DNA of 64,000 nucleotides from Chloroflexota bacterium (GTDB lineage: Bacteria > Chloroflexota > UBA11872 > VXOZ01). The position numbers were made by a program, and so were the translations under genes. The notes beneath the pieces are model-generated. The model ran no database searches, was not told the origin of the DNA, and worked only from the letters and a program-made list of their open reading frames with translations. Of the stretch, positions 1 to 64,000 are shown piece after piece. Each line of letters opens with the position of its first letter. Position 1 is the stretch's first letter. The stretch covers positions 1 to 64,000 of the forward strand of contig JAPOQA010000020.1 in assembly GCA_026710945.1 (NCBI GenBank), read 5' to 3'.

Positions 1-21
1 AAATTGACAGTGTTGACAGAT

Positions 22-129
22 CATGTCATTCCGAGCGGAGCGAGGAATCTAGGGCCCATGCAACGTGTCGCCCAATAGGCTCAACATCTTAGATTCCTCT
101 CTTCGCTGCGCTCCGTTCGGAATGACATG
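22..129. repeat. Long inverted-repeat element, copy A
   Basis: The left arm (22-51, containing CATTCCGAGCGGAGCGAGGA) pairs with the right arm (about 93-129, containing CGCTCCGTTCGGAATGACAT) around a spacer of about 40 bases, so the transcript could fold into a large hairpin. Related copies lie at 9355-9471 and 38097-38202 and a broken one at 9183-9297. All three full copies are followed within about 80 bases by a shared tail containing AATCTGTCAA and TACCTGACAT. Confidence 0.75.
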
Positions 130-203
130 TGTACTGTTCATGTAGAGTACTGCGTTCAGCTGCTTTTGTTCTCAAATCTGTCAACGAATTACCTGACATT
201 TAC

Positions 204-227
204 TATTCCGGCGAAACCCGGAATCCA
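204..227. repeat. Short palindromic repeat (ATTCCGGCGAAA family)
   Basis: A degenerate palindrome of the ATTCCSGC...GCSGGAAT type followed by CCAG. The same family bounds the GIY-YIG units at 841-1312 and 1547-2034 and recurs alone at 18149, 47583, 53718 and 53762. Confidence 0.6.
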
Positions 228-257
228 GGGGGGAGGGAGGACGCCATTGCCAATGCG

Positions 258-791
258 TCACGAAGTCGCTTTCAGCCTGCACTCCATCTCACGGGCGTTG
301 TGGGAACTCCCCGGTATCAACCGCGTCATGGTAAAGCCCATCTTCGTGTAGACATGCTGCGCCCGCAGGTTGTCGCCATCCACAGTGAGTATGATACGCC
401 TTTTGCCCAATTGACGTGCAACATCCTTCAGGTGCTGCATGATTGCTTGTCCAACCCCCATCTCCTGGTAGGCGTCGGCCACCGCAATGCCGAGAACCAG
501 CCGTGCGGACTGCAGATTCTCGAAGAAGCCATACCCCGCCGGTTCGTCTTTTCCGTCCTTCTTGGCGAGCACAAGAAATCTAATAAAATCCGGGTCTTCA
601 GCCTGTGCCGCCAGGTCTTGCGCTACGGCATACGTCCACGGCGTATGGGGCCGAAACCAGGCGCGGGTCTGCTTGCCGAGCATCTGGAAAAACGTGTAGA
701 GCAGGTCTGCGTCCGTGGCGCGCAGGCAATGGAAACGCACGCCGCCAAGGGCGGGAAGGGTGGTGGAGGTTTCAAAGGCTTGGTCAACCAA
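258..791 (-). CDS. GNAT family N-acetyltransferase
   Basis: Predicted to transfer an acyl group from acyl-CoA to an unknown amine. The 177-residue protein is one GNAT domain: the central strand-loop-helix with the pyrophosphate-binding pattern QEMGVGQA (about residues 107-114) and the closing segment NLRAQHVYTKMGF (about 140-152). Length fits a single-domain family member. The start is a TTG at 791, chosen because GGAG lies 7 bases upstream; no in-frame ATG nearby has a better site. It stands alone, reading away from the GIY-YIG genes, between two dispersed repeats. The substrate cannot be read from the sequence. Confidence 0.85.
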   Translation of the reverse strand: MVDQAFETSTTLPALGGVRFHCLRATDADLLYTFFQMLGKQTRAWFRPHTPWTYAVAQDLAAQAEDPDFIRFLVLAKKDGKDEPAGYGFFENLQSARLVLGIAVADAYQEMGVGQAIMQHLKDVARQLGKRRIILTVDGDNLRAQHVYTKMGFTMTRLIPGSSHNAREMECRLKATS

Positions 792-840
792 GAGTTGGCT
801 CCGAGAATCATCGTATGCATCAGAGATCGGCAGTCAATCC

Positions 841-1312
841 GTCATTCCCGCGAAAGCGGGAATCCATCTTAGATGATTTCGTCGTACAAGTCCGTCCATT
901 TGGGATTAGTCTTTTCAATCAACTCGATCTTCCACGCCCGGTTCCACTTCTTGAGCGCCTTTTCCCTGGCGATTGCACTCTCCATAGTTTCATGTACCTC
1001 ATACCACACTAATCTATGCACACCGTAATCTTTCGTGAACCCTTCTTCAAAGTCACTTTTATGCTGCCAGACCCGTTGGACAAGATCAGATGTCACGCCA
1101 ATGTAGAGTGTGCCTATGGGGTTGTTCGCGAGTATGTAGACGCAAGGTGATTTCATCATGGAGGACTTTCAAAAGGTGCTTCCGCTAGATTCTACCGTAG
1201 ACGTGTGAAACTCGGATTGCCAATGCATTGATTAACAGCGTATCACTCAATCTTGTTACGGTCTCGTGCCCCACCCAAAGACAAGATGGATTCCCGCTTT
1301 CGCGGGAATGAC
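841..1312. mobile_element. Palindrome-bounded GIY-YIG unit, copy 1
   Basis: A 472-bp unit bounded by perfect 30-bp inverted repeats: 841-870 and 1283-1312 are exact reverse complements. Each terminus itself contains the palindrome ATTCCCGC-N4-GCGGGAAT plus an inner CCATCTT/AAGATGG. The unit holds one GIY-YIG nuclease gene, whose stop codon overlaps the left terminus. A second copy lies at 1547-2034. Mobility is inferred from structure; I did not see a clear target-site duplication. Confidence 0.6.
869..1159 (-). CDS. GIY-YIG endonuclease domain protein, copy 1
   Basis: Small single-domain GIY-YIG nuclease of the UvrC N-terminal-like type (96 residues, or 95 from the second Met at 1156). The signature is CVYILAN followed by GTLYIGVTSDL, with the metal-ligand Glu expected in the EKALKKW region and a conserved ending KTNPKWTDLYDE. 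These are free-standing nucleases of unknown target. There is no clear ribosome-binding site. The stop codon lies 5 bases from the left-end palindrome and overlaps the terminal repeat, so gene and repeat have evolved as a unit. It is a close paralog of the gene at 1575-1862, at DNA as well as protein level. Confidence 0.88.
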   Translation of the reverse strand: MMKSPCVYILANNPIGTLYIGVTSDLVQRVWQHKSDFEEGFTKDYGVHRLVWYEVHETMESAIAREKALKKWNRAWKIELIEKTNPKWTDLYDEII

Positions 1313-1546
1313 AAGCTAAAGCGGCAACAAGCAGATACCCCGATAGAATCGTCCTTCACCAATGTAGCGCAGGGCCCTGATCCTCGGGGATTTCCGTTAT
1401 TATCCATACACCCATCCAATACAGAACCCTTGCCGTCCACCCGGAATCACTCTCCCGCTGAATGGCACAGCAGCCTATTCTTCGCTCGACGGAACGGTTG
1501 CGTTCCTTGGGCGAAACCCTCATGCGGACGGGCGGCAATTCTTGTC

Positions 1547-2034
1547 GTCATTCCCGCTTTCGCGGGAATCCATCTCAATGGATTTCGTCGTACAAGTCCG
1601 TCCAATTTGGATTAGTCTTCTCAATCAACTCGATCTTCCACGCCCGGTTCCACTTCTTGAGTGCTTTCTCGCGCTTGATGGCACTGTCCATGGATTCGTG
1701 CTGCTCATACCAGACTAACCGGTGAACAGCATAGTTCTTTGTAAATCCCTCCACCAAGTCATTTTTGTGCTGCCACTCTCGCTTGACGAGGTCCGATGTC
1801 ACGCCAATGTAGAGAGTGCCTTTGGGGTTGTTTGCAAGTGTGTAGACGCAGGGTGATTGCATGTATGAGAACACTCTTCCAGGTTTACAGGGAATGGACC
1901 TCTTGCCGCATTAGCTCATGCTTTGAATTCAAGAATGGTCCCGGATTGCCAAGAATCTACACTGGCTCTTGCCTCAGCCTAAGAAAAGATGGATTCCGCG
2001 CCCCCGCACGGGGGCGAACTCTCGCGGGAATGAC
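1547..2034. mobile_element. Palindrome-bounded GIY-YIG unit, copy 2
   Basis: Second copy of the unit at 841-1312. The left terminus at 1547-1576 is intact (GTCATTCCCGC...GCGGGAATCCATCT). The right terminus (1986-2034) keeps AAGATGG and GCGGGAATGAC, but its palindrome is enlarged by a GC-rich insertion (CCCCCGCACGGGGG). The distance from gene start to right palindrome is about 130 bases in both copies, and the 5-base gap from stop codon to left palindrome is identical. Confidence 0.55.
1575..1862 (-). CDS. GIY-YIG endonuclease domain protein, copy 2
   Basis: Paralog of the gene at 869-1159: CVYTLAN plus GTLYIGVTSDL, then the shared segment EKALKKWNRAWKIELIEK and a C-terminus ending in TDLYDEIH. 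I chose the ATG at 1862 (95 residues) because it matches the paralog's second Met; a GTG at 1874 would add four residues that have no counterpart. The reading frame is intact, so either copy could be functional. Its target and role are unknown. The conserved placement between palindromes argues that the nuclease serves the repeat element, or is carried by it, rather than doing general repair. Confidence 0.87.
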   Translation of the reverse strand: MQSPCVYTLANNPKGTLYIGVTSDLVKREWQHKNDLVEGFTKNYAVHRLVWYEQHESMDSAIKREKALKKWNRAWKIELIEKTNPNWTDLYDEIH

Positions 2035-2341
2035 GGACCACGCGTCCCTCGTGTTTCCTACGTACATTCGCTCACTCGTACGCCTCTTTCAACATACAAG
2101 TGACGGACAAGAGTGGCACAAGGCAGAGACGCAGACAGAGCACACCACCACAATGTGTAGCGCGGGGGCTTGTCCCCCGCATCTTCTCTAACCTCGCCAC
2201 GCAGCGCGCCGTAAAGAATCACCATGCCGCTCACCCAGAATCATCTTCAGGGTGAACGGCATAGAATTCAGCTCTGCTCAATGTTGGCAGAAGTCTCGCC
2301 TACTTCTCGTGGGCGACTGCTGCACTGCGTACTCCTGCTGC
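1863..2341. other. Intergenic region with repeat remnants
   Basis: Apart from the right end of the GIY-YIG unit (to 2034), this stretch holds a short GTAGCGCGGGGGCTTGTCCCC repeat near 2157, also seen near 41935 and, inverted, near 53815. I see no gene; the short open frames lack ribosome-binding sites and recognisable sequence. Confidence 0.5.
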
Positions 2342-3733
2342 CTAGAGCTGGTCGGCGTGCGCGTTGAGGACCTCTTGCACACGGTCAGCGTGCTCCCTGT
2401 TGGCCTCTTCGGGCGTGATCTCCTTGGCATAGGCTCTGAACCAGATATCGATGTTGATGCCGATGATCTCATCGTTACCGGGGATAACCGGCACCCACTT
2501 GGCGAGCTCCAACTCTGCCAGGTAGGCCTCAGCCTCAGGCACCTGGTCCAGGTAGCCGCCGAATGAAGCTGACTGCAGCGCGGGGATGTAGTCACCGGCG
2601 CCAATGGACCAGCGCAGGTTCACGTCTTCACCCAGGAAGAACTCGATGAGGGAGAAGCCCCCTTCGGCATTGGCAGCGCCCTGTGGCTGTGCCAGCGCCC
2701 AGCCGCCCTGGTAGTTAGTTGCCACGCCATCCGGCGGGAGCGGCATTGGAGCCGATTTGAAGTTGATCGCCGATTCCCACGCCTTGCGATACGTGGCAGC
2801 ATACCAGTGGCCGCCGATCATCTGCGAGACACCACCGGTGGTGAAGGCATCATTACGGTCGGGCCGCTGCTGGCCCAAGAACTCATCGATCCGCACGTTG
2901 CCGCCGCAAAGGTCGACCATGTTGATCATGAATTTGAGCGCGGTCACGCCCTTATCATTGTCAAAGTTGACCATCTTGTTGTCGGGTGTGAGATACTCGC
3001 CGCCCTGCTGCCAGAAGTGGATGTACCACTGCAAGCCGACCGGTGGGTTGCCTGGAGGGCCGGTGGAATAGCCAAGTCGCTCGATCACGCCGTCCTGCCC
3101 CGCTTTGTGGAGCTTGAGCGTCGCCGATTCAAGCTCGTCCCAGGTGGTGGGTGGACTTTCCGGATCGAGGCCCACTTCGATAAAGTGGTCGGCGTTGAAC
3201 ATGTACGTGCGAGCATCGGTGTGCAGTCCCACACCGTAGATGTTGCCCTTCCACGTGCAGTCGTCCCGCAGTTTGGGCCATACGTCGTCCCAGCTAAACG
3301 CTGAGGTCGCCTTGATGTGGTCGTTCAGGTTCAAGAGGAATCCCGGCGCGGAGAGCTGGCCCGCCAGATAGCGGTCCATGTAGAAGACGTCAGGTGGGGC
3401 GCCGGCCGCCGCCGCGGTAATGAGCTTCTCCTTGCTGCCGCTGCCGATGTGAGTCGGCGTGAGCGCCAGGTCGACGTTGGGATTCGCTTCCTGGAACTCG
3501 TTAAGGAGGTCGTTGCCTATGTGGCCTTCCAGCAGGAAGTCCTGGTACGTCCAGAACTTCACTTCGGAGGGGCCCATCATCTCTTCGGCTTTGGCCTCGC
3601 CCATGTCATCATCGGCCGGAGCATCAGCCGCCGGGGCCATTGCGCCACCCGTGGCGCAGGCGGCAAACAGGGCTGCGCCGCTAAACGCGCCCGCCGTGCC
3701 AATGAGCATTCTGCGTGTCAATCGGGTCTCCAT
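2342..3733 (-). CDS. Extracellular solute-binding lipoprotein (ABC family 1)
   Basis: Predicted substrate-binding component of a carbohydrate ABC importer, anchored outside the membrane. From the ATG at 3733 (AGGAGG 6 bases upstream) it has 463 residues. The N-terminus has a twin-arginine-like RR at 7-8, a hydrophobic run and a lipobox ending LFAAC with Cys26, then an acidic Ala/Asp/Glu linker. The mature part has the family-1 layout, including AAAAGAPPDVFYMDRYLAGQ. Its closest relative here is the protein at 9651-11027; the one at 5984-7348 is more distant. No permease or ATPase gene is adjacent, so the partners are encoded elsewhere or the protein is shared between transporters. Ligand unknown; a sulfated or amino sugar is a guess from the neighbouring sulfatases. 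Confidence 0.9.
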   Translation of the reverse strand: METRLTRRMLIGTAGAFSGAALFAACATGGAMAPAADAPADDDMGEAKAEEMMGPSEVKFWTYQDFLLEGHIGNDLLNEFQEANPNVDLALTPTHIGSGSKEKLITAAAAGAPPDVFYMDRYLAGQLSAPGFLLNLNDHIKATSAFSWDDVWPKLRDDCTWKGNIYGVGLHTDARTYMFNADHFIEVGLDPESPPTTWDELESATLKLHKAGQDGVIERLGYSTGPPGNPPVGLQWYIHFWQQGGEYLTPDNKMVNFDNDKGVTALKFMINMVDLCGGNVRIDEFLGQQRPDRNDAFTTGGVSQMIGGHWYAATYRKAWESAINFKSAPMPLPPDGVATNYQGGWALAQPQGAANAEGGFSLIEFFLGEDVNLRWSIGAGDYIPALQSASFGGYLDQVPEAEAYLAELELAKWVPVIPGNDEIIGINIDIWFRAYAKEITPEEANREHADRVQEVLNAHADQL

Positions 3734-4180
3734 CGGTCTCCTCCTGTGTTTGAAACCGTAGTAGGAATACAATCACTGCACTGCACTGCCAATTCAGTGT
3801 ATCAAACACCCTCACGTGTCATACCTGCCTTGGCGCAAGTAGTATAGCACGGGCTAGGCCCATTGCCAAGACGTCTTGGTGTACACAAATCACATCAAAT
3901 GAAAGTCACCCGTGTCACCCCGAACGCAGCGAGGGGTCTAGGGTGCATCCTAGCGAACACTGCCCGTCAGGCATGGAATGACAGACTCCCCTGTTTCGCT
4001 TGAAGTGAGGTTCGGCCGTGTGATTGCTTAGCGGTGAAACGACGGAGCGGCAAAACCGCCTGTGGTTCGTAGGGGCACGATATATCGTGCCCCTACGAGT
4101 TCGCACTTGAGCTTCAGAGTGAGAGTGCGAACCCGCTTGCAAGCGCAGAAAGGGCTACGCGCGCCCTGTATGCCTGCGCT
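3734..4180. other. Intergenic region between binding protein and sulfatase
   Basis: Contains a fragment related to the long inverted-repeat family near 3913-3955 (GTCACCCCGAACGCAGCGAG) and the perfect 30-bp palindrome at 4068-4097. No gene is visible. Confidence 0.5.
4068..4097. repeat. Perfect 30-bp palindrome
   Basis: CGTAGGGGCACGATA is followed immediately by its exact reverse complement. It lies about 85 bases past the stop codon of the sulfatase gene (minus strand) and could form a cruciform or RNA hairpin. No T-run follows on either strand, so it is not a classical terminator. Only one copy is present in this window. Confidence 0.8.
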
Positions 4181-5695
4181 CTACAGCGGATCGGCAAACT
4201 CGCGCGTATCCTTGTCCGGGCCGTCGTAGTCGTCCAGATAATTCATCTCGCCAGTGAGCGGCCAATGGTACGGCTCCGGCGGCCGCACGTGGCGGGTCCA
4301 ATGCACCATAAGTTCCAGGTCGGCCGCTTTCTGCTCCAGGCGGCGGGCGATGTGGTCGGGATTCCAGCCCGCGTACACCTCTGAGAGCAGTTGCTCTTGG
4401 ATGTGACGGTATTGCGGGTCTCCGGCCAAGTCTGTTGTTTCGAGGGGGTCATCCTGCAGATTGAAGAGCTGCGTCGGCTCGCCCAGGTAGAAATTCAGCT
4501 TCCAGGGACCCCGCCGCACCATGCGTTGGAAACGCCCGTGGGGAGCGTATTCCGCCAGGGCAAGGTCTTTCCACTTAGCGTCCTCGCCGCGCAGGACGGG
4601 CAGCAGCGAGTCGCCCCGCCCTTGCGGCAGCGGCGCCGCGCCGAGGGCGTCCAGCATGGTGGCAACCACGTCCACCGTACTTGTCGCCTGCGAGAAACGC
4701 GTGCCCTCAGGCAGCTTGCCGGGCCAGGAGAATATGGCCGGCACGCGGAGCGACCCCTCGTAGAAGGTCTGCTTGAACCAAAGGCCGTGCTCGCCTACCT
4801 GGTCGCCGTGGTCGGAGGTATAAACGACCAAGGTGTCGTCCGCCAGGCCGTTCGCCTCCAAAGCATCAAGGATCTGCCCGATCATCGCGTCCATGCGGTC
4901 CACCAGCGCCCAGTACGCCGTGCGGGAGCGCATGATCTCATCGTCGGTAGCTTTGTCCAGCCCACATTGCTCGCGCCACCAGCCGATGTAAGGATGCGGA
5001 TCGCTGGGCGGATTGGGATGGGTCGGCGGCGGCACCTTGCCCCAGTAGCGGTCGTAGTCCGCCTTGCGCGCCACGTAGGGCTGGTGCGGCAGCAGGTAGC
5101 CGACCGTCAAACAGAACGGCTCATCGAGCACGCCGGCGCGCCTTTGCCAGCCGAGGCGGTTGAGCACGTCCACCGTCACGGCGGTGGTATCCTCGTCGAT
5201 CACCTCGTAGCCGCTCTGGCCGGCGCCGGAGCGTTCCAGCGCCACGTGGTAGGGGCCGGCGGTGCCGCCACCCAGCATGCCCAAGTCGATCCCCGTACCA
5301 CCAGGATAGTTGGGCGTGGCGTCACCGCCGAGCCGTTCGGCAAAACCGTGGTGCTGGTCCGCCCCCACGAAATGCATACGCCCGATGAGTGTCGGTCGGT
5401 AGCCTACGGCGCCCAGGGCATGAGCGAACGTGGGAATGCCGTGATCGAGAATGTGCCGGTTGTCCCAGGTCTCGATGTCGGTGGGGTACTGCCCGGTCAT
5501 GTATGACATGCGCGCAGGCACGCAGAGCGGGGCGGTGCAGTAGAGATTGTCCAATACCACGCCGCGCTCGGCCAGGCGGTCCAGATGCGGCGTCTGCACC
5601 ACCGGATCACCATAGCAGCCCGTCACCATGGGATTGTGTTGATCGGAGATGATGAAGAGCAAATTAGGACGTTGGGCGGTGGCATCTGCTGACAT
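4181..5695 (-). CDS. Sulfatase (Cys-type)
   Basis: Predicted to hydrolyse a sulfate ester, using a formylglycine made from Cys. The 504-residue protein opens with the metal-binding NLLFIISDQH (Asp18). It carries the modification site CVPAR with Cys58, matching C-x-P-x-R, then YMTGQ; later come YTSDHGDQVGEHG and an aromatic-rich C-terminal subdomain. I used the ATG at 5695, which has AAGGAG 7 bases upstream, rather than the upstream ATG or GTG codons, which sit too close to that site. No secretion signal is visible, so it may act in the cytoplasm on imported substrate. It lies between two solute-binding lipoproteins on the same strand. The maturation enzyme is not in the window. Confidence 0.93.
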   Translation of the reverse strand: MSADATAQRPNLLFIISDQHNPMVTGCYGDPVVQTPHLDRLAERGVVLDNLYCTAPLCVPARMSYMTGQYPTDIETWDNRHILDHGIPTFAHALGAVGYRPTLIGRMHFVGADQHHGFAERLGGDATPNYPGGTGIDLGMLGGGTAGPYHVALERSGAGQSGYEVIDEDTTAVTVDVLNRLGWQRRAGVLDEPFCLTVGYLLPHQPYVARKADYDRYWGKVPPPTHPNPPSDPHPYIGWWREQCGLDKATDDEIMRSRTAYWALVDRMDAMIGQILDALEANGLADDTLVVYTSDHGDQVGEHGLWFKQTFYEGSLRVPAIFSWPGKLPEGTRFSQATSTVDVVATMLDALGAAPLPQGRGDSLLPVLRGEDAKWKDLALAEYAPHGRFQRMVRRGPWKLNFYLGEPTQLFNLQDDPLETTDLAGDPQYRHIQEQLLSEVYAGWNPDHIARRLEQKAADLELMVHWTRHVRPPEPYHWPLTGEMNYLDDYDGPDKDTREFADPL

Positions 5696-5983
5696 TCGCA
5701 TACTCCTTGGGGGATTCACCTGTGCATTTCATGCGGGACTGCCGATGCACCGATACCTTCCGGGCGCTCCCGCCGGTACCGCTCATCCGGCTCGATAGTA
5801 GCATAGCCAGCGCGGCGGGCAGGCGGCGGCTCGTAGCCAAGCCCTGCGCCCACCCGCCGCACTCCGGCGGTTTGCCTTTGCTTCTTAGCAATCAGCCCGC
5901 ATCCAAATTCCAGACTGAGCGTAACGTGTACGCATGCCCAGCCAGCAGCCCTTACCGACCGCAAGGCCAGTCATCACCCGCCG

Positions 5984-7348
5984 CTAGCCGCCCAGATTGC
6001 TCAGGAACGTATCCATGATTGTCTGCAGTTCCACCTCGGTATCCCGCAGGGTTTCCTCGATGGTCTTCTCGCCGCCGAGCGCGGTGGGAACCACCGCCAG
6101 CGTTGCCGCCAGCATCTGGGGCGCGCCGGGCGCGGGAATGACGAAACGCCGGTTCTCCATCATTTCCACCGTAATCTGGAGGAAGGGATCATTCTGGTGA
6201 TACTCCTCTTGGCGGGAAACGTCCGGTCGGATGGGGAGGGTGTTGAAATTGTGCGACCAGCGCACATTCACGTCCCCGCTGCCGAAGTATTCCAGGAACT
6301 TCCAGGCGTTCTCCGGCTGTTCGCTCTGGGTGGTCAGAATCCAAGTGTGGCAGCCGCCGTACGTCATGTGGCGGCCGCCGGGCGGCGTGGGCCAATGGGC
6401 GACATGGTACTGCAGATCCGGCACATCCCGCTTCATGATGCTGTGGAGCGTGCTCGGCCAGTAGAGATTGGCCACGTGACCGTCGTAGAAGAGCAAGTGT
6501 GGACGCGAATCCTTGCGGAAGTCCTCCAGCGCCTGCCAGCCGCCCTGCATTTCGTAGATCTTCTTGAGCCAGCGCAGGCCCTCGATGCCCTCCGGTGTAT
6601 TGATGGTTACTTTGCTCCCGTCATCGCTGAGCGTCTCCCCGCCCAACTGCCACATGGGCACCATCCAGATGCTGTTGATCTGCCAGAGCGGCGCGAACGC
6701 TACCTGTTCGGTGGTATCGCCGCTGATGCGGGTAAGCTTAGGGATGGCTTCCTCCAGCTCTTCCCAACTTGCCGGCGGGTTCTCCACGTCCAGGCCGTTT
6801 TCCAGATAGATGGTGTCGTTCATGTAGACCGGGCGCACGTCCGGACCGAACGGCATGCCCTGGATTTGGCCCTGCCACGTGAGATCGCGTTGGAGCGAGG
6901 GCCAGATATCCTCTCTGCGCACGACCGCCGACGCCGCCATGAAGGGACTGAGCGGTTGCCCGATCTCCAGCGCCGCGAGGGTCTGGGCCTGCCACGAGCC
7001 GGACTGGCCGATGTCAGGGCCGCTGCCGGCAGCCATTGCCGTCTGCAATTGGGTGACGCGATTGCCCTCGGGGATAGTGGAGTCTACAGTCAGTCCGGGG
7101 TTCTGTTCCTCGAACTCCGCCACAACTTCCGCCCCCAAACCCTCGCTGAGCGTCCAGAAGGGTACGGTGAAGATCGTGATCGCGTACGGCTCAGGCGCGG
7201 GCGCTTCCGTGGGAGCCGGCTCCGCCGCGGGTTTCTCTTCCATGGTCTCCGCCGGCATCACGGCGGTCCCACAGGCTGCGAGGAGGCTGACCGCTCCGGA
7301 GAGCACAGCACTCTTCAGCACTACTCTTCGACTGGCTTTGCCGTTCAT
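5984..7348 (-). CDS. Extracellular solute-binding lipoprotein (ABC family 1)
   Basis: Second of three binding proteins. From the ATG at 7348 it has 454 residues; a TTG directly upstream at 7351 could also serve. The N-terminus has RR at 7-8, a hydrophobic segment and a lipobox SLLAAC (Cys26), then a Glu/Pro/Ala-rich linker of about 20 residues. The mature domain shows the sugar-binding pattern (VVAEFEEQNPGLTVDS, AMAAGSGPDIGQSGSW) but lacks the YMDRYLAGQLSAPGF block shared by the proteins at 2342 and 9651, so its ligand probably differs. It lies between two sulfatase-family genes, with no permease nearby. Confidence 0.88.
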   Translation of the reverse strand: MNGKASRRVVLKSAVLSGAVSLLAACGTAVMPAETMEEKPAAEPAPTEAPAPEPYAITIFTVPFWTLSEGLGAEVVAEFEEQNPGLTVDSTIPEGNRVTQLQTAMAAGSGPDIGQSGSWQAQTLAALEIGQPLSPFMAASAVVRREDIWPSLQRDLTWQGQIQGMPFGPDVRPVYMNDTIYLENGLDVENPPASWEELEEAIPKLTRISGDTTEQVAFAPLWQINSIWMVPMWQLGGETLSDDGSKVTINTPEGIEGLRWLKKIYEMQGGWQALEDFRKDSRPHLLFYDGHVANLYWPSTLHSIMKRDVPDLQYHVAHWPTPPGGRHMTYGGCHTWILTTQSEQPENAWKFLEYFGSGDVNVRWSHNFNTLPIRPDVSRQEEYHQNDPFLQITVEMMENRRFVIPAPGAPQMLAATLAVVPTALGGEKTIEETLRDTEVELQTIMDTFLSNLGG

Positions 7349-7573
7349 CAAAATTCCCTCTCATGCTTCTCAGGAGCATCCGGTGTGACACCAGGCACAT
7401 GTACTGCCTTTCTCCACAACGAAACTCCTGCTTCTGGTGCCTTGGATCGATAACACACTACCGGTCGGTAACTTGTCGATTTTCCTCCTTTCTCTGTGTG
7501 TCACTTGCGCCAATATAGCATAGCTGTCACGACATGTGCCAGGTTCCTACACAAGCCTTTCTGCTATGCTTCC

Positions 7574-9001
7574 TCATTCATTCGCAACCTTGTGGACGTA
7601 GCGCAGGATCTCCAATTCCAAGGCATCTCCCACTTCGCGATGCGCGTCAAGCACATTATTCTGATCGTAGGGATCGTCGGGGCGGTGGTAGAGTTCCGGC
7701 GCGGTGCGCTCCTGTCCGTTGAGAAAGTAGAGGTACCGCCACTCATGGTTTTGAATCGACCAGCAGCCCTGGTAGTGTCCTGAATACGCGTAGTCGCGAA
7801 TGCTGTCCGCCTCGCCGCGCAGCAGCGGCAGCACACTGGAGCCGTGCATGGGGATGTCTTTCCGCCCGATGGACAGATCTTGCGGAAAAGTGCCGGCAGT
7901 GCGGGGCCCGATGTACTCAAGCGGGAGCGGCGTAGGAATATCGAGCGCGTCCAGCACCGTCGGCATGAGGTCGGTGTGCTGCACGAGCGCCTCTACACGC
8001 GGCGGTGGCTCCGGGATGGACTCGCGCAGTTCCGCCGGGAGCTTGAGCACCCAGGGCACACGCACCAGTTCCTCGTAATTCCACGGGCGCGCCTTGCGCA
8101 CGATACCGTGCTCGCCGAACGGCTCGCCATGGTCGCTCGTCCACATGATCAAGGTATCGTCGTAGATGTCCAGGTCCCGAATGTGGTCGAGCAAAGTGCC
8201 CACCCACTTATCCACGAACGTCACTTCGCCCGCGTAGAGTTCGAGGGTGCGCTGGAGTTCCGCCGGCGTGATGTACCCCTCCACGGGACCCGGCACCGGA
8301 TCGATAAGCTCTTGGCCGCTATAGCCGGGTGTCTTGTACATGGACCAGAATGGCTCCGGTGGGTCCCACGGCTCATGGGGATCGAAGTAGTCCACCCACA
8401 GGAAGATCTTGTCGCGCACGCCTTTCTCTTTCACCGCGCCGTCCAGCCACTTCATAGCGGCTTTCGTTACCTGCGGCGCGAAGAACTCTTCCTCTTCCTT
8501 GAAGTGCGCGCGGTTGCGCAGGTACTGAACGTAGTACTCTTCCCAGAGGGCATCGCCCTGGTCACCCCGCAGCCGGTGCCAGAGGCTCAGGTCAACGGGT
8601 ACATCTTCCGTCACCCAGGGGTCGATAGAATTGCCGCGCACGAACTCGACCGTGCTGAAGCCCCGCCCGCAGTTGAAGACCGGCTTGTGCAGGTGGTAGG
8701 TATCGGTGATGAGCGCGGAGGTGTAGCCTTTGTCCCAAAGCACTTCCGCCAGCAAATAGTCGTCCAGCCTGAACGGCTGCCAGGGACGAAACGGAAAGTG
8801 CGTGCGGCCGGTCCAGAAAACGGTGCGCGCCGGCACCGTGGGCATGCTGTCGGCATAGGCGTGCAGGAAAGCCGTGCCGTCGGCGGCGAGACGCTCCAGG
8901 TTGGGCGTTGCCACCTTTGTGCCGTGGTAGTTGTAACAGAGCGGGTCCAGGCTGGTGTGGTCGGCGCGGAGACTATCGGTGCAGATGACGATGATGTTCA
9001 T
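7574..9001 (-). CDS. Sulfatase-family hydrolase with Thr at the nucleophile position
   Basis: A 475-residue member of the alkaline-phosphatase/sulfatase superfamily. It begins IIVICTDSLRADH (metal Asp9) and contains MWTSDHGEPFGEHG. The position that is Cys or Ser in sulfatases is Thr55: the segment reads PTVPARTVFWTGR instead of C-x-P-x-R-x4-TG. The rest of the motif is intact, including Arg59 and TG. Thr cannot become formylglycine; Thr is the nucleophile in superfamily members such as lipoteichoic acid synthase and nucleotide pyrophosphatases, so a phosphodiesterase or phosphotransferase role is possible. There is no signal peptide. It sits between two binding-protein genes, as the Cys-type sulfatase does. 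Confidence 0.88.
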   Translation of the reverse strand: MNIIVICTDSLRADHTSLDPLCYNYHGTKVATPNLERLAADGTAFLHAYADSMPTVPARTVFWTGRTHFPFRPWQPFRLDDYLLAEVLWDKGYTSALITDTYHLHKPVFNCGRGFSTVEFVRGNSIDPWVTEDVPVDLSLWHRLRGDQGDALWEEYYVQYLRNRAHFKEEEEFFAPQVTKAAMKWLDGAVKEKGVRDKIFLWVDYFDPHEPWDPPEPFWSMYKTPGYSGQELIDPVPGPVEGYITPAELQRTLELYAGEVTFVDKWVGTLLDHIRDLDIYDDTLIMWTSDHGEPFGEHGIVRKARPWNYEELVRVPWVLKLPAELRESIPEPPPRVEALVQHTDLMPTVLDALDIPTPLPLEYIGPRTAGTFPQDLSIGRKDIPMHGSSVLPLLRGEADSIRDYAYSGHYQGCWSIQNHEWRYLYFLNGQERTAPELYHRPDDPYDQNNVLDAHREVGDALELEILRYVHKVANE

Positions 9002-9182
9002 GGAAGACGGTATTCCTCACTGCGTATCCGGGACGGTGGATCACATCGGCACACTGCGCGGGCGCCAAACGCTATCCAGTCATGCCGAGCGTAGCGCCGT
9101 CACTGCGCAGCCCTGTCATTCTTGTAAGTGTTGCGTTTGTCGTTGACAGAATTCTCTACCCACAAGACTGTGTTGGCAGCTA

Positions 9183-9297
9183 ATGTCATTCCGAGCGCAG
9201 CGAGGAATCTAGAGTCCCTCCTAAGAACGGTGCTTCAGGGAGGCATTCTAGATTCCGCGCTCGTAGCAATACCCCGCTCCACCTCGATCGGAATTGT
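9183..9297. repeat. Long inverted-repeat element, truncated copy
   Basis: The left arm matches the other copies (CATTCCGAGCGCAGCGAGGA), and the inner right arm (TAGATTCCGCGCTCGTAGCA) is present. The outer right arm degenerates (CCACCTCGATCGGAATTG) and runs directly into a 70-base-type repeat unit. Confidence 0.6.
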
Positions 9298-9354
9298 AAG
9301 TGTTGACTAATTCGTTGACAGAATCTCCTGTCCACTAGACAGCGTTGACACATT

Positions 9355-9471
9355 ATGTCATTCCGAGCGCAGCGAGGAATCTAGGGTTCATGTCGAGCGT
9401 GTTTATTAGGCTCAGTGCTGTAGATTCCGCGCTCTTAGCGACACTGCGCTGCGCTCCGTTCGGAATGACAT
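9355..9471. repeat. Long inverted-repeat element, copy B
   Basis: The arms begin ATGTCATTCCGAGCGCAGCG and end CGCTCCGTTCGGAATGACAT. The tail shared with copies A and C (AATCTGTCAA, TACCTGACAT, AGGAATGAC) follows to about 9555. Confidence 0.75.
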
Positions 9472-9650
9472 GTGTGTGGGGCATGCAGGGCGAATAGTCT
9501 CCAGGTTCCTACCGTCAAATCTGTCAACAAATTACCTGACATCTACAGGAATGACAAACACCTCCTCGCGTCTGGGCAAGCCGCTCACAAGCCTACGCCT
9601 TGTCCGACATGCTCATACCCCTGTACGACACATGTAAATGGCATCGGCTC

Positions 9651-11027
9651 CTACAGGAACTCCGCCCACTTGTCCAGGATGGCCTGGACTTCCGCTTCCT
9701 TCTGCGCGATCGCCTCTTCCGGCGTCACGGCGCGCGTGGAGGCGTTCACCCACATGGTGCGGTCGACGCCGATGATCTCGTCGTTACCGGGGATCACCGG
9801 CACCCACTTGGCTACCTTGAGCTCTTCCATGATGGGAATGGCATGGGGCGAGGCCCCTCGGAACTCATCGGACTGCGCGATGGATTCCAGCGCCGGGATG
9901 AGACCGAGTCCCGCCGCCCACTCAAGCTGGCTCTCTTTGCCCATGAGGTGCTCGATGAACCGGAAGGCCTGGTCCTGGTGTCCGCCGACTTGCGGCATGG
10001 CGAGCGTCCAGCCGCCCTGATAGTTCGTCCGCAGTCCTCCTTCAGGAATCGGCAGACCGCCCACGCCCCACTCCACAGGCACGCCCCAGTTCTGGTAGCG
10101 CCGCGTGGTGCCGCCAGTATGGATCATCATCGAGACACGTCCGACAGTGAAGTGGTCGTTGCGCGCCGGATTCGCGTTGCCGAGCGCCTCGGTGATACCC
10201 TCCAGACCGCCCTGCAAGTCAAGCAAGCCCAGCATGAACTTGAGGGCCTCGATTCCCATTTCGTTATTGAAGTTCGGCTTGCGGTTGTCGGGCGTCAAGT
10301 ACTCGCCGCCGAGCTGCCAGAAGTAGATGTACCACTGCAGGAAATGCGGCGGATTGCCGAACGTGGGGGTGAACCCGATGCGTTCCACCGCGTCGCCGCT
10401 GGTCTTGTAGAGCCGCGTAATCGCGGACTCTAGCTCATCCCAGGTACCCACCGGCTCCTCAGGGTCCAGGCCAATCTCGATGAAGTGCTCCTCATTCCAA
10501 TGGAACGCGCGACCGTCCGTATGCAAGGGCACGGCGTAGACCTTGCCCTTCCACGTCACGTCCTCACGGAGCTTGGGCCAAAAGTCTTCCCACACGAATA
10601 CGCTGGACGTATTCACGCGCGGGGTGAGGTCAGCCAAAAAGCCCGGCGCGGAGAGCTGACCGGCCAAGTAGCGGTCCATGTAGAAGACCTCAGGCGGTGA
10701 ACCGGCAGCCGCCGCGGTGATGAACTTTTCCTTAGCCGCCAAGCCGATGGGGATGGGCAGGACCTCGACGTTGACGTCTTCGTTCTGTTCGCGGAACCGC
10801 TCCACGATGTTGTAGCCGAGCCCGTCCGGCGTGGCAAAGCCGCTGTAGGCCCAGAAGCTAATGGTCACCGGCTCCGCTGGGGCCGGCGCGGACTCTTCCG
10901 CAGCCGGGGCATCGCCTTCACTCGAGGGCGCGGCCGCGGGCACCGCGCCGCACGCGGCCAGCGCGATCCCTCCACTCATCACGCCAGTGGCTGCAAACAG
11001 CCTTCTGCGAGAAACAAGAGCCGCCAT
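9651..11027 (-). CDS. Extracellular solute-binding lipoprotein (ABC family 1)
   Basis: Third binding protein, 458 residues. The start at 11027 is supported by AGGAGG 6 bases upstream. The N-terminus carries RRR at 7-9 and a lipobox ALAAC (Cys26), then an Ala/Pro/Glu linker. It is clearly paralogous to the protein at 2342: both share FYMDRYLAGQLSAPGF, the GGEYLTPDN segment and WVPVIPGNDEIIG near the C-terminus. It is the most upstream gene of the binding-protein/sulfatase series, but the 649-base repeat region after it makes a single transcript with the next gene unlikely. Ligand unknown. Confidence 0.9.
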   Translation of the reverse strand: MAALVSRRRLFAATGVMSGGIALAACGAVPAAAPSSEGDAPAAEESAPAPAEPVTISFWAYSGFATPDGLGYNIVERFREQNEDVNVEVLPIPIGLAAKEKFITAAAAGSPPEVFYMDRYLAGQLSAPGFLADLTPRVNTSSVFVWEDFWPKLREDVTWKGKVYAVPLHTDGRAFHWNEEHFIEIGLDPEEPVGTWDELESAITRLYKTSGDAVERIGFTPTFGNPPHFLQWYIYFWQLGGEYLTPDNRKPNFNNEMGIEALKFMLGLLDLQGGLEGITEALGNANPARNDHFTVGRVSMMIHTGGTTRRYQNWGVPVEWGVGGLPIPEGGLRTNYQGGWTLAMPQVGGHQDQAFRFIEHLMGKESQLEWAAGLGLIPALESIAQSDEFRGASPHAIPIMEELKVAKWVPVIPGNDEIIGVDRTMWVNASTRAVTPEEAIAQKEAEVQAILDKWAEFL

Positions 11028-11299
11028 GGTGATCCTCCTAGTCTAGAGGCACAAAACACCTACCGAGTATCTTGAAATCATATACGCACTCGGTAAGTTT
11101 GTCTACACTTTTAGAAGTGATTATGTAGTTACAGGGGAAGGAAGATTGGCCCTCTGGCAAGCGGCTCTGTATTCTGGTCGGAGGCACGAGGTTTACGTGT
11201 CGACGCGAGCTCTAAGCGTAAGGAAGAACCCATTTCCGGTGCCGCCCAAACACAGTCGATTGGCCTGGGACCGGACTGTGTCCACCTTGAACTCGCTGC

Positions 11300-11872
11300 T
11301 CAAAAGGGCAAGTTGAATGCGAAGAGTTCCCCCAGAATTGCCCAGATGCTGCTGTAGATCGCGCCCACCCAGAAGATGCCGTTCAGAGTGGTGCCGATAA
11401 CGACCAAGGAATACGCGCGCCTTCCCGTAATTCCCATAAGCCAGATGAGCGGCACGCCCGCCATGGTGGGGCCGGAGAACGTATAGACCAGAAGAACCAT
11501 GAGATCGCGCCGTCTCTCAGACGCATAGACGAAGTTACGAATCCTCTGCAGACGTTCGGCTTTAGCGCGTATCCAGTCAGAGAAATCGAGCTCGAGCATG
11601 AGCAGGTAGAGGAGCGCGCCGTTGAGGACGATCATCACCAAAATGGTAGCGGCGGTGGCAACGAACGGATTGAATCGCAGTATCAAATAATTGGAGAAGA
11701 GCGTGACGATGATATCGATGGACGGCCAGAGCACAAGCGTCACGAGCCGTCTCAGGTATTTCCTCACCGTGAGTCGATTGACTTTGCGCGGCGAGACGCG
11801 GTTGATAGCTGTCGCCAGGCGATCGGCGGATTCCTGGCGATTGGGTGGCGGCTCTAGTGCTGTAGCTGCCAT
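11300..11872 (-). CDS. Small polytopic membrane protein, function unknown
   Basis: A 190-residue protein with a basic, probably cytoplasmic N-terminus (1-42) and four predicted membrane segments at about 43-66, 70-93, 124-147 and 153-178, separated by a charged loop (100-123). The second pair contains FSGPTMAGVP and a Gly-rich helix, faintly like small multidrug-export proteins, but I do not claim that family. GGAAG lies upstream of the ATG at 11872. It follows the glutamate-synthase-like operon on the same strand after a 172-base AT-rich gap, so joint regulation is uncertain. Confidence 0.65.
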   Translation of the reverse strand: MAATALEPPPNRQESADRLATAINRVSPRKVNRLTVRKYLRRLVTLVLWPSIDIIVTLFSNYLILRFNPFVATAATILVMIVLNGALLYLLMLELDFSDWIRAKAERLQRIRNFVYASERRRDLMVLLVYTFSGPTMAGVPLIWLMGITGRRAYSLVVIGTTLNGIFWVGAIYSSIWAILGELFAFNLPF

Positions 11873-12044
11873 AGCTTTCTTCCGTCCACTTACTCAGTGA
11901 CATATGCATGTGCAGGGTTGCAGCGGTGTCTTGAATCCAGTGTAATTCATATCTTTAATAAGTTCAAACAATTTAATGCAAGATTGTAATTCGTATCGCA
12001 TATACACGCACAATCACAATATTCATTCTTAAGATGAATTTGCA

Positions 12045-13343
12045 TCAACGCCCAACCACGGTATCCATGCCCACCAACGGGACGTTGGTGATCAGCGAGG
12101 CCTCAAGACTCAGGGCGCGAAGATCCTCAGCTTCCAGATCGTGCACGTTGGCTTTGCCGCACGCCCGCGCCAGCAGTTGAATCTCTTGCGTCAAGCTGGC
12201 GATGAAGTTCGCGAGGTGCTGCGCCGCGTCCTCGAAACCCGGCAGGTCGGCGATTACTTCGGGCGCGGCGACGTCGTGTCCGTCACCGTCCACGGTGGAA
12301 GAGTCTCCGTCTGTTGCCGGACCGTCCTGCGCCCCTTGCGCCATGATGTGCTGAGCCCAAGGTTCCAAGGAAACAAGCGCGGCGGTGCCAATCGAAACGG
12401 CATCCACACCCAGCGCCAGCGCCTTGGCAACATCAGCGCCGCTGCGAATGCCCCCGCAGAGTATCAAGTTGACCTCATCTTCCAGTCCCAGTTCCTCCAG
12501 GGCGCGCCGCGCCTGGCAGACCGCCGCGATCCCGGGCACCCCGGTGTGCTCATTCAGGATTGCCGGGCCGGTAGACGCACCGGCTTCCATCCCCTCGACG
12601 GTCACAATATCCGCGCCTGCTTTCGCTGCCAGCAGGACGTCGTCGTAGACGTGCGCGGCACTGATCTTGACGATGACGGGCACCTGCCAGTCAGTTGCTT
12701 CCCGCAACTCCTCCACTTTCTTCGGCAGGTCATCCGACCCTACCCAGTCGGGGTGCCGCGTCGGCGAGTGAGAAAGCCGTGAATAGGCGGTCTCTTTGAC
12801 AGACGACAGGCCCGTGCCGCGGCTATTCCGGTCGAGCATGCCGATACTCGGACTCACTCCCCGCACACTGACAAGCTCTATGACGTCGGCCTGCAAGAGA
12901 TGCCGCGGCCTAAAGCCGATGCGGTTTGGCAGCACCTCATAGGAGAGGAGCTTCGCAAACTGACGCTCCGCTGCCAACATGCCGCCATGTCCGGCGGTGT
13001 AGAGAATGCCGGCTCGCGCGGCCCCATACGCCAGCGCGGCCCGCACCGCGGGCGGCAGCAACTTGGCGCCCATGCCGGCAATGGTCACCGGCGTACTGAG
13101 CACAAGCGGTTGCGCGGCAAAGCGCGTCCCGAGGGTAGTGGTAGTGGTGCATTGCTCGTAGAATGCTTCCAGCGGCACGCGGCTTAGTGAGCACGGGATC
13201 AACGAAAGATCGTCAAAGGTTGGAAGGTCCCGGGAGCGTACGGAACGCCCTACACGGAAACGCCCGGTTTCAGCCTTCTCTTGTATTTCAGCGTCCAAGT
13301 GCGCGGAATGGGTCGCACCGTCAGTGTTCTCCAGCGAATCCAT
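12045..13343 (-). CDS. Glutamate synthase FMN-domain-like protein lacking the Fe-S motif
   Basis: Homologous to the FMN-binding barrel of glutamate synthase large subunit and of GlxD/MgsC-type proteins. From the ATG at 13343 it has 432 residues; that start follows the previous stop by 8 bases, with GGAGG upstream. The barrel is recognisable from GRSVRSRDLPTFDDL near the N-terminus, VPVIVKISAAHV, GADIVTVEGMEAG and the flavin-binding CGGIRSGADVAKALALG with VSIGTAAL. After VSIGTAAL, where the family normally carries the Cys cluster that binds 3Fe-4S, there is instead a Gly/Asp/Ser-rich, cysteine-free stretch. Electron transfer must therefore differ from glutamate synthase. Last gene of a three-gene operon; substrate unknown. 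Confidence 0.85.
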   Translation of the reverse strand: MDSLENTDGATHSAHLDAEIQEKAETGRFRVGRSVRSRDLPTFDDLSLIPCSLSRVPLEAFYEQCTTTTTLGTRFAAQPLVLSTPVTIAGMGAKLLPPAVRAALAYGAARAGILYTAGHGGMLAAERQFAKLLSYEVLPNRIGFRPRHLLQADVIELVSVRGVSPSIGMLDRNSRGTGLSSVKETAYSRLSHSPTRHPDWVGSDDLPKKVEELREATDWQVPVIVKISAAHVYDDVLLAAKAGADIVTVEGMEAGASTGPAILNEHTGVPGIAAVCQARRALEELGLEDEVNLILCGGIRSGADVAKALALGVDAVSIGTAALVSLEPWAQHIMAQGAQDGPATDGDSSTVDGDGHDVAAPEVIADLPGFEDAAQHLANFIASLTQEIQLLARACGKANVHDLEAEDLRALSLEASLITNVPLVGMDTVVGR

Positions 13344-13351
13344 AACTGGCT

Positions 13352-14032
13352 CTAACCTCCGGTACTTAGGACGCTCTCCGTATTTCCGGCGCCAGTGTCG
13401 CCGGCGCAAAACTTACGGAATTGGCGCCCGTGCGACAGGCCGGCTGCGGCGACAGTCTCTGCGAGGTAGGTGCGCTCTTCCGGCGTCGGCTCTGTTTCCA
13501 TTACACCTTCGCCAAGCTGCTTTACTGCTCCCGCCACAAAGATGCGGCCGCCGTTCATGCCGTGACCCAGCCGTTCGCCGGCGTTGCCGCAAACGATGAG
13601 GTCACCGAGGTGCATCATGAAGCCGCTCATGTAGCCCACGTTTCCCCCTACTATCACCATACCATCAACCATCCCGATTCCGGTGCGCGCGGCCGCATTT
13701 CCGTGCACGCACACCATGCCGCCGTGAATGGCGGCGCCTGTGGCATTGCCCGCGTGCCCGCTCACGACAACACTCCCGCTTTGCAGGCCTTCGCCCGTGC
13801 TCCACCCGGCGCTGCCATGTACCTCGACAGTAGGCCCGTCCCCCATGGCGCCGCAGTAAAAGCCCACACTGCCCGCAAAGATGAGGTGCACAGGTTGCAA
13901 CAACGCCACCCCGAGACTGTGCCGACCCCGCGGGTCGTACACGTGGATGTCGCGCTCGCCTTGCTCGATCGCGCGCCGAATGAGCTGGTTTACTTCTCGC
14001 GTGGAGCTATCAACAGCTTCAATAAAGAACAT
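13352..14032 (-). CDS. GXGXG-domain protein (glutamate synthase alpha-subunit domain 3-like)
   Basis: A 226-residue stand-alone version of the glutamate synthase C-terminal right-handed beta-helix, as in GlxC/MgsB-type subunits. Repeated Gly-rich turns are visible: HGSAGWSTGEGLQSG, VSGHAGNATGAAIHGG, VHGNAAARTGIGMVDG, VGGNVGYMSG and CGNAGERLGHGMNGG. In the family this domain is structural and links the amidotransferase and FMN domains. Here it lies between separate genes for those two, in the order amidotransferase, GXGXG, FMN domain, with gaps of 9 and 8 bases. Co-transcription and complex formation are strongly implied. Confidence 0.88.
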   Translation of the reverse strand: MFFIEAVDSSTREVNQLIRRAIEQGERDIHVYDPRGRHSLGVALLQPVHLIFAGSVGFYCGAMGDGPTVEVHGSAGWSTGEGLQSGSVVVSGHAGNATGAAIHGGMVCVHGNAAARTGIGMVDGMVIVGGNVGYMSGFMMHLGDLIVCGNAGERLGHGMNGGRIFVAGAVKQLGEGVMETEPTPEERTYLAETVAAAGLSHGRQFRKFCAGDTGAGNTESVLSTGG

Positions 14033-14041
14033 CGCTGCGTT

Positions 14042-14998
14042 CTAAGGTAAGGTTGTCTGTTCAGAATGATCCACAGTAAGCGGGGATCGTATAGTCCAAA
14101 CGTGCACTTCTTTGGCGTCGGGCTCCCAGGTGACCAGGTCTTGTTCGAGTCCCTCGCAGACGGCGGCGGCTTCCGAGCTAACTACCACGAATTCATCGGT
14201 CTCGGCAATGACCAGCGGCCGCGCACCCATAAAGTCTTTGGCTGCGCCAAGCTCCTTTTCAGTGGCTACGACATAGGCATACGTGCCGTCGAGCGCGTCC
14301 AGAGAGGCGCGCATCGCGTCCTCGAGTGAAGCCCCCTGCTCCATTTCCATGGCGAGGAACGTGCCGATGAGTTCCGCGTCGTTCGTGGTAAAGAAGCGCT
14401 GACCATGTGACTCGTACTTGCGGCGCAGCTTATGGTAGTTCGTGATCTGCCCGGCGTGCGCCACCGCCACATCCGGACGCGGGCGCGCCCAAAATGGCTG
14501 CGAATGGCTCATGTCTACCCTACTTTCAGTAGCGAGACGGGCCTGGCCGATCATGTGGGTACCTCGTATCGTGGAGAGAGCGTACTGTTCTTCAAGATGG
14601 TCGATGGAGCCTACGTCTTTGAAAATGCTGAGACGCCGGCCGACGCTGAAACACTCAACGCCGCCGATCTCGCTGACGCTCTCCACGACGTCGACGACGC
14701 CATATACGTCTTCGACGGTATTGAGCACGAGACTCAGGGTATGGCCCACCATGCGAGACTTGACCACATTGGCCTTGCGGCCCACGCGCCGCACGACGCG
14801 CCCGCCCAGTGTGCGCACGTCATCGCCCTCGATCTTCACGACTACCAGCACTTGGCCGCGCACCTCCGGCATAAAGAATGCGGCCCCGGTAGAATCTGGC
14901 GCGTGCGGCGAAAGCGAACGCAGCATCCTGAGCGCGATACGACCGATCGGCGCATAGCCTTCGCCAGCGCGATCGAGGTAGCCTACGACCCCATACAC
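14042..14998 (-). CDS. Class II glutamine amidotransferase-like protein, probably inactive as a glutaminase
   Basis: A 318-residue N-terminal-nucleophile-fold protein like the glutaminase part of glutamate synthase (GlxB/MgsA type). Family members begin Met-Cys-Gly, the Cys becoming the N-terminal nucleophile; here the GTG start at 14998 is followed by Tyr2, giving MYGVVGYLD. A second key site is also changed: the usual HNGxI reads HAGQI, with Ala182 in place of the oxyanion-hole Asn. The fold is otherwise kept (GQARLATES at 151-159, then FTTNDAELIG). Glutamine hydrolysis is therefore unlikely. First gene of the three-gene operon. Its role may now be structural or ligand-binding. Confidence 0.82.
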   Translation of the reverse strand: MYGVVGYLDRAGEGYAPIGRIALRMLRSLSPHAPDSTGAAFFMPEVRGQVLVVVKIEGDDVRTLGGRVVRRVGRKANVVKSRMVGHTLSLVLNTVEDVYGVVDVVESVSEIGGVECFSVGRRLSIFKDVGSIDHLEEQYALSTIRGTHMIGQARLATESRVDMSHSQPFWARPRPDVAVAHAGQITNYHKLRRKYESHGQRFFTTNDAELIGTFLAMEMEQGASLEDAMRASLDALDGTYAYVVATEKELGAAKDFMGARPLVIAETDEFVVVSSEAAAVCEGLEQDLVTWEPDAKEVHVWTIRSPLTVDHSEQTTLP

Positions 14999-15370
14999 GG
15001 TTTAGACCTCCCCCTCTATCATACGCCTAACGTCCGGATTGTACGCCCTGAACGCTCCATCCCCAACTTTGTCGAGGCACTAAACGCTCAAGTGGACAAC
15101 GTACCACATTGCGCGCCCACACTGGCCGCTAACGCAGGTTTCAAGCCTGTGCTCTCTTGGCATGGAAGTTTCCTTGAATATGCGCCGTTTCCACCCGCGA
15201 TCCCGCCACACTAGCCCCATGCCGGCCCTCAATCTAGCCTCCACCCGGGCGAGATGTCCATCCGATGTGCGGGCTTGATCGGTGCGCGTGGCGCACGCAG
15301 CACACGCCGCCTCACGATCCGTTCTAGTTTCCCATGCAGTGCCTGGCTGGGCAAACGCAACCTTGCCTGC

Positions 15371-15400
15371 TTGACCCTCCACTTAGGCGACACCTATAAT
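15371..15400 (+). promoter_or_regulatory. Sigma-70-type promoter upstream of tRNA-Thr
   Basis: TTGACC at 15371-15376 and TATAAT at 15395-15400 are separated by 18 bases, close to consensus. Transcription would begin near 15407, about 77 bases before the tRNA. Nothing else on the plus strand explains it. Confidence 0.6.
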
Positions 15401-15483
15401 TCAAGTGTACCCATTGGAGTGGTTGTCAACCCGAGTACGCGGAGTTCAAAGCCGCAACGGGGTTTGCCAGCCAAGAATTACCC

Positions 15484-15555
15484 GCCGACGTAGCTCAATG
15501 GCAGAGCAGCGGTTTTGTAAACCGCAGGCTATGGGTTCGAATCCCTTCGTCGGCT
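15484..15555 (+). tRNA. tRNA-Thr (anticodon TGT)
   Basis: The acceptor stem GCCGACG (15484-15490) pairs perfectly with CGTCGGC (15548-15554), with discriminator T at 15555. The D arm is GCTC...GAGC. The anticodon arm GCGGT-TTTGTAA-ACCGC puts TGT in the loop, reading ACA. The T loop is TTCGAAT, closed by GGG/CCC with one mismatched pair in the stem. CCA is not encoded. A good promoter lies 84 bases upstream. Confidence 0.96.
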
Positions 15556-15849
15556 CTGATTTAAGCAAATAGCGTCGCTCCCGGCGGCAAGAACTCACGA
15601 GGCCGACTCTCCCGTTCTGGCTGCGCCGTATTGGGAGAAAAAACTCTGCTTAGCCAAGACGGACAACCAGATAGACTTCCTCTTCCTGGGAAGAGGGAAC
15701 CTCTTCAGCGTTTAGGCCCAATTCCTCGTGTCCGTCTGCAATACGCAAGAGTCTCTTTGGGAGAAACAGCAGCGCAGGGAGCCGTAGCAGCACTTTGCTC
15801 GTGCATTCCACACCGCAGCTATCGCTACCAAGCCAAAGGGAGGTGAGAC
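15556..15849. other. Intergenic region after tRNA-Thr
   Basis: About 290 bases in which I see no gene. The last bases contain the GGGAGGT ribosome-binding site of the DUF3604 gene. Confidence 0.4.
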
Positions 15850-18093
15850 GTGGCGCGTTCTTCCCCCATGTACGTATCGATCGAAGTCCAGCCTGAGCCC
15901 GGGACTGAGCCGGACCGCTGCGACGTTGCGTTCCATGGCAGAGACGGCGCGGTGGACCGGGGCCTCGCGCTCACCTTGCCGGCGGGCAGAGTCGGCGCCT
16001 GGGAATTTACGGTTACCGTCCGTGACACCGTAAGTGCCGGCGGCGGCTTCCTCTTCCAACGCCATGGCTTTCTGCTCGGGCACCGTGTGCAGGACTACAA
16101 TCCGCGCGGTCGGGACTACGTGACGCTGGAATCGAGTGCGGCGGCGCAGTTACGCCTGGTGGTGAATTCGCTCAACCAGTCCCACCGGCCCAGCTTTGCG
16201 CAGGTGCTCGTGACGGACGGCGCGCTCGCGCCCGGCGATTGCTTCACGCTGCGGGTGGGCGACCGGCGTCAAGGCGGCACGGGCAGCGAGGTGTATGACT
16301 CTACGACACTCGGCAAACTTGTGATTGCCGTCGACCGTAACGGTAGCGGGACGTACCGTACGCTGGCGTGTAGCCCGGCGACAATTCGCATTATTGCCGA
16401 ACCCCACGCGGACATGCTGCGCCTGCTCGGCCCCTCGGTGGTCGCGCCGGACGAACCGTTCGCCGTGCATCTCATTGCCTTCGACCGGCATCGTAATGTT
16501 TGTGACCAGTATCGGGGGACGGTAGTACTCTCCAGTTCTGACGGGAAAAGCGGCATGCTCCCGCCAACTGTCACATTCACCGCGCGGGAACAGGGAATCC
16601 TGATTATCGACAACGTGAGTCTCTCGTCCCCTGGGCTATACCGTTTCGCTGCCGAAGACGAAACTAACGGCTTGCAGGCACTGAGCAATCCCACGCTCTG
16701 CGAGCCGAAACCGCAGAGACGCCTCTACTGGGGCGAGTTGCACTGCCATAGCTGGGGCGATACGACGCTGTCGCTGATGAGCGAACCGAATTTCAAAGTA
16801 CACCCCGTCCGGCGACACGAGCAGGCGCGGCAGGTGGGACGCCTGGACTTCTGCGCGCCGGGGCCGATGTCCGCGCCCAATGACGAAGATCGTCCGGAAG
16901 TGTGGCAGGCGCACCAAGAAGCCTACCGTGCCAATGACGAGCCGGGCGCGTACGTGCCATTCCTGGCCTACGAGGCCCATCCGGGCAAAGGCGGCGACCG
17001 CAATGTCGTATTTCATGCACAAGAAGCGACCCACCTGCCTATGAAAGCGTCCATGGACGACGTGATGGCTACGTACGGCGCGCGGGATGACGTGCTGCTG
17101 GAAGCGCACATCGGCGGCGGCCCGCCCAACTGGACGGCCTACCCCACAACGGAAGCGCCGCTGCTGGAGATCACCAGCGGCCACGGCGCGTTCGAGTGGG
17201 TGCTGCAGCGGGCGCTGCGGCATGGCTACCATCCCGCCGTAATTGGCTCCAGCGACGTGCACTTGCCCACCCTCGGCGCGCCCATGGCAGCCCACTGCTT
17301 CCGGGGTCGCTTTAACCACGAGTTGAACATTCGCGACACGGCCTTTGGCAGCGGTCAAGTGGCCGGGGTCTACGCGGCAGCCTGCGAGCGGGTGGCAATC
17401 TGGCAGGCCGTTCAAGAGCGTCGCACCTTCGCTACCACCGGCGCGCGCATCATACTGGACGTTCGTGTGAACGGCGAGCCGGCCGGCAGCATCGTTGATT
17501 CCTCTGAGGAGGCGAGCGTGAGTATTGCTGTCCATGCCTGCGCGCCTATCGAGCGCGTGGACTTGATCAGAGGCGATCGCTGCCTGGCGTCATGGTTCCC
17601 CGGCACGTTGGATGCCACTCTTGATTACACGGATGAACAGCCATTGCGGGAGGGGGCGTATTACGTGCGACTGCGCCAGACCGACGGCGAATACGCGTGG
17701 AGCACGCCGGTATGGGTCGCATGCGCTCATGGCAGCGCAACACCCGACCCCAGCCTGCCGCTGTGGAATGCTCATGAACCGGTAGACCTGACAAGCCTGC
17801 GCCCAAGCGGAGCCGATCAGTACACAGCCGCTCTCCTGAAATACCTAGAGATCGAGGAAGACCCGGCGCTGTTCCGAGACCTCACTCCGATCAAGCTCCT
17901 GGATGAAGCCCCCGGCCGCGCGGCCTTGTTCTACGCCTACTACGCCGCTGACGGCTGGCCGGTGAGCATCCGCTGGTACTATGAATTCGACCTGCCGCGC
18001 ATCCACGTGGACTGGGGCTGGCGCGATTTCGGCGCGCGTCCCACACCCACCAACATCACCGAACCGGCGGAAGAGAAACCGCCCCTGGCTTAG
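15850..18093 (+). CDS. DUF3604 domain protein
   Basis: A 747-residue protein of the DUF3604 family, whose biochemical function is not established. The start is GTG at 15850 with GGGAGGT 6 bases upstream. Residues 1 to about 285 form beta-rich, Ig-like material ending in a segment of the type seen in adhesin-like sandwich domains (VVAPDEPFAVHLIAFDRHRNV). The family core starts near 290 with RRLYWGELHCHSWGD, a His-rich start resembling PHP phosphoesterases, and continues with PFLAYEAHPGKGGDRNVVFH and SSDVHLPTLGAP (about 465-476). The His/Asp sites suggest a metal-dependent hydrolase; that is inference. There is no signal peptide. It stands alone downstream of tRNA-Thr. Confidence 0.85.
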   Translation: MARSSPMYVSIEVQPEPGTEPDRCDVAFHGRDGAVDRGLALTLPAGRVGAWEFTVTVRDTVSAGGGFLFQRHGFLLGHRVQDYNPRGRDYVTLESSAAAQLRLVVNSLNQSHRPSFAQVLVTDGALAPGDCFTLRVGDRRQGGTGSEVYDSTTLGKLVIAVDRNGSGTYRTLACSPATIRIIAEPHADMLRLLGPSVVAPDEPFAVHLIAFDRHRNVCDQYRGTVVLSSSDGKSGMLPPTVTFTAREQGILIIDNVSLSSPGLYRFAAEDETNGLQALSNPTLCEPKPQRRLYWGELHCHSWGDTTLSLMSEPNFKVHPVRRHEQARQVGRLDFCAPGPMSAPNDEDRPEVWQAHQEAYRANDEPGAYVPFLAYEAHPGKGGDRNVVFHAQEATHLPMKASMDDVMATYGARDDVLLEAHIGGGPPNWTAYPTTEAPLLEITSGHGAFEWVLQRALRHGYHPAVIGSSDVHLPTLGAPMAAHCFRGRFNHELNIRDTAFGSGQVAGVYAAACERVAIWQAVQERRTFATTGARIILDVRVNGEPAGSIVDSSEEASVSIAVHACAPIERVDLIRGDRCLASWFPGTLDATLDYTDEQPLREGAYYVRLRQTDGEYAWSTPVWVACAHGSATPDPSLPLWNAHEPVDLTSLRPSGADQYTAALLKYLEIEEDPALFRDLTPIKLLDEAPGRAALFYAYYAADGWPVSIRWYYEFDLPRIHVDWGWRDFGARPTPTNITEPAEEKPPLA

Positions 18094-18148
18094 CATCTGA
18101 TAGCTGACGGCAACCGCGCCGAACTACTCACAGCGTGCAGCGTTCCGT

Positions 18149-18173
18149 AATTCCGGCGAAAGCCGGAATCCAG
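18149..18173. repeat. Short palindromic repeat
   Basis: ATTCCGGCGAAAGCCGGAAT followed by CCAG, in the 271-base gap between the DUF3604 and hydrolase genes. A weaker copy (CATTCTCGCTTGCGCGGGAA) lies at about 18280-18299. These belong to the family that bounds the GIY-YIG units. Confidence 0.65.
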
Positions 18174-18364
18174 GGTGGGGAGATACCCATTGCACGCTCA
18201 CTTGGACTTCGGCCGCAGCCCGAGACTCTTGCGCGGCACTGGAACCCAATGTTGGAGACAGTCATCCACGCGGCCATTGCCATTCTCGCTTGCGCGGGAA
18301 TTAGCGCGTGGTGGCAAGAAAACAATGTGAAGAATAGCCTTCCCCAAAATGGAGGTACAGTGCT

Positions 18365-19399
18365 ATGCGCCCACTCGCTTTTGAATACGACCTCTCGCAA
18401 CACATCGACGAAGCGGAACCCGCCATGCTCTTTACCGGCTCCTCGGTCGAAGAGTTGCGCGACTGGCAAGCGCGCTTCCGGGCCAAGGTGCTGAGCCTGC
18501 TTGGCATCCTGCCGGAACGCGCCGCCCTTGTGGTCGAGTATGAAGAAGAAACGGACTGCGGGAGCTACACCCGCCACAAGATTCGCTACCAAACCGAGGC
18601 AGCGGTCTGGGTACCGGCGTATCTCCTGGTACCGAAGGGTGTAACCGCAACGCAGCAGTCAGCGGCGATTCTCTGTCTGCACGGGCACGGGCAATACGGC
18701 AAAGACAGTGTGGTCGGCATTGATGACACGCCGGAGCGCGCAGCGAATGTGAAGCGCCTGCAATACGACTTCGGCCGCCGCTTTGCCGAACAGGGGTACG
18801 TGGTGCTCGCGCCGGACCTGCGCGGCTTCGGTGAGCGCCAGCCCCACTATCCCGACCCCAAGCCCGACTACTGCTGCCGCAACTACATGGCCGCTACGCT
18901 GTTGGGCCGCACCGTGGTCGGCTATCAGCTCTGCGACCTGCACGCGGCCGTGGACGTGCTGGAATCGCTGCCATTTGTAGATTCTGAAAAGCTGGCCGCG
19001 GCGGGACTCTCCTACGGCGGGCGCATGACCATGATGATCAGCGCCATGGACAACCGTATCAAGGTCTGCGTGCCTTCCGGCTGCCTGAACATGTACCAGG
19101 AGCGCTACCAGAACTTGCACCAGTGCGGCTCACAGCTCATCCCCAGCCTGCTGCTCTACGGGGACACGCCCGAAATCTTCTCGCTCATTGCGCCGCGCCC
19201 GATGGTCATCGAATGGGGCCTGCAGGATAAGCTCATTCCCCATGAGTGGGCCGAGCGCGGCCTCGCCCGCATCCGCAAAGCCTACGCCGCCTCCGGCCAA
19301 CCGGACAACCTCACCGTGCACCAATTCGACAAAGGCCACGTATTCGAAGGCACTGTGGGCGCAGAGATGCTGCACCAGTGGCGGCAGGGCGTAGAATGA
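18365..19399 (+). CDS. Alpha/beta hydrolase (dienelactone hydrolase/acetyl xylan esterase-like)
   Basis: A 344-residue serine hydrolase. After an N-terminal cap of about 90 residues, the core has the oxyanion-hole segment ILCLHGHGQYG (about 101-111), VLAPDLRGFGER, and the nucleophile elbow GLSYGGRM with Ser near residue 215. Asp and His are expected later in the IEWGLQDKLIPHEW and FDKGHVFEG segments. This pattern is typical of large carbohydrate- or xenobiotic-ester hydrolases. GGAGG lies 9 bases before the ATG. No signal peptide, so probably cytoplasmic. Substrate unknown; deacetylation of imported oligosaccharides would fit the sulfatase-rich neighbourhood. Confidence 0.87.
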   Translation: MRPLAFEYDLSQHIDEAEPAMLFTGSSVEELRDWQARFRAKVLSLLGILPERAALVVEYEEETDCGSYTRHKIRYQTEAAVWVPAYLLVPKGVTATQQSAAILCLHGHGQYGKDSVVGIDDTPERAANVKRLQYDFGRRFAEQGYVVLAPDLRGFGERQPHYPDPKPDYCCRNYMAATLLGRTVVGYQLCDLHAAVDVLESLPFVDSEKLAAAGLSYGGRMTMMISAMDNRIKVCVPSGCLNMYQERYQNLHQCGSQLIPSLLLYGDTPEIFSLIAPRPMVIEWGLQDKLIPHEWAERGLARIRKAYAASGQPDNLTVHQFDKGHVFEGTVGAEMLHQWRQGVE

Positions 19400-19461
19400 A
19401 AGGAGGGAGCATTCGCTAGAACTCGCGCAAGTCTTGACCGCAGACGAGGGGCGAACACGGC

Positions 19462-20895
19462 GTGAAGAGACCTGTCGCAATACTCGTGCTGGGCCTCGGC
19501 CTGGCGCTTCTATCCGCCACTTCCATCGGCGCCAGCGTTGATTGTCAGTTCGTACTGGGCTTCAAAACGCTGCGGGACATCGTCGGTCACGAAACCGTAG
19601 GCGAATGCCTGGAGAACGAACATCACAACGCCAGTGGCGATGGCGTGCAGCACACCACCGGTGGGCTCTTGGTCTGGCGCAAGCAGGACAACTGGACTGC
19701 CTTCACGGACGGCTATCGCACGTGGATAAACGGTCCCAACGGCCTGCAGCAACGGCTGAACACCGAGCGCTTCCCGTGGGAGCATGACTACGCACCCGGT
19801 GGCGGCGTCGCAACACCGACGCCAACACCGATCCCACCTAGTCCCACGCCTACTCCCGTCCCACCGCCGACGCCTACTCCTACCCCAAGGATAGATCCCC
19901 GCCTCGGCCGGGCATTGCAGGCGCTTCAGACAACATCACTCGGCCGGACATACCACGCCTGGTTCACCGAGGCAGCACCCAGCGTGACGTTTGGCACAGC
20001 GCCGGAAGGCTGGACGTCTCGCTACCACGACCCGCCGCGCAACGAGATCGTCATTGATGCGGCTCTGCGCAGCGAGAGTGCCGACGTGCTCGCGGCCCTC
20101 ATCGCCTGGGAGACGGTGCTGGCGGTCAATAGCAAACGCCATGGACCGCAAAGCGAGCGCTGGCGCTCCGGGGCAGACTGTCTGAACGAGGTGGTTGACG
20201 CCGAAGTAGCTCTCGCCCGCTGGTGGATTTCGCGCTTTGGCCGTGAGGGCTTGAGCAATCCCAGGACAGCAACGGAGCGAATGCTCAATCTCCTTGCACA
20301 GCGCTATCGCGAGGAATACCTGGAATTTTCGGTGCTATCGTCTTCGGCGTACCGTGAGTGGTGCGCGCAATACGGCACGCTGCCGCCTATTCCCACACCG
20401 GAGCAGTTCGTCGACCCCTTGCTTGAAACAGCGCTCCAGCTCATGCGGACCACAGCGTTCGGTGAGGACCTCTACGCGGCCTACCTGCAATCCAATGTCC
20501 ATTACCTTGGCTTTGCCGACTTGAGCCGCATTGACGTGCCGAACGTTTTGGGAGTCTATGACCAGAATCGCGGCCGTATTCTGCTCGACGATACTCTCCG
20601 CGAAGCCAGTCAGTATGTGCGCGTGGCCGTGCTGGTGCATGAGTTGTTTCACGCTCGGCCTGGTAAAGACTATACGGACTATTCCACGGAGCAGTGCTTC
20701 GAGGAAGAAACCCTCGCGTTCAGCGCGCAAGCGAAATGGTGGCGCGAGAAATTTGGCGTGCGTGGCAAGCGCAATCCGACAGAAGGCGAGCGGCGGTTTA
20801 ACTATGTCCTGCAGCTATGGCTTGCGGGGCGGATCGATGACTGGGTACAACAGAGCGAAGGCTACCAGGAAGTATGTGCACAGCATGGTGATTAG
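19462..20895 (+). CDS. Secreted protein with duplicated metallopeptidase-like domain
   Basis: A 477-residue exported protein starting at GTG 19462. It has a signal peptide (about 1-24), then a domain (about 28-105) with TTGGLLVWRKQDNWTAFTDG, a type I associate with Chloroflexota secreted proteins. A Pro/Thr linker of TPTP repeats (about 113-138) follows, then two homologous domains of about 160 residues. The second contains VLVHELFHARPG, an HExxH zinc site at about 393-397. The first has AWETVLAV at the same place, keeping Glu but losing both His. Both copies share a Cys followed by an acidic helix and WW (ARWW/AKWW) and end in EYLEF...REWCAQYG or YQEVCAQHG. Probably one active and one inactive peptidase-like lobe. 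Substrate unknown. Confidence 0.8.
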   Translation: MKRPVAILVLGLGLALLSATSIGASVDCQFVLGFKTLRDIVGHETVGECLENEHHNASGDGVQHTTGGLLVWRKQDNWTAFTDGYRTWINGPNGLQQRLNTERFPWEHDYAPGGGVATPTPTPIPPSPTPTPVPPPTPTPTPRIDPRLGRALQALQTTSLGRTYHAWFTEAAPSVTFGTAPEGWTSRYHDPPRNEIVIDAALRSESADVLAALIAWETVLAVNSKRHGPQSERWRSGADCLNEVVDAEVALARWWISRFGREGLSNPRTATERMLNLLAQRYREEYLEFSVLSSSAYREWCAQYGTLPPIPTPEQFVDPLLETALQLMRTTAFGEDLYAAYLQSNVHYLGFADLSRIDVPNVLGVYDQNRGRILLDDTLREASQYVRVAVLVHELFHARPGKDYTDYSTEQCFEEETLAFSAQAKWWREKFGVRGKRNPTEGERRFNYVLQLWLAGRIDDWVQQSEGYQEVCAQHGD

Positions 20896-21469
20896 ACACG
20901 CGGGGCCTAAGAGCCCTGCGGCAGTATCAATGTGCAACTAGCCTGTTCGGCATCTTTAGAGCGACGAGATACAAAACGAACCTTCAGCCATTCACACTTT
21001 CTATGGTGGCTCTTCATTACTTATCCCTGTTGACTTATGCTGCATCACTGCGTTCAACGAGCCTTCTTCCCTGGCATTCTCCAAGACTAGAAAGATGGTT
21101 GACACTTGGGCCCAGATTGGCCAATGCACTCGTCCGTTTTGGATTCAAGAACAGCGCAATTGGACTTGATCGTTGAGGTGAAAGGCGATCGATTGACGCG
21201 AACTGTACTCCAATACATGATTGTTTCGAATTCGGTGCCACTTGTTCTGAGTAAGCCGAGTCAGTTTACTCATTGATTGCACACTGACTAGACTGGTCAC
21301 TGTAGACGTAACTGGCGCGCTTCTTGGAATCTATCTTCAACAACCAGTCCATTACGCTCAGTTTTTGGTTTGACGTCTGGCTAGCTTCTGTAACCTGGAG
21401 GACGACATGAACTGACATGGGAAGCAGGGTAACTTGCACGAGAGTTGGTAAGAGACTGCTCCAATTGCG
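20896..21469. other. Intergenic region
   Basis: About 570 bases between convergent genes, more AT-rich than its left flank. I see no gene, repeat or clear terminator. Confidence 0.4.
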
Positions 21470-22597
21470 CTATATCTCTGTAGACTCTTCATATTCCCCA
21501 ATGAGCGTGTCACTCATATGCGACAAGTATTCAGTCTTAGCCAACTGGTCAACTGATTCATAGGAAAGGAACGAACACTGTTCGTACAGGGGACCCCTAT
21601 CTAGCAGCGAGAATACTGGCCTCCTTATCTCACGAAGCACCCTTTCCCGCTTATCAGGAGGAGCTACTATGTGCAAACGAATGTTCATGTTTGGCTGCAA
21701 AGCCAACAGATCGGCCATGCGCAACAAGCCAGAATAAATCGCAGTTGTGTGTTCGACTTCAAACGCCCTTGCCATTGAACGGCCACTCAACCAAAGGACG
21801 TCAATTTGCTCTACAGTTCTAAGAGTTGTGTCATCATAGTTCAGAGGTAGCAAGTCCAGGAATTTATCGTGCAGGGTCCGCGGAACAAGCTCCAGCACCC
21901 TCGATCTGTCATTCCTTGGTACCCAGATGCGAAATCCCATCTCGGCTCCGATCTGTGCTACCTTTGCTTGATACCGAATCGACTCTCTGGCATCCAGTGC
22001 TGGCGTGGACCCTACCGTAGTAGGCTCGGGCACAGACTCTTCTTCCTCGTCGTCCGGCACTTCTACCTCGACTTGTCTATCTAGAGATGGAATCTTCCTC
22101 TTTCGCGCAAGCTGACGCTTGTCCCTTTCGGAAAGTGGGTAGCTCTCTGGCTTGGATTGCTGCCTCTCAAGGAGCTTGACCAAATAATCCCCATCTTCTT
22201 TACCGATTTTATTGAGTGAGCCCCTAAACAACCCAGTCCAGGAGCTAGTCCCCTTCTCGTGCTGCTTTGTGACTGTCAGCTTTTCCCATACCTTGTCATC
22301 GTATATTGGTATTGCCGATTCGGGATCTAATATGACTATGGGCTTGACTTTGAATCGTACTGTAAATGGATCCGGGTCGTCTAAGAGCGGACTGTCGTCG
22401 TGATATGCCTCGGTTTCAGCCTGCAATACACCGCACCATCGTGACAAGCGTGTCAGGTAGCAGAGGAATACATCTCCCTGGCTGACTCGCTCACTTGCTA
22501 ATCTGCTATGGCGTTCACGAAAGCCGGTAACTGTTGCGCCATTCCCCCGAAATGCCAGCCAGGTTTCTGGCGTGAACAGGTCTAAGATGTATGCCAT
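21470..22597 (-). CDS. Putative EVE/PUA-like plus restriction-nuclease-fold protein
   Basis: A 375-residue protein with a good start (AAAGGAG 7 bases before the ATG). Residues 1-135 resemble an EVE/PUA-type domain: TWLAFRGNGATVTGF, GDVFLCYLTRLSRWCGVLQ and a strand pattern through FKVKPIVIL. A charged linker (about 145-200, with DDEEEE) follows. The C-terminal part (about 205-375) has GFRIWVPRNDR, then IDVLWLSGRSMARAFEVEHT with Asp266 and Glu280/Glu282, as in a variant PD-(D/E)xK nuclease site, then RLHIVAPPDKRERV. EVE-type domains read modified bases in other proteins, so a modification-dependent restriction role is a reasonable inference. It is a lone gene in relatively AT-rich DNA, consistent with acquisition. 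Confidence 0.6.
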   Translation of the reverse strand: MAYILDLFTPETWLAFRGNGATVTGFRERHSRLASERVSQGDVFLCYLTRLSRWCGVLQAETEAYHDDSPLLDDPDPFTVRFKVKPIVILDPESAIPIYDDKVWEKLTVTKQHEKGTSSWTGLFRGSLNKIGKEDGDYLVKLLERQQSKPESYPLSERDKRQLARKRKIPSLDRQVEVEVPDDEEEESVPEPTTVGSTPALDARESIRYQAKVAQIGAEMGFRIWVPRNDRSRVLELVPRTLHDKFLDLLPLNYDDTTLRTVEQIDVLWLSGRSMARAFEVEHTTAIYSGLLRMADLLALQPNMNIRLHIVAPPDKRERVLREIRRPVFSLLDRGPLYEQCSFLSYESVDQLAKTEYLSHMSDTLIGEYEESTEI

Positions 22598-23102
22598 TAG
22601 TGACTCCTTTTACAGCGCCGTAAAATTCTGGGTGGCTCCTTGATATGTGTCTCTGACAGGGGCGGTTTCATTGGCGTACTTCAAGATGCCAGAGGATCGT
22701 ACGTGGTCTTGTGCCTCTTACAACAGTAAGTTCGGGAAACATATCGCTGATCCAATTGGCATGTGCCCTTTCTCGAATTCCGCTCTCAAACATACTACCA
22801 GTCGCATGTAGTCAGCAACGCTCGCACTATTCACGACCAATGGAGGTTGCAGAGTTGGAAAGTTTGGCCGCTGCTTGTGCCAGTTTAGCCTCTGCGCTAC
22901 CATCGAAAGTGGCGAGTCCCGCGCCGAACTCTCTGACCGGGTACCTGCGCTATCCGGCTGGTGCGAGAGCAAAGGGGATTGGTGTCCTCGGGAAAGCATG
23001 CTGCCGGAGCTACGATCTCGGCTGTTGTTGTGACGTTTCTCACAGGGAGAAGCCAGCGCGCGCAGGGTTTTGGCTGCTCTCCTCGCGAGAAAAGGTTTCA
23101 AC
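22598..23102. other. Intergenic region between divergent genes
   Basis: About 500 bases upstream of both flanking genes. It must hold their promoters, but I could not pick a convincing pair. No repeat or gene is seen. Confidence 0.4.
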
Positions 23103-24416
23103 ATGACACAGCAGAAGCATTTCAAGCAACTCGTCCGCGCCCGCATGGCGAAGACCGGCGAAAGTTACACCACCGCTCGCCGTCACGTACTCGCAGCCCG
23201 CACAGAAAGAGAGCAATCCTTGGCTGAGTTTCCCCACTTTCCCGGTGCCCATCCGGAGACAACCGCCCTGCGGGCGGCCCTGGCTCACGCGGGCGTTACT
23301 AATCCGGAAACCGGCAAATTCTTCACGGAATCCATGGTCTTCGGCATTGCCGGCGGCATTGGCGCCGGCGTGTTTCACTTCTACTACGCCGCCGAGGACT
23401 TTGCCAGCTTTTATGTTGCCGGTCGGCACCGCTGGCATGAGAGCGATATGTATGTGAACGACGCCTGTCTGCGCTTTGGCGTGACGCCAAGTGTCCTCGA
23501 GACTGGCGCCAAGAAACGAGCCGCCGCGCAACTGGCTGAAGCCGTAGCAGCTACAGGCTGTGCCATTGCGTGGGTGGACATGGGACTGCTGCCGTATCGG
23601 GGCGCGCCGCCCGGCCTGGAAGGCGGGGGCTACCACGTGGTAACAGTGTATGAGATCAACGAGGACGAGGCGCTGATTGGCGACCTTACCGATCAACCCA
23701 TCCCGATAGCGCTTGCAGACCTCGCTGCAGCCCGCGCCCGCATCAAGAAGCAGAAGAACCGTGTGCTCACCGTTGCCGACCCGCAGCAGGACCTCGATCT
23801 GCGGGTAGCAGTGCTGGCGGGCGTCAAGGCCTGTCACGACGGACTGCAGAACCAGCGCATGAAGAACTTCACTTTGGAAGCCTTCAAGACCTGGGCGGAC
23901 CGCATGCACGGCAGCAGCGGCAAGGAGAGTTGGGAGCAGGTCTTTCCCCCCGGACACCGGCTCCTGCAAGGGTTGCGCTCGGTCTATGACTTCGTCGAGC
24001 ACTACCATACGGGCGGCGGCCTGATGCGCCCGCTCTATGCCGCATTCTTCCAAGAAGCGGCTGCGACGCTGGAAGAGAATGCCTTCCTGCCGCTCGCAGA
24101 AATGTACGCCGACCTGGGCAGGCTGTGGGGCGAACTGGCCAATGCGGCCCTGCCGGATGACGTGGCGCCTTTCCGTGAAGCGAAGACACTGCTCGCCCGC
24201 CGGGAAGAGATCTTCCTCAGCCAAGCTCCCAACGCTACCGAGGAGATCAAGGGCATCTGGGCCCAGCTCACCGCCTTGGAGCAGGCCATGGGCAAGGAAT
24301 TCCCCCTCACGGATGCGGAGAGCAACCAGCTCAGAGCTGAGCTAAAGGAACGCATCCTGGAAATCTATGGAAAAGAGCGCGCCGCCCACGAAGCGCTGGG
24401 CGCCCTGGCGAACTAG
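23103..24416 (+). CDS. BtrH N-terminal/DUF4872-type protein
   Basis: From the ATG at 23103 (AAAGG 8 bases upstream) it has 437 residues. The opening FKQLVRARMAKTGESYTTAR is a short conserved N-terminal helix, and the middle matches the BtrH N-terminal fold: SMVFGIAGGIGAGVFHFYYA, AVAATGCAIAWVDMGLLPYR and GGGYHVVTVYEINEDEALIGD, a Cys-peptidase-like layout. From about 200 on it is helical (DUF4872-like). BtrH itself is an acyltransferase in butirosin synthesis, but most relatives have no known role and I see no antibiotic cluster here. An isolated single gene. Confidence 0.75.
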   Translation: MTQQKHFKQLVRARMAKTGESYTTARRHVLAARTEREQSLAEFPHFPGAHPETTALRAALAHAGVTNPETGKFFTESMVFGIAGGIGAGVFHFYYAAEDFASFYVAGRHRWHESDMYVNDACLRFGVTPSVLETGAKKRAAAQLAEAVAATGCAIAWVDMGLLPYRGAPPGLEGGGYHVVTVYEINEDEALIGDLTDQPIPIALADLAAARARIKKQKNRVLTVADPQQDLDLRVAVLAGVKACHDGLQNQRMKNFTLEAFKTWADRMHGSSGKESWEQVFPPGHRLLQGLRSVYDFVEHYHTGGGLMRPLYAAFFQEAAATLEENAFLPLAEMYADLGRLWGELANAALPDDVAPFREAKTLLARREEIFLSQAPNATEEIKGIWAQLTALEQAMGKEFPLTDAESNQLRAELKERILEIYGKERAAHEALGALAN

Positions 24417-24775
24417 ACACAGGCTGCCCGCGGAGTCATTTGTGCGTGTAGCCTGGTGCGGCGCTGTTGTCCTGCCTACGTTCATGGAATCCATGCCGGG
24501 CGCGGCGCTGTTGTACCGCCTGAGGGAACACTGCATATCAGCAGTCCATTTACTCTCTTCCCCCTAGCACCTGTGTAGGCGCTTCCGATCGTTCGCGGTG
24601 AGCCTGTCGTTCCGTTCACGGTGAGCCTGTCGTTCCGTTCACGGTGAGCCCCTCGTTCCGTTCGCGGTGAGCCTGTCGAACCGTGAACGTTCGTAGCAAT
24701 CGGTGCTCATTGCCAATTGCAGCGCCCGCGCCTAGATTCGTAGATTCGGACTCTGCCTCCTTAGGGCCTTCAACG
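24417..24775. other. Intergenic region with tandem repeat
   Basis: Contains a four-unit 23-bp tandem repeat (24590-24681). Otherwise no gene is visible. Confidence 0.5.
24590..24681. repeat. 23-bp tandem repeat, four units
   Basis: Units start at 24590, 24613, 24636 and 24659, each CGTTCRCGGTGAGCCTGTCG plus TTC/AAC, with at most a few differences. The core GTGAGCCTGTCG links it to the dispersed TTCGACAGGCTCA family at 31.4, 40.1, 42.0 and 43.7 kb. The array is followed by CGTGAACG, the inverse of the unit start. Confidence 0.85.
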
Positions 24776-25363
24776 CTATTCCCCCAGTCCCCGGCGCACT
24801 TCAGCAATGAGCGCAGGATCGGCCTTGAGGCGGATAGCGTTCTGCAGGTCTGACTGTGCCCGGGCCGCGCGGCCGGCGTAGCTATTGGCCAGCGCGCGAA
24901 AAGCGTAGGCGCGCGCGTGGCGGTCGTCGAGTTGAATGGCGAGGGTGAACTCCGCAATCGCGCCGTCAAAGTCGCCGAGATCGTAATACGTCAGCCCGCG
25001 CTTGAAGTGCCGCGCTGCGGTGTTTGTTGCCGTCGTAGCGCCACTAGCCGAAGATGTGGGCACCACATCGGCTCTTTCTAGCGTGTAGTACGCAAGCGGG
25101 TGACTGGTGTAGGCGTTGGGTGCGAGAATGGGCGGGATTTCACCGCTGGCATAGCCCTTCTGACGCTCGTAGTAATTCTTGTAAATGAACGCATTGTGGC
25201 GGTCGTAGTGCCCGGCCAATTCCGCCCACGGCGTTGTGGCTACCCAGGAATAGTCGAGGACGGGCTGCTGCGCCTCCGGCGCCCGTACGCCCCGTATGTC
25301 ACAACCCGCAAGCACGAGCGCCCACACCATGAAGTACAAGAGAACCGGCTTCTGTGCTCTCAT
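24776..25363 (-). CDS. TPR-repeat lipoprotein
   Basis: A 195-residue protein from the ATG at 25363. The signal peptide ends in the lipobox ALVLAGC (Cys21), so it is predicted to be lipidated and exposed outside the membrane. The C-terminal third (about 110-190) has two tetratricopeptide-like helix pairs: HFKRGLTYYDLGDFDGAIAE and AYAFRALANSYAGRAARAQS followed by DLQNAIRLKADP. The middle (about 30-100) is Tyr-rich and unrecognised. TPRs mediate protein contacts, but no partner is evident nearby. Confidence 0.78.
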   Translation of the reverse strand: MRAQKPVLLYFMVWALVLAGCDIRGVRAPEAQQPVLDYSWVATTPWAELAGHYDRHNAFIYKNYYERQKGYASGEIPPILAPNAYTSHPLAYYTLERADVVPTSSASGATTATNTAARHFKRGLTYYDLGDFDGAIAEFTLAIQLDDRHARAYAFRALANSYAGRAARAQSDLQNAIRLKADPALIAEVRRGLGE

Positions 25364-25647
25364 GCCCTTTTCTCCCCATCGCGCCAAGCCTTACCCTATT
25401 TCACCACGTCAATGTGAGCATTGTCACCCCGCAGCCGTCGACTCATCGCGTCTCTGACAGCAGGCAGACGCGGCGAAGGAGTTCTTCCTGTGCCCACGGC
25501 GCAGGTTACAAACCTGCGCTACCGGAGAGAGCGTTGTGCTCAGGTCATAGACCGATTGAATATTAGTGCCATTCGCACGGCAGGAGAGCAGCGCGCGCCG
25601 GGCATATATAATGAAGGCAAGGCCATATACCTAGGAGGTTACCTGCA
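25364..25647. other. Intergenic region with a GCAGGTT-type repeat
   Basis: Holds one GCAGGTTACAAACCTGCGCT palindromic repeat near 25500. Near-identical copies lie near 45910 and 46207. The TAGGAGGT ribosome-binding site of the DUF362 gene is at the right end. Confidence 0.5.
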
Positions 25648-26865
25648 ATGTCCAAACCACAAGTCGCCATTCAGCGTTGTGCTATCGGCGCAGCTCAAGC
25701 GGAAGTAGACGCGGCAGTTGCTGAAGCCGTACATGCCATTGGCGGCATACCGCCGGCGGTCCGCACTGCCCGGAGCATCGTGGTCAAGCCAAACTACGTT
25801 GGCGTCATGTTCCGAGCAAGAAACGAGGACGTGCGCATGCACAAGGGGCGCCACGCGCATAACACGGAACCTGCCGTCTGCGCCGCCGCCGTCAAGCTGA
25901 TTCGCGAGGCAAACCCCAGCGCGACCATCTACTACGGAGACGGGTTGGACATTCAACACGCCCACCGCACGAAAGAGGATATTTTCGATTTCATGGGGGC
26001 CACGTCGCTGGCAAAGGAATACGACTTGACGCTCCTGGACTGTAACGAAGGTGAGTTCGTGCAGGTGCCCGTACCCGGCGGTGTGATGCTGCGCTACCTC
26101 TGGGTGCGCCGTGAAATTGCCGAGGCCGATACGTACGTGTCACTCGCCAAGCTCAAGTGCCATCAGACCGCGGGCTTCACTATTTCCACGAAGAACATGT
26201 TCGGCTTGCTGCCCCGCGCGCACTACGGCGCGGGTAATCGCGGTTTCATGCATCAGAACGCCCACCGCCTCATGCGCGTGTTTGTAACGGTCAATCAGGC
26301 CTTTCCGCAATCGTTTCAGGTGATTGACGGCATCGTAGGCACGAATCACGGCATGAGCGGCGAGCCCAAGGAAGCCGGACTGGTGATGGCAGGCACGAAC
26401 TCCATCGCCACGGACGCTGTGGGCATGAAGGTAATGGGGTTCGACCCGCAGGCCGACTTCGGCACGCCGCCGTTCTTCATCGCGGAAAACCATCTCCTCC
26501 TGGCTGAGAGGGCAGGCCTCGGCACAACAAATCTTGATGAGATTGAGGTGGTTGGGGAGTCGCCGGAGTCGTTCGGTCTGCAGTTTGAGACGAGGCCGGA
26601 AGCAGACTTTTCCCATGCCAAGGCCGCGGCTATTCTTGACGCCACCCGGGCCCAAGCGCGCGTCTACCTGGAGAAACGCGATGAGTTGCTGCGCTCCCAT
26701 CGGGGCAAGTTCGTGTTCTTAGTGGATGGCGAAGTGGTGCAGAGCGTTGCTACCATCGCCGAGGCCGCAAAGCTCGACTACTTCAACAATGTGCACGGCT
26801 TTGGCTTTGCCACCCAGGTGCTGCCGCCCGCCGAAGCGGCTGAGATTGTGGAAGCCTACCTCTAA
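25648..26865 (+). CDS. DUF362 domain protein
   Basis: A 405-residue member of the DUF362 family, whose function is largely unknown; some relatives are fused to ferredoxin domains, which this one lacks. Recognisable blocks are RSIVVKPNYVGVMF (about 45-58), DTYVSLAKLKCHQTAGFT (about 162-180), STKNMFGLLPRAHYG (about 183-197) and VIDGIVGTNHGMSGEP, followed by AGTNSIATDAVGMKVMGFDP. The last block resembles a cofactor- or metal-site loop conserved in the family. The start has TAGGAGG 8 bases upstream. Not obviously in an operon; the next gene is convergent. Confidence 0.87.
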   Translation: MSKPQVAIQRCAIGAAQAEVDAAVAEAVHAIGGIPPAVRTARSIVVKPNYVGVMFRARNEDVRMHKGRHAHNTEPAVCAAAVKLIREANPSATIYYGDGLDIQHAHRTKEDIFDFMGATSLAKEYDLTLLDCNEGEFVQVPVPGGVMLRYLWVRREIAEADTYVSLAKLKCHQTAGFTISTKNMFGLLPRAHYGAGNRGFMHQNAHRLMRVFVTVNQAFPQSFQVIDGIVGTNHGMSGEPKEAGLVMAGTNSIATDAVGMKVMGFDPQADFGTPPFFIAENHLLLAERAGLGTTNLDEIEVVGESPESFGLQFETRPEADFSHAKAAAILDATRAQARVYLEKRDELLRSHRGKFVFLVDGEVVQSVATIAEAAKLDYFNNVHGFGFATQVLPPAEAAEIVEAYL

Positions 26866-27103
26866 TGGCAGCAACGGGTCCGTTGAGCGCCTGGCATTGG
26901 CGTGACCCCGCTGCCGTCTCCTGCTCGCGAATGCCGAGGGCAAAGACGACCGGTTGGAGCGATCACGCGCGCTCAGAAGAAGCCTGGGCCGGGCCCGCCG
27001 CGGGCCACGACTGCGTCAAGCACCTGATTGGATCCCGCTTAACGCACAATTCGCCGCTAATTCAGAATCCCGTTGTTCTCGATTGAGCTGGAACGCAGTT
27101 GGG

Positions 27104-28261
27104 CTATTCATACACCGTCTCACCGGTCTTGTTGGCGTTAATGAAGTCCCAATCGAGTTCGACACCCAGGCCGGGGCCGTCCGGTACCGCCACGCAGCCT
27201 TCGGAATCCACGGAATAGAGTTCGTCGCGCCACTTGGGATCGGCGTAGATGGGCGCTTTGGTGTGTTTCACGTTGGGGTGAACGAGGCCGAGCTCGTAGT
27301 AGTTCGTGTTGCGGATGGCCGCCATGCAGTGGCGATGGGCCAGGCCGCCGCCGTGCAGTTCCACGTCCAAGCCGTAGGCTTCCGCCAGCACCGCCAGTTT
27401 CATCACGCCCGTAATGCCGCCGTCACGCCCGCTGCCGGCGCGCAGGTAGTCAACGGCCCCGGCGTGGATGGCGTCAGCTTTGGTTTCCAGACCGCGGATG
27501 TGCTCACCCATCAGCAATGGCGTCTTGATGAACTGCCGCAGCTTGGCGTGCACGAACTGAGAAACGCCGCCGCCCCGAAAGGCATCTTCGTACCAGAAGT
27601 ACTGCGCTTCGTCGCAGGCGCGGCCGACTTTGAGCACGTCGTCGAAGGTGCCGAACGCCCCGGCGGGATCGAGCATGATGTCCATGTCGTCGCCCACGGC
27701 ATCACGAATGGCGAGCACCGCCGCCACTTCGCGGGTGATGGGCGCGCCGATCCAGCCGTGTATTTTAAATGCCGGATAGCCGTACTCCTCTTTGCAATGA
27801 AGCGCAAACTCGCCATAGTCTTCCGGCGTGCTCAGGCCGCCGTTCTCGTCGCCGTGGTAGGTGCTGGCGTAGCAGGGCAGGCGCGTGCGCCAGCCGCCGA
27901 GGAGAGCCGCTATGGGCACCCCCGCCAGCTTGCCGGCGATGTCCCACAGGGCCACGTCATGGTCGCCGGGGGGCGTGGAGGTGCTGCCGCGAAAGAGACG
28001 CTTGAGGTCCTGCCAGATGATCTCGCGTTCGAGTGGGTTGCGCCCCAGCAGATAGTTGGCGGTGCGGGCGTCGATGCCGCCGGGAATTTCTGCACGCACG
28101 CCCGCATCGGTTTCGATGATCAGGATGCTGCCGCCGCCGCCTAATCGAGCGCCCTCTTTGTAGACCATGTCGAAACCGTACATATCCTCCAGCGTGAGAT
28201 TCTCGATCTCGTGCGCATAATTCGTCACGACAATGCGCGTAATCTTCGGCGCTGCGCCCAT
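27104..28261 (-). CDS. Mandelate racemase/enolase-superfamily enzyme
   Basis: A 385-residue acid-sugar dehydratase or racemase candidate. The N-terminal capping domain runs to about 125. The barrel shows the expected residues: Lys166-x-His168 (FKIHG), Asp198 (MLDPAG), Glu225 (WYEDAF) and Glu253 (MGEH) as the Mg ligands, and His303 (ELHGGG) late in the barrel. The family chemistry is abstraction of the proton next to a carboxylate. K-x-H rather than K-x-K at the second-strand position is less usual and may mark a distinct substrate group. AAGGAG lies 9 bases before the ATG. Substrate unknown; a sugar-acid pathway fits the neighbourhood. Confidence 0.9.
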   Translation of the reverse strand: MGAAPKITRIVVTNYAHEIENLTLEDMYGFDMVYKEGARLGGGGSILIIETDAGVRAEIPGGIDARTANYLLGRNPLEREIIWQDLKRLFRGSTSTPPGDHDVALWDIAGKLAGVPIAALLGGWRTRLPCYASTYHGDENGGLSTPEDYGEFALHCKEEYGYPAFKIHGWIGAPITREVAAVLAIRDAVGDDMDIMLDPAGAFGTFDDVLKVGRACDEAQYFWYEDAFRGGGVSQFVHAKLRQFIKTPLLMGEHIRGLETKADAIHAGAVDYLRAGSGRDGGITGVMKLAVLAEAYGLDVELHGGGLAHRHCMAAIRNTNYYELGLVHPNVKHTKAPIYADPKWRDELYSVDSEGCVAVPDGPGLGVELDWDFINANKTGETVYE

Positions 28262-28446
28262 GCGTCTCTTCTCCTTGCTAAAGGCAGATTTCTGGAAGTT
28301 TGGTAGTAGGGTACCAGCTTTACCAATCGATCATACGCGAATGCCGCGAGCACACGCGATTACGTACCCCTCCTCGCTCCGTCTAGCCGGAGCCTTGAGC
28401 CGTTCAATGGGCGCAAGGTAAAGCGGGTAGGCGGCATTTCCTGTGC

Positions 28447-28452
28447 TACAAT
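28447..28452 (+). promoter_or_regulatory. Possible -10 box for leuS
   Basis: TACAAT lies 78 bases before the chosen leuS start. No good -35 sits at the right distance, so this is weak. I found no T-box-like leader. Confidence 0.3.
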
Positions 28453-28529
28453 GGGGTGTATCAAGCGGTAGATTCACACATTTTGACACAACTTTGTACG
28501 TAAAACCGTATGCGGAGGCGTTCGAAAAT

Positions 28530-31193
28530 ATGAGCCAACCGGAAGAGCCGGCATCTGCGACGAAGTCGGAGACCGCGACGAAGTCGGAGACCGCGACGAA
28601 GTCGACGGCCGCCGAGCAAGAGTCGACAAGTGATGTAGAGAGCCCTGCGGAAGCGCCAGCGGAAGCCGCCTCGCCGGAAGCTGCGGTAGACGTGGCGGAA
28701 GCTGTAGCGGCTGTTGCTCCAGTGGAAGCAGAGAAGTCTTCAGAGGACTACCAGCCGCAGGAATTCGAGCAGGCGTGGCAGGCGCGCTGGCGCGATACGA
28801 ACCTCTACAAGACTGAAGACACCGAGGACAGCCGCAAGACGTACTATTGCCTCGATTTCTTCCCCTATCCTTCTGGTGACGGTCTCTCCGTCGGTCACTG
28901 CCATAACTACATTCCCACGGACGTAATCTCCCGTCAGATGCGCATGCGCGGCTATAACGTGCTGCACCCCATGGGCTGGGATGCCTTCGGCTTGCCCGCT
29001 GAGAACCGCGCCCGTGACACGGGCATCGCGCCCCGGCTGACCGTTGACCAGAACACGGCAAATTACAAACGCCAACTCGACCTCATCGGTTGCTCGTACG
29101 ACTGGGATCGCGAAATCGACTCCAGCGCGCCAGAATACTACAGATTTACCCAGTGGCTCTTTCTGCTCATCCACCGCCGCGGCTTGGCGTATAAGGCCAA
29201 GGGCCAACAGTGGTGGTGCCCGTCATGCCAGACTATTCTGGCCAACGAGCAGGTGCACGACGGCCGCTGCTGGCGCTGCGATTCCTTGGTGGAAAAGAAG
29301 AGCCTGGAGCAATGGTATTTCAAAATCACGGACTACGCGGACCGCTTGCTCAACGATTTGGAGAAAATTGACTGGCCGGAATCTACCAAAGAAATGCAGC
29401 GTAACTGGATTGGCCGCAGCGAGGGCACGGAAGCCGTCTTTCTGACGGAATTCGGCGACGAACTGCGTGTCTTTACCACTCGTGCGGATACGCTGTTTGG
29501 CGCTACCTTCATGGTGCTGGCGCCGGAACACGAACTGGTGGACAAGCTCACCAAGCCGGAGCAGAAAGAGGCCGTAGACCGCTACGTGGCCGCCGCCGCG
29601 CGCACGGCGGAGACCGAACGCCAGTCTGCCGAGCGCGAAAAGACCGGCGTTTTCACCGGTTCCTACGCCGTTAATCCCGTGAACAACGAACACATCCCCA
29701 TCTGGATCGCCGACTACGTACTCGTGACGTACGGTACCGGCGCCATTATGGCCGTGCCCGCTCACGACCAGCGCGACTTTGAGTTCGCGCAAAAGTTTGG
29801 CTTGGACGTGCGCGTCGTCGTGCAGCCGCCGGACGACGTCGACTGGGATGTATCCGACGCCTACGAGGGCGAGGGCACGTTGGTCAACTCCGAGGCGTTC
29901 GCTGGTGACACGTCCGCTGCAGGCGGGAAGAAGATAACGGAATGGCTGAACGAACGCGACCTGGGCGGACCTAAGGTGCAGTTCCGCATGCGCGATTGGC
30001 TGATTTCGCGCCAGCGCTACTGGGGCGCGCCCATTCCCATGATCAAATGCCCGAAGTGCGGGTGGGTGGAGATGCCCACGCCGAAGCTGCCGGTGCTGCT
30101 GCCCGAAATCGATGACTTTCAACCGACCGGTGACGGTCGCTCACCCCTCGCCAAGGTGGGCTCATTCATGGCCACCACGTGCCCCGACTGCGGCGGTCCC
30201 GCCGAACGCGAGACGGATACGATGGATACCTTCGCGTGCTCATCGTGGTACTTCCTGCGCTTTGCCGATCCGCAGAACGACGAGTTGCCGTTCGGCCTCG
30301 ATAAGGCGCGCCATTGGCTGCCGGTAGACCTCTACGTCGGCGGCGCCGAGCACGCCACAATGCACCTGATCTACGCGCGCTTCTGGACCAAGGTCATCAA
30401 GGACGCTATGCTCATCGACTTCAACGAGCCGTTTACCAAACTGCGGCATCAAGGCGTCGTCCTGGCCCCGGACGGGAGCAGAATGTCCAAGAGTCGCGGC
30501 AACGTTATCGGCCCGGATGAAATGGTAGACAAGTTTGGCGTTGATGCGTTGCGCGTGTACGAACTCTTCATGGGTCCATTCGACCAAAACACGAGCTGGA
30601 ACAGCGAGGGCATTCCCGGCGCGCGCCGCTGGCTGGTGCGCGTGTGGAACATGCTGCTGGGCCGGGTCGAACAGGGCAGCGAGCCGCTGCCGGTCGAGAA
30701 ATCCGAGCCGGAGTTGAGCCGCTGGATCAACCGCGTCATCAAGCGCGCCGGTGAGGACATCGACGCAATGAAGTTCAACACCATGGTTGCCTACTTCATG
30801 GAGTTCACGAACTGGCTCTACAAAGTCTACTCGCCCGAATTGGCGGCAACGGAGACGTGGAAGCAGTCCATGAAGCAATTCCTCCTGGTGCTGGCGCCGG
30901 TCGCGCCTCACCTGGCGGAAGAGGTCTGGGAGCGCTGGGGACATGAGTATTCCGTGCACCAGCAGGACTGGCCGGAATTCGACGAGGAGTTAATCCAGGA
31001 AGAGACATTCACACTCGTCGTGCAAGTAAACGGCAAGGTGCGCGATACCATCGAGGCCCCCGTCTCGCTGGATGAAGAGAGCGCCCGTGAACTGGCGCTG
31101 GCAAGCGAGCGCGTGCAGCAGTTCTTGGACGGCAAAGACGTAAAGCTGGTGAAGTACGTGCCCGGGCGGCTGGTAAACGTGGTGGTGGGCTAG
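28530..31193 (+). CDS. leuS: Leucyl-tRNA synthetase
   Basis: Charges tRNA-Leu with leucine in the cytoplasm. From the ATG at 28530 it has 887 residues, longer than the usual 810-860 because of an extra N-terminal tail of about 70 residues. The tail is low in complexity (ATKSETATKSETATKS, then Ala/Glu/Pro), with an 18-bp DNA unit repeated nearly three times. The synthetase proper follows: PYPSGDGLSVGH (HIGH motif, about 111-122), the inserted editing domain (about 300-470), RMSKS at about 651-655 (KMSKS motif), and the C-terminal anticodon-binding part ending in VQVNGKVRDTIE and a small RNA-binding tail. GGAGG lies about 12 bases before the ATG; an upstream in-frame start at 28443 is possible but has no site. 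Confidence 0.97.
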   Translation: MSQPEEPASATKSETATKSETATKSTAAEQESTSDVESPAEAPAEAASPEAAVDVAEAVAAVAPVEAEKSSEDYQPQEFEQAWQARWRDTNLYKTEDTEDSRKTYYCLDFFPYPSGDGLSVGHCHNYIPTDVISRQMRMRGYNVLHPMGWDAFGLPAENRARDTGIAPRLTVDQNTANYKRQLDLIGCSYDWDREIDSSAPEYYRFTQWLFLLIHRRGLAYKAKGQQWWCPSCQTILANEQVHDGRCWRCDSLVEKKSLEQWYFKITDYADRLLNDLEKIDWPESTKEMQRNWIGRSEGTEAVFLTEFGDELRVFTTRADTLFGATFMVLAPEHELVDKLTKPEQKEAVDRYVAAAARTAETERQSAEREKTGVFTGSYAVNPVNNEHIPIWIADYVLVTYGTGAIMAVPAHDQRDFEFAQKFGLDVRVVVQPPDDVDWDVSDAYEGEGTLVNSEAFAGDTSAAGGKKITEWLNERDLGGPKVQFRMRDWLISRQRYWGAPIPMIKCPKCGWVEMPTPKLPVLLPEIDDFQPTGDGRSPLAKVGSFMATTCPDCGGPAERETDTMDTFACSSWYFLRFADPQNDELPFGLDKARHWLPVDLYVGGAEHATMHLIYARFWTKVIKDAMLIDFNEPFTKLRHQGVVLAPDGSRMSKSRGNVIGPDEMVDKFGVDALRVYELFMGPFDQNTSWNSEGIPGARRWLVRVWNMLLGRVEQGSEPLPVEKSEPELSRWINRVIKRAGEDIDAMKFNTMVAYFMEFTNWLYKVYSPELAATETWKQSMKQFLLVLAPVAPHLAEEVWERWGHEYSVHQQDWPEFDEELIQEETFTLVVQVNGKVRDTIEAPVSLDEESARELALASERVQQFLDGKDVKLVKYVPGRLVNVVVG

Positions 31194-31669
31194 AGGAGAG
31201 CTGGGCCGCTAAGCGCGTTGGTGCTTTGGGAGTTTGTTCCGGTAGCGCGTGCTCGCAGCCAATTTGTAGCCTTGCGTACTTTTCCTGGGTTGTGTGTCTT
31301 AGTATTCTGAATGTAGGTACCAAGCGCCCTACTTTCATTGCTGGGTGCACTTACGGCTCTGGAGCTGACGAAAGTGGTTGTCGCCAAATTTCGTGCGTTC
31401 GCCACACCGTTCGCCCTGAGCTTGTCGAAGGGCAAGTAATCGGAAGAGCAGTTTCGTTGGCAGCGCCGTTCATACTTCGACAGAGCCTGTGCTGAGCTTG
31501 CCGAAGGGCAAGTGACTACGCTTGGCGTAGTCATGGGACGAGTGCTAACAATTGTGACGCAGAGGCCATTCCGTTCGCCCTGAGCTTGTCGAAGGGCTGC
31601 GGGGCATGAGAGTAGGGCCGGAGCATCTGCAAGACGAGGGGTCACGCAAAGTTCAGGAGGAGCAAAACG
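31194..31669. other. Intergenic region with CTTGTCGAAGGGC repeats
   Basis: Three copies of a CCGTTCGCCCTGAGCTTGTC / GAAGGGC-type repeat (near 31408, 31475-31510 and 31571). No gene. The last 20 bases hold the AGGAGG site of the next gene. Confidence 0.55.
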
Positions 31670-32242
31670 ATGAGAAGACGGAACGTGTTGTCCGGGCTGG
31701 CTTGCGGCGCCGCGGCCGTCGGTCTGAGCGCGTGCGGCCAGACGTTAATCGGCCAGCGGAGCACCGGCGTCGCATTTGTTGACGTCAATGATCTTCCCGT
31801 GCTTGGTAAAGCCCCGGAGCTCATTGACACGACATGGATCAACTCGGAACCGCTCACGCTGGCGGGTTTTCAGGGCAAGTCGGCAGTGGGCTTAGCCTTC
31901 TGGACCTATGGCTGAATCAACTGCCTGAACGATATCCCCGGTCTGGTGGATATACATAATTCCTACGCGGACGATCGCTTTACGCTAATCAGCATTCACA
32001 CGCCTGAGTTCAGCCATGAGAAAGTCGTGGATAACGTGCGCAAGGCCGTAGACCGGCTCGGTCTGCCGTATCCCGTTGCCATCGATAACGACTTCAAGAT
32101 CTGGCGCGCATTTGGCAACCGCGCCTGGCCGACCCTCTACCTCATCGACCGACAAGGCGACGTGCGCATGTCCAAGATCGGCGAAGGCCGCTTCGGCTTG
32201 GTGCGCGGAGCAATCGAATACCTCAAGGAAAACGAAGCCTAA
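31670..32242 (+). CDS. Thioredoxin-like lipoprotein, probable selenoprotein (in-frame TGA as Sec82)
   Basis: One continuous frame of 190 residues if the TGA at 31913-31915 is read as selenocysteine. The start has AGGAGG 8 bases upstream. The N-terminus MRRRNVLSGL...LSAC is a Tat/lipoprotein-type signal. The fold is TlpA/DipZ-like redoxin. The active-site segment reads FWTYG-U-INC, placing Sec82 exactly at the first Cys of the usual C-I-N-C motif and Cys85 at the second. Homology continues after the TGA (SIHTPEFSHEK, YPVAIDNDFKIWRAFGNRAW, PTLYLIDRQGDVRMSKIGEG), which cannot be chance read-through. A SECIS-like hairpin follows at 31932-31953. Predicted extracytoplasmic thiol/selenol oxidoreductase. 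The alternative is a sequencing error or nonsense mutation. No Sec-machinery gene is in the window. Confidence 0.82.
31932..31953 (+). promoter_or_regulatory. Candidate bacterial SECIS hairpin
   Basis: ATATCCCC (31932-31939) pairs with GG-T-GGATAT (31945-31953) with one bulged T at 31947 and a five-base loop GGTCT (31940-31944). A GGUCU loop and a bulged U are also features of the E. coli fdhF element as I recall it, where the bulge is on the 5' side. The loop begins 24 bases after the TGA; in fdhF it is 18, by my recollection. The element lies inside the coding sequence, as bacterial SECIS elements do. Confidence 0.7.
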
Positions 32243-32778
32243 GCCTCTCGTCATCTGATGAAGCGACGACGAAGCCAGCTCGCCACACCTGGCGACCGAC
32301 AGGCTCGTTGGTCTGTGCCACTGTTGCTCAGGAGCATCTTCACGCGTTGCCGATGGCTGCAACGACGATTATTCGACGTACTAGTCGCGCCGCGGCTCAA
32401 CGCGTGGCATGGGATAGTTGCCAATAAGGTTGACAATCCGACATGGCAACTTCGGCTTCCCCTCCTGATTCCCCGAGCAGTGGTACGCGGCTGTTTCAGG
32501 CTGTACCGCCTCTGCAGTGTCAGCACTGATCGGGTCGTGGCGAAAACCATTGGTCCGCCGGTAGCGCACATTATAGGAGTCTTGGCAAGAGTCGGCTCTC
32601 GCCAGCCATTCCAACTCGTGGGTGGCCTACCCATCCCTCCCTGGTGAGCGTGCTCCTACTCCACATGAAGTGCCGTGCTGCCTCGTCGCGCCATCGGTCA
32701 GAATGTGAAGGCTCTCGGCGAAAGGGGCGATAGGTAGCCGCTGTTCGCTCCGGCGCAGAGCGGCTCGTCAGTCTCTTG

Positions 32779-32810
32779 CCGGCGGGACTCGCGCGCCGGG
32801 CCTTTTATTT
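32779..32810 (+). terminator. Candidate rho-independent terminator
   Basis: CCGGCG (32779-32784) pairs with CGCCGG (32794-32799), followed by GCCTTTTATTT. It is 540 bases past the redoxin stop, so it may end a long 3' region or an unrecognised small RNA. Confidence 0.5.
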
Positions 32811-33159
32811 GGCGAAAATTGCTCAAACGAAAGTACTTGACCTGCAAGATACACTTGCAAAACCCGTAGAAAGTGGTAGAGTAGATGGAGTACGTGTGTA
32901 GGCCTGGTATGGCGTCGGTGCTATAAAGAGCGCGAAGAGGTTGAGTCTGCGGTCTCGCCTCTGCGCCTCGCCGAAGTGCGAATTTTCGTGGCAGGATTAG
33001 TTTCCGTTTACCTTTCCAGGCGCGTGATGGAGGAAAGGAGTGTTGATACCGCAGAAAGGAATTCTGGCGCATCGCTGAGAGTGTAGAATTGCCGCCTGAA
33101 GAAGTATGGCGGACGTTCTCTCTGTGGTGAAGCGAACCGGCAACGCCGTGCAGGATGGG

Positions 33160-33190
33160 GGTGCAATGACTGCACCACGATGTTTTTTGT
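33160..33190 (+). terminator. Candidate attenuator/terminator in the RRM gene leader
   Basis: GGTGCA-ATGAC-TGCACC (33160-33176) is a perfect 6-bp hairpin, followed after six bases by TTTTTT. It lies about 65 bases upstream of the RRM start codon, so it could attenuate that gene or end an upstream small RNA. Confidence 0.5.
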
Positions 33191-33252
33191 AATATGAGAT
33201 TGAGTCTGCTGACCGGCGGCGTCAGGCGGCAGTCTGAGAAAAGGAACCGACT

Positions 33253-33540
33253 GTGAATATCTATGTAGGGAATCTTCCCTATACGACGACTGATGAAGAA
33301 CTGCGGGAGCTGTTTGCCGAGTTTGGCGACGTAGCCTCGGCTTCCGTCATTATGGACCGTGACACCGGTCGCTCTCGAGGTTTTGGCTTTGTCGAGATGT
33401 CATCCCAGGCAGAAGCCGAAGCCGCGATTAGCGCCCTCAACCAGAAGGACATGGGCGGTCGTGCGCTAAACGTCAACCAGGCACGCCCCCGCGGCGAGCG
33501 ACGGCCGCGCGAGTTCAATAGCCGACCGCGTTCCTGGTAA
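33253..33540 (+). CDS. RRM-type RNA-binding protein
   Basis: A 95-residue single RNA-recognition-motif protein like the cold-induced Rbp proteins of cyanobacteria and other bacteria. RNP2 is IYVGNL (3-8) and RNP1 is RGFGFVEM (41-48), both intact, with the exposed aromatics Tyr4, Phe43 and Phe45 that stack on RNA. The last 20 or so residues are Arg-rich (ARPRGERRPREF). The start is GTG at 33253, with AAGGAA 8 bases upstream. The long upstream gap with a hairpin and T-run suggests post-transcriptional control, as reported for related genes elsewhere. Monocistronic; two hairpins follow. Confidence 0.94.
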   Translation: MNIYVGNLPYTTTDEELRELFAEFGDVASASVIMDRDTGRSRGFGFVEMSSQAEAEAAISALNQKDMGGRALNVNQARPRGERRPREFNSRPRSW

Positions 33541-33554
33541 AACGCGACACATCT

Positions 33555-33590
33555 GCGAGTTAGCGATCCCTTAGAGGCTCGTTAACTCGC
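33555..33590 (+). terminator. Inverted repeat after the RRM gene
   Basis: GCGAGTTA (33555-33562) and TAACTCGC (33583-33590) are exact inverses, 15 bases after the RRM stop. There is no T-run, so it may stabilise the 3' end rather than terminate. Confidence 0.45.
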
Positions 33591-33620
33591 ATCTCAATGT
33601 ACCCTGTCAAGGGGAATCGA

Positions 33621-33650
33621 AAGGCTGTAGGTCTTACGACCTGCAGCCTT
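33621..33650. terminator. Strong hairpin between convergent genes
   Basis: AAGGCTGTAGGTC pairs with GACCTGCAGCCTT across a TTAC loop, 13 bp with a single G-U. It lies between the RRM gene and the convergent gene ending at 33712 and may serve both strands. T-runs are poor on either side. Confidence 0.55.
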
Positions 33651-33711
33651 GACGTATTAAGTCCGAAATCATCCGTTAGCGCTGAGGACTACGTCCGCTC
33701 CCTCGCAGGAA

Positions 33712-35004
33712 TCAGCCTTTTGGGTGCGCCGGCGCCGCCCGGCTGCAGCGGCCTAGCTGTTCAATTGCGCTGTGCCGAATTATCGGCTCGGATTCCGCTG
33801 TTAGGGATGAGAGCGCCGGCTCCATGCCGCCCTGGGCAAACGCGCCGGGCACCGGCACGTACCCAACCTCCCGGGAGGCACGGCTGAGTATGATCGTATG
33901 CGTGAATGGAGAAGCCTCCTGTATCGCGCCGACCGTCTCATGAAACATCTCGCCGGGCAGCGCAACCAGCGCAAGGGCATCGCCGAGCGTGACCACGCGT
34001 ATTGGATAGGCAATCGATGGATTCTGGTGGAATTGTTCAAAGAGGTACCGGCGGTAGCGAGCGCGCGAGTTGCGTAATTCGGACCGCATTTCCTCCGGCT
34101 CTTCCGCCACCAGCCGCGCAGGCACAGGCACTTCTCGGCTGTGGATACTCAGCACCGGCGACTCTGTGGGCGTAATCTGCTCGAAGACGTAGAGTGCCTG
34201 GGCGCCGAGCGCATGGCCGATGCGGCGGGCAGAATGGGCCCCATCCGCCTCAATCGGTATTTGTTCGCCGATACTGCCTTGCGTAAAGACGACGGGAATG
34301 CCCGCCACCTTGCGAAAGACCGCCGCCACGTGCTGGGGATAGTCTGCCGTAATGTGCCCATACCGGTCGTCAGAACAAAGCGCGTGGCAGCCAAAGTTCA
34401 CGAGCGCCCCGAGTTGCTTTCCAGTCACCGTATCAAAGCGCACAACCCGCACCGTATCGTCGATGCCTTGTTCGAGCCAGTCCGAGTCTGTTGGGATTGA
34501 CGACTTCAACCCCACCATTTCCACGGCGCCGTCAGGCTTGATCCAACGGCGATTGCGGGTGAGCTCCGGCGCATGCCCGACCCCTCCGCTGACATGTACG
34601 GGAGTAAGGCTTTGGAGCGCATCACGAATTCCTGCGGCAATGCGTTTAGCACACTCCGCTTCAAAGTCGTTGATGATGAGGTCCTGCGCAAAGACGATGA
34701 TGTACGCGCCGTAATGCGAGATTGGCGACATGCCCACGTGCGACGGGGAGAACAACAGCGACCCGCTGCCAATTCCCGTACCCGCCAGGTGGGAGCATAC
34801 TTGCTCCTCGAATCCGCCGCCCAGCTCAAATACGTCAATCCCGCCCAGCACCGCCGTCCGGGTACCTTGCCGCAGCACGCAGAGGCGCGCCATGAGCGGA
34901 TCGTGCACGGTAAAACTGCGCCGCCTCCACCTACCGTTTTGCATCGTCTCGACGGCGGGGGTTATGTCTACTTCGGCGAACGCGGTCAGCAGTGGCTCTG
35001 ACAA
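33712..35004 (-). CDS. Neutral/alkaline ceramidase-like protein
   Basis: A 430-residue protein resembling the N-terminal catalytic domain of neutral/alkaline non-lysosomal ceramidases: AFAEVDITPA at the start, LLFSPSHVGMSPISHYGA (a His motif at about 100-115), VNFGCHALCSDDRYGHITADYPQH (about 225-250) and FTQGSIGEQIP. True ceramidases are about 650 residues or more; this short form lacks the C-terminal Ig-like domain, so the substrate may be a different amide or ester. The start is TTG at 35004 with GAGGAG 8 bases upstream. There is no signal peptide. Divergent from the methyltransferase-like gene. Confidence 0.82.
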   Translation of the reverse strand: MSEPLLTAFAEVDITPAVETMQNGRWRRRSFTVHDPLMARLCVLRQGTRTAVLGGIDVFELGGGFEEQVCSHLAGTGIGSGSLLFSPSHVGMSPISHYGAYIIVFAQDLIINDFEAECAKRIAAGIRDALQSLTPVHVSGGVGHAPELTRNRRWIKPDGAVEMVGLKSSIPTDSDWLEQGIDDTVRVVRFDTVTGKQLGALVNFGCHALCSDDRYGHITADYPQHVAAVFRKVAGIPVVFTQGSIGEQIPIEADGAHSARRIGHALGAQALYVFEQITPTESPVLSIHSREVPVPARLVAEEPEEMRSELRNSRARYRRYLFEQFHQNPSIAYPIRVVTLGDALALVALPGEMFHETVGAIQEASPFTHTIILSRASREVGYVPVPGAFAQGGMEPALSSLTAESEPIIRHSAIEQLGRCSRAAPAHPKG

Positions 35005-35365
35005 ACTCGTGCTCCTCGAGCTCGGCGGGCAATTGTCAGGCGGGAAGGATGTGCGAAACAGGGCACACTCTCAACGATGGAGAGTCTCTGCAACGGCGTG
35101 AGCCACCCTTAAGGCATCTCCATGCGCAACGCGCTGACAGCTTCTCATGCGAGGCTTGGATCAAGCCTACCACGCGACAACTGTTCCTTCAATTGCACCC
35201 GGTAGGGCGCCGGGAACCTTGATTCGCCCCTAGTCAGAGAGGGAGTTGCTTCACCGCGTCCGAACTGGAATCTGCCCGACGAGACCCGAACCGCAAGGTG
35301 GCGTTCTGACCCTGACACGAGTACGCTAAGGAAGATACTGACACAACAGGACTGGGGGTGTTGCG
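35005..35365. other. Intergenic region between divergent genes
   Basis: About 360 bases. I see no gene, repeat or confident promoter. Confidence 0.4.
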
Positions 35366-36301
35366 TTGCCACAAGACTTTCTTGACCGCTTGCGGCGAGG
35401 ACCGGTGCTTGGCGATGGCGGGTACTTCTTGGAGCTTGAACGCCGCTGCCTCGGCAGTTACCGGGGAGGCGTGCCGCTGGCCGTGCTCGACCACCCCGAC
35501 GGCGTCTTGGAACTTCATCGCGAATTCGCCCGAGCAGGCGCGGAAGTCCTGCAGGCCGTGACGTGGGGCGTGGGCAGGATAGACCGCGAAGAGGAGCTGC
35601 ACCGCACGGCCGTGGCGCTAGCGCGTGAAGCCGCCGGACCGGACCGCTACGTGGCCGGCACCCTGAGTCCCTATTTCGGCAAGCGCCGCCCGCAACTCAG
35701 CGCTGCCGACCGTCAGGAGGTTGCCGCTTTCTTCGATCGGCGCATCGGGCAACAGGTGTCGGCCGGTGTCGATCTCTTCATCGTTGAGACCTTCCACACG
35801 GTAGCAGAGGCAAGCGTTGTCATCCCTTTCATCAAGCAGGCCGGCATCCCCGCCGTCGTTACGCTCACGTATCAGGAGGACGACGTAACCCGCGACGGCC
35901 TTTCACCGGCGGAGGGAGCGCGACAACTCGTCGCTAACGGCGCCGACGTGGTGGGCATCAACTGTCACCGGCCGCCTCAGACCCTGCTCCCTCTGGCGCG
36001 CGAAGTGCGCCAAGCGGTGGATGTGCCCGTCTGCGTGCAGCCCACGGCCTATGAGTTGGAATCGGGCGCGGTGTATAACCGCGAGATCATTGTGCCCGGC
36101 CTCTGGACAACCGTGGAACCACGCATTCTTTCGCGGTTCGTCGCGGCAGAATACGCTAAGGAAGCGGCGGGGATCGGCATCGAATTTATCGGCGGCTGCT
36201 GCGGCATGCTCCCCTACCACATCCGCGCCATGGCCGACGCGCTGGGCAAACCCAGCACGCTCCCCGATAGACCACGCGAGTATAGCGTCGGCAACGTGTG
36301 A
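35366..36301 (+). CDS. Homocysteine S-methyltransferase-family protein
   Basis: A 311-residue protein with the Zn-dependent homocysteine methyltransferase barrel (Pfam S-methyl_trans type). Visible features are LGDGGYFLEL at the N-terminus, the first Zn Cys in VVGINCHRPP (Cys200), and the paired Zn Cys in FIGGCCGMLPYHI (about 277-278). All three Zn ligands are present, so it is probably active, perhaps betaine- or dimethylsulfonium-dependent; the donor cannot be read from sequence. The start is a TTG at 35366 with a weak GGGGG-type site. The diacylglycerol kinase gene begins 67 bases after its stop, so the two may be co-transcribed. Confidence 0.87.
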   Translation: MPQDFLDRLRRGPVLGDGGYFLELERRCLGSYRGGVPLAVLDHPDGVLELHREFARAGAEVLQAVTWGVGRIDREEELHRTAVALAREAAGPDRYVAGTLSPYFGKRRPQLSAADRQEVAAFFDRRIGQQVSAGVDLFIVETFHTVAEASVVIPFIKQAGIPAVVTLTYQEDDVTRDGLSPAEGARQLVANGADVVGINCHRPPQTLLPLAREVRQAVDVPVCVQPTAYELESGAVYNREIIVPGLWTTVEPRILSRFVAAEYAKEAAGIGIEFIGGCCGMLPYHIRAMADALGKPSTLPDRPREYSVGNV

Positions 36302-36368
36302 TGAGCGAGCGAGAGCAGGCCACCTGCGGGACGGACGCACGCCCCAGAGGCTGGAGGCACAAATCGAG

Positions 36369-36728
36369 GTGAGGCTGAGCGAATTCGACATCCTCCGGCT
36401 GCTGCGGGCGACGAAGCACGCCTTGAGAGGGTTCGGTGATGCCTTTCGCAGCCAGGTTTCCATCCGGCAGGAAGTAATCATAATCCTGGTCGGGACTCCG
36501 CTCGCTCTCTGGCTGGGTGAAAACGGCGTCGAGCGCGCGCTGCTAATTGGCGCGCTGCTCCTCATTCTCCTAACTGAACTACTGAACGCGGCGATCGAGA
36601 CGACGATCGATCGCATCGGCCCCGAGCACCACGAACTCTCCCGCAAAGCCAAGGACATGGCCGCAACCGCGGTGCTGGTTTCGCTCATCATGGCGGCCAT
36701 AGTCTGGTTGCTCATTCTACTCGATTGA
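36369..36728 (+). CDS. dgkA: Diacylglycerol kinase (prokaryotic DgkA type)
   Basis: Phosphorylates diacylglycerol or undecaprenol at the membrane. From the GTG at 36369 (GGAGG about 12 bases upstream) it has 119 residues, the normal family size. It has an N-terminal amphipathic part (LRATKHALRGFGDAFRSQ), three membrane segments (about 35-52, 57-75 and 98-117), and the signature TELLNAAIETTIDRI followed by HHELSRKAKDMAATAVL, which carries the active-site Glu and Asn. The frame is open far upstream, but that part overlaps the previous gene and is not coding. Confidence 0.92.
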   Translation: MRLSEFDILRLLRATKHALRGFGDAFRSQVSIRQEVIIILVGTPLALWLGENGVERALLIGALLLILLTELLNAAIETTIDRIGPEHHELSRKAKDMAATAVLVSLIMAAIVWLLILLD

Positions 36729-36771
36729 GCGCAGCAACGGCTTGCGTCGCATCCTGGTAGCCGGAATAAGT

Positions 36772-37821
36772 CTAGTAGTCGAGCACGACCGCCAGTGCCT
36801 CGTCGGGATGGTCGATGAGGAGGTCGACAGCCTTTGGCGCGTCAGCGAAGGAAAAGCGGTGGGTGAGCAGCGGGCCGACGTTTATCTGGCCGGAAGCCTG
36901 CATCCCCAGCAACGCATAGAGGTTGCGCTCCTGGTCCCACTGCACAAAACGGTTCGGATAGTCCGTGCGGGCATGTAGGTAGTCCTGGTCGCGGCTGCCG
37001 GGGCCGCGGCCAAACACCCAGCGGATGTCGACTTCCTTGGTGTGAGGGTTAGCATCGGGGTGACCGACGGTGAAGTCCGGCACGAGACCGCCAATCATCA
37101 TCACCCGACCGCTGGGCCGCACCAAGCGTACGCCCAAGCGACCCGGCTCGGGACCGCCACCGGCTGCCACAAACGACGCGTCCACGCCCAGACCGCACGT
37201 GAAGTCCGCTATCGCAGCAGCGACTGTATCCGCGTCGCCCTGTAATGCCAGGTCTACGCCCAGCTCCCGCGCCTTCTCCAAGCGGAAGGGAATAAGGTCG
37301 ATGCCGATGGCCTGGCCGCCCATCATCCGCACCATCTGTACGATCATCTGGCCCACCAGTCCCAGACCGATCACCGCCGCCGTTTCGCCCGGCAGGAATT
37401 GCGCGCGGCGCAGCGCGTGCAGTGCCGTGAGACCGATGTTCGCCGTCGCGGCTTCCGCCGTATCCAAGTTGTCGGGAATCTTGGCGAAGTTGTGCCTAAT
37501 CACAAACGCCCGCTCGGCATGCGGCGCAAAACCGCCTCCCACGGCCACCACGCGGTCGCCCGGCGCAACATGCGACTCTAAGTCGGGTGAAACTGCCACG
37601 ACCTTGCCCGCCGACTGGTAGCTCATGGGACGTTCGTGCACCTCGCCGGGTACGCTGCCTGCTTGCGTGGCCTGGCGCGCTTTGCCCACACCGCCGACCT
37701 CTGAGCCCGTGCCGAGCACCGATACGGTCGTCTCCATGAGCACGCCGGTCTCTCCAAGCTCCGGCTCCGGCACTTCTTTCAGGTAAGTCTCACCTCGATT
37801 GTTTGCGTACAACGCGCGCAT
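36772..37821 (-). CDS. Zinc-type alcohol dehydrogenase-family (MDR) protein
   Basis: A 349-residue medium-chain dehydrogenase/reductase. The N-terminal GroES-like part has SVLGTGSEVGG and SAGKVVAVSPDLESHVAPGDRVVAVGG. The Rossmann part has AAVIGLGLVGQMIVQMVRMMG (about 147-167, G-x-G-x-x-G) for NAD(P). The usual catalytic Cys in the first motif is replaced by Gly-Thr-Gly, and no structural-zinc cysteine cluster is visible, so it may be one of the zinc-independent or bi-domain sugar dehydrogenase-like members. AAGGAG precedes the ATG. Substrate unknown. Convergent with dgkA. Confidence 0.87.
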   Translation of the reverse strand: MRALYANNRGETYLKEVPEPELGETGVLMETTVSVLGTGSEVGGVGKARQATQAGSVPGEVHERPMSYQSAGKVVAVSPDLESHVAPGDRVVAVGGGFAPHAERAFVIRHNFAKIPDNLDTAEAATANIGLTALHALRRAQFLPGETAAVIGLGLVGQMIVQMVRMMGGQAIGIDLIPFRLEKARELGVDLALQGDADTVAAAIADFTCGLGVDASFVAAGGGPEPGRLGVRLVRPSGRVMMIGGLVPDFTVGHPDANPHTKEVDIRWVFGRGPGSRDQDYLHARTDYPNRFVQWDQERNLYALLGMQASGQINVGPLLTHRFSFADAPKAVDLLIDHPDEALAVVLDY

Positions 37822-37891
37822 GTGATCTCCTTATCGATTCGCTGCTCGTACTTGCAGTTGTCTTGGATTTGGATTGATTCGCACCCACGTC

Positions 37892-38101
37892 GGAATTGTA
37901 AGTGTCAGGTATTTCGTTGACAGAATCTCCTATTCACTAGACAGTATCAACCTTACCTGTCGTTCCTGAATGTGTTGAGTATTTCGTTGACAGAATCCTT
38001 CCCCCACTTGACAGAATTGACAATTCATGTTATTCCTGTAAGTGTTGAGCAATTCGTTGACAGAAACCGCTTTCCATTCTGAGGAGTTGACGGTGCATGT
38101 C
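37892..38101. repeat. 70-bp tandem repeat, three units
   Basis: Three units with an exact 70-base period: the marker RTTTCGTTGACAGAA or AATTCGTTGACAGAA starts at 37911, 37981 and 38051. Each unit runs from about TTCCTGTAAGTGTTGA to a TTGACA/CATGTC end. The last unit runs straight into the long inverted repeat at 38097. Single copies occur near 9116 and 9290, again joined to that inverted repeat. Confidence 0.85.
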
Positions 38102-38202
38102 ATTCCGAGCGGAGCGAGGAATCTAGGGTCCCTGCTCAACGCACTTTAACGGCTTCAGCACACTAGATTCCTCTCTTCGCTGCGCTTCGTTCGGAATGAC
38201 AT
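38097..38202. repeat. Long inverted-repeat element, copy C
   Basis: The arms ATGTCATTCCGAGCGGAGCG and GCGCTTCGTTCGGAATGACAT pair as in copies A and B. The shared tail (AATCTGTCAA...TACCTGACAT) follows to about 38285. The central 45 bases differ from the other copies. Confidence 0.75.
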
Positions 38203-38401
38203 ATGTACTAGTCATGTCTAACTCTGCGAAAGGATGCTTTTGTTTTCAAATCTGTCAAAGAATTACCTGACATTTACAGGAATGACATGGGATCAAGACT
38301 CCCGGGCGAGGCCAGAATGGCAACCTGCCTACATAATCATGGCAATGACTTCGTGCAACCCCTGTCGTTGCATGCCGTCTCCTGACCGCCTACTGCGCTT
38401 G

Positions 38402-39973
38402 CTACGAAGTCGCCGGCCACCGCCATGCGGCTTGACGGCGCACAACGGCATCCCATGCTGCCGTGAATTCGGCCCGCCGCTCCGGGGACACGTAGGAATA
38501 GCTCGGCGTGGGCATGCCGGGGATCTGGACCAGCGGCGGTTCTTCCGCTTCCCATTCGTCCAGCCGAGTCGCCAGCGCCTGTAGCACTGACTTGTGCGCC
38601 GGATCGTCAGCCAAATTGTGCATCTCCAACGGGTCATTTGCCATGTCAAAGAGTTCCCACCGCGTGCAGAAGTCTGCACCGTAATCGATCAGCTTGTATT
38701 CAGGCGTGCGCAGCATGCGCTGGGTACCCAGCATGTACGCTTCCTGCCGCGTGTACGGCACACCAAGCATCCAGGAGAAGGCTTCATCCGGCCAACCGGC
38801 GCTATTGCCGGCGCACAACGGCGCGAGACTCTTGCCCTGTACGCCCTGCGGGACCGGCAAGCCGCAGAGATCGAGCACCGTCGGCACAATGTCCACGTGA
38901 CCCGTTACCTCATCCACCACACGGCCCGGAGTCAGTGACGGGAACACCGACTCAGGCGCCTGCACAATCAAAGGTACGTGGGTGGCGCCTTCGTACATCA
39001 CCTGCTTATACATGCGGCCGTGGTCGCCCATCATGTCGCCGTGATCGGAGAGGAAGAGGATGATCGTATTGTCCTTCAGGCCGCGCCTCTCGAGTTCTGC
39101 TAAGACGATGCCGATGTCGTGGTCGACGTGTGTGGTGGCCGCGTAGTAGATTGCCGTTATCTCGCGCAGCATCGCCGGATCGTCGATCAGGTGAGCGACT
39201 TCTTGCGTGCCGCGGGCATTCCGGCGCAGTCCGCTGATCTCGGGTGGGATGTCAGGCAACGCAATGGAATCCCGAGCATACATCGAGTAATACGGTTCCG
39301 GCTCGACGAAAGGTGAGTGGGGATCGTGATAGCTGGAGAAGAGGAACCACGGCTTGCCGGACTGCTCCAGCAGGTCGAGAGCCTCGAGAGTCTGTCTGGT
39401 AATCCAGCTCGTATCATTATCTTCCGGCGGATCGGCGAACAACCCCACGCCACCGCCATGGGGATCGCCCGGCCACCGGCAGGTGCCTTCTGCAATCCTG
39501 TCGCGCTTCCACGCGCCGTGCTTGTCTTTCATATAAGCCTCGTAGCCCCGTTCCGGCGTAGGCCCTTCGGCGCGAAACGTGCGGAAGTCATCAAAGCCAA
39601 ACGAGTCTTCCTTGGGATCGAAGTGCAGCTTGCCGGCGATGGCCGTCGCATAGCCGTAGTGCTGCATGATGGAAGGCAGAAAGACCTCACCGTCCCGCGT
39701 GGGCAGACCGTTCCAATTGCCCTCGTGGACGGGGACATGGCGGCCGTTGAAAACAGAATATCGCGCCGGTGTGCAGATCGGCGCCGCGCTGTAAAAGTTC
39801 GCGAAGCGCACGCCCCGTTCAGCCAATGCATCGAGCACCGGCGTCCGGCAGACGGGATGCCCCGCGCAACTAAGCAGGTCCCACCGCATCTGGTCTGTCA
39901 TGAGTATGAGCACGTTCGGCGGCTGCTCGCCTCCGCCATGCTCGCCTTGCCCGTTGCCGGTTTGCTCATTCAC
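38402..39973 (-). CDS. Sulfatase (Cys-type), tandem paralog 1
   Basis: A 523-residue sulfatase with the complete motif CTPAR (Cys67) and YSVFNGRH, metal sites VLILMTDQMR and LFLSDHGDMMGDHGRM, and the substrate-side HDPHSPF. The start is GTG at 39973 with AAGGAG 7 bases upstream. No signal peptide; the first 18 residues are Gly/Gln/Glu-rich and probably disordered. It is closely similar over nearly its whole length to the next sulfatase upstream (40291-41850), for example MRWDLLSCAGHPVCRTPVLD against MRWDVLSCAGHPICRTPVLD, so the pair arose by tandem duplication. Sulfate-ester substrate unknown. Confidence 0.94.
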   Translation of the reverse strand: MNEQTGNGQGEHGGGEQPPNVLILMTDQMRWDLLSCAGHPVCRTPVLDALAERGVRFANFYSAAPICTPARYSVFNGRHVPVHEGNWNGLPTRDGEVFLPSIMQHYGYATAIAGKLHFDPKEDSFGFDDFRTFRAEGPTPERGYEAYMKDKHGAWKRDRIAEGTCRWPGDPHGGGVGLFADPPEDNDTSWITRQTLEALDLLEQSGKPWFLFSSYHDPHSPFVEPEPYYSMYARDSIALPDIPPEISGLRRNARGTQEVAHLIDDPAMLREITAIYYAATTHVDHDIGIVLAELERRGLKDNTIILFLSDHGDMMGDHGRMYKQVMYEGATHVPLIVQAPESVFPSLTPGRVVDEVTGHVDIVPTVLDLCGLPVPQGVQGKSLAPLCAGNSAGWPDEAFSWMLGVPYTRQEAYMLGTQRMLRTPEYKLIDYGADFCTRWELFDMANDPLEMHNLADDPAHKSVLQALATRLDEWEAEEPPLVQIPGMPTPSYSYVSPERRAEFTAAWDAVVRRQAAWRWPATS

Positions 39974-40290
39974 ATTGAGACTCCTTAGAGCTTGTATGTG
40001 ATCTACTCAGGAGAGTGCTTGCAAAGTCCAAGCAGAATCGTTGGCGCCGATCCTGCCTGTCCTGAGCCTGCTGCCGTTCGTGCTGAGCCTGTCGAAGTAT
40101 GTACGGCAGCGCGCTCGTATACTGCCGTTCCCGCAATGCCGCAATATACACTCTTCGACAAAGCCTGTGCTGAGCCTGTCGAAGTACTCAGAGCCTGCCC
40201 CGTACTGGTTTCGGGGTCGAACGTTGTTCGAGCAGACACCACCATTGTAGATAGGCTCTTAGCGGATTGCATGCCTACCTAATTGCTGCA
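39974..40290. other. Intergenic region with GACAGGCTCA-family repeats
   Basis: Contains CTGAGCCTGTCGAAGTATG near 40085 and, at 40156-40206, a roughly 50-base repeat whose inverted near-copy lies at 43742-43791. No gene is visible. Confidence 0.55.
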
Positions 40291-41850
40291 CTACTGCGTA
40301 TTGGACGAAGCCTGCGGCCAGCGCCGCGCCGCCGACCGGCGCATGTTGGCCTCCCAAGCCGCGTACATTGCCGCGCGGCGTTCCGCAGGAAGATACGCAT
40401 AGCTCGGCGTCGGCATGCCGGGCACTCTCACTGGTGAGGGCGTTTCGGCCTGCCACGCATCCAGCCGCGCCGCCAGCGCACTCAGAACGTAACGGTACGC
40501 AGGGTCGTCGGCGAGATTGCGGGACTCTGCAGGGTCGTCGGCCATGTTGAAGAGCTCCCACTGCGTCTGGAAGTCCGCGCCGTAGTCGATCAATTTGTAC
40601 TCAGGCGTGCGTAACATGCGTTTCTTGCCGACCATATACGCTTCCTGGCGCACGAACGGCGCGGCCCGTACCGCCGCGAACGCCTCATTGGGCCAACCGG
40701 CGGTCTCGCCCGCGCACAGCGGCACGAGGCTCTTGCCCTGCACACCCTGTGGGACGGGGAGGCCGCAGAGTTCAAGTACGGTCGGCAGAATGTCCACCTG
40801 GCCGGTGATTTCGTCAACCACGCGACCCGGGGTCACTGCCGGATGGATGGACTCCGGGACCTGCAGAACGAGCGGCACGTGCGCCGCGCCTTCATACATC
40901 ACCTGTTTATTCATGCGGCCCCGATCGCCCATCATGTCGCCATGGTCAGAGAGAAAGAGCACGATGGTGTTGTCCGCGAGGCCGCGTTCATCGAGCGCAG
41001 CCAAGAGTACACCGATATCGTGGTCCACGTGCGTCGTGGAGGCGTAGTAGATGGCCGTGATCGCTTGCACCACCTCGGGATCGTCGATCACGTGGGCGCG
41101 TTCCTGGGTGCCGCGGGCGTCCCGCCGCAGCTTGCCTATTTCGGGCGGAATTTCACGCAGCGGGATGGATTCCCGAGCGTACATAGAAAAGTACGGTTCC
41201 GGCTCGACGAAGGGCGAGTGCGGATCATGGTAGCTGGCAAAGAGAAACCACGGTTTGCCACTCTGTTCAAGCCCATCAAGGGCCTCCAGGGACTGAGCCG
41301 TAATCCAGTTTGTATCGTAATCTTCCGGCGGATCAGCGAAGCGCCCCACGCCCTTGCCCCCCGAACCTTCCTCGATCCTATCGCGGGTGTACTCACCGTA
41401 CTTTCGCGTCATATGGGCGTTGTAGCCGCGTTCCGGTGTCGGACCCTCGGCACGGAACGAACGAAAGTCGTCAAAGCCGAATGAGTCCTCCCTGGGCGCG
41501 AAGTGCAGCTTGCCGGCGATGGCCGTCGCGTAGCCGTAGTGCTTCAGGATAGACGGAAGGAATACTTCGCCATCCTGCGTAGGCCAGCCGTTGCTCCAGC
41601 CCTCATGGACGTGCACGTGCCGTCCACTGAAGATCGAGTAGCGGGCGGGGGTACACGTCGGGGCCGCGGTGTAGAAATTCGCGAAGCGCACGCCCCGTGC
41701 CGCCATAGCGTCGAGCACCGGCGTCCGGCATATTGGATGGCCCGCGCAACTGAGCACGTCCCAGCGCATTTGGTCCGCCATGATGAACAGCACGTTTGGT
41801 TGCTTGCGGTTGGAGTTGCCGCTTTTGCCGTCGGCGCTAAGTTTGTTCAA
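40291..41850 (-). CDS. Sulfatase (Cys-type), tandem paralog 2
   Basis: A 519-residue paralog of the sulfatase at 38402-39973. The catalytic motif is CTPAR (Cys66) with YSIFSGRH; the metal sites VLFIMADQMR and LFLSDHGDMMGDRGRM are intact. The TTG start at 41850 follows a GAGGT site. The most variable parts are the N-terminal 17 residues and the region around 165-175, where this copy lacks the TCRWPGDPHGGGV insert of its paralog; that loop may tune substrate choice. The amidohydrolase gene lies upstream on the same strand, 334 bases away across repeats. Confidence 0.93.
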   Translation of the reverse strand: MNKLSADGKSGNSNRKQPNVLFIMADQMRWDVLSCAGHPICRTPVLDAMAARGVRFANFYTAAPTCTPARYSIFSGRHVHVHEGWSNGWPTQDGEVFLPSILKHYGYATAIAGKLHFAPREDSFGFDDFRSFRAEGPTPERGYNAHMTRKYGEYTRDRIEEGSGGKGVGRFADPPEDYDTNWITAQSLEALDGLEQSGKPWFLFASYHDPHSPFVEPEPYFSMYARESIPLREIPPEIGKLRRDARGTQERAHVIDDPEVVQAITAIYYASTTHVDHDIGVLLAALDERGLADNTIVLFLSDHGDMMGDRGRMNKQVMYEGAAHVPLVLQVPESIHPAVTPGRVVDEITGQVDILPTVLELCGLPVPQGVQGKSLVPLCAGETAGWPNEAFAAVRAAPFVRQEAYMVGKKRMLRTPEYKLIDYGADFQTQWELFNMADDPAESRNLADDPAYRYVLSALAARLDAWQAETPSPVRVPGMPTPSYAYLPAERRAAMYAAWEANMRRSAARRWPQASSNTQ

Positions 41851-42184
41851 AGATTACCTCGCTCGCTTTAGCGCAGAACGCGTGCGCTTTTGTGAAGTCG
41901 TGCCGGTTCACTGGTTAGAGCTTGCTCTTTGTAGCGCGGGGGCTTGTCCCCAATGTATCGCATTAAACTGTGATGCATGCCGCTGTCCCTCCAGATCTTG
42001 AGAGATGGATGAGCGTGCGCATAGCCGTTCGCCTTGAGCCTGTCGAAAGGTGAACGGCGGGTTGGTTGTGGCGCACTGCACTACCCGTTCATACTTCGAC
42101 AGGCTCAGCACGAACGGGTAGTACAGTGCTCATCGGTTCTAAGCGACAGCACTGGGACTTGCCCCCCGCCACGTCCTTACCGGT
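41851..42184. other. Intergenic region with inverted GACAGGCTCA repeats
   Basis: Holds CCGTTCGCCTTGAGCCTGTC at about 42028 and, facing it, CTTCGACAGGCTCAGCACGA at about 42098, plus GCGCGGGGGCTTGTCCCC near 41936. The facing copies could form a hairpin of about 90 bases. No gene. Confidence 0.55.
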
Positions 42185-43507
42185 TCACGTAATAAGATTC
42201 TCTTGCCCTAGCCCAAAGAACTCATTGGCATTGTCGTGGAGCAGCCGGGCGCCGACGATTCTGGCTTGGTCTACTGAATAGAGCCCTTCCTCCACTTTTT
42301 CGCTCAGCACCCGCGTTATATTTTCCCGCGCCATCACGCTGTGGCCGTACGCCAGCTCGACAGGTCCATAGTCGCCGCCAAAGCCGAATATCTTGTTGTG
42401 GGGTATCGTTTCCAGCCATTCGTGCAAGGTGGCCCGCGCCACGTACGGGCTGATGATGTGCACCCAACAGAGATCGACGTAGACGTTTTGGAAATTTTTG
42501 CCGAGCGTAGCCAGCTCGCTTTGGTACGGGTAGCCCGCGTGGAAGATGTCAAAGCGCGCCTGTGGATACTGGATGAAAAGGTTCACCAGGTGCGTCGGGT
42601 TACTGTTCGTGATGATGTTGCCGTTGCCGGCGTGGAGGCCGGTATGGATCTGCATGGGAATGCCATGGTCGATGCAAAGCCGCACCACCTGGTGCAGCAT
42701 GTAGTCCTGCAGCGGCTTGCACTCCGTGAACGTCAAGCCGTCTTGGGTCATGCCATCGCCCTGTGGCCTGGTGCCGGCTGCTACCTGCGCGAAGATCTCC
42801 TCAGCGGCAGAACGGGGCACGTTGTCGTACTGCAAGATGCGCCGGTAGGCCAGCCCGCTCTTGACCGTCACCATGCCCTCTGCTTTGGCTTTAACGAAGG
42901 CAACGCCCAGGGCAGACACGAGATCGTCCAGATCGTAAATGCTGCGTTCGGTCTGGCGTTCCAGTTCCGCAATGCCGCTGCGGCTGCTCACACTAATGAA
43001 GGAATCAAAGCGCATGGCCGGGGCAAACAGGGTCTTGTCCACCTGCGTCGACTGTACGTCGGGGATTGCCAGCGGGATGTTCCCGCGCTCTTGCAGGATG
43101 TGCCGGTACCACGCCTCATGCCGCTGCGAGGCCGTCAACTGTTCGTTGACGCTGCGGTAGCCATCCAGCGACGGCTCAGCCGACATGAGGTCGTCCACCC
43201 CAAAGAGATCGCGGCAGGCAATGTGCAAGGCTTTCGCGTAGCCGGTGGTCTTGGCAAACTGCCAGTAACGCAGGAAAATGTCCCAGCGGTCGGCGGGGTC
43301 GCGGCTTTGGTCGTACATCCGCGCCTGCTCAGCCGGGGTCATGCCGGCGGAAACCAAGTCGCTACCCACGTAGTGGTGCATTTCGGTAGAGAGGAGATCG
43401 AGCGAACGCTGCCGCCGGTCTGCCTCGGAGAACGTATGCTCGTGGGTATCGATGACCGGCTGAGCCGCGATGAATTGTTCGATATCCGGTACTGAAGCAA
43501 TCGCCAT
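42185..43507 (-). CDS. Amidohydrolase-superfamily protein
   Basis: A 440-residue metal-dependent TIM-barrel hydrolase of the amidohydrolase_2 kind. The strand-1 metal site is IDTHEH (His22, His24). Later segments include IPMQIHTGLHAGNG (another metal His), FDIFHAGYPYQ and FGFGGDYGPVEL, with the Asp expected at strand 8. The large N-terminal insertion (about 40-130) and overall length recall uronate isomerase-like or aromatic decarboxylase-like members; I cannot decide between them. AAGGAG lies 8 bases before the ATG. Upstream of and co-oriented with the sulfatase pair, so it may act on the desulfated product. Confidence 0.87.
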   Translation of the reverse strand: MAIASVPDIEQFIAAQPVIDTHEHTFSEADRRQRSLDLLSTEMHHYVGSDLVSAGMTPAEQARMYDQSRDPADRWDIFLRYWQFAKTTGYAKALHIACRDLFGVDDLMSAEPSLDGYRSVNEQLTASQRHEAWYRHILQERGNIPLAIPDVQSTQVDKTLFAPAMRFDSFISVSSRSGIAELERQTERSIYDLDDLVSALGVAFVKAKAEGMVTVKSGLAYRRILQYDNVPRSAAEEIFAQVAAGTRPQGDGMTQDGLTFTECKPLQDYMLHQVVRLCIDHGIPMQIHTGLHAGNGNIITNSNPTHLVNLFIQYPQARFDIFHAGYPYQSELATLGKNFQNVYVDLCWVHIISPYVARATLHEWLETIPHNKIFGFGGDYGPVELAYGHSVMARENITRVLSEKVEEGLYSVDQARIVGARLLHDNANEFFGLGQENLIT

Positions 43508-44048
43508 GGGCCAGTCTCCTTGCGACTAAGTTCTGCCTTTGTACTCTACTTCTTCACCGTTAGACGTTCAAGCGGAAGTAACAGATTGTTGTTGACTCCT
43601 GACCTGCCAGCAAGACACGTGGGTGTTTGCAGCACCAGTTGTTATACTTTCACGATCATCCGTCATTACCAAGAAAATAGGCGATCATACCGTTCGCCCC
43701 CGTATCGTGCGATACGCTGTATCGTGCGATACGCTGTATCGAGTACGGGGCAGGCTCTGAGTACTTCGACAGGCTCAGTACAGGCTTGTCGCAGTATGAA
43801 CGGAGAGATCGGAGTCGCTTTTCATACTCTTGTGTGGCCTTAGCAAGGCCATGGTGATTACCGCTTTCGCGGAAACCCATCTTTGTCTGCCGTCGAGCTT
43901 AACGGCTGGAATTCGAAATAACCGTGTCGATTGTGCCGGACTTTAATGTACGGAGATCAGTCTTGGTGTAATCTCATTATGGATAACGCTGCAGGTCTTT
44001 GCGCAGCATTACTTAGAGCCTTCCGGGCAAAAACTGGAGCAATCGATC
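43508..44048. other. Intergenic region with two repeat types
   Basis: Contains a 17-bp tandem repeat at 43702-43741 and, at 43742-43791, the inverted near-copy of the 40156-40206 repeat. No gene is visible. Promoters of the divergent flanking genes must lie here. Confidence 0.55.
43702..43741. repeat. 17-bp tandem repeat
   Basis: GTATCGTGCGATACGCT at 43702 and again at 43719, then GTATCG at 43736. Each unit contains the small palindrome CGTATCGTGCGATACG. Confidence 0.8.
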
Positions 44049-45812
44049 GTGCTGATATGGTCGGAACCGCCTGATTGGGACACCTGTGCCAGGGACGCTG
44101 GCATCGCCATTGACGAGGCGGGCGGGATGCGCCTCGCTACGAGCCATCTCATCACCCACGAGCCCGGGTCGTTCTCTACCCAGCACGGCGAGGAACTCTT
44201 TCGCAATGTCCAAGCCCAAGTCTCTTTCGCACTGGGCGAGACAATTCCACAAGGGGCCGATTGCTATTTCTTCGCCCGTGAAGAGCAGCACAATCGCTGG
44301 CCGCTCAAGGTGACGGTCAACGGTCACGGACAGACTCTTGGTCCCGGCACGCCGCTGGCCGGTGAATTTGCCTGGTATCACCTGCGGCTACCGCGGCAAC
44401 ACCTGCGGCCCGGGCAGAATACCGTCCGCTTTGCCTGCGACAGCCCCGCTGCCAACGCTTGGATACTCTCCGTAGACACCAGCGTCCCCAACCAGCACAG
44501 CCGCAAGAGCACGGACGAAGGAATAACCTGGAACACTACGGGTCTCGGCTTGGAAGGCGCATTGTCCGGCGAGTACGTGGTGCGACTGCGGGTGTGGGAG
44601 CATCCGGCGCAGGGGGCGATCACGAGTTCCATACTAAACGTGGAAACGCTGTTTCCGTCCGCACCGCTCGTCCTTCACTGGCACGCCGACACGCCGGCTG
44701 GAACGAGAGTCGCCTTGCGCTACCGCAGCGGAACGCTGCAAGACGTAGAGAATTCAGCTTGGCGCGACGTGGTGCATGCCGCCGCGAGTGCAAATGAGCA
44801 GATGGATTCCCCTCCCGAATCAGATGCGGGGCAGACATCGCGCAAGAATGAAGAATTCGGGCAAGCAGAGTTTCCGAATCCCGTCGGCCCATGTGTGCAA
44901 TGGCAAGCAGAGCTACATTCCAACGACGGGAGCGAATCGCCGGTCCTGCGGGGCATGGCGCTTCTTCCCAAAGACGCCAGTTCTGACGAGACAAAACCCG
45001 TGGGCGAGCTGTCTTGTGCTGAGAGCAAAACTATATCTTCTTACACTTTCACCCACCAAGATCCGGCGGAACCGAAGTTAGGAGTCCTCCGCAATCAGGA
45101 GAGACTTGATGAGATCATCGCCGGAGCGGGGACGCAGTGGGAGCAGATGCTGGCGCTGCGGGCTTGGGTAGCGGTGCAGTGGGTGCACCGGGCGCCGCAT
45201 GAGTTCCGGCGCTGCTGTCCCTGGGATGCCCTGACGATATTGGATTGGATGCGCGCCGACCGCGGTCACGGCCAGCCCCAACCCGATGCCTACTGCACAC
45301 ACTACGCGGTGGTTTTGGCCCAGTGCGCTCTGGCACTGGGCTGGCGAGCGCGGCTCTGGGTCATGTCCGCCGAGCCGACGCTCCACGACAACGGGCATTT
45401 TGTAGCCGAAATCCGGAGCGGCGACTACAACAAGTGGGTGATGCTGGATGCCGATACCGATTCGCATGTCGAGCGCGGCGGCGTCCCGCTTAGCGTGCTG
45501 GAAATACATGATGCCTGGCGGGTGGGCGCTCTCGATCAGTTGGACGTCGTTGCCGGTGTGAACGCCGACAAGGTCAAGATTGGCCCCGGCTGGATCGAAG
45601 AGATGCTGCCGCTGGGCCTCTACCGCTTCTGCGGACTCGTGCTGCGCAACAATCACCTCTCAACTCTCATTCCGGGGCCGGTGGAGCACGGCTGGACCAC
45701 GTACAAGTGGGATGGCTTTCTCTGGTGGCGTGACGGGACGGAACCGGAACTGCCGTTCTTCTCGCTGTCCTCCAACCGGCGGGCAGACTTCTCTGGGGAG
45801 CCGGAAGGGTAG
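44049..45812 (+). CDS. Transglutaminase-like domain protein
   Basis: A 587-residue protein starting at GTG 44049 (GGAGC about 9 bases upstream). Residues 1 to about 320 are beta-rich and unrecognised, with one Gly/Arg-type sandwich segment (YVVRLRVWEHP). The transglutaminase-like core is about 350-520, with the full triad visible: Cys416 in DAYCTHYAVVLAQ, His450 in DNGHFVAEI and Asp467 in VMLDADTD. Bacterial members are cysteine proteases or isopeptidases rather than cross-linking enzymes. There is no signal peptide, so any beta-domain surface role is doubtful. Stands alone between repeat-rich gaps. Confidence 0.83.
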   Translation: MLIWSEPPDWDTCARDAGIAIDEAGGMRLATSHLITHEPGSFSTQHGEELFRNVQAQVSFALGETIPQGADCYFFAREEQHNRWPLKVTVNGHGQTLGPGTPLAGEFAWYHLRLPRQHLRPGQNTVRFACDSPAANAWILSVDTSVPNQHSRKSTDEGITWNTTGLGLEGALSGEYVVRLRVWEHPAQGAITSSILNVETLFPSAPLVLHWHADTPAGTRVALRYRSGTLQDVENSAWRDVVHAAASANEQMDSPPESDAGQTSRKNEEFGQAEFPNPVGPCVQWQAELHSNDGSESPVLRGMALLPKDASSDETKPVGELSCAESKTISSYTFTHQDPAEPKLGVLRNQERLDEIIAGAGTQWEQMLALRAWVAVQWVHRAPHEFRRCCPWDALTILDWMRADRGHGQPQPDAYCTHYAVVLAQCALALGWRARLWVMSAEPTLHDNGHFVAEIRSGDYNKWVMLDADTDSHVERGGVPLSVLEIHDAWRVGALDQLDVVAGVNADKVKIGPGWIEEMLPLGLYRFCGLVLRNNHLSTLIPGPVEHGWTTYKWDGFLWWRDGTEPELPFFSLSSNRRADFSGEPEG

Positions 45813-46324
45813 CGGTAATTCCGCGCCGCGCCTGCTCCGCAGTAGTTTCGGCAGTGGCGTCCAGACATCAGGCTAATTGGGTACGCGCGCGTGAACTTGC
45901 CGGCGGGGGACGCAGGTTGCAAACCTGCGCTACCGGAGGAGACCTTTGCATAACCCCACTTTCAAGCAGGGGCACTCCCTCTCCTGGGGGAGAGCGTTGG
46001 GGTGAGGGGGTCTTTTTGCTACGATGGCCCTTTACGCTAGGCAGTGTCAAGACGTATCAGGGCAGATTTGGTGTGCATATGGAGAGATTTCAGGAGATCC
46101 ACCCTCACCCCCGTATCGAGTACGGGGCGGGCTCTAGCCCTCTCCCGTCGAGGGAGAGGGAACTATTTCGCTACCGCTTGAGTTGCGCAAAGGTCTCCGG
46201 CGGGAGACGCAGGTTGCAAACCTGCGCTACCGGAGGGAGAGCCTGTACCCGTCAGATTCCTCAACAACGTTGGCAGGTGGCATTAGCTCGAAGAACGACA
46301 TGAGAAGGTCTCTGCTGCCTTGGT
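45813..46324. other. Intergenic region packed with dispersed repeats
   Basis: Two GCAGGTTGCAAACCTGCGCT palindromes (about 45909 and 46209), a CCCTCTCCTGGGGGAGAG repeat (about 45970-45998) and, at about 46100-46160, a CACCCCCGTATCGAGTACGG / GAGAGGG repeat whose inverted copy lies at about 49937-49997. No gene is seen. Confidence 0.6.
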
Positions 46325-47527
46325 TTACGCCTCGTGCCACAAGGGGGCAATCTTGGCCTGGTACTCTTCTTCAATGAGTGCCGCGTAATCCGGCCAGACA
46401 TCCATGAGCGCGTCGAGCCGAGCGTCGTTCATGTCGTCGTGGGGCGTAATCGCGTCAAAGAGGTTTGCGACGATTTGCACCGCAGCAGCGTCCAGCACGC
46501 TACCGAGCTTCTCAACAATAGGACCATCACCCGCGCCGTCGTCATCCAGCAGAGCTTTGAAGAACTGCGTGCTCAGCGCCTCGATCTCCTCACCCAAGTG
46601 CATGCGCAACCATTCACCGTCGAAGAGGTCGGGAGAGGCGTGGCGGAAGAAGACGGCTATGCCAAAACGGCCGCGAATGCCGGCGAGCGCCTGCAGCGCA
46701 TACCGCAACCGCTGCTCACGTGCCGCCTGAGCGGGATTTTGTAGGGGCAACTGCTTACAATACTTGGCAACCATATCGCGCAACTCGTAGACCACTTCCA
46801 AGAGTTCATCGGCCATGGCGGCGCACTCGTCGCCGGTCATCTCTACACGGTACTCGGCGTCGACTATTGCATTCAGCCTATCAAGCAGCGGTCGGGAACC
46901 AATTACCTCAGGGAGAACCGGCAATGCCGCCGGTTTGGTTGGGACCCACGCATCACGCAGCAGGCTGCACGCCAGCTTGGCAGCCGGCAAGAACCAGTGC
47001 GAGAGCGCGCCGTAAACCGGGTAGTAGGGCAGGTACTCCGGCAGCAGGTTGATGGGCGGATCGAACTGCTCTTCACGCGGGACCAGATAGATCTTGTACT
47101 TGCCACACGCTTCATGTTGCTGCGCGTGTGTAAGTTGCGGATTTTGCGCTGCCAGCACGTCATCTAGCTCATTCGCCGCGCCACCGATCCGCTGCCAGTC
47201 GCGCACCTCGCCCATCAAGGGCAGGAGTTGCTGTGCCTCTGCCGGCGAGCAAATGAATCCCGGGGGATGCTCAAGAATGCGGGCGTATTGGGGTGCTTCT
47301 TCCAGTAGCTCCACGTACGATTCGCCACCGGCACGACTGAGCGCCAGCCAGGACTCGGCATCGGGCGCAGCCGCAACGGTTCGGAGATCATGATCGCTGA
47401 ATCCTGGAGTGAGCGTGCCTAGGTGATGCTTGCAGTAGACAGCGGCGGCGAGACCCGGCGCGTGCTCTGCAATGTAGCGGCCAAGCTCCGTGCCGATGTA
47501 TCGGTAATCGTCGAGCGTTAACTTCAT
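46325..47527 (-). CDS. Conserved-looking protein of unknown function
   Basis: A 400-residue soluble protein, moderately acidic and mostly helical by composition, with no signal peptide or membrane segment. I do not recognise a family. Noticeable pieces are LTPGFSDHDLR (about 38-48), reminiscent of but not matching the G-S-x-D-x-D site of nucleotidyltransferases, then CGKYKIYLVPREEQFDPPIN and LLPEYLPYYPVYGALSHWFLP in the middle. The reading frame is uninterrupted and codon use resembles the neighbours, so it is very likely real. It is on the same strand as the C45 and deacetylase-like genes upstream but separated by a 264-base gap. Confidence 0.75.
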   Translation of the reverse strand: MKLTLDDYRYIGTELGRYIAEHAPGLAAAVYCKHHLGTLTPGFSDHDLRTVAAAPDAESWLALSRAGGESYVELLEEAPQYARILEHPPGFICSPAEAQQLLPLMGEVRDWQRIGGAANELDDVLAAQNPQLTHAQQHEACGKYKIYLVPREEQFDPPINLLPEYLPYYPVYGALSHWFLPAAKLACSLLRDAWVPTKPAALPVLPEVIGSRPLLDRLNAIVDAEYRVEMTGDECAAMADELLEVVYELRDMVAKYCKQLPLQNPAQAAREQRLRYALQALAGIRGRFGIAVFFRHASPDLFDGEWLRMHLGEEIEALSTQFFKALLDDDGAGDGPIVEKLGSVLDAAAVQIVANLFDAITPHDDMNDARLDALMDVWPDYAALIEEEYQAKIAPLWHEA

Positions 47528-47582
47528 GCGGTAGAGACCTCATCGCATCACGGGTACATCGCGTGGTTCGCATTATTGGATT

Positions 47583-47612
47583 GTCATTCCCGCGCACGCG
47601 GGAATCCATCTT
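47583..47612. repeat. Short palindromic repeat with CCATCTT tail
   Basis: GTCATTCCCGCG...CGCGGGAAT followed by CCATCTT, the same 30-base arrangement as the termini of the GIY-YIG units but standing alone. A related CTCCGGATTCCGCCGGAGTG palindrome lies at about 47679-47698. Confidence 0.75.
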
Positions 47613-47791
47613 TGTCTTGTTTCCAGTGCCGAACCCCTACTCGATACCGTTCTCGCTCTTGTTCGCGGCGCCCCGGGACTCCGGATTCCGCCGGAGTGAC
47701 AGAAAACGAGAGCCCTGCGCCAATCCCATCACTGGAAATGGGCCGACATGAGCCGCGAATCAGCAGCAGCCGTATGCTGCATACCCTAGAC

Positions 47792-48829
47792 TCAAGACGC
47801 CGCCGCGGGGGTCTTTGAAAACGTGAACGCCTCAAACTCATTCTCGCAAGGATAGCCGAAGCTCACCAACAAGCTGCGTTCCCGCGCGATCATGATATAG
47901 CCCATGATGCTCTGGGCCAGCGCGTCGTGCCGGCAGATACTGGCGGGCTCGGTGTGGGTGCGGGCAATGCGCATGAGCTGCTCCAGCGAGTGGGGCAGCT
48001 CGGCCGTAAGCCGCGCGAGCACGGTGAAGCGATCGCGGCTGTTCTGGGCGGCAGCGCCGCCGTCGTTCTTGAGCACGGGCTGCATTTCGTCGGTCAAGAA
48101 GTGGTTCGTATTCCAGATGGTGTGGCCTTCCATGCGCCGCACTGCGACACGCGTGGACGACCGTTCCACTACGATGGCCGCGCCGGTCGGATCGGTGAGC
48201 ATGAGGTTGATTCCGTGGTTCATGATGGGCGTGCGCGCCACCAAATCGGCGGCCGATTCTATGCTATCGGCATACTGCAAGAGATAGCGCAGGAACGTAT
48301 TCGCGGGAATGCCGTGCTCCCAGTCGCTGTCGTTATTAGGAATGCTGCTGCCGCCGTAGGTGAGGCCCGCCTCGTTCACGCCCGCGTTCAGCCACGTGGT
48401 GCCGGCGTAGTTCACGCCAACTGAAGCAAGACCCTTGTCCGGGTGAGTCTCCTGAAGAACATGAAACTGCTTCATGTCGGCGTCCACGTCGTTGGACTTG
48501 AAATGGATGGTGCCCTGGGGTGTATCGGCCAACGCCACGTTCGTGCACTCCACGCGGGAGCGCCCGATCTCCTGGCAGGCGTTATAGGCGAGGAGATCGT
48601 CGTAGTTCACGTTAGCGGCGTCAGCAATGGCGTGAAGTTCCTCTAAGGACTCAGGGAACACTCTGTCCAGGTTGCGCTCCACCTGCCGCAGCACCCGCCT
48701 GCCATGGGCATTGTTCCAGCCGCGGTCGAGCGCGAACCGCTTCACCGCCACGGGAAGGATGTCCGCAAACGCCGCGCCATGCTGAAGTCCCATCTCGTGG
48801 GGCGTGCCTGACTGAACCACTTGCCGCAT
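47792..48829 (-). CDS. C45-family (acyl-CoA:6-aminopenicillanate acyltransferase-like) protein
   Basis: A 345-residue N-terminal-nucleophile hydrolase related to the penicillin acyltransferase family. The opening HEMGLQHGAAFADI is typical. The predicted self-cleavage site and nucleophile is Cys95 in RVECTNVAL, after which the beta strands continue (GTIHFKSNDVD, WLNAGVNEAGLTYGGSS, NHGINLMLTDPTGAAIVVER). The family hydrolyses or exchanges amide-linked acyl groups, most often with unknown natural substrates. The next gene upstream, a deacetylase-like protein, ends 77 bases before this start on the same strand, so the two probably form an operon acting on amide- or ester-substituted compounds. 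Confidence 0.88.
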   Translation of the reverse strand: MRQVVQSGTPHEMGLQHGAAFADILPVAVKRFALDRGWNNAHGRRVLRQVERNLDRVFPESLEELHAIADAANVNYDDLLAYNACQEIGRSRVECTNVALADTPQGTIHFKSNDVDADMKQFHVLQETHPDKGLASVGVNYAGTTWLNAGVNEAGLTYGGSSIPNNDSDWEHGIPANTFLRYLLQYADSIESAADLVARTPIMNHGINLMLTDPTGAAIVVERSSTRVAVRRMEGHTIWNTNHFLTDEMQPVLKNDGGAAAQNSRDRFTVLARLTAELPHSLEQLMRIARTHTEPASICRHDALAQSIMGYIMIARERSLLVSFGYPCENEFEAFTFSKTPAAAS

Positions 48830-48906
48830 GGGAATATCCTCCTGTCTGCAATAGTCCTGTGTCGCCTACAACACGTAGCTTTCGCCAATCGCCGGAGCCG
48901 ATCCGG

Positions 48907-49791
48907 CTAATTGCGTATCCCTTCCACCGCCGCGTACACGCTGCCGATAGTACCGCCGATAACCTCGTAACCCTCTTCCGCGGCAATCGTGTTGATTTCA
49001 TCCACGATGGCATCGAGCGCCAACCGTTTTTCGCTGGTGGTGTCTTCGTAGAAGTGCGTATTGTGGGTGAAAGGCATGATGATCTTGGGCAATCTGTCGT
49101 CATACTCTGCCATGTCGGCCCAGGCTTGGCGAATGGTCTGCCGGTGGGTGTCGCCATCGCCGCCCTCGATGCGGAGTTCCATGGGCAGATGCGGCGCGCG
49201 CCGCCGTACCTGGTCGCACGTGAGCGGTATCTCGTAGAAGTCGAGGTCGCCGGGAAAGAGGCGGTTGGCCTTGTGGGCGTAATGCGCATAGGGCACGGCG
49301 CCCTGCCACACGGCTTTGGCTACGTCGTACTGGCGACCCGGCGAAGACACACTGCCGTGGGTGAATCCTGTGGCGACAAGCGCGGGGTACGTATTGTCGT
49401 TGGCGGAGAAGTTGCCGCCTCGAAACGTTGTCGGCCGCTTGCCGATGGCGTCCGCCCACTGGTCGGCTACCGTATCGAACATAGTCACTTGCTCTTCGAA
49501 GGTGTGACCGCCGAGATAGTCCGTGTACCCGAGGCCGGTATCCTGCGGATGGATGTGAAGGCCGAGTTCGAAGCCGCGCTTTTCCAAGTCCCAGTAAAGC
49601 GCGGGCTGCGCTGCCGCCGTTTGCGCCACGATGAAAAACGTCGCGCTCAGGCCGTATTCTTCCAAGGTGTCAGCTAGCCCCGCGACCGACCGCTCGCTGA
49701 CGCCCCACTCCTCCGGCCCGCCGTGGAGGGAGTCGTCCATGAGCTGCTCGCAGTCCTGCGTGAAGATAACATAGAGCGGCTTACCGGCCAT
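48907..49791 (-). CDS. Polysaccharide deacetylase-like (NodB-fold) protein
   Basis: A 294-residue protein with the carbohydrate-esterase-4 layout: IFTQDCEQ at the N-terminus (catalytic Asp/metal strand), SATFFIVAQ, the metal-binding His pair in LGLHIHPQD, the Arg motif TFRGGNFS and, late, a His in MPFTHNTHFY. The usual H-x3-H spacing is replaced by HIHP, so metal binding may follow a variant scheme. There is no signal peptide, unlike most peptidoglycan or chitin deacetylases, which points to an intracellular substrate. AAAGGA lies about 10 bases before the ATG. Probably co-transcribed with the C45-family gene. Confidence 0.85.
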   Translation of the reverse strand: MAGKPLYVIFTQDCEQLMDDSLHGGPEEWGVSERSVAGLADTLEEYGLSATFFIVAQTAAAQPALYWDLEKRGFELGLHIHPQDTGLGYTDYLGGHTFEEQVTMFDTVADQWADAIGKRPTTFRGGNFSANDNTYPALVATGFTHGSVSSPGRQYDVAKAVWQGAVPYAHYAHKANRLFPGDLDFYEIPLTCDQVRRRAPHLPMELRIEGGDGDTHRQTIRQAWADMAEYDDRLPKIIMPFTHNTHFYEDTTSEKRLALDAIVDEINTIAAEEGYEVIGGTIGSVYAAVEGIRN

Positions 49792-50484
49792 GAATCTCGA
49801 TCCTTTGCGTACTGCTGCGACCGACTACTCTCTCTTCTCAGATACCGTTGTCAGGCAAAATTCTGGTGGTTCTGTGTCCCTCACCTAAATTAGGTGTGCA
49901 CAAGGACCCTTGCTACCCGCACGAGTCTGCTTCTCTTGTTCCCTCTCCTGGGGGAGAGGGCTAGAGCCTGCCCCGTACTTGATACGGGGGTGAGGGGAAC
50001 TCCTATGTTCTGGAACGCTGAGACCCGAGTCCTCAGATCTTGCATCCCAGCTTCCTCTTTGCGCCCTCCATGCCGGCGGGCACAAAACCCTGCGCTACAT
50101 TCCCCAGGCCGCGCCTCCAGTTCCCTCTCCTGGGGGAGAGGGTTAGGGTGAGGGGATCGCCCATAGCCTAGTTTGCTGACTTGCCAGCGCTACCCCACAC
50201 CACTGCTTTGCCTCCCAATTCGACCTCTAAGCCGGCGGGGCACAAGGCCCCGCGCTACATTCCCCAGGCCGCGCCCCCGGTTCCCTCTCCTGGGGGAGAG
50301 GGTTAGGGTGAGGGGAACGCCCATATCCTAGTTTGCTGACTTGCCAGCGCTACCCCACACCCCTGCCTTGCCTCCCAATTCGACCTCTAAGCCGGCGGGG
50401 CACAAGGCCCCGCGCTACTAAGTCCGGCCCGGCGCATGGGCCACTTCCGAACTGCCCCGGCATGCCGAAAACGCTGACCGATAG
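49792..50484. other. Intergenic region with CTCCTGGGGGAGAGGG repeats
   Basis: About 690 bases without a gene. Contains the 49937-49997 repeat (inverted copy of about 46100-46160) and the 160-bp tandem duplication at 50074-50419. Confidence 0.6.
50074..50419. repeat. 160-bp direct tandem repeat
   Basis: Units start at 50074, 50234 and (partial) 50394, each opening GGCGGGGCACAAGGCCCCGC or a close variant and containing CCCTCTCCTGGGGGAGAGGG, TTAGGGTGAGGGG and TTGCTGACTTGCCAGCGCTA. The first two units are almost identical, so the duplication is recent. Confidence 0.88.
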
Positions 50485-51597
50485 CTAACAGCACTTTTCC
50501 TCCTGCGCCATGCGGTCCACATCCACCATCACGTCGGTGAGCAAGTCCACGTCAACGTCGTACCACAGGCCGAAGGTACTCTTGCCGCCCGGCCCCAGGA
50601 TTTCTTCCGCAATCTCGCACACCAGGCTGCGGTTCACATTCTGCACGCCGAAATCGGCAAACGTCGAGGGCAGGTTGACCGACTGGTTGAAGCGGATCAG
50701 CTTGCGCACCTCGGCATCGCCCTGCTGCATCAGCGCCACCGCGACCAGAACGCCAAATGCCACCTCTTCGCCGTGCACCCTCTCAATGGTGGCGTGTTTC
50801 GATTTGCCGGGATGCACACCGTGTTCTCCACCTACCCCGCCGCACGCCGGGCCGGCCACACCGCCGCCGTAGACAATCGCTTCTACGACCTTATCAACTG
50901 CTTCTGTAGCCACGCCGCGCTCGCACGCGTGATACGCCGAGGCGCCGTGCTCGAGAATCGTGTCGTAGGTCCATTCGGCAATGGCGACGGCCGCGCCGGT
51001 AGGAAAGACGTTATCGAAGCCGAGAATGCGTTCAGTACCGCTGCGCAGGCGCAGCTCGCGCCCGATGCGGCCGCCCGTCCACGTGGGCAACGCATCGGCC
51101 ATACCGGCTGCCAGCCAGCGGCCGCCGCCCTGGGCGATGATGCGGGTGTCGGCAATGACGGTATGCGGGCCGACGTACCACACATTGCGGTCGGCGTCGC
51201 CTTCAATGCTGGCGCTAAAAGTCGCCGTCGCGTTGGTGGAAGCGACGGTCGGCACACTGATAAGCCACGCGCCCATCTCGTGCGCAATGGCCTTCGCTGC
51301 GTCCACCACCCGTCCGCCACCGGCAGCAATGACGACGTCTGCCCCGATCTCCTTGCCCTTGGCCACAAGGGCATCCACTTCCGGGCGCTTCTTGTCGACG
51401 TGGCTGCCGTGCTCGATGTGGTACGAGATACCATGTTCGTCGAGTGCGCCGGTAACGGTATCTTTGATTGCCGCCATGGCCCGGCCGCCGCCAACGATCA
51501 GCGCATTGCTTCCCAGCGCCGCCGCATGCGCCCCAACATCGCTAACGATTCCCGGTCCTACCACAAATCGCAGCGGGTGAACGATCGCTTTCTTCAT
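50485..51597 (-). CDS. Glycerol dehydrogenase-like (iron-type alcohol dehydrogenase) protein
   Basis: A 370-residue member of the iron/zinc-dependent polyol dehydrogenase family, closest in layout to glycerol dehydrogenase. The NAD-binding part has ALIVGGGRA (about 32-40) and VVIAAGGGRVVDAAKAIA (about 88-105), then SVPTVASTNATATFSASI. The metal site uses an Asp in AAGMADALPTW (about 165-172) and His residues in GGVGGEHGVHPGKSKHATIERVHGEEVAFG (about 247-277). It ends EEKCC, an odd double-Cys tail. No operon partner; the next gene upstream is separated by 130 bases. Predicted cytoplasmic oxidation of a polyol or related alcohol. Confidence 0.9.
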   Translation of the reverse strand: MKKAIVHPLRFVVGPGIVSDVGAHAAALGSNALIVGGGRAMAAIKDTVTGALDEHGISYHIEHGSHVDKKRPEVDALVAKGKEIGADVVIAAGGGRVVDAAKAIAHEMGAWLISVPTVASTNATATFSASIEGDADRNVWYVGPHTVIADTRIIAQGGGRWLAAGMADALPTWTGGRIGRELRLRSGTERILGFDNVFPTGAAVAIAEWTYDTILEHGASAYHACERGVATEAVDKVVEAIVYGGGVAGPACGGVGGEHGVHPGKSKHATIERVHGEEVAFGVLVAVALMQQGDAEVRKLIRFNQSVNLPSTFADFGVQNVNRSLVCEIAEEILGPGGKSTFGLWYDVDVDLLTDVMVDVDRMAQEEKCC

Positions 51598-51727
51598 ACA
51601 GACTCATTTCCTTATTCGACTACGACTCAACCGAATCCCAGGACAATTATCGCACCTGCTTTCGCATGCTAGGAGCGGCTAGACAGGAGCAGAACCTCAC
51701 TCAATCCCTATCTTCCAGGCGGTAACC

Positions 51728-52165
51728 TCAATACTCTTCCACTTCCTCCTCACTCCACTGGTAGGACTCATCGTCTTCTACTTCATCCACTGCTGCCCAA
51801 TCTTCCCATCGCTCAACGTATTCATGGGAATCTTCCGCCCCTGCTGCCAAATCCGCTTCATCCTCATCCCAATCCCGGCCGCTCTTGGGCTTCTCTTGCC
51901 AGGAGGCAAATGCTACAGCACCTGCAATCTCATCTCCATACTCGTCCCAGTCACTCTCTATTTCGTAACCAAACACATACTCGTCAGTGTCCTCTTCTTC
52001 CTGGTCGTCGTCCCATGTGCCCCAGTTACCATCCTGCACACCAGACCAAGTACTGTCGTCAATGACTTGGCTGTCCTGCGGGCGTGACTGTGATTGCTGC
52101 AAAACGACACTGTCGTTGGATGTAGAGAAGAGCCAATTGAGGAACTTGAGGAGCATCTGCCTCAC
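51728..52165 (-). CDS. Small very acidic, Trp-rich protein of unknown function
   Basis: A 145-residue protein with a short hydrophobic/basic N-terminus (MRQMLLKFLNWLF), followed by 130 residues in which Asp and Glu make up about a third. By my count there are 45 acidic residues, about 8 Lys/Arg and 10 Trp over the whole protein. The repeating character is an acidic pair around an aromatic (WDDD, SDWDEY, RDWDED, RWEDW, YQWSEEE). I know no family like it. It could be a partner-binding acidic tail, a nucleic-acid mimic or a membrane-anchored peptide. The GGAG-type site is weak. It is isolated, and the low-complexity composition means the frame could be fortuitous. Confidence 0.55.
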   Translation of the reverse strand: MRQMLLKFLNWLFSTSNDSVVLQQSQSRPQDSQVIDDSTWSGVQDGNWGTWDDDQEEEDTDEYVFGYEIESDWDEYGDEIAGAVAFASWQEKPKSGRDWDEDEADLAAGAEDSHEYVERWEDWAAVDEVEDDESYQWSEEEVEEY

Positions 52166-52368
52166 TCCACATAGGCCGGGCCATTCCGCAGTAATGCCAA
52201 CCCTACCAGCCGATCAACCGCATGATTGGGTGCCCTCAGCACTTAGGCAGGATCAGACATGCAGGCGTTAAACACAACCGAATACTACTGGCAGTCTGCG
52301 ACTAGCGTCACCGCAAGACTCAAACCACAGACTACCTGTAATTCGTCGCTATTCAGGTGCTCTCGGTC

Positions 52369-53586
52369 CTATCCCACCGCCACCGGCAAGCGCATATCCG
52401 CCGCCACCGTGTTCATACTCTCCTTAATCGCCGCGGCCACGTAGCGCAGGTCCTCATCGGTCATGAGCGGATGGATGGCGGGACAGAAGAGGCGGCGTCC
52501 GGTGTCGGTAGAGACCGGCACGTCTTCCGGACTGTGCCCCATCCGCACCATATACCCGACGTAGTCCGGCAAGGAGGCGTTCATGATCCACGTGCCGACG
52601 CCGTGCTCGCCGATGAGGCGGTCCGCAAACTTGTCCCGCGGGTCGCCGGCCCAGTCTTCTTCCAGCATGAGCGTGTAGCCGTACCACACGTGGTGGTAAC
52701 CCTCGGGTTCGATGGGCAGGATCAGGCCGGGAATATCCTCTATCAGTTCGACAAAATCAGCCACGCGCTGCCTTCGCGCATCATTCATTTCGTCGAGGCG
52801 CGTGACTTGAATGGAACCGGCCACCGCTTGCAGCTTCGTCATGCGGAAGTTGGTGCCCCAGCCGTCCAGCGCGCTGCCAAACGAGCGCATGCTATTCACG
52901 AATGCGGCGTAATCGTCATCGTCGGTCGTGACCATGCCGCCTTCGCCCAGGGTCGTCATGTTCTTGCTGGTCTGGAAGCTGAAGATGTTCATGGCGCCTT
53001 TCTTGCCGACCTTGGTGCCCTTGTACCCGGCGCCGACGGCGCGGGCCGCGTCGCAAAGCACAGGCGGCGGACCGTGGACGGGGTGCGGGTGCCGCTGCGC
53101 GATGTCTTCCAGGGCGTCCACGTCGGCGGAAAGACCGTTGTTGTGCACAGCCAGGATCGCGCGCGTATTCGGGGTCATGCAGCGCTCGACGTCATTCGGA
53201 TCGATGTTGAATGTGGCCGGGTCGATCTCCGCCAGCACCACCTTGGCGCCAACGCCCATCACGCAAAGGGACGTGGCCTTGAACGTGATGCCAGGCACGA
53301 TGACCTCGTCTTCGGGGCCGAGTTGGAGGGCGTGAATTGCCGCGTCCAAGCCGGTGCCGCAAGAGTTCACGGCCAGCGCATGCTTGACGTCGCAATACTC
53401 AGCGAATGCCTCCTCAAACTGCGCGACCTCCGGGCCGTGAAAGCCGATGCGCCAGTCCATGCTCTCCTGCAGGCTGGCGTTGATAGCGTCTACCTCTGCT
53501 TGGGTGTACCAGCCGCCGAGGGTCGGAAACGGAAACTGCCGCTTGCCGTGCTCCAGCAAGTCTCGTTCGTCTTTTGTCAATTCCAT
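52369..53586 (-). CDS. DegT/DnrJ/EryC1/StrS-family aminotransferase
   Basis: A 405-residue PLP-dependent sugar aminotransferase or dehydratase. PLP-binding residues are visible: NSCGTGLDAAIHAL (about 74-87), the Asp of VLCDAARAVGA (Asp179) and the Schiff-base Lys208 in FSFQTSKNMTTLGEGGM. The normal role is transamination of a nucleotide-linked keto-sugar for polysaccharide or antibiotic synthesis. No nucleotide-sugar genes accompany it, so it may work on a free sugar, as the neighbouring dehydrogenase and deacetylase-like genes might suggest. CAAGGAG precedes the ATG. Confidence 0.93.
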   Translation of the reverse strand: MELTKDERDLLEHGKRQFPFPTLGGWYTQAEVDAINASLQESMDWRIGFHGPEVAQFEEAFAEYCDVKHALAVNSCGTGLDAAIHALQLGPEDEVIVPGITFKATSLCVMGVGAKVVLAEIDPATFNIDPNDVERCMTPNTRAILAVHNNGLSADVDALEDIAQRHPHPVHGPPPVLCDAARAVGAGYKGTKVGKKGAMNIFSFQTSKNMTTLGEGGMVTTDDDDYAAFVNSMRSFGSALDGWGTNFRMTKLQAVAGSIQVTRLDEMNDARRQRVADFVELIEDIPGLILPIEPEGYHHVWYGYTLMLEEDWAGDPRDKFADRLIGEHGVGTWIMNASLPDYVGYMVRMGHSPEDVPVSTDTGRRLFCPAIHPLMTDEDLRYVAAAIKESMNTVAADMRLPVAVG

Positions 53587-53945
53587 CGAATTCTCCTTGC
53601 TACCTCACATTCTCTTCGACACACATGTTCGGCTAGCTAGTGTTGACAATTCAAGAACCAGGCTGTCATTGCTGAATCTCACATGCCGCGAAGATGCCAA
53701 CGTCGAGCGCTCAGACTGTCACTCCGGCGAAAGCCGGAATCCATCTTTGCCGGCCCTTTCCGTCGTTCTCGCGTAAGCGGGAATCCATCCACTCCGCCCA
53801 AGCGCACACTGCTTCAGGCCGGGGACAACCCCCGCGCTACGCACCGGATTCCTCGCTTGCGCTCGGAATGACATGACATGGCCTGTGCTGGACGTGATCC
53901 AGTATCAACACTGCCTAGCCAGCGTATCTTGTCTTGACGAGTTTA
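53587..53945. other. Intergenic region with palindromic repeats
   Basis: Carries two short palindromes of the CCATCTT-tailed family (53718-53747 and 53762-53790), a GGGGACAACCCCCGCGCTAC repeat near 53820 and a right-arm fragment of the long inverted repeat near 53853-53875 (CGCTCGGAATGACATG). No gene is visible. Confidence 0.6.
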
Positions 53946-55691
53946 TCACGTTTGCACGACTACCTGCCGCGCCTCCGCCCCGTTGCTGCTGATTGGCACC
54001 GGCACCAAGGCATAGGTCCACCCGTAAGCCTCTTGCAGCGACACGTCCACCGCCTCACCGTCCACGCTGGCACGAGGAGTCTCGCCGTTTTCGAGCGGGA
54101 CCATCAACGTAAAGTTGCCGCTGGGCGAACTGCCGGAGACCCGGCACGAGAAGCTCCCATTATCCCAGGCGCTATGAGAGACCTGCGCCCGGTTGCGGGC
54201 GCGCACAAAGTCGGCCCATTCGAAAGCGCTCCAGATGGGCAGACCCAGTTCGTTTGCGTAGTCCCAGCTCTGGTTCTGGTAGGCGCTGCTATAGGTGTAA
54301 AACGAAACGGGATGCGAGAGCACCGTGAGCGGACTGAAATAGCGCTCCTTCTTCTCCAGCATCACCTGGCGCGTGCGCTTGGCTTCGCCCACCGGGTCCG
54401 ACGAGAGCTTGGCTTTGACGGATGCGTCGTCGTACGCCTGAGTCAGTTGCTGGTAGACCTCGATGATCTCGCCGTTGGTATCCACGAACTTGCCGGGATG
54501 CCCGGAACCGTTGGTGTACTGCAGCCATTGGTCGTGGATGCTGAGCACGTTGGTATCCAATACCACACCTACGTCCTCGTAGATGCGCGGCAGGTCGACA
54601 TAGCCCTTCCAGCCGAGGCAGTGATTGCGGTTGGCAATGACGGTCTCGCCGCCATAGTGCTCCCGGAAATAGTCGGTATCCCGCCGCACGATTTCTTCCA
54701 TGACGGCATCCTGCTCTTCATTGACGTATTGCGGATCAAAGGCGTTGTGGTGGATGCCAAAGGAGTGGCCACGAGCGCGCCAGCCTTCCACTCGTTCCGG
54801 CGTCGCGATGGTGTACTTGGATGGGCCGAGCATCAGGTAAATGGTAACGTGTCCGTTGTGCGCTTCCGCCGCATTCATCAGCGCTTCGAAGGCTTCGAGC
54901 GGCGAGTAGTCGTCATCAGAGTCCAATACCACCATGCTCTTGGTCTCCGGCGTGTCGTAGTACCACAGCCGGGGCTGCGGGTGCTTAGCGATGGCATTGA
55001 TGGCATTGCCGAGCAGCATGGCATGGATGTCGGCCTGCGGCAGGTGCATGCGCCGCGTATCCAGGTGATTGCTAAAGAATTCGTTGGGACGGTAGGGGTT
55101 GCCGAATCCCACGGTGCGCCAGCCATAGTGCACCGGATTGCCCTGACGAATCAACGCCACCGCTTGGGCAAGGTCGTAACCGAACGCCACCACCTGTCCT
55201 TTACCAAGCGGGAAGTGCATGACCGCGGGGTATGACGTTTCGACGTCAGCATCGACGTAAATCCTGGCGATCTCTCGTGTGCCTTCCGGCAGTTGCAGCG
55301 GCTCGTAGTTGTCCACCGGCATGTGGGTCTGGATCGACTCATGCGGCACGCCGGCGCCAATGGCATTGCCCGGCAGCGGCCGCACGTAGGCCGGATAGGC
55401 GGCGGTGTCCGTCGGCGCCAGACCAAGCCCCACAGCGAGCACGCGTGAAGGACGCAGCGCGATCAGCCGCCCGCCCGACTTCACATAGGCCACAAGCCGC
55501 TCCACGTAGGCGCGTCGCGGCAAACTGGGCGTCAGGACAACCGCATCATAGGCGTCAACCCGCGCCAGAGCATCCTGGCCGATGGGCTGCACGTCGAAGT
55601 CCGCAAATCCCTCCGCCTTTAGTACTTCAGAGGTATACGGTCCATAAGTATTGGCGCGGCTACCCGGTTGGGTGAGAATTAGCATGCTCAC
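53946..55691 (-). CDS. Two-domain protein: amidotransferase-like N-terminus, deacetylase-like C-terminus
   Basis: A 581-residue protein from GTG 55691 (AAGGA 7 bases upstream; ATG at 55685 also possible). Residues 1 to about 180 look like a flavodoxin/class-I-glutamine-amidotransferase-type fold (YDAVVLTPSLPRRAYVERLVAYVKSGGRLIALRP), without a catalytic Cys at the elbow. From about 250 there is a polysaccharide-deacetylase-like barrel: MVVLDSDDDYSPLEAF (Asp257-Asp261), HSFGIHHNAFDPQ (metal His) and NRNHCLGWKG. The C-terminal 90 residues form a beta-domain. No signal peptide. Its closest functional relatives are unclear; a role in carbohydrate processing is inferred from the barrel only. Confidence 0.75.
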   Translation of the reverse strand: MSMLILTQPGSRANTYGPYTSEVLKAEGFADFDVQPIGQDALARVDAYDAVVLTPSLPRRAYVERLVAYVKSGGRLIALRPSRVLAVGLGLAPTDTAAYPAYVRPLPGNAIGAGVPHESIQTHMPVDNYEPLQLPEGTREIARIYVDADVETSYPAVMHFPLGKGQVVAFGYDLAQAVALIRQGNPVHYGWRTVGFGNPYRPNEFFSNHLDTRRMHLPQADIHAMLLGNAINAIAKHPQPRLWYYDTPETKSMVVLDSDDDYSPLEAFEALMNAAEAHNGHVTIYLMLGPSKYTIATPERVEGWRARGHSFGIHHNAFDPQYVNEEQDAVMEEIVRRDTDYFREHYGGETVIANRNHCLGWKGYVDLPRIYEDVGVVLDTNVLSIHDQWLQYTNGSGHPGKFVDTNGEIIEVYQQLTQAYDDASVKAKLSSDPVGEAKRTRQVMLEKKERYFSPLTVLSHPVSFYTYSSAYQNQSWDYANELGLPIWSAFEWADFVRARNRAQVSHSAWDNGSFSCRVSGSSPSGNFTLMVPLENGETPRASVDGEAVDVSLQEAYGWTYALVPVPISSNGAEARQVVVQT

Positions 55692-55795
55692 AGGAACATC
55701 CTTCCTAACTGCTGCATTAGCTGCTTACTACACTATTCCAATGAAGTGTGGTTACTCTGATTGCGCCTGCATGTTTGCTTCTATGTTTGCTCCGA

Positions 55796-56875
55796 TCAAG
55801 GAACGACAAAGGTAAGCACTTCCGAAACATCCGACATTAGAATCCTACTGCGTCGCGCACGGTTATTTAGAATTCCCATCTGTCGACCTTGCTTCTGTTG
55901 AGTCCTTCGGGAAGCATAGGCGACATCAAAGAGCTTGTAATCCGCATCGCAAAAAATACGCCGGACTATCTCTGGGAACAGCAAACGTTTGCCAGTACTT
56001 ATCGTGCGGTTATTCGGAACAATCACGGTGCATCGCCCACCCCTAGTTTGGGTCGCTCGAAGCTGATGAGCAATACGCACCATTGCACTTGTCCACTGTG
56101 GAGCATCCATGTTGGCAAGGTCATTCGGGAGGTTAGAATATTGACCTTTGGTCAATCCATGATAGGGGGGATCAACGATAATGTAATCAGCATGTTCCGT
56201 GGGAAAGCCCTTAAGCAAGTCGCAGGGGATGATCTGTTTGCCGTATGGCCCACGGGGCAACAGATCCGACAGCACGATATCAATCCTCAGTGAATCGTCT
56301 TCAATCCATGTACCACGGTCTTCCCAGACGCGAAGGAGCATTCCAGATCCAGCCATTGGATCAACAACTTTGTCTCCATTGTGCGCATAGTACCAGAGGC
56401 AGTTGGCATAAATGTCACCTGGTATATAGCCATGACCCTCCCATCCGTCTATTCGGGGCCATCTCAGAGTTGAAAAGCTCCAATTGTCGGTTGGCCGAAC
56501 TAAGGACGGAAGAGCTTCGCTTGCAGGTCCGCGAAGCGATCGCGCATCAGACTCTGTCATCGCCGGGTGAATTAGCCCGTCCCTAGCAGCGCGCAGCAGA
56601 GTGTCACTGGACAAATCGGAAAGCGCGGCTAGGGTTCGGATTCGGATAGGCAGGCGTGGTTCTGGTCTAATGTCTAGGACTTGCCTTAGCCGGCTACCAA
56701 TCGTCGCGAGGAGGCGCGCATCGCGGGGGGTAACACCTGCGGCCTCGAGCACAAGTTGATAGTCGTCAGCAGCCAATTCCCGCCGGGCTTCACTGATTCG
56801 CATCCCCTGCTCAACAAGAGCCCGACCCGCATCCGTGCGGGCATTTGCAAGGTATCGTGTCCAATCGCGAGGCAT
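55796..56875 (-). CDS. Adenine/N4-cytosine-type DNA methyltransferase
   Basis: A 359-residue protein. The N-terminal 125 residues are helical (ISEARRELAADDYQLVLEAAG), like DUF3102/ParB-type recognition segments. The SAM-binding motif VVDPMAGSGM (Asp172-Gly178) precedes the catalytic DPPY (235-238) in IIVDPPYHGLTKG, the arrangement of amino-methyltransferases. The C-terminus has RRTQQKQGRQMGILNNRARR. The ATG at 56875 follows the HerA-like stop by 6 bases, so all three genes of this operon are translated together. It may modify host DNA to mark self, with the HerA and NurA partners acting on unmodified DNA; that is inference. Confidence 0.87.
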   Translation of the reverse strand: MPRDWTRYLANARTDAGRALVEQGMRISEARRELAADDYQLVLEAAGVTPRDARLLATIGSRLRQVLDIRPEPRLPIRIRTLAALSDLSSDTLLRAARDGLIHPAMTESDARSLRGPASEALPSLVRPTDNWSFSTLRWPRIDGWEGHGYIPGDIYANCLWYYAHNGDKVVDPMAGSGMLLRVWEDRGTWIEDDSLRIDIVLSDLLPRGPYGKQIIPCDLLKGFPTEHADYIIVDPPYHGLTKGQYSNLPNDLANMDAPQWTSAMVRIAHQLRATQTRGGRCTVIVPNNRTISTGKRLLFPEIVRRIFCDADYKLFDVAYASRRTQQKQGRQMGILNNRARRSRILMSDVSEVLTFVVP

Positions 56876-56881
56876 GGAGGC

Positions 56882-58522
56882 TTACGAAAAGACGGTTAGA
56901 TTCGAGCGCGACATATCCATTTTGACAAGCAGAAGTGAAGGTACACCGAATAAGTCAACCAGCATTTCACCTGGATCAAGCTTGTCTGCACTAGAAAGAA
57001 GACCCTCTCGGACGGTAGGGAGAGCCTCTCTCAACGTGCCAAGGTGACGGTGACGCCCAACAATTGTCGTATTGAGATTGTGACGAATGTTCTCCGGAAC
57101 GTCGCCCGCATCCTGAACTGCAATAACGTATCCAATGCGAAGGGAGCGTCCCTTCCTTATGCGTTCAGCGAGCATTCCAGTTGCAGCGCTTCGCAAGTAA
57201 CGCGAGTCTGCCCTAAAGATGTCCGCAGCCTCGTCGACTATCATGAGCAACTCAGGAGCAGGATTAACAGCCTGACTCGTATCTGATTGAATTGAGCGGG
57301 ACCTGACATCAGCAGCGCGACCAAGTAGGTGTGATAGAAACAGCGCGTACCCTCGGGCATCACCTTCACTTATTCGGATCACATTAAGGCCGGGAAGGAA
57401 AATGTCGTCGATAGATCCAGTCTTGCGTTTCGGCTCACCAAGCGCACTATTGGAAGGTTCAGGATCAATGAAAGCTGGGATTCTGCTTTCACTACGGAAT
57501 AGTTTTCGTTTTATTGCCTGTAGGGTTGATGTATGTAACTGAACAGTTGCATCACCAAAGAGGGCATCTATATCCCTCGCATTCTTGGTCCGCACGAAAT
57601 CTACAAGATCGTGGACTGTCCACTCATTGTTATCTTCTTTCTCGGAGAATGCGTGGACTATCGTTGCAAATGCTTCTGCCTGGTTTTCTTCGCTCGCACG
57701 ATGAAAGACAGTGCCAGCTAGTATTTCTGGGTCTAGAGTGCGGGCGGACAGGCTTAGAAGTCTCGCATGTTCATTTGGGTCATTCTTGTCCAATGTCCAG
57801 TAACGCACTGAGCCGCTAGTCTCACTACCGTCGTCGGCATCACCCTTCCAAAGGTCAAATGCGTGCTGAAGGCTTTCATCAGCATCGAGGTTACGTTCAT
57901 GGTGGTTTTGGTGATCTGGCTTGTGATCGAACAGAACAATGCATCGGGTCATAGAGTCGGCAACATGAGCTAAGTTAGCAAGAAGATGTGATTTGCCTGA
58001 GCCGGTTGCGCCAGCAACAAGGATGTGATGATCAATAATACGTTCATTGACGATGATTGGAACAGAAGCGTCTCCACTGCGCGCGAGGCTGCCGATGCGA
58101 CAATCGTCGCCGTCAGACTCTGGCAGGCGAAGATTACCTATGATCTCTTCAGTCAGAGCAGGTCTGGCCATAGCCCCTGTTGATGGTCTCGTAAAGGGTG
58201 ATTGGGGTTCTCCATCATCGCCAATGTGAGCAAGAATCTCAGCTTCATAGAAGCGGACATTCGAAACCAGAGCCTCCTTCTCGTACCCCCGGCCTTCGAT
58301 TAGCGCTAGCATCTGGCTTAGGGCGATAGTATCAAAGGGATGGGGCGAGAACCGACTGAGATTTCGATTTGGCGAGGAAACCTGGAGGAAGAATCTCTCG
58401 TCTCCATCATTTGAAATCAAATATGTAAAGAGCGGCACTAGGTCGTCCTCGCCGGTTCCGATGAGACGGACAATGTCTGTGTCGGTGCTCTGGTCATCTG
58501 CAATCTGCACTAGCTGAGTCAT
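56882..58522 (-). CDS. HerA-like hexameric DNA translocase/ATPase
   Basis: A 546-residue protein of the HerA/FtsK group. The N-terminal part (about 1-110) is consistent with the HerA barrel. Walker A is GATGSGKS (171-178), preceded by HHILVA. Walker B is LLMIVDEA (Asp430-Glu431), followed by an Arg-rich segment, then YVIAVQDAGDVP and NTTIVGRHRH, typical of the HerA core. HerA pumps DNA and works with the nuclease NurA in archaea and many bacteria. Its ATG overlaps the NurA-like stop by 4 bases (ATGA). The methyltransferase follows 6 bases after its own stop. Confidence 0.9.
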   Translation of the reverse strand: MTQLVQIADDQSTDTDIVRLIGTGEDDLVPLFTYLISNDGDERFFLQVSSPNRNLSRFSPHPFDTIALSQMLALIEGRGYEKEALVSNVRFYEAEILAHIGDDGEPQSPFTRPSTGAMARPALTEEIIGNLRLPESDGDDCRIGSLARSGDASVPIIVNERIIDHHILVAGATGSGKSHLLANLAHVADSMTRCIVLFDHKPDHQNHHERNLDADESLQHAFDLWKGDADDGSETSGSVRYWTLDKNDPNEHARLLSLSARTLDPEILAGTVFHRASEENQAEAFATIVHAFSEKEDNNEWTVHDLVDFVRTKNARDIDALFGDATVQLHTSTLQAIKRKLFRSESRIPAFIDPEPSNSALGEPKRKTGSIDDIFLPGLNVIRISEGDARGYALFLSHLLGRAADVRSRSIQSDTSQAVNPAPELLMIVDEAADIFRADSRYLRSAATGMLAERIRKGRSLRIGYVIAVQDAGDVPENIRHNLNTTIVGRHRHLGTLREALPTVREGLLSSADKLDPGEMLVDLFGVPSLLLVKMDMSRSNLTVFS

Positions 58523-59598
58523 CGCAAGTCCCGTTCGTACGTGAGTTCTAAGAATCGATCAGGGTCACGCAAGGAGTGCCTAGCTAACACTTCTTCCCTT
58601 GCAGAAGCTCCATTGAAATGTGAGCGCACATGCAAGTCGGCTATTTGAAGCAACATTGGGATGTCATGTTCTGCAGACCCACCCGGATCCTGCCCAAGAA
58701 TGGCCAAAGCCAGTGGGACGAGATCACGCACGCACTCAATGCCATATGCCTTACGGTTGAGCTTATAGATAGCGCGAACTACACGGCTAGCCCTATCATT
58801 TATCCAAGACGCTATTGCTTCCTGCCCACTGCTGAACCTCTCGCTGAGTAGATTAGACCAGTGAGCAAGAACGAAGACCTCGCCTGGTTCTAGCGCACAT
58901 CCAATGGCTACCAACAACGGATTCGCCGATATCTCTTTGATGAACCCAATCGCACGTCCATTGACGAGGATCCTTTCAAGCAAGTCTCTTGCAGTGACCT
59001 GAGAGAGCAGGTTTTGTGTCAGAACTGGCCCGTCGATTAATGCGACATGTCTTGAATCTTCCTGCAACCACTCGTACGCAAGTTCTCGCTCCTCATACTC
59101 TCGAAACGTACTTACCCATGAAATCTCGTTCTCACGTGCCCCCCGTAAGTAAGTCCCCCAATTCCGAATGTTCTCATCCCATGACTTAGAAAAGTCTTGC
59201 ATAGAAGCATAGGAAGACGCACGTGTGCGTGTAACTCTCGCTCGAGGTTGATGGCGGGAACGAGGTGTGACAGCGACTACACCCGCTGCGTAAAGAGTGT
59301 CAGAGACGAAACGGAGTGCAGAAATTGCATCCGTCCCGTCGACTGCAGCTATCTGGTCCGATTGGTAGAGTTCCCTAGCTGGTTCTTGGTAGGGTTCAGC
59401 AAGATCGGAAACCTTTGAGATACCCCCACCATCTTGCTCAAGTAAGCGGCGGACAGCTTGGATGATTTTTTCTTCGTTTTGAACTGAGACACCCACAAGA
59501 TCCGGAACATCACCAAGTGCAAGGTAAGAATTAGTGATGTCAAGACGCTTGCTATGGGCATCTCTAAAGAAGTCATAGGACGAATCAATACTTGCCAT
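58519..59598 (-). CDS. NurA-domain nuclease
   Basis: From the ATG at 59598 it has 359 residues; a TTG at 59619 would add seven. Neither start has a good ribosome-binding site. The NurA fold is recognised from IAAVDGTDAIS, the Mn-binding Asp motif near the N-terminus, the helical segment WVSTFREYEERELAYEW with candidate Glu ligands, and VALIDGPVLTQN, the second Asp-Gly motif. NurA is a 5'-3' exonuclease and endonuclease that resects DNA with HerA. It is first in the operon and overlaps the HerA-like gene by 4 bases. In this window the pair occurs only with a DNA methyltransferase, which points to defence or restriction rather than general repair. Confidence 0.8.
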   Translation of the reverse strand: MASIDSSYDFFRDAHSKRLDITNSYLALGDVPDLVGVSVQNEEKIIQAVRRLLEQDGGGISKVSDLAEPYQEPARELYQSDQIAAVDGTDAISALRFVSDTLYAAGVVAVTPRSRHQPRARVTRTRASSYASMQDFSKSWDENIRNWGTYLRGARENEISWVSTFREYEERELAYEWLQEDSRHVALIDGPVLTQNLLSQVTARDLLERILVNGRAIGFIKEISANPLLVAIGCALEPGEVFVLAHWSNLLSERFSSGQEAIASWINDRASRVVRAIYKLNRKAYGIECVRDLVPLALAILGQDPGGSAEHDIPMLLQIADLHVRSHFNGASAREEVLARHSLRDPDRFLELTYERDLR

Positions 59599-59871
59599 AT
59601 AAGGAACACTTGGGATCAAGATGAAGAATATACGCGAATTCTATGATACCATAGGTTGCTGCCAGTGTCTGCATCTGAATACGAGTACGCGCGTCGCCAT
59701 AGGATCTCATGCTAGAGAACGAGCATACAACCCAGAAGTCACTGCGGGCCGCCACAAATCACACCGTCGTTGACGCGACTCTGATCGAGGTTTTTGAAGG
59801 GTAGACACACCCTCACGTAGACAGTAATCTGTACGCTACGGAAGTGGGAACACGAGAGGAGTATCTAGCGC

Positions 59872-61401
59872 ATGTTGACCGCGTGGGTGCTCATCGTCTT
59901 CTTAGCCTATTTTGCGGCGCTCATTGGCATTGCGGTCTTTCGCAGCCGCCAGATGCAGGAGATGTCGGACTACGTGCTCGCCGGCCGCAAGGTTGGCAGC
60001 TTTACCTCGGCGTTAAGTTCCAGTTCGTCATCCACCAGTGGGTGGACTATGCTCGTCTTCCCGGCGCTGGCATTCATGAACGGCGCCGTGGAGTTCTGGA
60101 CGGTATTTAGCATAGTCTTTGGCTTTTGGTTGACGTGGGCCATCTATGCCAAGCGGCTGCGCCGGTACACGATCGCGACGGACAACTCACTTACCTTTCC
60201 TGAGTTTTTCGAGAAGCGCTTTGGGGACAAATGGGGCGTGTTGCGCACGCTTTCAGCCGCGATAGCCCTCTTCTTCATCATCTTTTACATTAGCTCCGGC
60301 CTGATCGCCGGATCCAAGCTGCTGAATACGGTATTCGGCCTCGAGGGCATTGTGGGCATTTTGGTGACTCTCGTGGCTGTCGCATCGTATACCTTCATTG
60401 GCGGCTTTCTCGCCGTTTCCCGCACCGACGTCTTCCAAGCCATTATCATGTTGGCCGGTTTCATCATCTTGCCAATTTCGTTGCTATTCCTCACCTCTGA
60501 TCCTTTACAGGGCCTGGAGGGCACGGCCGCCGGCTTCTGGAATCCGTTTACCGACGCGTCCGGCGAGGGCGTCACGGTCACCTTCCTGCTTTCGACAGCC
60601 GGCTGGGGCTTGGGCGCCTTTGGCTCGTTGCGCATACTGCAGCGCTTCATGGCGGTGGAAAGCGAAGGGCGTATACGGCCCAGCCGCGATATCGGCACGC
60701 TTTGGGCATCGCTCATCTTCATGTTTGGCCTCATGTTGGGGCTGGTAGCCTTGCCGGCCCTTGGCGAAGTTGGGAGGCTCGATGAAGTCATCGCCGATCC
60801 GGAGCGCCTCTATCTTGTTGCCGCGACCGCCTTCTTTCCGCCGATCATTGCGGGGGTCCTGCTGTCGGCCGTAATCGCCGCCGTCATGAGTACGGCAGAC
60901 TCACAATTGCTCTTGGCCTCGGCCATGGCGACTGACGACGTACCGTTCATCCGGCGCTATGCCTACGCCAAACGGTACGTCTATGTGCTCGGCGCCTTTG
61001 CACGCGTCTGGTTGGGCCGCTTCCTGCTGGTCGTAGTCGGCGTCATCGCGGCCCTCTTGTCCATCTTCAACCCCGATTCGGTGTTCAATCTGGTCTCGTA
61101 CGCGTGGGGCGGCATGGGCGCGGCCTTCGGACCCCTGCTCTTGCTCGCGCTCTATTGGCGCCGCTTCAACTTTTGGGGAGCACTCACGTCCATGCTCACC
61201 GGCACGGTCGTTGCCTCGATTTGGGGCTACTCTTCCGGCGGCCCCGGCGGCATTATGGACATCCAACCCGCCACACCGGGCTTCCTCATCGCCATTCCCT
61301 TTGCCGTCGTTGTCACGTTGCTCACGGCCAAACCTTCTGAAAAGATGACAGAAGTATTCGACGACGTGGCTACCGGCTGGTCCGCTGCGCGCGAGATCTA
61401 A
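59872..61401 (+). CDS. Sodium:solute symporter family protein
   Basis: A 509-residue secondary transporter of the SSS family (PutP/sialic-acid symporter type) with about 13 membrane segments. Family landmarks are the N-terminal SDYVLAGRKVGSFTSALSS, SGWTMLVFP, YIFGGFLA-like YTFIGGFLAVSRTDVFQ, and STADSQLLLASAM in the core, which carries Na-site Ser/Thr residues. It imports a small solute with sodium; the ligand is not evident. AGGAG lies about 11 bases before the ATG. Divergent from the NurA-HerA operon and convergent with the NIF3-like gene. Confidence 0.93.
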   Translation: MLTAWVLIVFLAYFAALIGIAVFRSRQMQEMSDYVLAGRKVGSFTSALSSSSSSTSGWTMLVFPALAFMNGAVEFWTVFSIVFGFWLTWAIYAKRLRRYTIATDNSLTFPEFFEKRFGDKWGVLRTLSAAIALFFIIFYISSGLIAGSKLLNTVFGLEGIVGILVTLVAVASYTFIGGFLAVSRTDVFQAIIMLAGFIILPISLLFLTSDPLQGLEGTAAGFWNPFTDASGEGVTVTFLLSTAGWGLGAFGSLRILQRFMAVESEGRIRPSRDIGTLWASLIFMFGLMLGLVALPALGEVGRLDEVIADPERLYLVAATAFFPPIIAGVLLSAVIAAVMSTADSQLLLASAMATDDVPFIRRYAYAKRYVYVLGAFARVWLGRFLLVVVGVIAALLSIFNPDSVFNLVSYAWGGMGAAFGPLLLLALYWRRFNFWGALTSMLTGTVVASIWGYSSGGPGGIMDIQPATPGFLIAIPFAVVVTLLTAKPSEKMTEVFDDVATGWSAAREI

Positions 61402-61475
61402 CGCGAAACGGCGTTGAGAGAGATTGCACAGGCAGCTTTGGGCACTCCGTAGCGGCCACGACCCCTTGTGATAGG

Positions 61476-61500
61476 AAAAACACCCGCCTTGCGGCGGGTG
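61476..61500 (-). terminator. Rho-independent terminator of the NIF3-like gene
   Basis: Read on the minus strand: CACCCGCC-GCAA-GGCGGGTG followed by TTTTT, an 8-bp GC-rich stem with a T-run, 39 bases after the stop codon at 61540. It faces the symporter gene and may also serve that gene's transcript weakly. Confidence 0.85.
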
Positions 61501-61539
61501 ATTGCTATACAAGCATCGCTTCGGACTGGCGCTTGCTCT

Positions 61540-62556
61540 TTAGTGTCTCAGCGACCTGATAATCGGACCCTCTGCCAACATCTGCGCGAGTTGACCGGCG
61601 CGGTCAACTCGTCCGAAATAGTTGCAGGGAATGACGTCGAACGGCTCCAGGCGGCGCATGAGTTCATCGAGCAGCAAGTTCTGGCCGATATTGTCAGTGG
61701 CGTAGTGAGGCAAGCGCACCAGGGCGATGCCGTGCTCGCGGCAGGCGGCTACCGTCTCCGACCCCGCCGAAACCTGCACCACAGTTTGCACGCCAGCCTT
61801 TGCTAGCAGCGGAAAGGCGCTGGGCGGATAGGCATAGCCGCCGGCAAACTTCGCGTGCATGCGTCCGGTGAGCTGCGCCGGGTCGCCGGTCATGATACGG
61901 GGCACTGCTCCGATGCGCGCGGCTTCCTGCATTTCCGGTAGCGTCAGCATGAGTTCCACGACGTCGCCGACGGTCTCCGGCCTTTCGCGCGCAAATAGCG
62001 CGTTGATGTATTGCCGGTGTGCATAATCAACCGGTGTATGAATGCATGCCAGCGGATACCCCAGCAGCTTGGCCGTATCGGGCCCGATGCGGTGCATGTC
62101 TTCGTGCTCCTGCAAGCGTGCCGCCATGAAGTCGAAGATGCAGGCGCGGGCCTCATCTTCCGGCACGCCCTCCCACATGAGATAGTCGGCGTTGATCTCC
62201 ATGAAGTCGGCGACGAGGGAGGCGGAGATACCGACGCTGTTCGTATGGTGGGAAATGAATGCGTCAATCGGGGTGCCCTTGGCCGCCAGTTGTACCCCAA
62301 GCAGCATCTCTTGCACGTGCAGGTTAATGCCGACGAGCGCAGTGCGAATCGGTGTTTCTGGCGGGCCGTTGGATATGCGCACGTCGCCGTAGGGATTACG
62401 AAAGCGCTCCTGATCGTAGAGCGCTTGCTGCCAAGCAGGCAGAGCGGCGTACTCGTCGCGGCGTCGCTGCAATTGGCGCTCTATGGCCGCCTGACCCCTG
62501 GGGTCAAGCTCGCGACCGATTTCGATGGACGTCTCGTACAAATCACGTAGAGTCAT
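61540..62556 (-). CDS. NIF3-like protein (tentative)
   Basis: A 338-residue protein with features of the NIF3 (NGG1-interacting factor 3) superfamily of metal-binding, probably regulatory or hydrolase proteins: DAFISHHTNSVGI (metal-type HH, about 99-111), CIHTPVDYAHRQYINALFA (about 169-187), GVQTVVQVSAGSET, and near the C-terminus HGIALVRLPHYATDNIGQN, where a conserved His is expected. N-terminally it adds about 65 residues of charged helix. Function of the family is not settled. GGAG lies 8 bases before the ATG, and it has a clear terminator. The assignment rests on motifs only and could be wrong. Confidence 0.6.
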   Translation of the reverse strand: MTLRDLYETSIEIGRELDPRGQAAIERQLQRRRDEYAALPAWQQALYDQERFRNPYGDVRISNGPPETPIRTALVGINLHVQEMLLGVQLAAKGTPIDAFISHHTNSVGISASLVADFMEINADYLMWEGVPEDEARACIFDFMAARLQEHEDMHRIGPDTAKLLGYPLACIHTPVDYAHRQYINALFARERPETVGDVVELMLTLPEMQEAARIGAVPRIMTGDPAQLTGRMHAKFAGGYAYPPSAFPLLAKAGVQTVVQVSAGSETVAACREHGIALVRLPHYATDNIGQNLLLDELMRRLEPFDVIPCNYFGRVDRAGQLAQMLAEGPIIRSLRH

Positions 62557-62826
62557 TCATGTGCTCCCATGCCCCAGCCCGGACGCTAGCCGCGCTCATG
62601 CCCCTCTCACTGCAAAATCGAAACTATGCGTCGAAGAAGACGTACAATCACCCCCTCCCCAATCCACTCTCACAGTGTACACTCCCATCTGTACAATGGG
62701 TGAGTGCCTGGACACCGGTTCGAGGGACCAATGAGGACGCTATCCTCACCCGCGTTTCGCATGCTGACCGGACGGCAGGCCGCGGAAACCCGACAGGAAG
62801 CCATCGTATCCGGCGAGGCAGGGAAG
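62557..62826. other. Intergenic region between divergent genes
   Basis: No gene is seen unless the oxidoreductase starts further upstream, at the in-frame ATGs at 62731 or 62761. Confidence 0.4.
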
Positions 62827-64000
62827 ATGTTGCGGCGAGTTGCGATTGTTGGCGGAGGTATTTCAGGTCTGGGCGCCGCCTGGGCGCTTAGTCATCACCC
62901 GGACCACTTTGACTTCCGGCTGTACGAGGCGCAGGCCCAGATTGGCGGGAATGCGATTACGGCCGATATGCCGCAGGAAGACGGCTCCTCAATCCCTTTC
63001 GACATTTCTGTCACCGCCTGCATCCCGTCGGTTTACCATCACATCCTGTTGTTAATGGAGCAATTCGGCATCGATCTGATCGATACCAAGTTTAGCTACA
63101 GCGTGAAATACCGCGGCCAGGTGTATGCCCACGACTTCGATTCCGAAATTAGAGAGCAACTGCGGTTCGAGATCCAGAAGTTCCAGCAACTCCTGCGGCG
63201 TCTCCACTGGTTTGGCGGGTTGACTCGTTCCCAGTCGAAGCTGCTCAACGCTCTCAACCCCTTCAACTACCTAAGCATGGGGACGCTGCTGAATTGGGGA
63301 GCCTATTCCGGAGATTTCAGATTCAAGATTCTGAAGCCGATGTTCGTCAATTTTCTCATGGCGACGAACGTGTTCGATATGCCCGCGTCGCTCTTCGCGC
63401 GGTATCTTGAGTTTTTCGATATCGAGAGCGCCACGCCGATGCAGACGTGGGACCAGGGAACACGGCGTATCTACGAGAATCTATCGGCTGGTTTCCAAGA
63501 CAAGATCTACCTCAGTAGGCCGGTACGCAAGGTGTATCGACAGGAATCCCGCGTCGTGGTGGAGGACGAAGCCGGTGGCCGAGAGGTCTACGATGAAGTC
63601 ATCTTCGCCTGCAACGCGAACCAGACGCTGATGATCCTCGACAAGCCCACGTTTCTGGAGCGGTATATTCTCTCTTCAATTCGCTACGAGAGCGAGCTCC
63701 ACAACCATACCGTCGTCCACTCGGATTCCTCAGTCCTGCCGGACAACGACGTGAAGCCTCTGACGACCCGGAGCAATCACATCGAACAGTACGGCGCCAG
63801 GCCGGACAACTATGAAATCACCTACATCATGCACAACCAGCAACCGTGGGCTAATCGCTCGGATAAGCCCTGCCTGGTGACGTATAACCCGATCAGTCCC
63901 ATCGATGAGCGAAAGGTCGTGAAGAAGTGGTGGTTTCAGCACATCGTTCACGACGTGCGTCACGTCGCGTGGCTCGTGAACATCTTTCGCTTCATTCAGG
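62827..64000 (+). CDS. NAD(P)/FAD-dependent oxidoreductase (amine oxidase-like), 3' partial
   Basis: The gene runs off the window end; at least 391 residues are present. The start at 62827 gives LRRVAIVGGGISGLGAAWAL, the classic FAD-binding GxGxxG at the very N-terminus. An in-frame ATG at 62731 (GAGGG close upstream) would add 32 residues and is possible. The sequence continues with YEAQAQIGGNAITADMPQ, which contains the Gly-Gly typical of amine-oxidase-like desaturase/oxidoreductases, then SIPFDISVTACIPSVYHH. Later segments (EVIFACNANQTLMIL, VHSDSSVLP) fit the family. Substrate unknown; relatives act on carotenoids, fatty acids or amines. Confidence 0.9.
   Translation, partial: MLRRVAIVGGGISGLGAAWALSHHPDHFDFRLYEAQAQIGGNAITADMPQEDGSSIPFDISVTACIPSVYHHILLLMEQFGIDLIDTKFSYSVKYRGQVYAHDFDSEIREQLRFEIQKFQQLLRRLHWFGGLTRSQSKLLNALNPFNYLSMGTLLNWGAYSGDFRFKILKPMFVNFLMATNVFDMPASLFARYLEFFDIESATPMQTWDQGTRRIYENLSAGFQDKIYLSRPVRKVYRQESRVVVEDEAGGREVYDEVIFACNANQTLMILDKPTFLERYILSSIRYESELHNHTVVHSDSSVLPDNDVKPLTTRSNHIEQYGARPDNYEITYIMHNQQPWANRSDKPCLVTYNPISPIDERKVVKKWWFQHIVHDVRHVAWLVNIFRFIQ

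Follow-up and report, generated by a model that had tools for sequence, protein, structure and literature searches.

The window, a 64,000-nucleotide stretch of the forward strand from a Chloroflexota bacterium, is part of contig C20 of a 3.5-Mb assembly that is 98% complete. Downstream of leuS, it carries a gene for a redoxin-type lipoprotein whose reading frame runs through a TGA codon. The features of the locus are as follows.

28443 to 31193, forward strand: leuS (leucyl-tRNA synthetase gene), a conserved neighbor upstream of the redoxin gene
31655 to 31662, forward strand: putative Shine-Dalgarno-like sequence AGGAGGAG, 7 nt 5' of the ATG at 31670
31670 to 32242, forward strand: predicted selenocysteine (Sec)-redoxin lipoprotein gene, 190 codons through one UGA, stop TAA at 32240 to 32242, orthologues in 6/6 genomes of the genus
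31670 to 31738, forward strand: signal peptide predicted from the sequence, with an arginine-rich N-region and lipobox L-S-A-C (Cys22)
31913 to 31915, forward strand: in-frame TGA, predicted Sec codon, residue 82, first position of UxxC
31922 to 31924, forward strand: TGC, second (resolving) Cys85 of U-I-N-C, invariant in a 19-sequence alignment
31932 to 31953, forward strand: SECIS-like hairpin of 8 bp, bulged T at 31947 on the 3' arm, loop GGTCT at 31940 to 31944
32126 to 32134, forward strand: W-P-T motif, cis-Pro position Pro154 of the thioredoxin fold in the fold model

Translation bore out what a sequence-only reading had proposed for this frame: it is open for 190 residues across a single TGA, and that codon falls at the first Cys of the redox site, FWTYG-U-INC. 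The UGA-spanning peptide would be SAVGLAFWTYG-U-INCLNDIPGLVDIHNSYADDR. Redoxin homology likewise continues past the TGA, with three redoxin-type Pfam profiles matching across it above their cut-offs (AhpC-TSA, 42.6 bits; Thioredoxin_8, 36.8 bits; Redoxin, 33.7 bits; the cut-offs of PF08534 and PF00578 are 26.6 and 26 bits). W153 and P154 are invariant in the 19-sequence redoxin alignment, and the lipobox is retained across orthologues and paralogues; a TAT_signal_seq match in the profile search was weak (14.4 bits). As had also been anticipated, gene calling splits the gene into open reading frames at 31670 to 31915 (81 amino acids) and 31946 to 32242 (98 amino acids). Annotation of these genomes therefore probably lists one exported redox enzyme as two separate fragments, a consequence of this splitting by gene callers.

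In the window, as in each of the five sister genomes, the redoxin gene follows leuS, with no functional link between the two genes as far as we could see. There was no match to msrP or msrQ near the gene in these six genomes, and no cytochrome c maturation genes were seen adjoining it in the window. The spacer between leuS and the redoxin gene holds a palindrome-bearing repeat, GTTCGCCCTGAGCTTGTCGAAGGGC, in two identical copies (31409 to 31433 and 31573 to 31597); allowing as many as 3 mismatches revealed no further copy in the window.

In-frame UGA and Sec machinery

The window genome was searched for the Sec machinery, a check proposed in the sequence-only reading, and SelA (559 bits; cut-off, 268), SelB (360 bits; cut-off, 242), SelD (380 bits; cut-off, 125), and tRNA-Sec (67 bits; gathering threshold, 47; called SeC with anticodon TCA by ARAGORN) were all present. 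We considered whether, without any Sec, UGA might instead be read as another amino acid, for example Trp or Cys, through near-cognate readthrough or codon reassignment. Nothing specific favors that reading. TGA is the terminator of 8 of the 24 clear genes in the window, so the code is not reassigned, and in-frame TGA is absent from conserved genes such as leuS. Furthermore, the residue aligned with the TGA in homologues is Cys and not Trp, and a tRNA-Sec with the matching TCA anticodon is encoded. We give this reading next to no weight.

The use of TGA as a normal stop in this genome would also suit a true stop at residue 82, leaving either a pseudogene or a short exported fragment of 81 amino acids. 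However, TGA lies exactly at the catalytic Cys in 6/6 genomes of the genus, in two paralogues, and across the phylum. The genus makes up the whole sampled order, and its named sister-genome records are metagenome-assembled Chloroflexota. No TGC or TGT was found at the site among the six genus genomes, whereas Cys-type relatives outside the genus have TGC or TGT there at all 96 loci. Because all six genus genomes carry the TGA, we regard it as genuine and not as an assembly error. Among orthologues, the sequence 3' of the TGA has a dN of 0.038 and a dS of 0.578 (dN/dS, 0.067), which implies that the downstream part is translated and under strong purifying selection. The conserved TGA and this ratio together make a sequencing error, a pseudogene, or a stop very unlikely; with the Sec machinery and the SECIS-like hairpins also set against it, we find termination at this codon hardly credible.

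Two other genes with an in-frame TGA were observed. SelD itself has one in the active-site motif ASCAGUAGK (L022, contig C41:80333-81262). The other encodes a ResA-like protein (L198, genome G000, contig C39:78010-78348) that scores 111 bits with the NCBIfam model NF041054, below the cut-off of 300; its sister-genome copy (L053) reads WASW-U-GC.

A SECIS-like hairpin past the UGA

The sequence-only reading placed a hairpin with a GGTCT loop and a bulged T 24 bases after the TGA and likened it to the SECIS loop of E. coli fdhF. The hairpin is present, with the correction that 24 nt is the distance to the start of the apical loop and that the stem begins 16 nt past the TGA. The likeness to fdhF holds for the loop but not for the exact fold, since the bulged U of the fdhF element is on the 5' arm. 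In the published bacterial SECIS geometry, the loop has 3 to 9 nt with a G in the first two positions and lies 16 to 37 nt after the UGA, the stem has 4 to 16 bp, and the energy threshold is an MFE of -7.5 kcal/mol or lower (PMC13188914). The window hairpin, with its 5-nt loop, 8-bp stem with one bulge, and 24-nt spacing, falls within this geometry and has an MFE of -8.4 kcal/mol. Its orthologue in L033 reaches -9.2 kcal/mol, and the four others lie at -5.4 to -5.7 kcal/mol against the threshold of -7.5, with a minimal form of -4.9 kcal/mol. When 31600 to 32300 was searched against Rfam, nothing of the SECIS type matched, and the only matches were sub-threshold and attributable to chance.

Taken alone, the fold of the window hairpin is within chance (z of -0.38 against dinucleotide shuffles), and the case for it therefore rests on comparative evidence. 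Hairpin codons +7 to +12 had synonymous changes at 0 of 6 positions, compared with 51 of 82 elsewhere (P = 0.004, six mutually related orthologues). The median energy of the best SECIS-type hairpin was -8.6 kcal/mol in 39 TGA loci and -1.5 kcal/mol in 96 Cys loci; the compared loci and sequences are related to one another, and nominal P values here do not come from independent samples. Both paralogues have the same bulged hairpin, with one compensatory A-U to G-C change. Within the genus set, covariation was seen in 1/6 stem pairs, most pairs being invariant, which is too thin to stand by itself. More distant TGA-bearing relatives keep a hairpin at the same distance, with 99.1% of cells paired and 7 double changes, a level of covariation reached in 0/500 shuffles. 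Relatives with an intact Cys do exist and mostly lack the hairpin, but those with the TGA conserve it, and none of the observations that the sequence-only reading had named as refuting was made. When synonymous codons of the hairpin region were shuffled, the median z was -1.33 for Sec loci and +0.47 for Cys loci. This shift is modest, probably because the protein sequence is itself shaped by the stem.

Relatives and gene neighborhoods in Chloroflexota

Two more genes for Sec redoxin lipoproteins face each other on contig C33 of the window genome, and one of the two has a CcdA-type gene just 5' of it in the same orientation.

L182:1751-2434, forward strand: Sec redoxin paralogue 1, motif FWTYT-U-PVC
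Sec codon at L182:3046, reverse strand: Sec redoxin paralogue 2, motif FWTYT-U-PVC
L182:3619-4416, reverse strand: ccdA (DsbD_TM, 69 bits)

A strong match was present in 109 of 400 Chloroflexota genomes, and 45 of the 109 had one that bore a TGA; the TGA was at the catalytic position in all 29 of these 45 that were read. SelA was found in 44/45 TGA carriers and in 52/64 Cys-only genomes, the lone carrier lacking a match (G322) being 77% complete. Because most sampled genomes have SelA, its presence discriminates the two groups only weakly. The redoxin tree needs about six changes between Sec and Cys.

In one clade of lipoproteins of about 200 amino acids, Sec forms (L141, L152, L162, and L163) and Cys forms (L140, L145, L155, and L160) share one position directly 5' of msrP and msrQ. 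The sequence stretches of L162 and L163 end inside msrP, and the msrQ of the L162 genome was seen in L186. MsrP and MsrQ were identified with NCBIfam equivalog models (L183). A histidine kinase gene is 5' of the redoxin in 6 of the 8 MsrPQ-linked loci; none was matched in L155 and L160 within the 1.5 kb examined on that side. In a fifth Sec form (L159), msrPQ is not adjacent. The cluster is as follows.

L183:2256-6647, L184:4083-8568, and L186:2632-6897, also L140, L145, L155, and L160: response regulator, histidine kinase, Sec/Cys redoxin lipoprotein, MsrP, and MsrQ cluster

This gene order suggests that the redoxin may be a partner for extracytoplasmic methionine sulfoxide repair. The window gene, which is not directly 5' of msrP-msrQ, was rejected as a member of this clade. 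More broadly, the window gene could be one branch of a phylum-wide radiation of DipZ/NHLRC2-type Sec redoxins in which another branch would be a dedicated extracytoplasmic selenoprotein arm of two-component-regulated MsrPQ repair of oxidized proteins, its Sec and Cys forms interchanging; we advance this only tentatively. Related Chloroflexota with a Sec or a Cys version in the same place of the operon offer a natural test of the benefit of selenium to an extracytoplasmic thiol reductase.

Fold, proposed mechanism, and known systems

AlphaFold modeled a thioredoxin fold with confidence (domain pLDDT of >90); residue 82 immediately precedes helix 83 to 99, a thioredoxin-like placement. The closest solved structures were the ectodomain of M. 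tuberculosis DipZ, followed by NHLRC2, SOQ1, and ResA. The assignment of a TlpA/DipZ-type lipoprotein made by the sequence-only reading is upheld by the LSAC lipobox, the match to M. tuberculosis DipZ (2HYX; E value, 5.6e-32), and the fold (TM score, 0.74). The computational analysis finds a conserved TGA at the catalytic Cys, Sec machinery, a SECIS-like hairpin, purifying selection, a thioredoxin fold, and an export signal, and on sequence grounds the gene product is almost certainly an exported redox lipoprotein in which the in-frame stop is read as Sec at the active site.

A selenoprotein at this site could instead be mainly a peroxidase of the peroxiredoxin-like type: outside the membrane, its selenolate would reduce peroxides or hypohalous products, with Cys85 as the resolving residue. 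In favor of this, the top Pfam match is AhpC-TSA, a Sec nucleophile suits peroxide chemistry, and genes for MsrPQ and a two-component system adjoin those of relatives; HOCl induces msrP through HprSR in E. coli (PMC9302797). However, DipZ, NHLRC2, SOQ1, and ResA, which match best in sequence and fold, are thiol-disulfide proteins, the UxxC at the N-terminal end of the first long helix is a disulfide-exchange arrangement, and the paralogues are located with ccdA. We consider a mainly peroxidatic role unlikely. Very probably, the protein is an exported redoxin lipoprotein of the DipZ-ectodomain/TlpA/ResA type with its UGA decoded as Sec, acting in extracytoplasmic reductive repair or thiol reduction.

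For such a thiol reductase, the UGA at 31913 to 31915 would be decoded as Sec by SelB, directed by the hairpin at 31932 to 31953, and the mature protein would sit outside the membrane on a lipid anchor. The Sec82 selenolate would attack an oxidized thiol or disulfide of a substrate protein, and Cys85 would resolve the Sec82 intermediate as a selenenyl-sulfide. For the direction of electron flow, we infer that a CcdA/DsbD-type membrane electron carrier re-reduces the redoxin, because the paralogue locus, as distinct from the window locus, has a CcdA-type gene. The protein would likely serve in reductive repair or thiol reduction, and a role in oxidative stress is suggested by the MsrPQ clade, again away from the window locus. 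The window gene adjoins neither ccdA nor msrPQ, and its partner is thus proposed from paralogues and distant relatives.

The M. tuberculosis DipZ C-terminal ectodomain (2HYX and 5CYY) is 39% identical to the window protein in the aligned fold and, like it, is a redoxin domain outside the membrane. DipZ has a CxxC site, and its fusion partners are a CcdA-like membrane domain and another domain at the C terminus, whereas the window protein is a single-domain lipoprotein of 190 amino acids with Sec. Having no fused CcdA-type membrane domain, it was rejected as DipZ proper. ResA, TlpA, and DsbE (4NMU, 1ST9, and 1JFU) are also exported and share the thioredoxin-like fold (TM score, about 0.65), but the ResA model gives 51 bits, far under its cut-off of 170, and Sec replaces Cys in the window protein. 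The ResA-like WAxxUGC selenoprotein family of NCBIfam NF041054 likewise combines a ResA-like thioredoxin fold with Sec at the active site; the window protein was rejected as a member (15.7 bits against a cut-off of 300; UxxC, not UGC).

The sequence-only reading had held that a Sec-x-x-Cys lipoprotein of this type would be unusual. It is less so, because UxxC selenoproteins already catalogued include a Redoxin family protein (PF08534), a Prx-like thiol:disulfide oxidoreductase (PF00578), and a Thiol-disulfide isomerase-like protein (PF13905) (PMC13188914 and PMC9312934), and Prx-like 1 and 3 selenoproteins have been described (PMC2398784). HEU0032618.1 and MBA3499694.1 are catalogued examples of the PF08534/PF00578 type. 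The window protein shares with the catalogued UxxC redoxins Pfam domains above cut-off, the Sec-first UxxC, and Cys homologues elsewhere; it was placed among them by domains and motif and not by the example sequences. UxxC redoxin selenoproteins are thus known, and the window gene adds one member, as well as evidence for widespread selenium use in Chloroflexota. Neither DipZ nor Chloroflexota is mentioned in PMC13188914 and PMC9312934, the text of the 2026 selenoprotein catalogue has no NHL entry, and we found no prior report of Sec in DipZ or NHLRC2 in the open-licence literature. Within that literature, the Chloroflexota radiation, the MsrPQ linkage, and the NHLRC2/SOQ1-like Sec proteins look new.

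NHLRC2 and SUPPRESSOR OF QUENCHING 1 (6GC1 and 7DJJ) have a thioredoxin domain related to the window protein, and Chloroflexota Sec homologues of the whole NHLRC2/SOQ1 protein share its UINC motif; proteins of this type carry an NHL propeller, whereas the window protein has none. Such homologues, with a thioredoxin domain plus NHL propeller and a TGA at the first Cys of xUINC, were observed in 18 Chloroflexota genomes (L164 to L181), with a covarying SECIS-like hairpin. One of them, L180:1237-2703 (forward strand), the one identified with Pfam and PDB, matches human NHLRC2 and plant SOQ1 over its full length (E values of about 1e-101 to 1e-105).
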